Positions 1 to 28,304 of a stretch of 28,304 bases of DNA are shown here, piece by piece. The stretch is from a virus. The notes beneath the pieces were generated by a model. The model did no database searches. It was not told the origin of the DNA and saw only the letters and a program-made list of their open reading frames with translations. Made by a program: the position numbers and the translations under genes. The stretch covers positions 1 to 28,304 of the IMG/VR virus record IMGVR_UViG_3300045454_000022. One strand, written 5' to 3'. Every line of letters starts with the position of its first letter. Positions within the stretch are counted from its first letter, which is position 1.

Positions 1-2
1 GG

Positions 3-36
3 GGGCCCCCCCCCGGCATGGTGTCGCGGGGGGCCC
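3..36. terminator. Hairpin just downstream of the capsid gene
   Basis: GGGCCCCCC at 3-11 can pair perfectly with GGGGGGCCC at 28-36, leaving a 16-nt loop. On the minus strand the stem begins 8 nt after the capsid stop codon. There is no U-tract inside the window, so it could be a transcript-end or processing hairpin rather than a classical intrinsic terminator. The window edge prevents judging what follows. Confidence 0.4.
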
Positions 37-44
37 GCTACCGA

Positions 45-1313
45 TCAGACGGCGGTGACCGTCACGGAAGGCGAGGAGCCGCCCGTCAGGCCGTTGGTGC
101 CGAGTGCGACGACCGCCCGCTCGTTGAGCGTGATGGTCTTCGTGGTCGTGCCGGTGACCTTGGCTCCGGACACACCCTCGATGCCGTTGATCGCCTCAGC
201 GATGGCGGCGTTGTTCGCGTTGTACGCGATCGGGTCGGACGCTTCACCGTCCACCGTGATGGTGTAGGTGCCGCCGGTGGGCGAGCCGGTCACCTGGGTG
301 GTGTACGTCGCCGAACCGTTGCCGGTGTCGGTGCCGCCGACGGGGACGAAGATCACCCGAATGCCGCGGACGAACTCGAGCTGCGGTTCGTCGTTGCCAT
401 CGAGAATGATCTGGCCGTTCTCGTCGACCTCCGGGTCGAGGACCGCGGTCGCTCCTGCGAAGGAGTGAACGATGGAGCGGGACTTGAGGTGATCGCTGTC
501 GTAGTCCCACAGCTGGGTCAGACCCAGACCGTTGGCGGCCGCGACACCGCCACCGTCAACGCCGCGGGGCGGGACGGCGGGTGCGACGCTGGCGATGGCG
601 ATGGCAGAGGCGTGCACGAAGTACGACTCGTTCTCGCCGAGCGCGTCGACCTCGATGATCCAGAAGCCGGAGAGCTTCGTGACCACACCGTCGCGGACAG
701 CCTCCGGCAGGCCGGCGGTGTCGACGTCGAGGAGCTTGCCGTAGTCGCGGATCGCCTCCGCGACCGCGGATCCGACGAGCCAGTAGCGCCCCTCGGTGGG
801 GACGTGCGCGTCCTGGAACAGCTTCCGGGCGCGCGAAGCGACCTTGCGGGGGTCCGACTGCTTCGCCGCGGCGGCGGTGGTCTCGCCGGCGTTCGGGTTG
901 TAGGTGACCTCGTAGATGTAGTCGGCGGCCCCGAGCGCGTCGACGACGAGGTCCTCGTACCAGTCGATGAGGGCGTCCACCTGGGGGCGGGTGACCTCGC
1001 GGCCGTAGTCCTCCACGTCGAGGGTGTACTCCTCGGGCGAGAGTTCGACGGCGCTGTAGGGGTGCTTGTCGAGCTTGATCTGGATCTTCGACTGCACGAG
1101 GCGGTCGAAGACGATCGCGTTGTCGTTCCGCCACCCCTTGTCACGGGCGCGCAGGACGGCGGGTCGCTTGACGTTGACCACGTCGCCCTCGGCGCCCTTG
1201 AAGTCGGTGATGCCGTATCGGGTGGTGAAGATGCCCGGGGTCTTGACCGTGCGGCGCAGCAGCGCCAGCGCGGTGGCTGCGACCTTCGAGCCCTTCTGGA
1301 AAATGTTCGCCAC
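45..1313 (-). CDS. Major capsid protein (P22 coat-like, HK97 fold)
   Basis: This 422-aa protein should form the icosahedral shell. The N-terminal half, with the sequence MANIFQKGSKVAATAL and later KGAEGDVVNVKRPAVL, reads like the P22 coat protein family common in actinophages. It follows the scaffold gene, as a capsid gene normally does. The start is GTG at 1311-1313, preceded by a strong AGGAGG. Residues from about 325 onwards look like a separate beta-rich add-on domain (GTYTITVDGEA, then IAYNANNAAIAEAINGI), a type often attached to phage structural proteins and probably surface exposed. The core assignment is firm by context; the add-on domain is inferred from pattern only. Confidence 0.9.
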   Translation of the reverse strand: MANIFQKGSKVAATALALLRRTVKTPGIFTTRYGITDFKGAEGDVVNVKRPAVLRARDKGWRNDNAIVFDRLVQSKIQIKLDKHPYSAVELSPEEYTLDVEDYGREVTRPQVDALIDWYEDLVVDALGAADYIYEVTYNPNAGETTAAAAKQSDPRKVASRARKLFQDAHVPTEGRYWLVGSAVAEAIRDYGKLLDVDTAGLPEAVRDGVVTKLSGFWIIEVDALGENESYFVHASAIAIASVAPAVPPRGVDGGGVAAANGLGLTQLWDYDSDHLKSRSIVHSFAGATAVLDPEVDENGQIILDGNDEPQLEFVRGIRVIFVPVGGTDTGNGSATYTTQVTGSPTGGTYTITVDGEASDPIAYNANNAAIAEAINGIEGVSGAKVTGTTTKTITLNERAVVALGTNGLTGGSSPSVTVTAV

Positions 1314-1340
1314 GATGTACCTCCTGGTTGTGTGATGTGG

Positions 1341-1372
1341 CCCGGGTGCGTTCGTGGCGAACGACGCCGGGG
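1341..1372. other. Hairpin in the scaffold-capsid gap
   Basis: The 60-nt gap between scaffold and capsid genes contains CGTTCG (1349-1354) and CGAACG (1358-1363) around a 3-nt loop, with flanking CCCGG and CCGGG extending the stem imperfectly. It lies in the intergenic mRNA. It could be an RNA-processing or stability element that lets capsid be made in excess over scaffold; that role is inference. Confidence 0.4.
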
Positions 1373-1373
1373 G

Positions 1374-1871
1374 TTAGCGTCCGAGGATTCGCTTCGCGAT
1401 GTCGTCGGGGCTGAGTTCCGGCTCCTCGTCCGGGTTGGAGCCGCCGCGGAGAGCGGGCTTCGGCTGCCGGGTCGGGAGCGGCTTCTTCTCGGCCGGGTAG
1501 AAACGGTCGAGCAGCTTCTGGGCGTCCTCGAGGAGCTCGTCCTCGGTGTTTCCCCTCAGCCGGTCAGCGAGATCAGCGTCGAGGCCGGCCGTCATCGCCA
1601 CACGGAGACGCATGTTCTCCGCGCGAAGCGATTCCGATTCCGGGCTACTCTTCGCGGTTCTCACTGCTTCGCGAGCGGCGTTTCGCTCACGACGGAGACG
1701 GTTGATGGTGCGGCGGGCGCGGGCGGCGTCGAACTCGCCGTCGAACCCTTCCTCACTGTCTTCGTTCTCCTGGTCGCCGCCCGACTCCTGTTCGTCGGCG
1801 TCCTGCTCCGAGCCCTGCTCGGTGTCGGTCGTCGTCTGATCGACTTCCTCGTTGTCGCCGTCCTCCGGCAT
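1374..1871 (-). CDS. Capsid scaffolding protein
   Basis: The protein is 165 aa. Its first 50 residues are extremely acidic, rich in E, D, Q and S. A predicted coiled coil follows (about residues 50-90, with RTINRLRRERNAAREAV), then a proline-rich and basic tail ending in DDIAKRILGR. An acidic, helical, low-complexity protein placed immediately before the capsid gene is typical of phage scaffold proteins, which fill the prohead and leave before DNA packaging. ATG at 1869-1871 is preceded by AGGAGG. There is no visible protease domain, so a fused maturation protease is unlikely. The function is assigned from context and composition. Confidence 0.8.
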   Translation of the reverse strand: MPEDGDNEEVDQTTTDTEQGSEQDADEQESGGDQENEDSEEGFDGEFDAARARRTINRLRRERNAAREAVRTAKSSPESESLRAENMRLRVAMTAGLDADLADRLRGNTEDELLEDAQKLLDRFYPAEKKPLPTRQPKPALRGGSNPDEEPELSPDDIAKRILGR

Positions 1872-1890
1872 TGGTCCCTCCTAGGGATCG

Positions 1891-1907
1891 CCACCCCGTA
1901 TGGGTGG
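1891..1907. other. Hairpin in the MuF-scaffold gap
   Basis: CCACCC (1891-1896) pairs with GGGTGG (1902-1907) around a 5-nt loop, in the 40-nt gap between the stop of the MuF-like gene and the start of the scaffold gene. It ends about 20 nt upstream of the scaffold AGGAGG. A role in RNA stability or spacing is possible but unproven. Confidence 0.35.
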
Positions 1908-1911
1908 TGGT

Positions 1912-2628
1912 TCATGCGGCACTGCCGCGGGGGTAGTTCGTGTTCAGGTAGTCGCGGAGCTGCTGCCTCTGCTCCTTGGTGCGGGTCTTCCGGGAAGCCA
2001 GATACTGCTGAACGCTTGCCTCAGGCCCAACCTCGCCACCCAAGAACACGGGCGCCGCGGAACAACCGCAGCCGCGGTGCGCGCTGAAGGTGGCGGTGCG
2101 TTCCCGGTAGACGGCGCCCCGGTCGGCGAGCATCCGACAGAACTGACATGCGCCGGTGTTCGTGATGCGCTTCCACCCGGCTGCACGTGGATCGCTGACG
2201 GCTGTCCGACGTATGGTCTCCCTCGGGCCCGCCATTGCCTGCAGCAACGCCTCGCGTGTGGTCTGCGTGAAGACCGCTTCCGCGACGCGCGGGATGCGTT
2301 GCCCGGTCGCGAGCGCTTGCTTCGCTGATCTAGGCCCGAGGTAGAGCAGCTCCGCGCGCATCTTCCCGCGATCAAGGGTCGGGAGAACGAACGCCACTCG
2401 CCCGCTCTCACCGGCTTCGCGTCGCATCTGCCGGTAGGCGTCCTCGGCGAGCTCGATGCCGTTTGCGTGGGCGCGGCTGACCACCCGTTCTACGTTGAGA
2501 ACCCAACCCGGTGCCGATCCGTCGAGATCCCGGAAGTTGAGCGACGGGAAAAGGTCGGCGAGCCGGTCGGCCGCTTCCCGGCGCAGGGTTGCCTGCTCGC
2601 GATGGAATTCCTCAGAAATCGTCGTCAT
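1912..2628 (-). CDS. MuF-like minor capsid / head morphogenesis protein
   Basis: This 238-aa protein sits directly after the portal gene and overlaps it by 17 nt, the normal place for a MuF-type or capsid-maturation protein. The first 120 residues are helical. The C-terminal part has a cysteine/histidine cluster: CQFCRML, then FSAHRGCGCSAAP. This is the signature of the actinophage minor-capsid group, probably a metal-binding fold. The last 35 residues are very basic (KTRTKEQRQQLRDYLN). Such proteins associate with the portal and may be injected. Some relatives are called capsid maturation proteases, but I see no clear catalytic motif here. The gene starts with ATG at 2626-2628. Confidence 0.75.
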   Translation of the reverse strand: MTTISEEFHREQATLRREAADRLADLFPSLNFRDLDGSAPGWVLNVERVVSRAHANGIELAEDAYRQMRREAGESGRVAFVLPTLDRGKMRAELLYLGPRSAKQALATGQRIPRVAEAVFTQTTREALLQAMAGPRETIRRTAVSDPRAAGWKRITNTGACQFCRMLADRGAVYRERTATFSAHRGCGCSAAPVFLGGEVGPEASVQQYLASRKTRTKEQRQQLRDYLNTNYPRGSAA

Positions 2629-3940
2629 CTTCGAGGCTCCGGAGCATCTCCCGGTAGGGGTCAGCGCCGCGCAGGGTCCGCCAGCGGTCCAAGCGTTCCT
2701 TCGACATGCCGGGGATCATTTCCCACAGCCCCTCGACTGGCGCTTCGACCTGGTCACGGAGCTTCCCGATCGCGTCAGCGACCTGCGAGAGCGAGCGGAT
2801 CTCGGAGTTGGCCCAGTCGGCGTGGCCGGCGTAGTCCTCCCAGGCGCCGGTGATGCCGGCCAGATGCCCGGTCAACCGGAACAGCTGCCCATGTGACTCA
2901 CCGAACGAGACCGTGTAGTCGTGGATCTTGCGCTGCGTAGAGGCTTCCTCCGCAGCCTGCGCTTCCGCGCCGTCCGCGTTGTTCGCTTGCGAACCCAAGA
3001 TGGCCTTCTGGCTGATCTGCGCCGTCGAGGCGAGGTCCTGCTTAGCGTCTCGACGAGCCTCGATGTAGCCGGACAACTCGGTGCCGTCCAGGGTGCCGAC
3101 CCTCGCTTCGGGGTTCTCGACCAGCAGGAGGCGGTCCCGTTCGAGGATGAGCTTCTGCCGGGCGGCGTCCTCTTCGGTCTCAGGCTTCGCCATCCCGGTG
3201 ATGTACCGGATCTTCCAGGACGCGTACGACTGAGTCAGGAGGCGGTCGAAGTTGGTCTGGTCGATGTTGGCTTGGATGGGTATCAAGGGCTCAACCTCGC
3301 CCATCACTGAGCCTTCGTCGTCGACGTCGCCGGCGTACCGGACGACGGGGACAACCCCGGCGTCGTGGCCGCTCTCCTCGATCCACTTCATCTCGCTACC
3401 GTCGGCGTTGATCTGCATCCGGTACAGCTGCTCGTCGTCTGCCACGGTGAAGTGGAAGTGGTTCGCGTCGGCGTACTCGCTGAACGCGGCGTACATGGGC
3501 CACTCGTCCGCTTCCGGATCCTGATAGACAGCGACCATGTTGCGGGCCCCGAAGAGCTTCACAACGGGCGCGGTGTCACCAGGAAGAGCGAGTGCGAAAG
3601 CCTGTCCCGACGTGAAAGCCGACCGGTAGAGGCGCTTCTGCCGGGTCGCAAGACGATTGACCTGCCAGATCGCCCAGAGGGCGTCGTGGTTCGCCTCATC
3701 GCCGGGGTGGTAGTCCGCGAGCTCGAGCGTCTGCGTGAGAATCCGGGTGACTACGCCGATCAGAGGGACGGTCGACTTCTCCAGCAGGGAGTCGTACTCC
3801 GCGTTTGCCTCGCGCGGCTTGTACGGTGCGACATGCTTGCCGCGCGCCCAGTCTCGTAGCACCGTGTTGCGGTCGCGCTCCTTCTTCCAGAGCGGGATGA
3901 GCCGATCGTGTGCCAGTTCGAGAACGTCGTCGCGTTTCAC
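2612..3940 (-). CDS. Portal protein (SPP1 gp6-like)
   Basis: The 442-aa length and position right after the large terminase fit the dodecameric portal ring through which DNA enters and leaves the head. The N-terminal helices, the segment TRILTQTLELADYHPGDEAN and the later AQISQKAILGSQANNADG match the general look of the SPP1-like portal family. The protein ends in a strongly acidic tail (SLEDDDDF). The start is GTG at 3938-3940, sharing GTGA with the terminase stop codon, so translation is probably coupled. The 3' end overlaps the MuF-like gene by 17 nt. No disruption is seen. Confidence 0.9.
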   Translation of the reverse strand: MKRDDVLELAHDRLIPLWKKERDRNTVLRDWARGKHVAPYKPREANAEYDSLLEKSTVPLIGVVTRILTQTLELADYHPGDEANHDALWAIWQVNRLATRQKRLYRSAFTSGQAFALALPGDTAPVVKLFGARNMVAVYQDPEADEWPMYAAFSEYADANHFHFTVADDEQLYRMQINADGSEMKWIEESGHDAGVVPVVRYAGDVDDEGSVMGEVEPLIPIQANIDQTNFDRLLTQSYASWKIRYITGMAKPETEEDAARQKLILERDRLLLVENPEARVGTLDGTELSGYIEARRDAKQDLASTAQISQKAILGSQANNADGAEAQAAEEASTQRKIHDYTVSFGESHGQLFRLTGHLAGITGAWEDYAGHADWANSEIRSLSQVADAIGKLRDQVEAPVEGLWEMIPGMSKERLDRWRTLRGADPYREMLRSLEDDDDF

Positions 3941-5706
3941 CAGACGCCCCCTTGAGGTCCACGGCGTTTCACCGCCAGGTTGAGTACTTGCGTGCGCACC
4001 ATTCGCGCGCCCACCGCGCAGACCGCGAGGTCGATCTTCCGAGGCGACTCGGGGCCGTCTTTCATGAGGGAGACGCCGTGTCGTGTCGGGAACCGTCGGG
4101 CGTTCTTGACGTGGCGAGCGAGCTCCGGATGACCGTCATGGATGAGATCACCGTTTTCGACGTCCTCGGTGAACTGCTCGGCCGCGGCGACGAACCGTGC
4201 GCCTTCCCCGTGGGTGTTTGACATGTCGAACGACACCGCGTGCTTGTTCGTCTGCGCCCACACCAGCAGGCGGGACCCGAAGTCGCGATGCCATTCATCG
4301 ACGACCGGGGTCCAGAACCGGTCGAGAGTCCCGTCCTCGCGGGTGTGCGAAGGATCAGCGAAGAAGCCAACCACGCGGTACTGCTTCACGATCTCTCGGA
4401 CCCGCAGATTCACATCTGCTCGAGGTGCGACCCATTCGCCGCGGCGCGCCTTCGGTGGCGCCTGCCACAGGCCCATCGCGAACAGCTTCCCGTCAGCGAT
4501 CCGGCACGCGACCAGTGCAGTCGCGTCGTCAGACTTCGACCCGTCGAAGAACAGAACGATCTCGTCGCCTGCGGCAAGCGGGTTTTCTGCCTGGCGTAGG
4601 CGGTCCCACTGCTGCGGGTCGACCCACGACTCTTCCGACGCGGTGATCTGGTTATACCAAAACCGGCGCGACTGGGACGGAGGGATCCGAGGATCCTCCA
4701 CCTGCTTGCGCAGCCGCTTGAGGTTCAGCCACACCGAATCACCCCGGACAGACTCTAGAACGTCGATGATGACGTCCGGATTGTCCTCGTCGATCAGAGG
4801 CGCGTCCGGCCCCGCCTCAAGCGAGTCGTACATCAGACCAGACAGAAGGATCTCGTCCGGGCGGGCCTGCGCGGCCTCATATGCGAGACGCGTCCGCTCA
4901 AGTACGGAATCCATCCCCGGCTCGAAAGCGTTCGACAACTGCAGCAGCCGGCCGTTGACGCCTTCCTCGGACTTCGCTGCGTTGCGGGCCAGCACCTCGT
5001 ACATTTCGATGCCGCTGTTGTTCGCCCGCCAATGATGCGTCTCGTTCGCCAGAGTGAACGTCGGGCGGGACCCTTCCAGGGGTGCCGGGTTTGACGTCAA
5101 CGCCTGCAGGAACCGCTGATCGCCGAGCGCGTAGATGCGCTCTTTCCCGATCGCGAGGCCGTACTCGGCCTTCGCCTCGTCGGTGAACAAGCGCGGGAAC
5201 AACCGCATCGTGTTCTTGGTCTGCTCCTGCGTGACAGCGAGGACCTGCACCCACGCGTTCGGCTGCTCACCCGCAACCGGCTGCCCCTTCGATAACCCCT
5301 CGCACACCGGCATCCCGACGAGCTCATTCGCGGATATCACCGCACCCATCGGGTCCTTGCCGTGACCTTTCAGGCGCTGCATGACACCCTCACGGTCGAA
5401 CACGAATGCGCCCGAACCGTCTACGGCGTACCACCACAGCCAGAACCTGGCCTGCTCGGGAGTGAACTTCCACGGCTCACCACGACGCAGCTGAAGACGC
5501 TGACCGGCCCAGACCAGACTCTGCCACCCGATCGAGAACTCCGGAAGGATGAACCGGCCCTTGCTGTCCTTCTCCCACGTCGGCCCAAGGTGAACCGGCG
5601 GGTAGCGGAACTCCGGCCGATCGTCAGGCTCAGCAAGCCGCTCCCGGTAGTAGCGGAGGATCTCAGCGGAGTCGTCGTGTTTCGGGGCGACGCGTCTACG
5701 CGCCAC
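3937..5706 (-). CDS. terL: Terminase large subunit (packaging ATPase/nuclease)
   Basis: The protein drives genome packaging with an N-terminal ATPase and a C-terminal RNase H-like nuclease. Visible motifs, numbered from the GTG start: a Walker A variant LKGHGKDP at about 112-119, the Walker B-like LANETHHW ending near 226, and nuclease acidic residues in FFDGSKSDD (about 387-395), FFADPSH (about 449-454) and KIDLAVCAVG (near 559). GTG at 5704-5706 is chosen because GGTGGAG lies just upstream and it overlaps the end of TerS by 11 nt. An earlier in-frame ATG at 5778 would add 24 arginine-rich residues that are simply TerS read in another frame. The product from GTG is 589 aa, a normal length. 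Confidence 0.93.
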   Translation of the reverse strand: MARRRVAPKHDDSAEILRYYRERLAEPDDRPEFRYPPVHLGPTWEKDSKGRFILPEFSIGWQSLVWAGQRLQLRRGEPWKFTPEQARFWLWWYAVDGSGAFVFDREGVMQRLKGHGKDPMGAVISANELVGMPVCEGLSKGQPVAGEQPNAWVQVLAVTQEQTKNTMRLFPRLFTDEAKAEYGLAIGKERIYALGDQRFLQALTSNPAPLEGSRPTFTLANETHHWRANNSGIEMYEVLARNAAKSEEGVNGRLLQLSNAFEPGMDSVLERTRLAYEAAQARPDEILLSGLMYDSLEAGPDAPLIDEDNPDVIIDVLESVRGDSVWLNLKRLRKQVEDPRIPPSQSRRFWYNQITASEESWVDPQQWDRLRQAENPLAAGDEIVLFFDGSKSDDATALVACRIADGKLFAMGLWQAPPKARRGEWVAPRADVNLRVREIVKQYRVVGFFADPSHTREDGTLDRFWTPVVDEWHRDFGSRLLVWAQTNKHAVSFDMSNTHGEGARFVAAAEQFTEDVENGDLIHDGHPELARHVKNARRFPTRHGVSLMKDGPESPRKIDLAVCAVGARMVRTQVLNLAVKRRGPQGGVW

Positions 5707-6055
5707 GACTCCACCGAGCGTTCGCCGCGGCCTGCGCCTGCATCGAACGCGGAGACATCGGCGCCTCGTCCTCAGCATCCGGCAGCTTCAGGGCCTTCAC
5801 CAGCGCGGTGAACGACGACCGGTGCTGACGCACCTCCGCAAGCAACGGGTGCGCAACGTCCTGACCCATCGAACCGCGAACAACGAGGTCGGCTCCGTTC
5901 AGCGCCTCCTCGAGGCGGTCAATGATGTCCAACTCCCGGCAGGCGGACTCCAGGATGAGCGCTTCATGAGCCGATAGGTCGTACACCTTGGTTGTGTCCG
6001 CCCAGAATTTCCCAGCACTCTTCCCGAGACCCGCGGGCGCGCGACGAACAGCCAT
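5696..6055 (-). CDS. terS: Terminase small subunit (P27 family)
   Basis: This 119-aa protein recognises the packaging site and passes DNA to TerL. The segment VYDLSAHEALILESACRELD, followed by IIDRLEEALNGADLVVRGSM, is characteristic of the P27 small-terminase family. The C terminus is alanine-rich and ends NARWSRGA. ATG at 6053-6055 is preceded by a good AGGAGG with 8-nt spacing. TerL follows with an 11-nt overlap. The HNH gene lies 90 nt upstream, a common arrangement in phages whose terminase works with an HNH nuclease at cohesive ends. A cos site in or near this gap is plausible but not demonstrable here. Confidence 0.85.
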   Translation of the reverse strand: MAVRRAPAGLGKSAGKFWADTTKVYDLSAHEALILESACRELDIIDRLEEALNGADLVVRGSMGQDVAHPLLAEVRQHRSSFTALVKALKLPDAEDEAPMSPRSMQAQAAANARWSRGA

Positions 6056-6145
6056 ATTGAAGGCCTCCTAGACCAGCGACCAGCCCTGCCGGTCGGAAAA
6101 ACCACCTAAGAATGCGTGCTGACGCCTGTTCGCTAGGCCCGTCGG

Positions 6146-6499
6146 TCAGGAGGGTGACGCGAAGGGGGGTCCCCCCTGGGTGGTGATGGAGGGTCCGCGG
6201 GTTCGGATGCCTGGGTGGGGTTCGGGTGCTCGCTTCTTCGCTGCCGTGTACTTGGCGTGCTGTGCGGCTCGGGCCTCCCGCTGTGTCTTCTGCTTGTGGT
6301 GGTCACTGCAGAGTGCTTGGAGGTCGTCATGGTTCATCCGGTCGGTGCGGTGGTCAGCGTCGGTTGCTGGTTGTGGGCATCGCTTGCCTCGACTGTCGCG
6401 GTGTTCGCACTGTCCGCCTGCTCGGGTGATGCAGAGCTTCCGGCGTTGGGCCCAGTCCGGTGGGAGCGATGCTCGACGGTTGCTGGTAGACCAGGGCAT
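6146..6499 (-). CDS. HNH endonuclease next to terminase
   Basis: This 117-aa protein has the compact HNH arrangement. A zinc-binding cysteine pair (GGQCEHRDSRGKRCPQP) is followed by ATDADHRTDR and then LQALCSDHHKQKT. In several siphovirus groups such a protein is encoded beside the terminase and is needed for cutting at the genome ends (established for HK97-type and related phages). The last third is basic and proline-rich. ATG at 6497-6499 is chosen because it shares a base with the stop codon of the preceding mini-gene (TGATG). A TTG six codons upstream is less likely. Confidence 0.85.
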   Translation of the reverse strand: MPWSTSNRRASLPPDWAQRRKLCITRAGGQCEHRDSRGKRCPQPATDADHRTDRMNHDDLQALCSDHHKQKTQREARAAQHAKYTAAKKRAPEPHPGIRTRGPSITTQGGPPFASPS

Positions 6500-6630
6500 C
6501 AGTCGTAGCCCAGCCAATCTTCAGAGCAGCACGCCTTCGCAGCATCCGCTGACTCCCACTCGTGTTCACACCAAGAGCACTCGAAGATGCGGGGATGGTA
6601 GGTCGCGGCGGCCTTGTCGTTGGCGCCCAT
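6499..6630 (-). CDS. Small cysteine-containing protein, 43 aa
   Basis: Too short for standard ORF lists but well supported. Its ATG (6628-6630) overlaps the preceding stop as TGATG, and its stop overlaps the HNH start in the same way. The protein contains IFECSWCEHEWESADAA and then KACCSEDWLGYD, so a C-x-x-C pair and a CC pair that could bind one zinc ion. There is no Shine-Dalgarno sequence, consistent with re-initiation after the upstream gene. The function is unknown. Being locked between two coupled genes leading into terminase, it may be expressed with the packaging functions. Confidence 0.65.
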   Translation of the reverse strand: MGANDKAAATYHPRIFECSWCEHEWESADAAKACCSEDWLGYD

Positions 6631-6800
6631 CAGAGGAGAGCGAGCCGTGCGGTGGTGAGGCGCAGGTCGTCTTCGTGTTCGGGGTGGTCGCGGAGGAATG
6701 CGGTGATGGCGTCGAGCGCGTCGTTGCGGTCGTTGGTCATGGCGCTGATGCGGTCGAGGGCGCCGTTGAGTCGGTTGGCCCAGGTGGTGTCGGTGGTCAC
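6630..6800 (-). CDS. Small hypothetical protein, 56 aa
   Basis: GTG at 6798-6800 shares GTGA with the stop of the upstream gene, and the stop codon shares its last base with the next ATG. The protein is mostly helical: VTTDTTWANRLNGALD, then ALDAITAFLRDHPEHEDD and LTTARLALL. Third codon positions are mostly G or C, as in the neighbours, supporting real coding. No known family is recognised. It is part of a four-gene coupled chain (6797-7006, this gene, the CxxC gene and HNH) leading to terminase. Confidence 0.6.
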   Translation of the reverse strand: MTTDTTWANRLNGALDRISAMTNDRNDALDAITAFLRDHPEHEDDLRLTTARLALL

Positions 6801-7006
6801 CACGGCTTGACCTCGTCGGCGTAGACGATGCGCTCGTAGTTGGGTACGGCTATCTCGTTGATGGTGAGGCCGAAAGGTTTGAGGTCGGCGTCGAGCTCGT
6901 GGCGATGCTTTGCGATGAACGCCTGAATGACCCGTGCTGCCCCGTCGCTGATCGGAGCGGTGATGAACTGGTCTGCTGCGATGAGGGGCTTACGCGCCTG
7001 GTCCAT
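6797..7006 (-). CDS. Hypothetical protein, 69 aa, first gene of the terminase operon
   Basis: ATG at 7004-7006 is chosen because GGGGAGG lies 6 nt upstream. A longer reading frame starting at 7111 would run through a large hairpin and encode proline- and arginine-rich filler. The protein reads MDQARKPLIAADQFITAPI and ends IVYADEVKPW; the centre (RVIQAFIAKHRHELDADL) is probably one helix. The family is not recognised. It is preceded by three strong stem-loops and appears to head the late head/packaging operon. Confidence 0.65.
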   Translation of the reverse strand: MDQARKPLIAADQFITAPISDGAARVIQAFIAKHRHELDADLKPFGLTINEIAVPNYERIVYADEVKPW

Positions 7007-7028
7007 CGGAGCCTCCCCGTTGGTTGTC

Positions 7029-7148
7029 GGAGCGGGGGACCAGGTGGGTGAGCGATGCCCGTCTGGTCCCCGGCTCCGTCCCACAGGCCGGTGTGGGTTA
7101 TGTCGGGTCACGGTTGACCCTCTCGTCCGGTCAGTCCCACGTGTGGGA
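7029..7148. other. Three stem-loops upstream of the packaging operon
   Basis: The non-coding stretch 7007-7160 holds three inverted repeats. The first pairs 7029-7048 with 7058-7077 over 20 bp with two mismatches and a 9-nt loop; its core is GGGGACCAG/CTGGTCCCC. The second is CCCACA (7080-7085) with TGTGGG (7092-7097). The third is TCCCAC (7135-7140) with GTGGGA (7143-7148). None is followed by a U-tract on either strand. On the minus strand they lie in the leader of the 69-aa gene and just after the HNH gene. They may control read-through into the late genes. Confidence 0.55.
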
Positions 7149-7160
7149 GGCCGGGAGTAA

Positions 7161-7682
7161 CTAGATAGAAGCTTCCTCGATGAGACGAGCCTTGCGCTTC
7201 TCGTAGCTTCGATGCTTGCTTTCTTTACTGCACGTCTTGCATGCGTTGATGAAGCGTGAGTCGGATCGTCTCACTCGCAAGATGTTCTCAGGTTTGAGCG
7301 GATGACCGTTCCTGCAGACGCTCCGATTCATAAGAGAATGAGAACCCCTGCGAACATTCTCGCTCTGCGTAATCGGCTCAAGATGTGATGGACGCACGCA
7401 AAGCACATTTCTGCACAGGTGGTCAACAACCCAACCTTCGGGTATTCGCGCGCCCTCCGAGCCATCGAGGTAAGCGATTCGGTGGGCCATGATCATCCGC
7501 GATCCGATGCGGAACGAACCGTACCGTCTTGCACCAGCCGTTCCAGCAGTCCACCGCCAGCATTCGCCGGTCGCTGTCGACAAAGGGTCCAGAGTGTGGG
7601 CGAGTCCACCATTTCGGTCGACCTTCTGCCAAAAGCGTGAGCGGTCGCTTCCGCCCAGCCACCAGCCTGTATCGTTTTCCAT
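7161..7682 (-). CDS. Free-standing HNH homing endonuclease
   Basis: This 173-aa protein has the phage HNH_3-type core. It contains ECWRWTAGTAGARRYGSFRI, then RMIMAHRIAYLD, VVDHLCRNVLCVRPSHLEP and TQSENVRRG. The C-terminal 60 residues hold a second zinc module (CRNGHPLKPENILRV, then CKTCSKE) also seen in two other HNH proteins of this window. ATG at 7680-7682 has GAGGAG 5 nt upstream. Stem-loops flank the gene on both sides, and it breaks the otherwise overlapping gene chain, so it looks like an inserted selfish element with its own transcription unit. The target site is unknown. Confidence 0.85.
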   Translation of the reverse strand: MENDTGWWLGGSDRSRFWQKVDRNGGLAHTLDPLSTATGECWRWTAGTAGARRYGSFRIGSRMIMAHRIAYLDGSEGARIPEGWVVDHLCRNVLCVRPSHLEPITQSENVRRGSHSLMNRSVCRNGHPLKPENILRVRRSDSRFINACKTCSKESKHRSYEKRKARLIEEASI

Positions 7683-7708
7683 ATCAACTCCTCATCCGAG
7701 TTGGTCAC

Positions 7709-7813
7709 GCCCCCGGCTGTTAGCGCAGCGCGGGGGTTCTTGCTGAACAAGAAACGGCCCCCAGTGCATGAGGGCCGTTTCTCAAGGTTTCCGATTTTTC
7801 GCATGGGAAACCT
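7709..7813. other. Cluster of three hairpins between HNH and the mini-gene operon
   Basis: The gap 7683-7878 contains no convincing gene. It holds CCCCCGGCTG (7710-7719) pairing with CAGC-G-CGGGGG (7726-7736, one bulge), the GAAACGGCCC hairpin at 7751-7781 (separate entry), and AGGTTTCC (7785-7792) pairing with GGAAACCT (7806-7813). Three consecutive stems in 105 nt suggest a region that separates transcription units. No tRNA fold is present. Confidence 0.55.
7751..7781 (-). terminator. Likely intrinsic terminator of the 7879-8606 operon
   Basis: GAAACGGCCC (7751-7760) pairs perfectly with GGGCCGTTTC (7772-7781). Read on the minus strand, the stem ends in TTTCTTGTTC, which is moderately U-rich. 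It lies about 100 nt after the stop of the 54-aa gene, so it probably ends that transcript before the HNH gene. Read on the plus strand there is no good U-tract and no upstream plus gene. Confidence 0.5.
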
Positions 7814-7878
7814 AGGCGCATCCAGTGTATCGGATTAGTCGGGTGGTGTGGTAACGGTTTCCTCCGGCGTGTCGGCGG

Positions 7879-8043
7879 CTACTGCCCAGTCGATTGGTAG
7901 CTCGCCACCAGAAGAGCGCGGAGCGCATCAGCCATCGCATAGGCGCGTCGCTCGACCCAAGCGCTGTCGTAGTGCCCGTGCCCGTTGTTCCAGAACGCAA
8001 GCTCGGTTTCGGCCAAAGCCCGCGCTTCCGCTTCGGTCATCAT
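7879..8043 (-). CDS. Hypothetical protein, 54 aa
   Basis: The start codon at 8041-8043 shares ATGA with the stop of the upstream cysteine-rich gene; a second ATG follows immediately. The protein reads MMTEAEARALAETELAFWN, then GHYDSAWVERRAYAMADALR, ending ALLVASYQSTGQ. It is helical and soluble. No domain is recognised. It is the last gene of a four-gene coupled operon starting near 8606 and is followed by terminator-like hairpins. Confidence 0.6.
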   Translation of the reverse strand: MMTEAEARALAETELAFWNNGHGHYDSAWVERRAYAMADALRALLVASYQSTGQ

Positions 8044-8189
8044 GCTTGGCCCCGGTCCGTGTGGTCCGTCGTCTGGGGTCCGGGGCAACGAGGGTTTCCG
8101 ACACATGTGCAGTCGTAGCCTCCACGAGCCGTCGGCGGGCAAACGCCGCAGCACTGGGAAGGTCGGGGTGGGTTTTCGGTAGAGCTCAT
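8040..8189 (-). CDS. Cysteine-rich mini-protein with DCTC motif, 49 aa
   Basis: Not in a standard ORF list but supported by ATGA overlaps at both ends. It contains SQCCGVCPPTARGGYDCTC followed by VGNPRCPGPQ: seven cysteines in 24 residues, suggesting a small zinc-binding knuckle. A second gene at 9656-9799 encodes a similar protein with CCW and HDCTCH. Both sit inside coupled operons of small genes. The function is unknown; a role as a small DNA- or protein-binding adaptor is a guess. Confidence 0.65.
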   Translation of the reverse strand: MSSTENPPRPSQCCGVCPPTARGGYDCTCVGNPRCPGPQTTDHTDRGQA

Positions 8190-8431
8190 GAACTGATCCC
8201 TTCGGCTGCCCGCTTGGCCGCTGTGTCTAGTTCGCGGGCGATGTTGTCCATGACCTGGTACGCGTCCACAGCGGCCCGCATTTCGAGGAATGTCCCGCCG
8301 GCCATCAGGACGGCGCGAAGCTTGTCGAGGTCGGCGAGATATGAGTCGCGGGTCCGAGAAATCTCGCGGGACGCCGCGAGGCCCGCTGGGACGCGAGTCT
8401 CAGCTCGCTCTTCCCATAACGTGTCAGACAT
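8186..8431 (-). CDS. Hypothetical helical protein, 81 aa
   Basis: ATG at 8429-8431 overlaps the upstream gene by 8 nt, and the stop overlaps the next start as ATGA. The sequence is almost wholly helix-forming: MSDTLWEERAETRVPAGLAA, then RDSYLADLDKLRAVLMAGG and ELDTAAKRAAEGISS. It could form a coiled coil. No family is recognised. Coding is supported by the tight overlaps and by G/C-rich third positions. Confidence 0.65.
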   Translation of the reverse strand: MSDTLWEERAETRVPAGLAASREISRTRDSYLADLDKLRAVLMAGGTFLEMRAAVDAYQVMDNIARELDTAAKRAAEGISS

Positions 8432-8606
8432 TGGCGGTCTCCGCTTCGTACTGAGCCTTTGCCACCGCGAGAAACTTGCGCATAGTCGTGGGGTCTTCGG
8501 CGATCATTGCCGCGATTGCCACATCGAATGCGGTGGAGCGGTCGATGCCGAAGGTGTTCTGGGCGGTGATGGTGCTGGTGGCGATAACCTGGGCTGCGGT
8601 GGTCAT
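8424..8606 (-). CDS. Hypothetical protein, 60 aa, first gene of a minus operon
   Basis: Two in-frame starts are possible: ATG at 8604-8606 (MTTAAQVIATST) or three codons earlier at 8613-8615. Neither has a Shine-Dalgarno sequence. The protein continues QNTFGIDRSTAFDVAIAAM and ends YEAETANV. It faces the plus-strand HTH gene at 8664 across a short shared control region, so the operon is probably regulated from there and may start with a leaderless mRNA. The function is unknown. Confidence 0.6.
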   Translation of the reverse strand: MTTAAQVIATSTITAQNTFGIDRSTAFDVAIAAMIAEDPTTMRKFLAVAKAQYEAETANV

Positions 8607-8663
8607 GTAACCCATAGTTACACAACTAGCGCTTACATGCAACCCCGAGTTACACTCAGTCTC
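8604..8663. promoter_or_regulatory. Divergent promoter/operator region
   Basis: This 57-nt interval separates the minus operon starting at 8606 from the plus HTH gene at 8664. It contains GTAAC-N5-GTTAC (8607-8621), an inverted repeat, and two direct copies of AGTTACAC at 8616-8623 and 8648-8655, 32 nt apart (about three helical turns). On the plus strand TACACT (8651-8656) is a good -10 element and the ATG follows after only 7 nt, predicting a leaderless mRNA. A -35 element is not convincing. The small HTH protein encoded next to it is the obvious candidate regulator. Confidence 0.5.
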
Positions 8664-8852
8664 ATGAGCCTCGAAGAACTCGCCACCGCCCACACCGCCC
8701 TCAACGACGCGGTCGCGAAGCTCTACGCCGACCGCGCCGCCACCATCCGCCAAGCCCGAGCAGACGGACACACCTGGCCGCAAATCGCCGAAGTACTCGG
8801 CATGACCGTCCACGGAGCCATCAAGGCATCCAAAATGGGCGACCACGACTAA
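8664..8852 (+). CDS. Small helix-turn-helix DNA-binding protein, 62 aa
   Basis: This is the only plus-strand gene between 1 and 18831. The N-terminal half is one long helix (LATAHTALNDAVAKLYADRA). The C-terminal half is a sigma-factor-like HTH: RADGHTWPQIAEVLGMTVHG, then AIKASKM. ATG at 8664-8666 has no Shine-Dalgarno and lies 7 nt after a TACACT -10 element. The gene points away from the 8424-8606 operon, suggesting it controls that operon and itself. Whether it is an activator or repressor cannot be told. Confidence 0.75.
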   Translation: MSLEELATAHTALNDAVAKLYADRAATIRQARADGHTWPQIAEVLGMTVHGAIKASKMGDHD

Positions 8853-8874
8853 CCACCAACCTGTTGTTCGGTAG

Positions 8875-9507
8875 TCATGCGGTTTCGCTCCGTTCCTCGA
8901 TCTCTTCCGCGAGCTCCACGACGGCGGCGTGGGAGTTCCACACGGTCGCGCAGGCTCGGCAGAGGGCTGTCTCGTCGGTGATGTGTTCCCCATCGATGCG
9001 GTACCTGACTTCGATGGGCCACGTGTCGCCCCCGTTGATCTCGTCTCCATAGCCGGTGACGAGACAGACGGGGCAGGGGGCTTTGACGGTGAACCGTTCC
9101 GGCGGGTTGAGGTGGTCGCGGATGATCCGTGCCCAGGAGGTGAGTTGCCGGATGTGCCACGTGTCGTCCTCGGTGTGGGTGAGGCGGGCGACGTACCACT
9201 GTCGGAGGGCGGTGACGGGGTCGCGGTGGGGTGGGATGTTCTCGATGCGGCACCAGTCCCGGATCTGCGTGGTCATCTTGGCGTACTCGAAGAGGGCGTC
9301 GAGGTCGATGGGTGACCGTGTGGAGGCGGAGGATGCGGAGCCGGCGGTGCGGTTGCTGGATGGGTGGACGGCGTCGTGCATGCGTTGCAGCAGGGGCGGG
9401 TGGGTGACGGTGTGTGCTTTCAGCCACCGGCCGGTGTCGTCTTTCTGGGCGATGTGCTGGTGTTCGGGTTTGGTGAGCTCGTCCACGGCGTCGAGGAGAG
9501 TTGTCAT
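8875..9507 (-). CDS. Zinc-ribbon protein of actinophage type (DUF7341-like), 210 aa
   Basis: The 210-aa protein has an N-terminal helical part (TTLLDAVDELTKPEHQ) and a middle region ending QIRDWCRIENIPPHRDP. A C-terminal zinc ribbon has CPVC in APCPVCLVTGYGD and CRAC in ALCRACATVW, about 35 residues apart. Its general form matches a protein family frequent in Microbacterium and related phages, which I recall as DUF7341; the exact family should be checked. It is the last gene of the long early/replication operon, with an ATGA overlap to the gene before it. Its role is unknown, perhaps nucleic-acid binding. Confidence 0.7.
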   Translation of the reverse strand: MTTLLDAVDELTKPEHQHIAQKDDTGRWLKAHTVTHPPLLQRMHDAVHPSSNRTAGSASSASTRSPIDLDALFEYAKMTTQIRDWCRIENIPPHRDPVTALRQWYVARLTHTEDDTWHIRQLTSWARIIRDHLNPPERFTVKAPCPVCLVTGYGDEINGGDTWPIEVRYRIDGEHITDETALCRACATVWNSHAAVVELAEEIEERSETA

Positions 9508-9659
9508 GGCTGGTCTCCGTCCGCGGGGTCCGCGGTCTGCTGACGTAAGCGTGAAGCGGCTCGTTCGATCTCTTCCAAGCCTTCGCGGCGCTGCCGAGGT
9601 GACAGGCCCAGGGCCTGTGCGGTGGACATGAACACGTCAGCGGGCGTGTGATCGCTCAT
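9504..9659 (-). CDS. Hypothetical protein, 51 aa
   Basis: ATG at 9657-9659 follows GGAGGAG at good spacing and shares ATGA with the stop of the gene before. A longer frame from 9719 reads back into the cysteine-rich gene and is rejected. The sequence MSDHTPADVFMSTAQALGLS followed by PRQRREGLEEIERAASRLRQ suggests a short helix-turn-helix-like or coiled region. No known family is recognised. Confidence 0.65.
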   Translation of the reverse strand: MSDHTPADVFMSTAQALGLSPRQRREGLEEIERAASRLRQQTADPADGDQP

Positions 9660-9799
9660 CGTTCTCCTCCGGTGTGGCAGGTGCAGTCGTGGCGGGGTGT
9701 GTGCCCATACGGCGTCCAACAGCAGGTGCGCTTGCAGCGGGTCACCTCGGGGCGGTGCACGGTCGGGGGTGTGTAGGTGGGGCGGTGCGGGCGGGTCAT
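9656..9799 (-). CDS. Cysteine-rich mini-protein with HDCTCH motif, 47 aa
   Basis: ATGA overlaps at both ends support this short gene. The protein is basic and contains TRCKRTCCWTPYGHTPRHDC followed by TCHTGGER, giving six cysteines and three histidines in about 25 residues. It resembles the 8040-8189 product in having a CC pair followed after 10-14 residues by a DCTC motif. It probably binds zinc. The function is unknown; the position within a regulatory cluster (after an RHH-HTH protein) may mean a role in gene control. Confidence 0.6.
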   Translation of the reverse strand: MTRPHRPTYTPPTVHRPEVTRCKRTCCWTPYGHTPRHDCTCHTGGER

Positions 9800-10137
9800 G
9801 CGGCTGCCTTTCCGGCGTCGGAGCGGGTGCGGTACGAGCGGAGACCCGCGTCGATGAGGATGCGGGAGATGTAGGTGGTGGAGTACCCGGTGTCGTCGGC
9901 GATCTGGGTGATGGTCGCGCCCGCCCTGCGCATTCGGATGAACCGGTTCGTGAGTGCTTCGCGGTGCAGGGTGCGGGACTTGACCGTGTCTGCGGTTGTG
10001 GTGCCGGTCACGAGGCGGCGCGCGGCGGACTCAATGAGCTCGGCGATCGTGATGCGCTGATCGTCGGCCATCGTCGCGAGGCGACCCCAGGTGCGCTCAT
10101 CGAATCGGACGGTGCGCTCAGAACGGTGACGAACCAT
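9796..10137 (-). CDS. Predicted DNA-binding protein with RHH-like and HTH segments, 113 aa
   Basis: The N-terminal 45 residues (RTVRFDERTWGRLATMADD, then ITIAELIESAARRLV) look like a ribbon-helix-helix domain. The C-terminal half (RMRRAGATITQIADDTGYST, then TYISRILIDAGLRSYR) looks like a HTH of the resolvase or sigma type. ATG at 10135-10137 is preceded by GGGGAGG with 8-nt spacing, favouring it over the GTG three codons earlier. It overlaps the SSB gene by 20 nt. Two DNA-binding motifs in one small protein suggest a transcription regulator of late replication genes. It ends in GKAAA. Confidence 0.7.
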   Translation of the reverse strand: MVRHRSERTVRFDERTWGRLATMADDQRITIAELIESAARRLVTGTTTADTVKSRTLHREALTNRFIRMRRAGATITQIADDTGYSTTYISRILIDAGLRSYRTRSDAGKAAA

Positions 10138-10435
10138 CGTCAGCACCTCCCCACGAGTCCTGCGCGGCCGGCTCGTGCTTGACGACCTGCGGCTGGTTCA
10201 GGGAAACGCCCACGTACGTCTTCCCGTTGCGTTCCGACTTCTTCCACGACAGCCAGCCCTTCACCGCGATCCGGTCGCCCTGGTTCACGGGGGTCTCGAG
10301 CCGCCACACGGTGACGTAGTCGGGGTAGGCCGACCTTTCGTTCTTGACCTCGATCGTGAATCGCCCTTCGGCTGTTCTGCCTACGGTCCCCGCGACCTGC
10401 GCGTAGATGCCGTCCTTGATCTGATCCGTTCCCAT
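10118..10435 (-). CDS. ssb: Single-stranded DNA-binding protein
   Basis: The 105-aa protein has a compact OB-fold-like body (IYAQVAGTVGRTAEGRFTIE; TVWRLETPVNQGDRIAVKG; KTYVGVSLNQPQ) and an acidic tail ending GGADDGSSPF. The final acidic stretch followed by a terminal Pro-Phe is typical of SSB proteins, where it docks partner enzymes. It is shorter than host SSB (about 160-180 aa), as is common in phages. ATG at 10433-10435 overlaps the HNH stop as TAATG, and GAGG lies upstream. It sits in the replication operon after DnaB and would coat unwound DNA. Confidence 0.8.
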   Translation of the reverse strand: MGTDQIKDGIYAQVAGTVGRTAEGRFTIEVKNERSAYPDYVTVWRLETPVNQGDRIAVKGWLSWKKSERNGKTYVGVSLNQPQVVKHEPAAQDSWGGADDGSSPF

Positions 10436-10932
10436 TAGCTCTTCCTCTCGTTGAGCCGAGCGCGCCGCTCGACTTGGTTTTCGCGGTTGCAGATTCGGCA
10501 GCTGCGGCGTCCGCGCGGGCTCATGTAGGTTGTCTCGGCCGTGTACTCGTGGCCGCGTGAGCATTGCGTGACAGTCCAGCGGCCCTTCTTGCTTCGGCCA
10601 TGCATGACCATGTCGCGCATGTTCGCCTGATGGGTGTCCCAGCGGAGGTTGTCGAGGTGGTTGTTGGTTGGGTCGCCATCGGCGTGACACACCTCCAGTT
10701 CGGGGTAGTTGCCGAGAAAGGCGATGGCTACAAGTCGGTGCACGTACCGGGAAACGACCACTCCGTCTTTCCACAACCGAACGACCATCCGGCCGTTCTT
10801 GATTCGGTTAGGGCTGAGAACATCTCCGGCTTTCGCCTTCTTGCCCGAGTCGGTCACCCGCCGGACACGTCCTACCGAAGAGACTTCGTACGTATCTGGA
10901 AACTCAGCGACGGGAAGCCAGATCTCACTCAT
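10435..10932 (-). CDS. NUMOD4/HNH homing endonuclease
   Basis: This 165-aa protein starts with a NUMOD4-type segment (MSEIWLPVAEFPDTYEVSSV) followed by GRVRR. The HNH core is VHRLVAIAFLGNYPELEVCH then DGDPTNNHLDNLRWDT. The C terminus has the CSRGHEYTAETTY...CRICNRE zinc module shared with two other HNH proteins here. ATG at 10930-10932 has GGAG 7 nt upstream. The gene is wedged between DnaB (8-nt overlap) and SSB (TAATG overlap), a typical landing place for a free-standing homing nuclease inside replication genes. Its start context suggests it is translated with the operon. Confidence 0.88.
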   Translation of the reverse strand: MSEIWLPVAEFPDTYEVSSVGRVRRVTDSGKKAKAGDVLSPNRIKNGRMVVRLWKDGVVVSRYVHRLVAIAFLGNYPELEVCHADGDPTNNHLDNLRWDTHQANMRDMVMHGRSKKGRWTVTQCSRGHEYTAETTYMSPRGRRSCRICNRENQVERRARLNERKS

Positions 10933-12181
10933 GTGTTTCTCCGTTCGTGTAGTCGTATTCGATGGCTCGTGAGTACATGCCGTCCCAGAGGAGACGGGCT
11001 TCACCGGTGGGGCCGTGCCGGTTCTTCGCGACGTCCATGACGAGGTCGACGTTCGCCCGGATGTCTTCGACCTCGCCCTCCTTGCGGAGGAGGATCACGA
11101 CGTCGGCGTCTTGTTCGATGGCGCCCGACTCTCGGAGGTCGGACAGCTTGGGGATGGCGAGGGTCGACGATTCGCTGTTGCGGTTCAACTGGGACAGGGC
11201 GATGACGGGGACCTGGAAGTCCTTCGCCATGACCTTCAGCTGCCGCGAGAACTCAGCGACCTGCAGGTGCCGGTCCTGCTTCTGCTTGGACGACATCAGC
11301 TGCATGTAGTCGACGACGATCCCGGACAGCACACCGTGTCGCTGGACCGCTCGGGCGAACGTGCGCACGTCGGATGTGGAGATCCCTGACCGGTCGTCGA
11401 TCGCGATGCTGAGTCCCTCGAGGGTGGTGCGACCACGCTCGAACACGTCCCAGTCGTGCGGGGTCATCCGGGCGTCCTTGATCTTGCCGACGCCGATGCG
11501 GAGCCGTTCGGAGATGAATCGGGACACGAGCTCCTCGTCGGTCATCTCGAGGCTGGAGAACGCGACGTTCCCGTGCTGTGCCAGTTGCACGGCGATCTGC
11601 GCTGCCACGACGGTCTTCCCGACCCCGGGGCGGGCGGCGATGACGTACACCGCGCCGGGGCGGAACCCACCGATGGCCTTGTTGAGCGTCTTCCACGGGG
11701 ACGGGACGAACACCGCATCCGAGTTCAGCCGGTTCACCACGTCAGGAAGGACGTCCTTCACGAACCGGAGCTTCTGGGGTGGGTTGCCGATGGCTGTCTC
11801 GACGATGGTGCGGGCACGGTCGGCGAGCTCTGCCGCGTCGGCTGTGTCTTCTGCTTGTGCGAGCGCAGCGCCGGCCGCGGCGAGCCGTCTGCGCAGCGCG
11901 TGCTTCGCGACGATCGCGGCGTAGTACTCGGCTGAGGCCGCGGCGACAGGCGCTGAGGTGAGGGACCAGACGAACGCGGCGTCCACCGTAGGGTTCTCGG
12001 TGAGGGTGAACGCGTCGACGGGCTTCTCCGCATCGTGAGCGGCTACCATCAGCGCGAACAGGTCGCCCCGCTTCGGTTCGTAGAAGTCGTCCGGGCTGAG
12101 ACGGATCTCGTCCAGAACCTTGCCCTGCGTTGCGAGGGTCACAGCGAGAACCGCGACCTCTGCCTGCTCTGACGCGCTCAT
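10925..12181 (-). CDS. dnaB: Replicative DNA helicase (DnaB-like)
   Basis: The 418-aa protein has a DnaB N-terminal helical domain (about 1-130) and a RecA-like helicase domain. Walker A is ARPGVGKT at 183-190, Walker B is VVDYMQLM at 289-296, and further motifs are SSLEMTDEEL and VPVIALSQLNR followed by SDLRESGAIEQDADVVILL. It would form a hexameric ring that unwinds the phage genome 5' to 3'. The length is somewhat below host DnaB (about 450 aa), normal for phages. ATG at 12179-12181 shares ATGA with the replication initiator gene upstream, a typical loader-helicase pairing. Confidence 0.93.
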   Translation of the reverse strand: MSASEQAEVAVLAVTLATQGKVLDEIRLSPDDFYEPKRGDLFALMVAAHDAEKPVDAFTLTENPTVDAAFVWSLTSAPVAAASAEYYAAIVAKHALRRRLAAAGAALAQAEDTADAAELADRARTIVETAIGNPPQKLRFVKDVLPDVVNRLNSDAVFVPSPWKTLNKAIGGFRPGAVYVIAARPGVGKTVVAAQIAVQLAQHGNVAFSSLEMTDEELVSRFISERLRIGVGKIKDARMTPHDWDVFERGRTTLEGLSIAIDDRSGISTSDVRTFARAVQRHGVLSGIVVDYMQLMSSKQKQDRHLQVAEFSRQLKVMAKDFQVPVIALSQLNRNSESSTLAIPKLSDLRESGAIEQDADVVILLRKEGEVEDIRANVDLVMDVAKNRHGPTGEARLLWDGMYSRAIEYDYTNGETHE

Positions 12182-12933
12182 TCGTCAGCCCCGAACTGGC
12201 GGCGCTTTCGCGGCTGGGCGGCGGCAGGATTGCGGGCTAGATCGCGAAGAGCGAACTCTTCCTGCTTGCGCATCCCGTTCTTCCAGGTGGCGACCCAGTC
12301 GATCTTCACGCCACCCTTGCCGGGCACCGCCTTCCAGTAGTCGATGAACTCCGGGAGCTTCTTGTCGAGGTCTACGTGGGGTACCTCAGCTGCACCCCAT
12401 GCGCGCATGTCATCGGTGATGGTCATGTCGACAGGAACTCGGGTCCCGCGCGACTGCGCGGGTTGTTTCTTCGTAGAAGAAACTGTCTCTGTCTCTGTCT
12501 CTGTCTCTGTCTCTGTCTCTGTCTCTGTCTCTGAGCCATCGTTTGCTACGGCGTTGCCATGGCTGTGCCACCGGGAAGCCGCGCCTTTGGCACCCGCCTG
12601 TGACCGTTTGGCTGATATCTCCGCCCTCTTTGCCTCAATATCGGCGCGCAACGGGTGGTGCTTCTCAAAGTCGTGTATCCGCCATCCACCTTCGACGCGG
12701 ATCCATGTAGGCCGATCGGGGTCGTTGGTTGATAGCTCTTCCGCGACGTCCTTGCCCCACTTGCGAAGCACAACGCGCTCGTCAAGGAAACCGTCAGAAA
12801 GCGAACGCCGGGAGTAGAGCACCGCCTCGAACATCGCTCGGAACGCTGCGTCCGAAAGGACGATGATCTTCGGGTGCTCGTCGAGCCCCAGGTCGAACGG
12901 CGCGTAGAGTCGCTGATCCTTCTCCGAGGCCAT
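12178..12933 (-). CDS. Replication initiator/organizer protein with Glu-Thr repeat linker
   Basis: The 251-aa protein precedes the helicase with ATGA overlap, where phages usually encode the origin-binding or helicase-loading protein. The N-terminal 110 residues look like a winged helix (PFDLGLDEHPKIIVLSDAAF, then FLDERVVLRKWG). A flexible middle contains eight perfect Glu-Thr dipeptides (about 135-150). The C-terminal part (ELPEFIDYWKAVPGKGG without strict motif, then DWVATWKNGMRKQ) resembles the C-terminal domain of DnaD/replisome-organizer-like phage proteins. ATG at 12931-12933 overlaps the upstream stop as TGATG. The specific family is uncertain. Confidence 0.7.
   Translation of the reverse strand: MASEKDQRLYAPFDLGLDEHPKIIVLSDAAFRAMFEAVLYSRRSLSDGFLDERVVLRKWGKDVAEELSTNDPDRPTWIRVEGGWRIHDFEKHHPLRADIEAKRAEISAKRSQAGAKGAASRWHSHGNAVANDGSETETETETETETETETVSSTKKQPAQSRGTRVPVDMTITDDMRAWGAAEVPHVDLDKKLPEFIDYWKAVPGKGGVKIDWVATWKNGMRKQEEFALRDLARNPAAAQPRKRRQFGADE
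12484..12531. repeat. Perfect hexanucleotide repeat, 8 copies
   Basis: TGTCTC is repeated exactly eight times on the plus strand (GAGACA on the coding strand), encoding eight Glu-Thr pairs in the linker of the replication initiator. The repeat unit is a multiple of three, so loss or gain of copies changes linker length without a frameshift. The absence of any base variation, even at third positions, points to recent expansion by slippage. Confidence 0.9.
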
Positions 12934-13112
12934 CAGCTGGCCCCGTCCAGGAATGCGGCGACCACGTCGGACGGCAGGCCCGACAGCGACACGATCCGGC
13001 CGAACGGCACGCCGTACTTGTAGGCGAGGCGGACGTACATGCCCTCGTGCGGGTTGTACTTCGTGGTGGGGATCATCCGGAGGTAGGTCTCCGCGATCTG
13101 CGTGAGTGTCAT
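12933..13112 (-). CDS. Small HTH-like protein, 59 aa
   Basis: ATG at 13110-13112 overlaps the upstream stop as TGATG, and the stop overlaps the next start in the same way. A much longer frame from 13346 is a shadow of the HNH gene. The sequence MTLTQIAETYLRMIPTTKYN is followed by a helix-turn-helix-like stretch (RLAYKYGVPFGRIVSLSGLP, then SDVVAAFL). It may bind DNA and regulate the replication genes or assist initiation at the origin; this is inference. Confidence 0.6.
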   Translation of the reverse strand: MTLTQIAETYLRMIPTTKYNPHEGMYVRLAYKYGVPFGRIVSLSGLPSDVVAAFLDGAS

Positions 13113-13507
13113 CAGAGTTCCTCCGACCACGTGAGGTACTGGTCGCCGTACACCGAGTGCATCGCGTCCAGCGCCGTCACGCCGCTGATGGGGCGCCGCT
13201 CGGCACCCTCGAACAGGAACCACTGCCACTGGTGGCGGAAGTACACGGGGACTCTGACCGGGTCCGCCCACTTGCGGACCTTCCACCCGTAGACGAGCGC
13301 CAGGGACTGCAGAGACCCTTCGCACTCCTGATTGCACTGGAGGCACAGAGTGAGTCCGTCAGCGGCGCCAGGACGGGTCCTAGAGCCCCCCATGCCGACG
13401 GCGCGGCGATGCTGGAACGACAGACCCTCGATAGTCGCGCATGATGCGCACTGGCCACCGTCGCGGCGGTACACAGCTGAACGCACGAGAGGTGTGGGGG
13501 CGCTCAT
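13112..13507 (-). CDS. HNH-family nuclease, 131 aa
   Basis: The protein contains two cysteine pairs (GGQCASCATIEG and LTLCLQCNQECEG) that would hold a structural zinc, and an HNH-like core GLSFQHRRAVGMGGSRTR. This short type is common in actinophage replication regions and differs from the homing endonucleases at 7161 and 10435, which carry an extra zinc module. The C-terminal half (KVRKWADPVRVPVYFRHQWQ) is not a known domain to me. It is coupled to RusA-like (ATGA) upstream and to the HTH-like gene downstream, so a role in recombination or DNA processing fits as well as homing. Confidence 0.75.
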   Translation of the reverse strand: MSAPTPLVRSAVYRRDGGQCASCATIEGLSFQHRRAVGMGGSRTRPGAADGLTLCLQCNQECEGSLQSLALVYGWKVRKWADPVRVPVYFRHQWQWFLFEGAERRPISGVTALDAMHSVYGDQYLTWSEEL

Positions 13508-13899
13508 CCGCGCACCTCCTCGATGACGAGCTCGAGGTGGGGTTTCGCGCCGGCGCGGTACTCGATGACGGGCATGTGCTTCGTCATGAACGCGGGCTTG
13601 TCATCGGGCACCACGTCCATGTCGACCAAGGCGTCACAACAGACCTTGAGCGTCGGAGTTGGGTTGTCCTCGTCTCTGGTGCGGTGGTCGTTCACGACCC
13701 AGATGAGCTTCACGGAGACGTGATGCATGAAGGGGATGCCACGCGCCAGCCAGCCGACGAGTTCGCGGAGTTCGGCCTTGATCTTCGCTTCCTTGCGCCA
13801 GCCGATCCGCTGGTTCAGATGGAGGGGCGGGGATGGGTAGTTGAGGGTGATGGTGGTGCGGAACGGTTCCCGCGATGGAGACTTGCTCTTGCCGCTCAT
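13504..13899 (-). CDS. RusA-like Holliday junction resolvase
   Basis: The key stretch is TRDEDNPTPTLKVCCDALVD followed by MDVVPDD (about 74-100), matching the RusA pattern of spaced aspartates with a lysine. The earlier PSPPLHLNQRIGWRKEAKIK is typical of the RusA N terminus, and length (131 aa) fits. RusA dimers cut four-way junctions formed during phage recombination or replication. ATG at 13897-13899 (MSGKSKSPSREP) with GGAAG upstream is preferred. An ATG ten codons earlier is possible but lies against a big hairpin and has no Shine-Dalgarno. It works with the Rad52-like protein encoded upstream. Confidence 0.85.
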   Translation of the reverse strand: MSGKSKSPSREPFRTTITLNYPSPPLHLNQRIGWRKEAKIKAELRELVGWLARGIPFMHHVSVKLIWVVNDHRTRDEDNPTPTLKVCCDALVDMDVVPDDKPAFMTKHMPVIEYRAGAKPHLELVIEEVRG

Positions 13900-13936
13900 G
13901 GTCTGCTTCCGTGCAAAAGGGGTGGTCATGTGGGGC

Positions 13937-14009
13937 GGGCTGGGAGGTGGGCAAGACCTCCCAGCCCTTGGGGGACCTGTCGGGAGCGTGGGGGGAGTCT
14001 CCCGACAGG
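13937..14009. other. Two perfect hairpins in the only large gap of the replication operon
   Basis: GGGCTGGGAGGT (13937-13948) pairs perfectly with ACCTCCCAGCCC (13956-13967) around 7 nt. CCTGTCGGGAG (13976-13986) pairs perfectly with CTCCCGACAGG (13999-14009) around 12 nt. On the minus strand the second lies 3 nt after the stop of the 77-aa gene and the first ends 37 nt before the RusA start. No U-tract follows either stem. They could slow transcription, be an RNase target or shield mRNA ends, changing expression of RusA and everything after it. Confidence 0.65.
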
Positions 14010-14012
14010 GGC

Positions 14013-14246
14013 TCAGGACCGGTTGTCGTTGATCCGATCGATGTCGAATGCGAAGCGCCAACGGATGGACTCCCTGGCTTGGTCTCGCACCGCCTCATGA
14101 AGCGGCAGGCTTGGGTCGAGCAGCACCAGAAAGTCGCGTTGCGTCGCGAGCGCCAGGCCATTCGCCAGAACCTGCGCGATGAGGTCGACGTAGGGCTCGT
14201 ATTCCGTTAGCGGCTTTCCGGTAACGGCGGTCACATCGGCGCTCAT
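14013..14246 (-). CDS. Hypothetical protein, 77 aa
   Basis: The start at 14244-14246 shares ATGA with the stop of the gene before. The protein is helical with short charged tails: MSADVTAVTGKPLTEYEPYV, then DLIAQVLANGLALATQRDFL and IRWRFAFDIDRINDNRS. No known domain is recognised. It ends just before the double hairpin, so it is the last gene of the upstream part of the operon. Confidence 0.6.
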   Translation of the reverse strand: MSADVTAVTGKPLTEYEPYVDLIAQVLANGLALATQRDFLVLLDPSLPLHEAVRDQARESIRWRFAFDIDRINDNRS

Positions 14247-14479
14247 CGGCTGACCCGCTTGTAGCGTTCCCGCAGCGTCGACTCCGACACCCGAGACACG
14301 TTTCCGACCGCGTCAGGGTTACGGGGGTGAGCCTCGGTCTTCACGTACCAGTGCTTCTCGGAGTCGATCGCGGCGAGGCGGATCACCTCGACCACGCGGC
14401 CCTCGTCTCGCTTGTCGAGCGTCTCAAAGCGGTCACCGACCTCGATCGGGCGTTCATCGGACATGGCTTTTCCCTTCAT
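14243..14479 (-). CDS. Small beta-rich protein (DUF6354-like?), 78 aa
   Basis: Two starts are possible. ATG at 14477-14479 shares ATGA with the upstream stop. ATG at 14462-14464 (MSDERPIEVGDRFETLD) has AAGGGA 6 nt upstream and would give 73 aa. The body (VGDRFETLDKRDEGRVVEVI, then VSRVSESTLRERYKRVSR) looks like a small SH3-like beta barrel, similar in pattern to the actinobacterial DUF6354 group; that match is from memory and is tentative. The function is unknown. Confidence 0.6.
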   Translation of the reverse strand: MKGKAMSDERPIEVGDRFETLDKRDEGRVVEVIRLAAIDSEKHWYVKTEAHPRNPDAVGNVSRVSESTLRERYKRVSR

Positions 14480-14844
14480 TGGTCAGTGCCGTGGTCGGCG
14501 TACAGTTGACGTTCCGCTCGCTCAGTCGCGACCTCAGATCGCAGGGCATCCGCAACAGCGGCACACCACCGCAGGCGAGCCTTCTTGGCTTCTACGAGGG
14601 ACTCGGCACCTCGGAACTCCTTGTGGAGTCGGTGCGCCTCTGCGTCACCGTCGGCGACCCTTTCCGCCGCGGCCTGCGCGAGCCTGGCGTCTTTGCTTTT
14701 CGCGGTCTCCATCACCACGGCGCGGCGATATTCGAGGTCTGCCTTCCGTTCGCCGCACGCGGAGAGGGCGGACTCGAACTCGCGGATCTCTTTGTCCCAG
14801 CGGATGAGGTGCTGGTTCAGGCGGGCCTGGGTGGGGAGACTCAT
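14476..14844 (-). CDS. Coiled-coil protein next to Rad52-like gene, 122 aa
   Basis: Nearly the whole sequence is predicted helix with heptad-like spacing and many Ala, Arg and Glu residues: LIRWDKEIREFESALSACGE, AKSKDARLAQAAAERVADGD and WCAAVADALRSEVATERAER. It overlaps the Rad52-like gene by ATGA. Coiled-coil partners beside phage annealing proteins are common (for example Gam-like or recombination accessory proteins), but I see no diagnostic motif. The role is inferred only from position. Confidence 0.6.
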   Translation of the reverse strand: MSLPTQARLNQHLIRWDKEIREFESALSACGERKADLEYRRAVVMETAKSKDARLAQAAAERVADGDAEAHRLHKEFRGAESLVEAKKARLRWCAAVADALRSEVATERAERQLYADHGTDQ

Positions 14845-15626
14845 GACGCGCCCGGTTCCGCTACGGCCCAGGCGTCGACGGTCGACGCGGGTAATGTGGC
14901 GCGGCGCTTCTGCAGCGCGTCACGGACGGCCGGCACACCGCGCACCGATCGCCATGTGTCGTGCTCGATCGTGTCCAGCTGCTCCACAGTGGTTGCTGCA
15001 TTCACTGCAGCGACGGCCGCGGTGATCTGCTGTTGCGACCGCGTGGTCTTGTCGGCGCCCGCGAGGTCCGGGTCTACCTCGTCGTTCCCCAGCGCAAGCT
15101 GCTGCGGCACCTGATCCTGAATGTCCCCGCGGGCTGTTCCGCCGACGAGAGTGTTGATCACGAGCGGCGCCAACTGGCCCTTGTTGTACAGGCTCAGACC
15201 AAACTGGTCGCCAAGGGCGATCGCGGCCCGCTTGATGGAGAGGCTTATTGCGGACTTGTAGGCGAGGTCGTGTCCGTCGCCGCGTGACTGGTTCTGTGCG
15301 GTCGCGGTGGATCCGTTCTCGTAGGTGGCGACGTGCTCACCTTCGGGGTTGCGGACGGTGATGCGCACCATCGCGCGGTAGCAGACGTCCCACTTCGGGA
15401 GCAGCGCACCTGTCTTGGCGTCGCTTCGTTGATCCTCGAAGACCAGAGAGGCGCCGAGGACCTCGATGTCGAAGTTCCCAAACCCGAACATGCGGATCAG
15501 GTGCGCGGTGATGTCCTGCTGGGAGACGTGCGAGTGTCCCTGCACTGACAGGACCCGGTTCGGCTTGATCGGGTTGAGCAGGGTCTTCACCTGCTCGGGT
15601 GTGAACGCGCCTCTTCTGTCGCTCAT
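14841..15626 (-). CDS. Rad52-like single-strand annealing protein
   Basis: The protein (261 aa from this start) begins MSDRRGAFTPEQVKTLLNPI and continues with KPNRVLSVQGHSHVSQQDIT and HLIRMFGFGNFDIEVLGASL, the hallmark N-terminal region of the phage Rad52/22 family. Later segments GDGHDLAYKSAISLSIKRAA and LGDQFGLSLYN complete the ring-forming DNA-binding fold. The C-terminal 90 residues are a variable, probably SSB-interacting tail. It would anneal complementary strands during phage recombination. ATG at 15624-15626 has AAAGGA upstream and overlaps the preceding stop as TGATG; a start 13 codons earlier is unlikely. Confidence 0.88.
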   Translation of the reverse strand: MSDRRGAFTPEQVKTLLNPIKPNRVLSVQGHSHVSQQDITAHLIRMFGFGNFDIEVLGASLVFEDQRSDAKTGALLPKWDVCYRAMVRITVRNPEGEHVATYENGSTATAQNQSRGDGHDLAYKSAISLSIKRAAIALGDQFGLSLYNKGQLAPLVINTLVGGTARGDIQDQVPQQLALGNDEVDPDLAGADKTTRSQQQITAAVAAVNAATTVEQLDTIEHDTWRSVRGVPAVRDALQKRRATLPASTVDAWAVAEPGAS

Positions 15627-15961
15627 CAGAGGTCCTTTCCAAAGTCGTATGCGCACTGCGGGCACAGCCCCTCAGCGCCGATAGGTGTCAGGCCGTGGTT
15701 CGGGCAGTCCGCCAGGATCTTTGGGTCGTCACGGAACAGCGGGTAGAAGACGGACTCCTCGCCCTTCCGGAGCTCGTGGAGCGCTTCCTCCTCGGACAGG
15801 TCATCCCACGTGAGGAGTGTGTCCCGGTACCAGCGGACGGCGGCCTGCCACACCTTCCACGGGTACTGCCCTGTCCCGAGCCCGCGCCCGGGGCCCTTCC
15901 ACCACTTCTCGAAGTGGTGACGGAGTGTGAGGTGGCGGAGTCTCCACGCGGTGTCGTTCAC
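15626..15961 (-). CDS. Zinc-ribbon protein of unknown role, 111 aa
   Basis: GTG at 15959-15961 shares GTGA with the stop of the exonuclease gene, so it is chosen over an earlier start at 16027. The protein opens VNDTAWRLRHLTLRHHFEKW, has a tryptophan-rich middle (WKVWQAAVRWYRDTLLTWDD) and an acidic helix, and ends with a zinc-binding motif ADCPNHGLTPIGAEGLCPQC. It sits between exonuclease and Rad52-like genes, suggesting a DNA metabolism role. The family is not recognised. Confidence 0.65.
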   Translation of the reverse strand: MNDTAWRLRHLTLRHHFEKWWKGPGRGLGTGQYPWKVWQAAVRWYRDTLLTWDDLSEEEALHELRKGEESVFYPLFRDDPKILADCPNHGLTPIGAEGLCPQCAYDFGKDL

Positions 15962-16503
15962 GTCGCCGCCCCCGCGAGCGCAGAGCGCAGAATCCTCGCC
16001 TGTTCGATGGACTCGATCACGTCCCACATGGCGCGGTGCGGGCAGGGGTTGCCCGCCTTGGCATAAGAGACGTTGGCTGTGTCAAGGAACAGCTTCATCG
16101 ACGACAGATCCAGCAGGCGGTGATGGAAGGTGCGCTCGATCATCGACCGGAGTCCCTTTGATCGGAGGAAGTCGCGGTCGAAGGAGACGCTGAACCCGGC
16201 CATATGTGGCTTGCCCGGGACTTGCGCGGCATCCGCGAGCAACGCTTCCGACACCTCGTCAAGGTTTGAGAGCCGGTCCTGGTACAGGTCCGCCAGCAAC
16301 CCTGACTGGGAGTGCATGTGATAGACGACCTGGTTATCGCGGACCCGCTCAGCGAACCGCGACCAGTCAGGCTCGATTAGGAACTGATGTGACGTGATTC
16401 TGTTGAATTCGGCGTCGGTGAACACCCACGCGATCTCGAGGATCTCGTCTCTGTCGGGGTCGAGTCCCGTCGTTTCGATGTCGAGGAAGCAGAACGCGCT
16501 CAT
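15958..16503 (-). CDS. DnaQ-like 3'-5' exonuclease (DEDDh; oligoribonuclease-like)
   Basis: The 181-aa product starts MSAFCFLDIETTGLDPDRDE, giving motif I D8 and E10. HMAGFSVSFDRDFLRSKGLR holds the motif II aspartate, and CPHRAMWDVIESIEQAR holds the motif III His and Asp (His, then Asp five residues on). This order is that of DEDDh exonucleases, close in style to oligoribonuclease (NrnA-independent type). The likely job is trimming 3' DNA or RNA ends beside the Rad52-like protein. ATG at 16501-16503 shares ATGA with the upstream gene and is preferred to a start six codons earlier. Confidence 0.85.
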   Translation of the reverse strand: MSAFCFLDIETTGLDPDRDEILEIAWVFTDAEFNRITSHQFLIEPDWSRFAERVRDNQVVYHMHSQSGLLADLYQDRLSNLDEVSEALLADAAQVPGKPHMAGFSVSFDRDFLRSKGLRSMIERTFHHRLLDLSSMKLFLDTANVSYAKAGNPCPHRAMWDVIESIEQARILRSALAGAAT

Positions 16504-16664
16504 CGGGTCACCCGCTTCCACACGTCCCGCACACTCATCCCCGCCGCGTACAGAACGGCTCCGAGCCCGGTCCCACCGATGAGGACGAACGCGGTGTAGA
16601 GGGTGTGGTGGGCGGGGGTGGCGGCGCCGTTCTCGATCAGGGCGGCGAGATCGAACGGGCTCAC
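16500..16664 (-). CDS. Small membrane protein, 54 aa
   Basis: GTG at 16662-16664 shares GTGA with the stop of the preceding gene; the ATG nine codons earlier is inside that gene. The protein has one clear hydrophobic segment (YTAFVLIGGTGLGAVLYAAG, about residues 22-41) with a basic tail (SVRDVWKRVTR), predicting a single-pass membrane protein with its C terminus in the cytoplasm. It is one of three small membrane proteins in this stretch. Unlike holins it is among early genes, so a superinfection-exclusion or membrane-docking role is more likely. Confidence 0.6.
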   Translation of the reverse strand: MSPFDLAALIENGAATPAHHTLYTAFVLIGGTGLGAVLYAAGMSVRDVWKRVTR

Positions 16665-16843
16665 TTGATCACCGTCCCGGCGTGTGTCCATCGCATACCG
16701 CAGATGCAGCGATGCAGGCTGGGGTGCCGGTCATGTTCTCGGCACTTGTGGGCGTTTCCGACCCCATGCGGTGTCGACTTACAACGCTCGGAGACCAACG
16801 GCACGGCGGTCCCGTCTGAGTACGTAGCCTTTCCCCAACTCAT
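16661..16843 (-). CDS. Small zinc-finger-like protein, 60 aa
   Basis: ATG at 16841-16843 shares ATGA with the upstream stop; the longer frame from 16969 is a shadow. The protein has SERCKSTPHGVGNAHKCREH and then HRCICGMRWTHAG, so C-x(11)-C-x(2)-H and C-x-C clusters compatible with one zinc ion. It lies between two membrane protein genes. The function is unknown. Confidence 0.6.
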   Translation of the reverse strand: MSWGKATYSDGTAVPLVSERCKSTPHGVGNAHKCREHDRHPSLHRCICGMRWTHAGTVIK

Positions 16844-17022
16844 GACGCCCACCGCCCCAGGGCGACGGCGACCAACGGCGCGACCACGCAGAACCCGATC
16901 GCCATGAACATGACCACACCCGCACCGACCGGGATCACCAGGTCCTGGTACTTCGCGCGGCGGATCCACTGCTGCAGCGGCGACTCACCCTTGCGAGGAA
17001 TCAGCGAGAGGACGAACCTCAT
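16840..17022 (-). CDS. Small membrane protein, 60 aa
   Basis: The start at 17020-17022 has GAGGAGG upstream and an ATGA overlap. The N-terminal half is basic and soluble (RFVLSLIPRKGESPLQQWIR), and the C-terminal half is one long hydrophobic stretch (GAGVVMFMAIGFCVVAPLVA) ending VALGRWAS. It probably anchors a small cytoplasmic head to the membrane. The role is unknown; it could take part in exclusion of other phages or in membrane localisation of replication. Confidence 0.65.
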   Translation of the reverse strand: MRFVLSLIPRKGESPLQQWIRRAKYQDLVIPVGAGVVMFMAIGFCVVAPLVAVALGRWAS

Positions 17023-17198
17023 GAGGCCACCTCCTCAAGGTGGCCGCGCAACGAGATGAGCGCGTACGAGATGACCAGCGAGGCGAGGAAACCGAGGACC
17101 GGCACCCACCCTGGGAACACGAACATCACGAAGAAGAAGACGAGCGCGGTGAATACGGATGCGACCTCGAACGGCCACAGGAAGTGAAGGACGGTCAT
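17019..17198 (-). CDS. Small two-helix membrane protein, 59 aa
   Basis: ATG at 17196-17198 shares ATGA with the stop of the upstream gene; the ORF extension to 17402 is a shadow. Two hydrophobic segments are clear: about 8-28 (WPFEVASVFTALVFFFVMFV) and about 32-51 (VPVLGFLASLVISYALISL), joined by a short FPGW turn. The charged end is RGHLEEVAS. Two transmembrane helices in 59 residues would also suit a holin, but the gene is in the early operon with no lysin beside it, so that is not claimed. Confidence 0.65.
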   Translation of the reverse strand: MTVLHFLWPFEVASVFTALVFFFVMFVFPGWVPVLGFLASLVISYALISLRGHLEEVAS

Positions 17199-17701
17199 GC
17201 GACACCGGCCTCGGATGCCAGGTCCGCGGGCGGGAACCCACCGGCCTCGAACGCGGCGCCGAACGTGCGGTGCTGGAACACGACCTCGCGGATGCGGAGG
17301 TAGGCCCGGTTGAAGTCCTCGTAGGAGGCGGCGACCTTGCGGAAGTTCTGGAACCGGAGTTCGTTCATCTGAGCCATGTCGTCCGCGGTGACATCGGCCC
17401 ATGCCTTGCGGAGCCCCCCGCCGAGAGTCACGACGACATCAAGGTCGGCGTTCGTGAGGGGGACCGCGCCGTATGCGGCGCGCTGGATGATCTGATCCGC
17501 GGAACGCCCGTCCGCCTCGTCGGCTCGGCGCAGTTCGGCGCGGATCGCGCGTTCCACATCGACCACGAACCGTCCGGCGTTGTACTCGGCCATGAGCGTC
17601 GCTGTAGCGGACTCCACAGCTTCGGCCCGGTTCACCCCGGAAGTGCCGTACGACGCGACGGCCTCTCTGTAGACGCGGGTGATAGTGTCATTTCTGGACA
17701 T
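17195..17701 (-). CDS. Hypothetical protein downstream of ParB-like gene, 168 aa
   Basis: The protein is soluble and mostly helical: NDTITRVYREAVASYGTSGV, ATATLMAEYNAGRFVVDVER, ADQIIQRAAYGAVPLTNADL and QNFRKVAASYEDFNRAYLRI. Its start at 17699-17701 overlaps the ParB-like gene by 14 nt, so the two are probably co-translated. The segment GAVPLTNADLDVVVTLGGG suggests a small beta unit in the middle. No family is recognised, but the long overlap implies a functional link with the ParB-like protein. Confidence 0.65.
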   Translation of the reverse strand: MSRNDTITRVYREAVASYGTSGVNRAEAVESATATLMAEYNAGRFVVDVERAIRAELRRADEADGRSADQIIQRAAYGAVPLTNADLDVVVTLGGGLRKAWADVTADDMAQMNELRFQNFRKVAASYEDFNRAYLRIREVVFQHRTFGAAFEAGGFPPADLASEAGVA

Positions 17702-18551
17702 GTAGTGCCTCCATCTCGGTTGCGGTATCGATGAGTCCCTGAGCTATGTGGCGTAGCTGTGAGGGGACGAACAGGTCAGACTGAGACGGGGGCACTTCCT
17801 TTTGCCCGAGGGGCCACCAGTCGGTGAGGACCCCTTCCCGCCAGTTCGGATAGGTGAAGCCGAGAAGCGTCTCCAGCGCGCGACCGATCGCCTGCGATGT
17901 GGCGACCGCGTTCTGCTGGTTCGCGGCGTCACCGGAGAGGACGGGCTTCGGTGCCCGCGGCTTAACGGAGTACTTCTTCCCGTCGCCGCCGGTGACGACA
18001 CGGGTCTTCTCGGTGACGGTGTGCTCGGTGACGGTCGGTTCCGTGATATCACCCGTTGTCAGATTCACGGTGGCGGGGTCGAGTCCCGAATGCTCAGACC
18101 CCGCCACCTCCTCGACGGGAGGCTCGGCCGAAGCCGGGTGGAGGTCCTCAACCGGAGGTTCAGGCAGGTGGTGCAATGCACCACGTTCGCGGATGCGCCC
18201 GACCGTTGTGTGGGCGACGCCGGTGCGCTTGGCGTGTTCGCGGTCGGAAAGGTCCGGGTCGGCCTTCACGCTTTCCTCTACCAGGCGGCGCTTCTGCTCA
18301 CGGGTGAGGTGGCGGCGGTCGATGTTCAGGGTGAGCGCGAGCGTGCGCTTCTGCGCGTCGCTGAGACCCGTCTTCGTGCGCTTCGGGTAGTCGATCCCGA
18401 GACGGTCGGCGATCTCCTTGCGGTGGTGCCCGTCAATGACGGACCCGTTCTCGTCGAGGATGATCGGCACCTGGATGCCGTGCTCGGTGATCGACGATTC
18501 GAGCTTCTGGTAGTCCTCGTCGGAGAGACGGGGAAGGAACTGGTACAGCAT
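17688..18551 (-). CDS. ParB-like nuclease/DNA-binding protein
   Basis: The 287-aa protein starts with a ParB/Srx-type domain: RLSDEDYQKLESSITEHGIQ, VPIILDENGSVIDGHHRKEI, then ADRLGIDYP. The GHHR motif corresponds to the CTP-binding GxxR of ParB. A HTH follows (SDREHAKRTGVAHTTVGRIR, about 103-122). The middle is acidic and proline-rich, and a C-terminal helical region ends MEALHVQK. Phage ParB-like proteins may be regulators or nucleases rather than partition proteins, and no ParA is seen here. ATG overlaps the HTH gene stop as TGATG. This is the second gene of the long operon. Confidence 0.8.
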   Translation of the reverse strand: MLYQFLPRLSDEDYQKLESSITEHGIQVPIILDENGSVIDGHHRKEIADRLGIDYPKRTKTGLSDAQKRTLALTLNIDRRHLTREQKRRLVEESVKADPDLSDREHAKRTGVAHTTVGRIRERGALHHLPEPPVEDLHPASAEPPVEEVAGSEHSGLDPATVNLTTGDITEPTVTEHTVTEKTRVVTGGDGKKYSVKPRAPKPVLSGDAANQQNAVATSQAIGRALETLLGFTYPNWREGVLTDWWPLGQKEVPPSQSDLFVPSQLRHIAQGLIDTATEMEALHVQK

Positions 18552-18742
18552 CAGGCTGCGGGGGTGGATCGTGCCGCTTCGAGGGCTCTGACCGTTTCTT
18601 CGGTGAAGACGAACGCGCCTCTGGTGCCTGGCATCTGCTGGGCGGGGTACTCGCCGGACTTAGCCTTGCGGTGGATCGTGCGGACGCTTTCACCGAGTCT
18701 GTCGGCCACTTCCCTCGTGGACACAAGTCGATTTTCAGTCAT
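18551..18742 (-). CDS. Excisionase/Cro-like MerR-type HTH protein, 63 aa
   Basis: The protein reads MTENRLVSTREVADRLGESV, then RTIHRKAKSGEYPAQQMPGT and FVFTEETVRALEAAR. This is a winged helix of the MerR/excisionase type (V-x-x-R-E-V-A-D-R-L, then a wing with AQQMPGTRG). It faces the repressor, so it could be an excisionase or a Cro-like switch protein that opens the lytic operon. ATG at 18740-18742 has no Shine-Dalgarno but lies 6 nt after AAGACT, predicting a leaderless mRNA. The longer frame up to 18853 crosses the promoter and is rejected. Confidence 0.75.
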   Translation of the reverse strand: MTENRLVSTREVADRLGESVRTIHRKAKSGEYPAQQMPGTRGAFVFTEETVRALEAARSTPAA

Positions 18743-18831
18743 ATGAGCAGTCTTGCACGGGTGACGAAAGAGCGCAAGTGACCACCCTCGGTCCATTGCC
18801 GGGTCTCCGACCCGTGACGTATCATCGTCAT
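18743..18831. promoter_or_regulatory. Divergent lysis-lysogeny switch region
   Basis: Plus side: -35 TTGCCG (18796-18801), 18-nt spacer, -10 TATCAT (18820-18825), 6 nt, repressor ATG at 18832. Minus side: -35 TTGCGC (plus-strand 18772-18777), 17-nt spacer, -10 AAGACT (18749-18754), 6 nt, ATG of the HTH gene. Between the plus -35 and -10 lies a perfect palindrome CGGGTC-TCC-GACCCG (18800-18814), overlapping the last bases of the -35 and well placed for autoregulation by the repressor. Both genes should have leaderless messages. Confidence 0.65.
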
Positions 18832-19167
18832 ATGGCGAATCAGGCAGAGGCACAGCCTCAATTTCAGGAACAGCCCTTTCACACCGGCGACCGCATGCGG
18901 AAGGCCCGAGAACGCACTGGCATGGACATTCAGACGTTCGCGGAGAAGGTCGGCATCAACCGCGGCACGCTCGCGAAGTACGAGACCACTGGGGCGGCGA
19001 AGCGCACCGCGCTTATCGCGGTGTCGATGGCGACCGGCGCGCGCCTCGAATGGCTCCAGACGGGCGAGCTCCCCTGGCTAAGAGACGACGCCGACCGTCG
19101 CGTTAACGATCTGAAACCGAACGATCACGGGACGATAACGGACATCTTCACCCGCCAGTCGCTCTGA
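18832..19167 (+). CDS. Immunity repressor (XRE-type HTH)
   Basis: The 111-aa protein has a flexible Gln-rich N terminus followed by a clear XRE helix-turn-helix: RMRKARERTGMDIQTFAEKV, then GINRGTLAKYETTGAAKR. Later residues (ARLEWLQTGELPWLRDD) are typical of phage repressor/HTH proteins of this size. There is no peptidase domain, so it is not a LexA/CI self-cleaving type. ATG at 18832 is chosen because it is 6 nt after the -10 box; an in-frame ATG at 18778 lies upstream of the promoter. Integrase follows 84 nt downstream, likely in the same transcript. Confidence 0.8.
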   Translation: MANQAEAQPQFQEQPFHTGDRMRKARERTGMDIQTFAEKVGINRGTLAKYETTGAAKRTALIAVSMATGARLEWLQTGELPWLRDDADRRVNDLKPNDHGTITDIFTRQSL

Positions 19168-19211
19168 CCTAGCCATGCCATGACCGCCATATCAAGGACT
19201 AGAACGAACCT

Positions 19212-19251
19212 GATCCCCCTCCCTATGGTCAACGCCACAAGGAGGGGGATC
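19212..19251 (+). promoter_or_regulatory. RNA hairpin sequestering the integrase ribosome binding site
   Basis: GATCCCCCTCC (19212-19222) is the exact reverse complement of GGAGGGGGATC (19241-19251), with an 18-nt loop. The right arm contains the Shine-Dalgarno AGGAGG core and runs up to the base before the integrase ATG (19252). Folding should block initiation. An in-frame ATG at 19225 lies in the loop and another at 19180 upstream; translation from either would melt the stem. This is likely a control point for integrase synthesis. Confidence 0.65.
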
Positions 19252-20022
19252 ATGATTGACGCATACAAAATGTTCGTCGCGAACGAGACCCGGTCACAGT
19301 CGACCATCCGAATTCGCTACCACTACATCGACCGACTGACCGCCGACCTCGACGTGGAGGCGGCAACCGAAACGCAACTCGAGACATGGCTGAGATCGCA
19401 TGGGTGGGCGCCATCATCGGTGAACTGTGCCCTTGCGTCGATACGCCACTTCTACCGGTGGGCTGAGAGGTACGGCCACATACCCGACAACCCGACGAAG
19501 TGGCTTCGCCGCGTTCGGGTGCCGCGGAAGACCGGCAGGATAGCCTCCGACGACGCAATCCTGCACGGCATGGGGACTTGCTCCGCGTCCACGCGCGTGA
19601 TGATTCTCCTCGGCGCTGAGTGCGGGCTCAGACGGGCCGAGATTGCCGCCGTCCACCGGGACGACTTCGACGGCGACTGGCTCTACGTCATCGGGAAGGG
19701 CGGACACCAGCGGAGCGTGCACGTATCCCCCGAACTGATCGAACTTCTTCCCTACCTCCCGGCTGAGGGTTGGCTGTTCCCCAGCGGAGACGGCCACCTA
19801 TCCGGGGACGCCGTGTACCAGCGCATCCGCCGCGCGCTCGGAGTCAACCCGCACGCGCTCAGACACCGCGCCGGCACCGTCGTCTACGAGAAGACCGGCA
19901 ACAACATCCGCGTGGCGCAGGAGTTCCTCGGCCACCAGCGCCCCGAGACAACAGCCCGGTACGTGCATGTGACGCGCGGAGACCTGGCCCGCGCTTCCCG
20001 CGCGGCACGTCTCGCCGCCTGA
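19252..20022 (+). CDS. int: Tyrosine integrase
   Basis: The 256-aa protein has a SAM-like N-terminal DNA-binding domain (about 1-85, with APSSVNCALASIRHFYRWAE) and a catalytic domain with the tyrosine-recombinase residues R127 (ECGLRRAEIAAV), K149 (GKGGHQRS), H201 and R204 (HALRHRAGTV), H228 (FLGHQRPETT) and nucleophile Y237 (ARYVHV). It lacks the long arm-binding domain, like other short actinophage integrases. It ends AARLAA; a terminal LAA resembles the ssrA degradation tag. ATG at 19252 has AAGGAGG upstream, hidden in a hairpin. It inserts phage DNA into the host chromosome; attP was not recognised. Confidence 0.92.
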   Translation: MIDAYKMFVANETRSQSTIRIRYHYIDRLTADLDVEAATETQLETWLRSHGWAPSSVNCALASIRHFYRWAERYGHIPDNPTKWLRRVRVPRKTGRIASDDAILHGMGTCSASTRVMILLGAECGLRRAEIAAVHRDDFDGDWLYVIGKGGHQRSVHVSPELIELLPYLPAEGWLFPSGDGHLSGDAVYQRIRRALGVNPHALRHRAGTVVYEKTGNNIRVAQEFLGHQRPETTARYVHVTRGDLARASRAARLAA

Positions 20023-20028
20023 ACGACG

Positions 20029-20073
20029 AAAGCCCCCCCCTTATCCGCATTCACAGCGGGAGGGGGGGCTTTT
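20029..20073 (+). terminator. Intrinsic terminator after integrase
   Basis: AAAGCCCCCCC (from 20029) pairs with GGGGGGGCTTT (20062-20072), giving an 11-bp stem with a loop of about 22 nt, then TTTT. It starts 7 nt after the integrase stop. It closes the repressor-integrase transcript and isolates the early plus genes, whose promoter lies about 35 nt further on. Confidence 0.85.
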
Positions 20074-20105
20074 GGTTGGGTCGATGCAGGGTTAGAAACC
20101 GGCAC

Positions 20106-20135
20106 TTGTCTAAGATTAGTCATGCGTGCTACATT
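20106..20135 (+). promoter_or_regulatory. Early rightward promoter
   Basis: TTGTCT (20106-20111) and TACATT (20130-20135) are separated by 18 nt, matching the actinobacterial sigma-A pattern. The segment between terminator and promoter, 20074-20105, has no other visible feature. This promoter would drive the small-gene cluster up to 23366. No clear operator palindrome like CGGGTC-N3-GACCCG is seen here. Confidence 0.55.
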
Positions 20136-20194
20136 GACTCTGTGCCGGAAAACCGTCACACCCACAGTCCATCCTTGGCCGGAAGGAACCAGCA

Positions 20195-20272
20195 GTGACT
20201 ACCAACGTCGATCGCAGAAGAAGAAGACAAGGGGCCAACGACGTCCCCGACACCAACCAGAGGAGCGTGTGA
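20195..20272 (+). CDS. Arginine-rich leader peptide or mini-protein, 25 aa
   Basis: GTG at 20195 has GGAAGGA (20180-20186) at reasonable distance. The stop TGA (20270-20272) shares its last base with the next ATG (TGATG). The peptide is VTTNVDRRRRRQGANDVPDT followed by NQRSV, with five arginines in a row. It could be a translated leader controlling the next gene, or a small nucleic-acid-binding peptide. The chance that it is only a spacer is real because of its short length. Confidence 0.45.
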   Translation: MTTNVDRRRRRQGANDVPDTNQRSV

Positions 20273-20739
20273 TGCCCGTGACCAACCGCTGGGATGCCGG
20301 CGCAATTGAGTACACCGACGTGAAAGCGCTCCGCGAGGCGCTCGTCGGCAAGCAGATCGTGAGCACCGTGGGGACGGGAGGCGACTACCCCGCCGATGTG
20401 AAGTTCGTACTGGACGACGGATCGATCCTCACCGCGCACTCGACGGACGGCGGATGTGCTTGCTCCAACGGCTGCTTCGATGTGAAGCCGCAGAACAACG
20501 TGCGGGGCACGATCCTGAATGTCGAGATCCGGGAGACCTTGCAGACCTGGGACGGCTCCCCCATGCGAGACATCACCCCAGGGTCGGTCAGTGACGGCGG
20601 AGCAACGATCAGTGTGTTTGTCTACACCGAGCTCGGGGAGTCGCTTCTGCTGACATCCGAGGGTGGCGACAACGGCTACTACGGCTGGGGGTTCTGGCTC
20701 GACGTCCAGGCCCCGAACGTTGAGGAGCCCACCGCATGA
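20272..20739 (+). CDS. DUF7448-like protein, 155 aa
   Basis: ATG at 20272 has GAGGAG at 20260-20265 and overlaps the preceding stop. The central part reads LREALVGKQIVSTVGTGGDY, then VKFVLDDGSILTAHSTDGG, CACSNG and GGDNGYYGWGFWLDVQAP. This pattern of a small beta-rich protein with DDGxxLxAHxTDGGCAC fits a family widespread in actinophages that I recall as DUF7448; the family number should be confirmed. The function is unknown. It is the first sizeable early gene after the promoter. Confidence 0.75.
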   Translation: MPVTNRWDAGAIEYTDVKALREALVGKQIVSTVGTGGDYPADVKFVLDDGSILTAHSTDGGCACSNGCFDVKPQNNVRGTILNVEIRETLQTWDGSPMRDITPGSVSDGGATISVFVYTELGESLLLTSEGGDNGYYGWGFWLDVQAPNVEEPTA

Positions 20740-20891
20740 CTGTCACGTGTAGAGGCTGCGACGCGAGGGTGTCCGACACCACCAGCGGCGCCCTCGCCGC
20801 AGACCTCACCACCCACGACCAGGAATGCCCCGCCCACGGGTGGCGGCGCTGTGAACACCCCGGCGCCTGCTACCAGGAGGAGAAGGCATGA
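20736..20891 (+). CDS. Small zinc-finger protein, 51 aa
   Basis: The gene overlaps both neighbours through ATGA. The protein starts MTVTCRGCDARVSDTTSGAL and has ECPAHGWRRCEHPGACYQEE, giving C-x-x-C, then C-P-A-H and C-x(4,5)-C. The C-x-x-C and C-x-x-H pairs, 23 residues apart, look like a treble-clef or zinc-knuckle. The function is unknown, but this type of mini zinc protein recurs throughout the window. Confidence 0.65.
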   Translation: MTVTCRGCDARVSDTTSGALAADLTTHDQECPAHGWRRCEHPGACYQEEKA

Positions 20892-21124
20892 GCGCCCTAG
20901 AAGACGCGCGCGCCGGGCTGGCGGACTATTGGCGTGATCACCCGGATCCCGACGGACACTGCGAGGGTGAGTGCGGTTTCAACCTATCCGCTGTACTCGA
21001 AGCGCTGATCACCGAGCACGAGCGTCTGCTCTCTGAGATGCACCAAAGGGAGCTTCACCACTTCGAAACGGAGCAACTCCTCGTCCGAGCAGGAATCGAC
21101 CCTGACGCGGAGGCTGCGCGATGA
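20888..21124 (+). CDS. Hypothetical protein, 78 aa
   Basis: ATG at 20888 follows AGGAGGAGAAGGC, an excellent ribosome binding site inside the previous gene. The protein reads SALEDARAGLADYWRDHPDP, DGHCEGECGFNLSAVLEALI and TEHERLLSEMHQRELHHFET, ending in a negatively charged helix. It is helical with one Cys pair. No domain is recognised. The stop shares ATGA with the next gene. Confidence 0.65.
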   Translation: MSALEDARAGLADYWRDHPDPDGHCEGECGFNLSAVLEALITEHERLLSEMHQRELHHFETEQLLVRAGIDPDAEAAR

Positions 21125-21309
21125 ACGCCGCATGGTTCGTCGCCCGCTGCCGCGCCGCCGCCCTCACCCTCGCGGAGATCGGCGACTACACCGCCTCCGT
21201 CGCACTCGAAACCCTCGCTGAGGATATCGAGACCGAGTCCGCCCGGCTGCGCGAAGCACAGTACGCCAGCGCGCAGGCTCCAGAACCAGAGATTGGTGGC
21301 CTGGAATGA
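21121..21309 (+). CDS. Hypothetical protein, 62 aa
   Basis: A helical, alanine- and glutamate-rich protein: MNAAWFVARCRAAALTLAEI, then TASVALETLAEDIETESARL. Start and stop both overlap the neighbours as ATGA. It may form a helical hairpin. No known family is recognised. The adjoining gene encodes a cytosine methyltransferase, and the tight coupling suggests both are made in similar amounts. Confidence 0.6.
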   Translation: MNAAWFVARCRAAALTLAEIGDYTASVALETLAEDIETESARLREAQYASAQAPEPEIGGLE

Positions 21310-22013
21310 AGCTTCTGGACCTGTACTGCTGCCAAGGTGGCGCGGCCGCGGGCTACGCCTCCGCCGGGTTCACTCCCTACGGCATCGACATCGACCCGCA
21401 GCCGCACTACCCGTTCCCGTTCTGCCAGATGGACGCGCTCGAGGCGCTGCGCACCCTGAACCGCGGCGGCGTGCTGCCGTTCACGCATACTGACGGCAGG
21501 GTGGAGTGGCTGGGGCAGGCCGATTTCCCCGTCCGTCATGCGTCGCCGCCATGTCAGGCGAAGACCAAGGCGCAGAAGATCATGCGGAACGACCACCCGC
21601 GCTTGATCGGCCCGACGCGCGATCTTCTCAACGACGCTGGTCTCCCGTACGTCATTGAAAACGTCGTCCCGGAGGACGAGGACAACGACCCGGACCCGCT
21701 CATCGACCCGGTGATGCTGTGCGGTGAGATGTTCGGCATCGAGACGTACCGGCACCGGCTGTTCGAGACGAACTGGCCGCTCGAAGTCCCGCCGCACCCG
21801 CCGCACCGCGCCCGGAACACGAAGATGGGCCGCGCGCCGGTCGAGGGCGAGTACATGCACATCGTCGGGAACTTCTCCGGCGTCGAACGGGCCCGCCAGA
21901 TCATGGGCATGCCTTGGGCCACCCGCGACGGACTCCGCGAGGCGATCCCCGTCGATTACACCCGCTGGATCGGTGAGCAGTGGCTCGCCCGAGTAAAGGA
22001 GATTGCCGCGTGA
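21306..22013 (+). CDS. C5-cytosine DNA methyltransferase (orphan)
   Basis: The 235-aa protein has the motif I SAM-binding site LDLYCCQGGAAAGYASAGF (4-22), the catalytic Cys83 in SPPCQ (80-84), ENV (118-120) and YRHRLFE (148-154) of motif VIII type. It transfers a methyl group from S-adenosylmethionine to C5 of cytosine. It is shorter than classical enzymes (about 330 aa or more), so the target-recognition region is small or differs. No restriction endonuclease partner is seen, so it probably protects phage DNA from host restriction. The start shares ATGA with the gene before. Confidence 0.85.
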   Translation: MKLLDLYCCQGGAAAGYASAGFTPYGIDIDPQPHYPFPFCQMDALEALRTLNRGGVLPFTHTDGRVEWLGQADFPVRHASPPCQAKTKAQKIMRNDHPRLIGPTRDLLNDAGLPYVIENVVPEDEDNDPDPLIDPVMLCGEMFGIETYRHRLFETNWPLEVPPHPPHRARNTKMGRAPVEGEYMHIVGNFSGVERARQIMGMPWATRDGLREAIPVDYTRWIGEQWLARVKEIAA

Positions 22014-22276
22014 ATCAGAAAGCAGCGTTCGTGGAAACCGTCGCGATCGCAACCGATCTTGGGATGCCGAACAACCCCGGGACCGCGCTGGGTCTCGATC
22101 ATCTGCGGGACATGCTCTCGCGGTTCGGTCCCGACTTCTCAGAAGCGAAGCTCGGGCGGTGGCTCGGGTGGGCGCAGTGTGCGCTCGTTGCGGCCAACGT
22201 CGGCTTCACCCTCGACGACGCGAAGGCGCTGAACATGCGCCACGCAGGTCCAGACCAACAGAACGGGAGCAAATGA
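22010..22276 (+). CDS. Hypothetical protein, 88 aa
   Basis: GTG at 22010 shares GTGA with the methyltransferase stop and is preferred to ATG at 21980 inside that gene. The protein reads VNQKAAFVETVAIATDLGMP, LDHLRDMLSRFGPDFSEAKL and GRWLGWAQCALVAANVGFTL, then DDAKALN. The GRWLGWAQ segment recurs, as far as I recall, in small actinophage proteins, but I cannot attach a function. Confidence 0.65.
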   Translation: MNQKAAFVETVAIATDLGMPNNPGTALGLDHLRDMLSRFGPDFSEAKLGRWLGWAQCALVAANVGFTLDDAKALNMRHAGPDQQNGSK

Positions 22277-22605
22277 TGCCGAAGTATCCGGCACTCATCT
22301 ACACAGCAGACGGCCCCGAAGCGATCGCTCGCGGCCACGGCCTGAGTATCGCTCAGATCGAGGCCGCTGAGCGTGAAGTGCTTGGGGAGCTTGACCCAGG
22401 ACGCGAGCGGGTCGTCCAGGAAGTCAACTTCCGGTTCGTCTCACGGATCAAGTGGTGCGCGAACCTCGACGGCTTCGGTTGCGACCAGGAAGGCGAATGG
22501 CATGGGCATTGGACAGAGGTCCGGCCTAACCCCTCGGCCCCGAATACGGCGTACACGCTTATTCGTCACCAGTGGCCGGACCACACGAACCGGAGTGAAG
22601 CATGA
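22273..22605 (+). CDS. Hypothetical protein, 110 aa
   Basis: Two adjacent ATGs (22273 and 22276) are in frame; GGGAG lies just upstream. The protein has an N-terminal part (MMPKYPALIYTADGPEAIAR, then GLSIAQIEAAEREVLGE) and a C-terminal part with two cysteines around GHWTEVRPNPSAPNTAYTLI. It overlaps its neighbours at both ends. No known domain was recognised. Confidence 0.65.
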   Translation: MMPKYPALIYTADGPEAIARGHGLSIAQIEAAEREVLGELDPGRERVVQEVNFRFVSRIKWCANLDGFGCDQEGEWHGHWTEVRPNPSAPNTAYTLIRHQWPDHTNRSEA

Positions 22606-22736
22606 TCGGCACGCAGGTATACCAGCAGGTCAAGCCCTGCATCGACCAGCAGGGGCACAAGTTCGCCGCGAACCTTGTCCGCGTCGTCGTGTGCGAACGT
22701 TGCGGCATTACGCGCCAGGAAGCGACGGGCCGATGA
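22602..22736 (+). CDS. Small zinc-binding-like protein, 44 aa
   Basis: ATGA overlaps at both ends support this short gene. The protein reads MIGTQVYQQVKPCIDQQGHK, then FAANLVRVVVCERCGITRQE and ATGR. C-x-x-C in VCERCG together with the CIDQQGH segment could bind zinc. The function is unknown. Confidence 0.6.
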   Translation: MIGTQVYQQVKPCIDQQGHKFAANLVRVVVCERCGITRQEATGR

Positions 22737-22933
22737 CGGGATTGCACGGCCCTCGCGCTCACCGATGGGATTCGATCGCGGCTGAGCGGCGCGACGAGAT
22801 CACGCTGGCGTGCGCGTGCGGCCTGGTCTGGAAGCACCTTCCACTCAAGTTGGGCATGACAGCGCAGATTCCGCCGTGCCCGGACACCCAACCGACCGAT
22901 CCGCACACAGGCCACACGAACGGGAGCGAGTGA
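22733..22933 (+). CDS. Small zinc-binding-like protein, 66 aa
   Basis: ATG at 22733 shares ATGA with the upstream stop. The protein includes AHRWDSIAAERRDEITLACA followed by CGLVWKHLP and ending in PPCPDTQPTDPHTGHTNGSE. C-x-C and a later CPD may coordinate zinc. The Pro/Thr/His-rich end is unstructured. The function is unknown. The stop overlaps the next ATG as TGATG. Confidence 0.6.
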   Translation: MTGLHGPRAHRWDSIAAERRDEITLACACGLVWKHLPLKLGMTAQIPPCPDTQPTDPHTGHTNGSE

Positions 22934-23250
22934 TGGGGATGTTCGACAGCTTCTACGACGCTCAGGGGCGCGAGTGGCAGACGAAAGCGCTCGGGAAGTC
23001 GCTGCATCGCTGGGGTATTGGCGATCCGGTACCGCTCAATTTCGACTGCCAGATTGAAGCAATCGGCGGGCGCGATGCCTCGGGCGTGCGCGTGATGCTT
23101 GCGACGATCAAGGGTGGCGCGCTGACGCACGTTGGCAGGACACGCGACGAGACGTTGCCGCTGATCCCGTACGGCGGGCTCGGAGCGATGCTCTATGGCG
23201 ATTGGCTGGCGGCACTGAACTCCGAACCGACTGATTCGGGGACGGCATGA
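22933..23250 (+). CDS. Conserved phage hypothetical protein (GMFDS type), 105 aa
   Basis: The opening MGMFDSFYDAQGREWQTKAL is typical of a phage protein group with MGMFD at the start, and the middle GDPVPLNFDCQIEAIGGRDA shows short beta segments. The C-terminal part (LTHVGRTRDETLPLIPYGGL) has no known motif. Most relatives carry zinc cysteines near the N terminus, which are missing here. The role is unknown. Confidence 0.65.
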   Translation: MGMFDSFYDAQGREWQTKALGKSLHRWGIGDPVPLNFDCQIEAIGGRDASGVRVMLATIKGGALTHVGRTRDETLPLIPYGGLGAMLYGDWLAALNSEPTDSGTA

Positions 23251-23366
23251 CCCACGACAGCATGGCCCGATGGTTGGCCGCGTTCATCGAGGCACACGAG
23301 AACGGTGACCTGCCAGAGACAGACCTGATCGTTCTCGACGAGATCCGCGCACACCTCGCGGATTAG
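23247..23366 (+). CDS. Small hypothetical protein, 39 aa
   Basis: ATG at 23247 shares ATGA with the stop of the previous gene. The protein reads MTHDSMARWLAAFIEAHENG, then DLPETDLIVLDEIRAHLAD; it is acidic with two helices. The stop TAG (23364-23366) overlaps the stop TAA (23363-23365) of the converging minus gene, so the two genes end on top of one another. The function is unknown. Confidence 0.6.
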   Translation: MTHDSMARWLAAFIEAHENGDLPETDLIVLDEIRAHLAD

Positions 23367-23671
23367 CTGCGCTTCGTGACGGCGTTCCGCCAGACGACGC
23401 AGGAGCGCCGGCCGCCGTCGTCTTCCCACTCGACGATCACGATCCGGTCATTCCACCCGGATGCCTCGGCGGGGATGCGGGATGCGGGGTCATCTGCCCA
23501 GGAGATCCACGCCCACACCTTCGGGAGCTGCCCGCGCGGCGCCCACTGGATTGGCTGTGGCCCGTAGGCGTTGCTTCCGAGAGTGCATGCGCGGCGTCGG
23601 CTTGTGCCCTGCTGGATGCGTTGGTCGTTGAGGTTGTCGTAGTGCGCTTCGTAGCGGCGGTTCTTCGTCAC
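23363..23671 (-). CDS. Hypothetical protein, 102 aa
   Basis: GTG at 23669-23671 opens MTKNRRYEAHYDNLNDQRIQ, followed by a basic RRRACTLGSNAYG part, a tryptophan-rich centre (LPKVWAWISWADDPASRIP) and an ending with IVIVEWEDDGGRRSCVVWRN. A Shine-Dalgarno-like GGAGGAAGG lies about 16 nt upstream, farther than ideal. It is the last gene of the minus branch of the divergent module. The function is not recognised. Confidence 0.55.
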   Translation of the reverse strand: MTKNRRYEAHYDNLNDQRIQQGTSRRRACTLGSNAYGPQPIQWAPRGQLPKVWAWISWADDPASRIPAEASGWNDRIVIVEWEDDGGRRSCVVWRNAVTKRS

Positions 23672-23712
23672 GGGTGGCCGAAGTGTCCTTCCTCCGGCCG
23701 AGACCCACGATG

Positions 23713-23808
23713 CTACCCGGCGTCAACGACGCGCTGGAACCGTCCCCCGTCGCGGAGGTGCACGGTCCCGCAGGTGACGCACTCGAACCCGCGCGGGCCA
23801 TCACGCAT
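23713..23808 (-). CDS. Possible zinc-ribbon mini-protein, 31 aa
   Basis: From ATG (23806-23808) the frame reads MRDGPRGFECVTCGTVHLRD, then GGRFQRVVDAG. C-x-x-C in ECVTCG is followed by a histidine. Upstream in the same frame is SPNCHTV, which would complete a four-ligand zinc site, but no normal start codon covers it; a GTG just before the ATG is also in frame. The region 23672-23712 after it is non-coding. The start is unresolved, so this is a cautious call. Confidence 0.4.
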   Translation of the reverse strand: MRDGPRGFECVTCGTVHLRDGGRFQRVVDAG

Positions 23809-23828
23809 CACCGTGTGACAGTTGGGGC

Positions 23829-24011
23829 TCAGTCGAGCAGGTGACGGTGGCGCTTCACATAGCGTTCTAGGCCCGCGCGGACCTCGTCGCTGACGGATTC
23901 TCCCCGCGCCTCGGCGATGCGCTGTGCGTCCTCCCAGAGCTCATCGGGGACGCGGACTCCGCGGATCTTAGTGCGGGGCTTGTTCGGCACAGGTGCCATT
24001 GTGTCAGCCAT
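23829..24011 (-). CDS. Ribbon-helix-helix (Arc/CopG-type) DNA-binding protein, 60 aa
   Basis: The protein contains a typical short RHH fold: a beta strand TKIRGVRVPDELWEDAQRIA and two helices ending GESVSDEVRAGLERYVKRHR. The N-terminal 12 residues are flexible and basic. It overlaps the preceding GNAT-like gene by 8 nt. RHH proteins of this size usually repress their own operon or act as antitoxins. The three palindromes at the head of the operon (24663-24725) are plausible binding sites. ATG at 24009-24011 or at 23997-23999 may be used. Confidence 0.75.
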   Translation of the reverse strand: MADTMAPVPNKPRTKIRGVRVPDELWEDAQRIAEARGESVSDEVRAGLERYVKRHRHLLD

Positions 24012-24498
24012 CTGTGCGCTCCCCAGCAGTCGATTGGTGCTTGTCGAGAACGAGCAGCGGCTTCCGCCCGCGCGTCTGCCCAGCTGTGCGCCATCCCGCC
24101 CGTTTGAAGCAGTAGCCGGGATTCACAGACCTAACGCGCGCCGGGTTGACGTAGGTGTACAGGCGCTGACCCGGCCAACGCTCAGCGGCCCATGTCTCGG
24201 CGTCGAGGATCATCTCCGACGCGACGTTCTCCGACTCGTTGCGGAACACGGCGCAGTTCACGCCCTGCTGGCCGCTCGCGTCGATGAACTTGCGCCATAC
24301 GAAGAGCGCGTCGTCGTCATGCGAGATCAGAACCGTCTTCTGGCCGGGGCCGACGAACAAGGCCGGGTCGCGGCCGTCACGATAGACGTAGCGCGAGTAG
24401 TGGCGGCGGTAGATCGCCAGCCCCACGGGGTCGCCGTCGCGGGACTGACGCCAGAATCGAGTGCCCGTCATCGTGCGCGTGCTCAGAAGCGAAGTCAC
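24004..24498 (-). CDS. GNAT-like acyltransferase-fold protein, 164 aa
   Basis: GTG at 24496-24498 has GGGGGAG upstream and shares GTGA with the preceding stop. The sequence includes GDPVGLAIYRRHYSRYVYRD, FVGPGQKTVLISHDDDALFV, FIDASGQQGVNCAVFRNESE and ERWPGQRLYTYVNPARVRSV, then NPGYCFKRAGWRTAG. This arrangement (strand-helix pairs, then a GYxFKxAGW strand) resembles a phage protein group with a GNAT fold. The usual acetyl-CoA motif (Q/R-x-x-G-x-G/A) is not obvious, so a GNAT-derived DNA-modification or other enzyme is also possible. The RHH gene follows with an 8-nt overlap. Confidence 0.6.
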   Translation of the reverse strand: MTSLLSTRTMTGTRFWRQSRDGDPVGLAIYRRHYSRYVYRDGRDPALFVGPGQKTVLISHDDDALFVWRKFIDASGQQGVNCAVFRNESENVASEMILDAETWAAERWPGQRLYTYVNPARVRSVNPGYCFKRAGWRTAGQTRGRKPLLVLDKHQSTAGERTDG

Positions 24499-24671
24499 GT
24501 CCCGCTCCCCCCATCCGTGTGGTTCACGCGGAGCTTCGCGACTAGGCCTTCGACCCGCTGGCGGCAGCGTGCGATGTGGGCAGGGCGCCCGATGCGTTCG
24601 GCGTTCGCGAGTCGCTCGCGCGCGTAGGCGAGGCGGTCTTGCAGGGTCTCGGTCGCATGCGCGGTGTTCAT
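24495..24671 (-). CDS. Small helical protein, 58 aa
   Basis: ATG at 24669-24671 lies inside the first palindrome and 6 nt after an extended -10 (TGC-TAGTAT), so a leaderless message is predicted. The protein reads MNTAHATETLQDRLAYARER, LANAERIGRPAHIARCRQRV and EGLVAKLRVNHTDGGSGT: a basic helix with a leucine-heptad tendency. It shares GTGA with the GNAT-like gene. The function is unknown; it may be a partner of the GNAT-like protein. Confidence 0.65.
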   Translation of the reverse strand: MNTAHATETLQDRLAYARERLANAERIGRPAHIARCRQRVEGLVAKLRVNHTDGGSGT

Positions 24672-24725
24672 ACATGGATACTAGCAGGTGTATGAACACC
24701 GCGCTAGACTGGGTGTATGTACACC
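24661..24725. promoter_or_regulatory. Divergent promoter with three palindromic operators
   Basis: Three copies of GGTGT-N4-ACACC-like boxes lie at 24663-24676 (half-conserved), 24687-24700 (GGTGTATGAACACC) and 24712-24725 (GGTGTATGTACACC), spaced 24 and 25 nt. In addition GCGGTGTTCATACA (24661-24674) is the exact reverse complement of 24689-24702. The -10 boxes are TAGTAT (minus, plus-strand 24678-24683) and TAGACT (plus, 24705-24710), each 6 nt before an ATG. Operators cover both starts, so a bound protein would block both promoters. Confidence 0.65.
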
Positions 24726-25310
24726 ACGGCAGAAAGACTTAAGCGAACCCGAGGCCTGATCCGCGAAGTCGCCACCCATTACGGCATCGCATACAAGGTG
24801 CGCTGGATGACCGGGGAGGGGCGCAAGACGCAGCAGAAGACGTTCAGAGACCGGGCGGAGGCGGAGCGGTTCAGGGAGTCACTGCCGTACATCACCGACC
24901 GGACACGGGTAGCCCGTGTCACGAACCGCGTCACCCGCGACGGTTCCGGATGCTGGGTCGTTTCGGGGTCTGTCGCCTCCAACGGATACCCGCACGTCGG
25001 CTTCGACTGGGAGAAGCAGTCCACACATCGGGTGATGTTCGAGGAGTGGTACGGGCCAATCCCGGATGGCCTGGAGATTGACCACATCTGCCGCAACAAG
25101 CGCTGCTGCAACCCCGAACACCTGGAACCCGTTCCACCCGCCGAGAACTTCCTACGAGGCGAGCACCCCACGGCTGTCGCAGTCCGGACGGGGCGCTGCT
25201 ACCGCGGTCACGAACTGACGGAGGAGAACACGGTCTGGTACCGCAACGGGAAGCGAACCTGCCGCCAGTGCCGCGACGATCGAATGGCGCGATACCGCCT
25301 GACCGCCTAG
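24717..25310 (+). CDS. HNH homing-type endonuclease, 197 aa
   Basis: The N-terminal 60 residues (IREVATHYGIAYKVRWMTGE, then EAERFRESLPYITDRTR) are a basic DNA-binding-like extension. The HNH core is GCWVVSGSVASNGYPHVGFD, THRVMFEEWYG and LEIDHICRNKRCCNPEHLEP. The C-terminal zinc module (GRCYRGHELTEENTVWY, then CRQCRDD) matches that of the nucleases at 7161 and 10435. ATG at 24717 lies 6 nt after TAGACT and inside the third palindrome. Its expression is probably tied to the same operators as the opposite genes, which is unusual for a homing nuclease. Confidence 0.85.
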   Translation: MYTTAERLKRTRGLIREVATHYGIAYKVRWMTGEGRKTQQKTFRDRAEAERFRESLPYITDRTRVARVTNRVTRDGSGCWVVSGSVASNGYPHVGFDWEKQSTHRVMFEEWYGPIPDGLEIDHICRNKRCCNPEHLEPVPPAENFLRGEHPTAVAVRTGRCYRGHELTEENTVWYRNGKRTCRQCRDDRMARYRLTA

Positions 25311-25354
25311 CGGGGTTGCTCGAGGTCGTCGATCACGTCCACGAGGGTACGCCG

Positions 25355-25615
25355 ATGTCGGACCCACGGACGATGATCCTGTGGATGGACATAACTCGCC
25401 TCCTCGACTTCGAATCCCACTGGCCCCGACACACCGCGGTCAAAGAGGAGACGATCCGGGTGGAGCTCGGCATCACACCCGGCCGCTACTACCAGCTGCT
25501 GAATCGGACGATCGAGACACGGGAAGCGCTCGAGACCCACCCCATGCTGGTGCGCCGGCTCCTGCGGTTGCGTGACAAGCGGGCTCGGGCGCGGAGCCAG
25601 CGCATCGCCGGGTGA
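25355..25615 (+). CDS. DUF3263-like protein, 86 aa
   Basis: ATG at 25355 has GAGGG 8 nt upstream; a longer frame from 25268 is the HNH end read in another frame. The sequence MSDPRTMILWMDITRLLDFE, SHWPRHTAVKEETIRVELGI and TPGRYYQLLNRTIETREALE, then HPMLVRRLLRLRDKRARAR, matches the pattern I know for DUF3263, an actinobacterial HTH-like family: a LDFExxW start, then KEETIR, then TxxRYYQLLN, and a basic end. It probably binds DNA. Presence in a phage suggests host acquisition. It is 44 nt after the HNH gene. Confidence 0.75.
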   Translation: MSDPRTMILWMDITRLLDFESHWPRHTAVKEETIRVELGITPGRYYQLLNRTIETREALETHPMLVRRLLRLRDKRARARSQRIAG

Positions 25616-25709
25616 TTCGTGACCAATTCGTTGCCACGCACTGTACAGCGCGTTGGATACGCTTTCCGTCATGCGCGGATGGGACCGCGCCGCACTACCT
25701 GGGGGAAAG

Positions 25710-26321
25710 ATGTCACGCATCTCACGATCAGCCGCGCTCGGAAGCGCAGCAGCACTGCTCATCATCGGGTTGGTCGGGTGCAGCGCACCCGCTCCGCAAC
25801 CCGAAGCGATCGCCACACCGACCGAAGAACCATCAGCCAGCGCGGAACCGGCGCCCTCCGAAACGACGGAGGAACCTGCAGCAGCTATTGGAACCCGCGA
25901 GAACCCCGTGCCGATCGGACAGGTGCTCGCATTCGGTCCCGAATCAGCATTCCAGGTTGGCGCATCCGGGCCTACCCAGGTCGCGGCTGACTTCTCCGTC
26001 CTACCGCTGGTGATCCAGATCGACTGGGCAAACTTCAACGCACAGTCAGAGGCTCAAGGACAACCGCCTGGCGGGCCGTTCCCGGCGTACCTGAACTTCG
26101 GCGTCTCATTCGTCAGCGCCGGCGGCACCTCTTACGACACGATGGACAACTACAGCGTGGACATCGAGAACGAGCTGTGGGAGATCGGCGACGTCTACGA
26201 AGGAACCGACGTGGTGAACGCGAACGTTCCCGTCAGCGTGCCTGAGGCGGAGATCGCAGGCGGCGTCTGGGTCGTCGAGAACTACTCCTCCGGCGCGCGA
26301 GTCTTCATCGCACCGCAGTAG
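25710..26321 (+). CDS. Secreted lipoprotein (DUF4352-like), 203 aa
   Basis: The protein has a signal peptide: MSRISRSAALGSAAALLIIG, then LVGC with the lipobox Cys (residue 24). A Pro/Thr/Glu/Ala-rich linker follows, then a domain starting IGTRENPVPIGQVLAFGPES. GTRxNPxPxG is characteristic of DUF4352-like immunoglobulin-fold lipoproteins. ATG at 25710 with GGGGGAAAG upstream is preferred over one at 25653. As a surface lipoprotein expressed outside the structural and lysis genes it is a good candidate for lysogenic conversion or superinfection exclusion. The upstream 94-nt gap has a possible promoter (TACGCT -10), but weak. Confidence 0.8.
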   Translation: MSRISRSAALGSAAALLIIGLVGCSAPAPQPEAIATPTEEPSASAEPAPSETTEEPAAAIGTRENPVPIGQVLAFGPESAFQVGASGPTQVAADFSVLPLVIQIDWANFNAQSEAQGQPPGGPFPAYLNFGVSFVSAGGTSYDTMDNYSVDIENELWEIGDVYEGTDVVNANVPVSVPEAEIAGGVWVVENYSSGARVFIAPQ

Positions 26322-26333
26322 CGGAACACAAGA

Positions 26334-26376
26334 ACGCCCCGCGTCCACCCACCCGAAGGTGGGGGACGCGGGGCGT
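26334..26376. terminator. Long hairpin between converging lipoprotein and tail fibre genes
   Basis: ACGCCCCGCGTCC (26334-26346) pairs perfectly with GGACGCGGGGCGT (26364-26376); inside it CCCACC (26348-26353) pairs with GGTGGG (26358-26363) around a CGAA tetraloop. It lies 12 nt after the lipoprotein stop and about 53 nt after the tail fibre stop. There is no strong U-tract, but it sits where a bidirectional terminator is needed. Confidence 0.7.
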
Positions 26377-26429
26377 CGATGTGTATCTATCTGCGTTCGA
26401 TAGGTGGAGTAGGGGCCGGGGGGAAGACC

Positions 26430-28304
26430 CTATGCGCGGCGCCCGACTGCCCACTGATGCAGAATCGCGACCTGAGCCGCAGTAAGCGCGAACGGCCAGT
26501 ACAGTGCCGCGTACACATCTTCCGCGACGTACTCATTTGACCCCGTTTGCCGGCGCGCAAACCGCAGGGACATGGACGAAGGAAGAGCAACAGCAGCCGC
26601 AGCGACGGCACCCGAGGTCACGCCGTCCATGTACCCAGTGATGGTCGCGCCGATGACACTGCGAACCCCGACATAGTCATGCTGACTCGCATCGTCGGGG
26701 TTCCCGCAAACCGCATCCACACGCGCCGAGCCGCCATTCACTGCGAACTTGACGTTTCCAGAGGTGTCCGTACTGATGCAGAACCCCGCCTGCGTGGTGC
26801 CGCCGGGGTTTGTGATCGTGCCAAACAGGCTGTAATTCTGCGCAAAAGCATGATTGGGGAATGCAGCCACGAGCATCACGGAGAAGTTGTCCGATGCCGA
26901 TGGCGAGTACGACACGGCTGCGCCCTGGGAGTCGTCCACTCCATCGAAGCGGACGAGGGAGTTCTTCGCGGTATCTGTGGTTCTTGTCGGGGAGCCAGTG
27001 GCCGTGGCCCCCGATCCTCCTGCCGATCCGATGTTCGGCCACGCGGTCGCACCTGACCAGGAGTGCGAGTACTGAGCAGCATCGTGCCAGAGCGTCGCCT
27101 GGGTGAGGATGATGCAGGCGTTCTGCGCTTCGTCCGCCGGCCAGACGGGTTTCCATCCTGCCGGCGTGAAGATGGCCGTGTGCCCGATTCCCGGAAGCTG
27201 CCACATGTCGCCCGGCGTCGCCCCTTGAAGCGGGAACGCCTGCAACGCGACCCCGGACGTTGCGGGCACATGGAACTTCGTCGCGCGCGCGGGATCGGCG
27301 TTTGTGACCAGGAGGACGTTTCCCCAGTCGCGCCGGTTGGGTGTCTCTACCCGAGGAAGCCTGAAGGTGTCCTTGCGTGTCAGCGATTGCAAGTCGAACA
27401 CATACGCCGCGCCGCTCGACTCCACCGTGTGCCGTACCGTCGTGTAAGGGCCGAGCCCCAGCGCTCCCAATCTGAACAGCACATCGCCTGCATCCGCGTT
27501 GCCGGAGAGATCCCAGTGCGAGTCGTAAACGCTCGCGCCGTCGTGGACCGTAAACCACGTGGTTACGTTTCCCGCGTAAACATTCGTCCACTTTGCACCC
27601 TTGAACGAATCGGTGCCGGTGCCGCCTGTGTCCGCCGCTCCGTAGTAGATGGCGATGCCTGCCGCGTCCCTGATGTTGATGCGGTCGAATCTCTGCTGTT
27701 CCGAGTGGGTCGCGTAGTTCTTCAAGTGGAACAGTTCGTGGCCCGAGAACCCCCAAGCCTGGATATTGTGGAACTCGGTGAGTTGCGCATCGATCCACTC
27801 AAAACCGCATGACGCCGTGCCGCCGCCATTGAGGCGGATGTTCTTCACAATCGGCGCGCGCCAACGGTTTGAAGCGTGCCCCGCGCCATCGAAGCGAAAC
27901 ATCGGCTCGCCCGAAGGTCCGGCCCAAACGACAACCGCGTTGTGAAAATCGATCTCCTGGATGTCGTACTCGGCTAGCCGAGTGACATCGATCGTCTGAT
28001 TGATCTTATAGACCTTCCCAGCAGCCGACGTCACACGTCCGCCCCCAGCCGCCGCTTCGATAGCCGCCAGAAGAGCGTCGGTGTCGTCTGTCACGCCATC
28101 ACCCACCGCGCCGTACGCCGCGGTAGTCAATTCGGGCGAGAACACCTGGGTACCCGCCACCACGGCCTCATCAATCCTGGCAGAAAGGGCATCATCGGAC
28201 AGGCGGCCGTTGATCTCCGCCTTCGCTTGGTTCGCGAGCTTCGCGAGCCGGCGGGTGTGGGCGACGTGTCCGAGCTCGCCGGAGTTGACCGTCTCGGAAG
28301 CGTT
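26430..28304 (-). CDS. Tail fibre / pectate-lyase-like receptor-binding protein (5' end outside window)
   Basis: The reading frame stays open to the right edge, adding at least 47 codons (with TRRLAKLANQAKAEINGRLS) before the GTG at 28161-28163, so the start is outside and the visible part is 624 codons. A pectate-lyase-type beta-helix domain begins with AAYGAVGDGVTDDTDALLAA and runs for about 300 residues. A C-terminal segment (SLVRFDGVDDSQGAAVSYSP to ALTAAQVAILHQWAVGRRA) looks like a LamG/concanavalin-type sugar-binding domain. It probably binds or degrades host surface glycans. TAG at 26430-26432 ends the gene. Confidence 0.85.
   Translation of the reverse strand, partial: NASETVNSGELGHVAHTRRLAKLANQAKAEINGRLSDDALSARIDEAVVAGTQVFSPELTTAAYGAVGDGVTDDTDALLAAIEAAAGGGRVTSAAGKVYKINQTIDVTRLAEYDIQEIDFHNAVVVWAGPSGEPMFRFDGAGHASNRWRAPIVKNIRLNGGGTASCGFEWIDAQLTEFHNIQAWGFSGHELFHLKNYATHSEQQRFDRINIRDAAGIAIYYGAADTGGTGTDSFKGAKWTNVYAGNVTTWFTVHDGASVYDSHWDLSGNADAGDVLFRLGALGLGPYTTVRHTVESSGAAYVFDLQSLTRKDTFRLPRVETPNRRDWGNVLLVTNADPARATKFHVPATSGVALQAFPLQGATPGDMWQLPGIGHTAIFTPAGWKPVWPADEAQNACIILTQATLWHDAAQYSHSWSGATAWPNIGSAGGSGATATGSPTRTTDTAKNSLVRFDGVDDSQGAAVSYSPSASDNFSVMLVAAFPNHAFAQNYSLFGTITNPGGTTQAGFCISTDTSGNVKFAVNGGSARVDAVCGNPDDASQHDYVGVRSVIGATITGYMDGVTSGAVAAAAVALPSSMSLRFARRQTGSNEYVAEDVYAALYWPFALTAAQVAILHQWAVGRRA

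Follow-up and report, generated by a model that had tools for sequence, protein, structure and literature searches.

Integration-dependent immunity, in which the lysogeny decision of actinophages rests in part on integration frequency and hence on the level of the integrase (Int), has its type case in the cluster G mycobacteriophages, where attP lies within the repressor gene rep, and C-terminal proteolysis signals are carried by Int and by the phage form of Rep (PMC4557955). In the cluster G phage BPs a single promoter, P_rep, serves both rep and int (PMC4557955), and int is thus read from a long message. The criteria by which such systems are recognized are a rep gene directly 5' of a tyrosine integrase gene and divergent from xis/cro, an AA tag on Rep, an attP within rep, a prophage Rep shorter than the phage Rep, and an Int with a C-terminal proteolysis signal (PMC9934374).

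The window analysed here (the whole stretch of DNA, 28,304 bases, GC ~64%) is an actinophage-like genome fragment, and its large terminase displays 46% identity to the terminases of Microbacterium phage Footloose and Bifidobacterium phage Bbif-1. The integration and immunity module at 18.5-20.1 kb comprises an excisionase/Cro-like HTH gene on the minus strand (18551..18742; PHROG 66 excisionase/regulator, E 3.7e-8), divergent from rep, and two plus-strand genes: rep itself (18832..19167), which encodes an HTH repressor of 111 amino acids (PHROG 2328 repressor, E 7e-15), and int (19252..20022), which encodes a tyrosine integrase of 256 amino acids (Pfam PF00589, E 1.5e-16; PHROG integrase). A similarity search with rep returned a single weak match. 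The start predicted from a putative P_rep (TTGCCG-18-TATCAT, 18796..18825, plus strand; a consensus match only) coincides with the rep ATG, so that rep looks leaderless. On the 3' side of int an inverted repeat predicted to fold into a strong hairpin (20029..20072, plus strand; AAAGCCCCCCC and GGGGGGGCTTT, then TTTTGGTT) probably terminates the rep-int message, and is probably a two-way terminator. Elsewhere in the window, a perfect 16-bp inverted repeat with a 14-nt spacer (GCGCGGTGTTCATACA / TGTATGAACACCGCGC, 24659-24704) lies between divergent open reading frames (ORFs), and a 24-bp inverted repeat (83%) at 26326-26384, a probable terminator, is located just beyond the end of a minus-strand tail gene. 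Three ORFs (7161-7682, 10435-11004 and 24717-25310) have, as judged by eye, the look of HNH homing-type endonucleases, with the motifs VDHLCRN, VCHADGDPTNN and IDHICRNKRC.

Similar to the integration-dependent systems, all five relatives compared (L003-L007) and the window share the order leftward xis/cro, rightward rep and rightward int, and in the window rep lies directly upstream of the tyrosine integrase gene and is divergent from xis/cro. The best-annotated relatives of Int, at 34-38% identity, are those of the Gordonia phages EricDab, SallySpecial, Rahul and Coeur and of the cluster G mycobacteriophages (BPs/Angel). The C-terminus of Int reads RLAA in the window and SRLAA in the viral contig L008, the closest relative found, and would be consistent with a proteolysis signal; an Int ending in AA is common to the window and the Gordonia phages. 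It should be emphasized, however, that Rep of the window ends in TRQSL rather than in an ssrA-like AA tag (among upstream ORFs of the relatives, picked mechanically, 20 of 47 end in AA), and that attP was not located. The window shows no tRNA-like stretch, and neither an integrated copy nor a host genome was found. The best DNA match between the window and L008 in the 3' end of rep, CGTTAACGATCTGAAAC, is within chance expectation. Thus, the module is similar to, but not a member of, the integration-dependent immunity systems.

What sets the locus apart is an inverted repeat at the start of int. The left, or anti-SD, arm (TGATCCCCCTCC, 19211..19222, plus strand) is the exact reverse complement of the right arm (GGAGGGGGATCA, 19241..19252, plus strand), which contains GGAGG of the Shine-Dalgarno (SD) sequence and the first base, A, of the int start codon. 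The initial annotation described a perfect 11-bp hairpin directly before int with AGGAGG in its right arm; the stem is indeed perfect, but it is 12 bp long, as T19211 pairs with A19252, and of the SD (AGGAGG, 19240..19245, plus strand, 6 nt from the ATG) five of the six bases are in the stem while the first A (19240) is in the loop. The 18-nt loop (CTATGGTCAACGCCACAA, 19223..19240, plus strand) is predicted to form a short inner helix, closed by extra UGG/CCA pairs and interrupted by two A-C mismatches. As previously noted, the loop holds an in-frame ATG (19225..19227, plus strand) and another lies at 19180. The loop ATG has no SD of its own, and no stop codon separates either ATG from the one at 19252, whose frame they share. 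The plus strand continues after the hairpin as TGATTGACG, which is not the U run of an intrinsic terminator. A scan of Rfam returned nothing reaching threshold, its weak matches (the lambda cIII thermoregulator and others) lying elsewhere or under the cutoff.

The plus-strand hairpin has a predicted stability of -29.0 kcal/mol (z -4.8), which was equalled by none of 200 shuffles, and the cost of opening the int SD is 15.6-18.9 kcal/mol. The value of 18.9 kcal/mol is the highest of the 36 gene starts in the window, the second being 13.5. When the leader was shuffled, with the SD and the sequence downstream left unchanged, the opening cost at int was matched by 0 of 400 mononucleotide, 0 of 400 dinucleotide and 1 of 400 codon shuffles. 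The start of int is therefore one at which the SD and/or the start codon lie in a stable stem beyond chance expectation. It could be argued that the repeat is a functionless product of chance. Indeed the expectation for a shuffled window is 0.33 perfect 12-bp inverted repeats with loops no longer than 60, and 21 of 100 shuffles contained one; the stem is also missing from most relatives. The presence of such a repeat at some point in 28 kb is thus not rare, but its exact placement on a strong SD is; the repeat falls on the strongest SD context, where leader shuffles match it in 0-1 of 400 cases, and L008 also has an SD-covering stem, in other letters. We regard a chance origin as very unlikely.

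The comparative evidence for the stem is confined to a narrow group. At the DNA level the phage collection contains no relative of the window, and exact Int peptides found no match in viral contigs. Only two contigs of the viral collection belong to the same Int clade, L008 (77% Int identity) and L009 (41%), and further scans of that collection found nothing closer to Int than L008; a genome scan gave one acidobacterial match, which is unrelated. In L008 the SD is covered by a stem of 8 exact base pairs (TCCCCTTC/GAAGGGGA), both arms of which differ in their letters from those of the window. The SD opening cost is 12.8 kcal/mol, a value reached by 1-3% of leader shuffles, and the stability of the L008 leader as a whole is unexceptional (z -0.75). 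L009 has the same strong SD before int but no SD hairpin, a comparable SD stem was found in none of ~70 more distant relatives (whose int starts were chosen mechanically, so that some are possibly wrong), and no SD hairpin precedes int in the BPs/Angel-type and Gordonia immunity phages examined. L009, which has the same start and SD and lacks an upstream in-frame start, does support ATG 19252 as the true start of int. With regard to conservation of pairing, which had been put forward as a check on the hairpin, L008 retains an SD-covering stem with changed arms, and L009 and the distant relatives do not. The SD-burying stem is common to two close lineages at most and is not a family trait, and a single comparison, that with L008, cannot establish covariation of the arms.

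Several observations were made in passing among these sequences. Contig L024 (2471-2508) contains a perfect 14-bp inverted repeat (CGGTGACGTCGACG / CGTCGACGTCACCG), apparently within the sequence that encodes the N-terminal region of a related integrase, and L014 (2457-2476) has, before a related integrase gene, the opposite arrangement, a 7-bp stem (TCCGATC/GATCGGA) with an SD-like GAGGGG in the loop. An integrase with 37% identity is encoded by the 16.9-kb Corynebacterium heidelbergense ‘plasmid phiDSM104638' (L094, NZ_CP063192.1), which is probably a small phage genome deposited as a plasmid. A scan of viral contigs for ATG codons preceded by this SD hairpin gave three matches, none upstream of an integrase gene. 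An identical SD-like hairpin (TCCCCCTCC...GGAGGGGGATTATG) precedes a 4-codon ORF in two AT-rich viral contigs (L098, 2754-2812; L100, 643-701).

We propose that the repeat may act as a translational lock, in cis, on int, a reading to which we give a little less than an even chance. Any mRNA containing both arms, be it the rep-int transcript or one that reads through from further upstream, would fold the 12-bp stem over the int SD and up to the start codon, so that 30S subunits would be blocked from starting at AUG 19252. That the SD is occluded in the cell is probable, given the cost of opening it. Relief of the lock by translational coupling to rep is a more tentative component, which may hold but falls somewhat short of even odds. 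With 43 nt between the rep stop and the stem, a ribosome that terminates at the end of rep would not by itself be expected to open the stem. Ribosomes ending rep could, however, restart at AUG 19180 and translate an in-frame leader of 24 codons (19180..19251, plus strand) through the stem into int, and this passage would either yield an N-extended Int or, by exposing the SD, allow initiation at 19252. Such restart coupling is favoured by the fact that in known relatives the rep promoter also drives int, and an N-extended Int is not implausible, since distant relatives commonly have N-terminal extensions of ~10-20 residues. Int output would then be limited to messages on which rep is under translation. 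The suggestion in the initial annotation that ribosomes starting upstream would open the stem fits the two sequences compared: near the end of rep each has an ATG that shares the frame of int and is open into it, which in the window follows the stop by 13 nt and in L008 overlaps it (ATGA). Shuffles place such an ATG, at no more than 20 nt from the stop of rep, in 3.3% (window) and 3.6% (L008) of cases. AUG 19180 itself has no SD. A two-codon ORF (AUGCCAUGA, 19175-19183) lies between rep and the int leader, and its stop overlaps AUG 19180.

It was further proposed that int is made only when the helix is melted, cleaved or bypassed. The computed occlusion of the SD agrees with this, but cleavage as a route past the stem found no support, and a transcript initiated in the loop would escape the stem altogether. 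In the latter case the stem would silence int only on messages arriving from upstream, and a promoter in the loop would supply a short, freely translated int message. The loop contains TATGGT (19224..19229, plus strand), a hexamer match to a -10-like TANNNT, from which transcription would start ~7 nt later, at ~19236, and exclude the left arm, lowering the SD opening cost from 15.6 to 1.9 kcal/mol. TATGGT and P_rep provide the only two TANNNT sequences on the plus strand in 18700-19300, and L008 has TACGAT at the matching position. Against such a promoter, there is no recognizable -35 element for TATGGT, a TANNNT falls between the arms by chance in 13% (window) and 16% (L008) of shuffles, the SD of the shorter L008 message is still partly closed (6.3 kcal/mol), and int of the known relatives is transcribed from P_rep. 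We consider this alternative unlikely.

A link between the lock and the state of integration is doubtful, although it would follow from the proposed arrangement if attP lay upstream of the stem, as in the relatives, in which case Int would be made only from the unintegrated genome. In its fullest form the hairpin would be a sensor of integration state, permitting Int synthesis only when rep is translated just upstream and only on unintegrated DNA. Host transcripts reading through would be unable to start int once the phage had integrated at an attP 5' of the stem. We judge this extended reading to be quite unlikely.

An alternative that dispenses with translational control is that the repeat terminates leftward, antisense transcription before it enters rep, with the overlap of the SD a by-product of position. 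On the minus strand, where G-U pairs take the place of the two A-C mismatches seen in the plus-strand fold, the repeat would form 18 continuous pairs around a 6-nt loop (-36.0 kcal/mol, z -6.6), and a terminator scan flags it as terminator-like on this strand. The minus-strand fold is thus the stronger of the two (-36 versus -29 kcal/mol), which an SD lock would not predict and which argues against the lock. The minus-strand tail, however, is GGTTCGTTCT, with no U run, no evident gene lies on the minus strand from 26430 down to 19252, and 20029-20072 already provides a two-way terminator. Furthermore, the arms in L008 are separated by a large loop and form no compact minus-strand hairpin, yet complementarity to the SD is retained. 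A role as a leftward terminator is therefore distinctly improbable. Most improbable of all is a DNA-level site (a Rep or Xis operator, or a portion of attP) that is palindromic by coincidence, for although the two perfect 12-bp half-sites are ~3 helical turns apart within the integration and immunity module, the window contains no further half-site copy above chance (15 near-matches to the arms against 14.1 expected), L008, with an Int 77% identical, does not share the arm sequences, and the half-site spacing is unsuited to a tyrosine-recombinase core. An RNA thermometer and an RNase III site were rejected, as the stem appears too strong for the former and too short for the latter.

If the translational lock on int is real, it represents an additional control point, and would explain how an int gene that lies beside foreign DNA after integration escapes activation by host transcripts. 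Were the repeat also to sense integration state, an RNA layer would be added to a switch known only through attP placement and degradation tags. If the repeat is only a terminator or a product of chance, nothing changes.

Recombinase genes of other mobile elements provide the nearest parallels to the proposed lock. In IS10 and IS50 the ribosome-binding site of the transposase gene is occluded in cis on read-through messages, while the transposase is made from its own promoter on a short message free of the fold-back. For IS200, mRNA structure features in the title of Ellis et al. 2015, as cited in PMC4963395. The locus described here resembles IS10, IS50 and IS200 in that the ribosome-binding site of a recombinase gene would be occluded in cis on long messages. 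It differs from IS10 and IS50 in that the gene is a phage integrase gene behind a repressor gene, with no homology, and in that a promoter inside the repeat is only suggested. Gene e of bacteriophage T4 offers a second parallel, as a hairpin hides its SD on long early messages and short messages starting in or near the stem are open; the phage and the polymerase programme are different, however, and the short int message of the window is only putative. In phage lambda, sib is located 3' of int and acts through RNase III. The retroregulation of lambda int is similar in that an RNA hairpin governs integrase output, but in the window the stem is instead 5', on the SD, and sib-like control is ruled out as the repeat is on the wrong side of int. 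The start-associated sequences of cluster K mycobacteriophages combine an SD element with an inverted repeat near the start codon and occur at many genes. In contrast, the element of the window is single, rather than repeated before several genes, which rules out its assignment to that class. In the freely accessible literature searched, no report was found of SD-hairpin control of a phage integrase. The mechanism proposed here is thus an ordinary one, known from other mobile elements, but its setting, in a phage of this kind, is apparently new.
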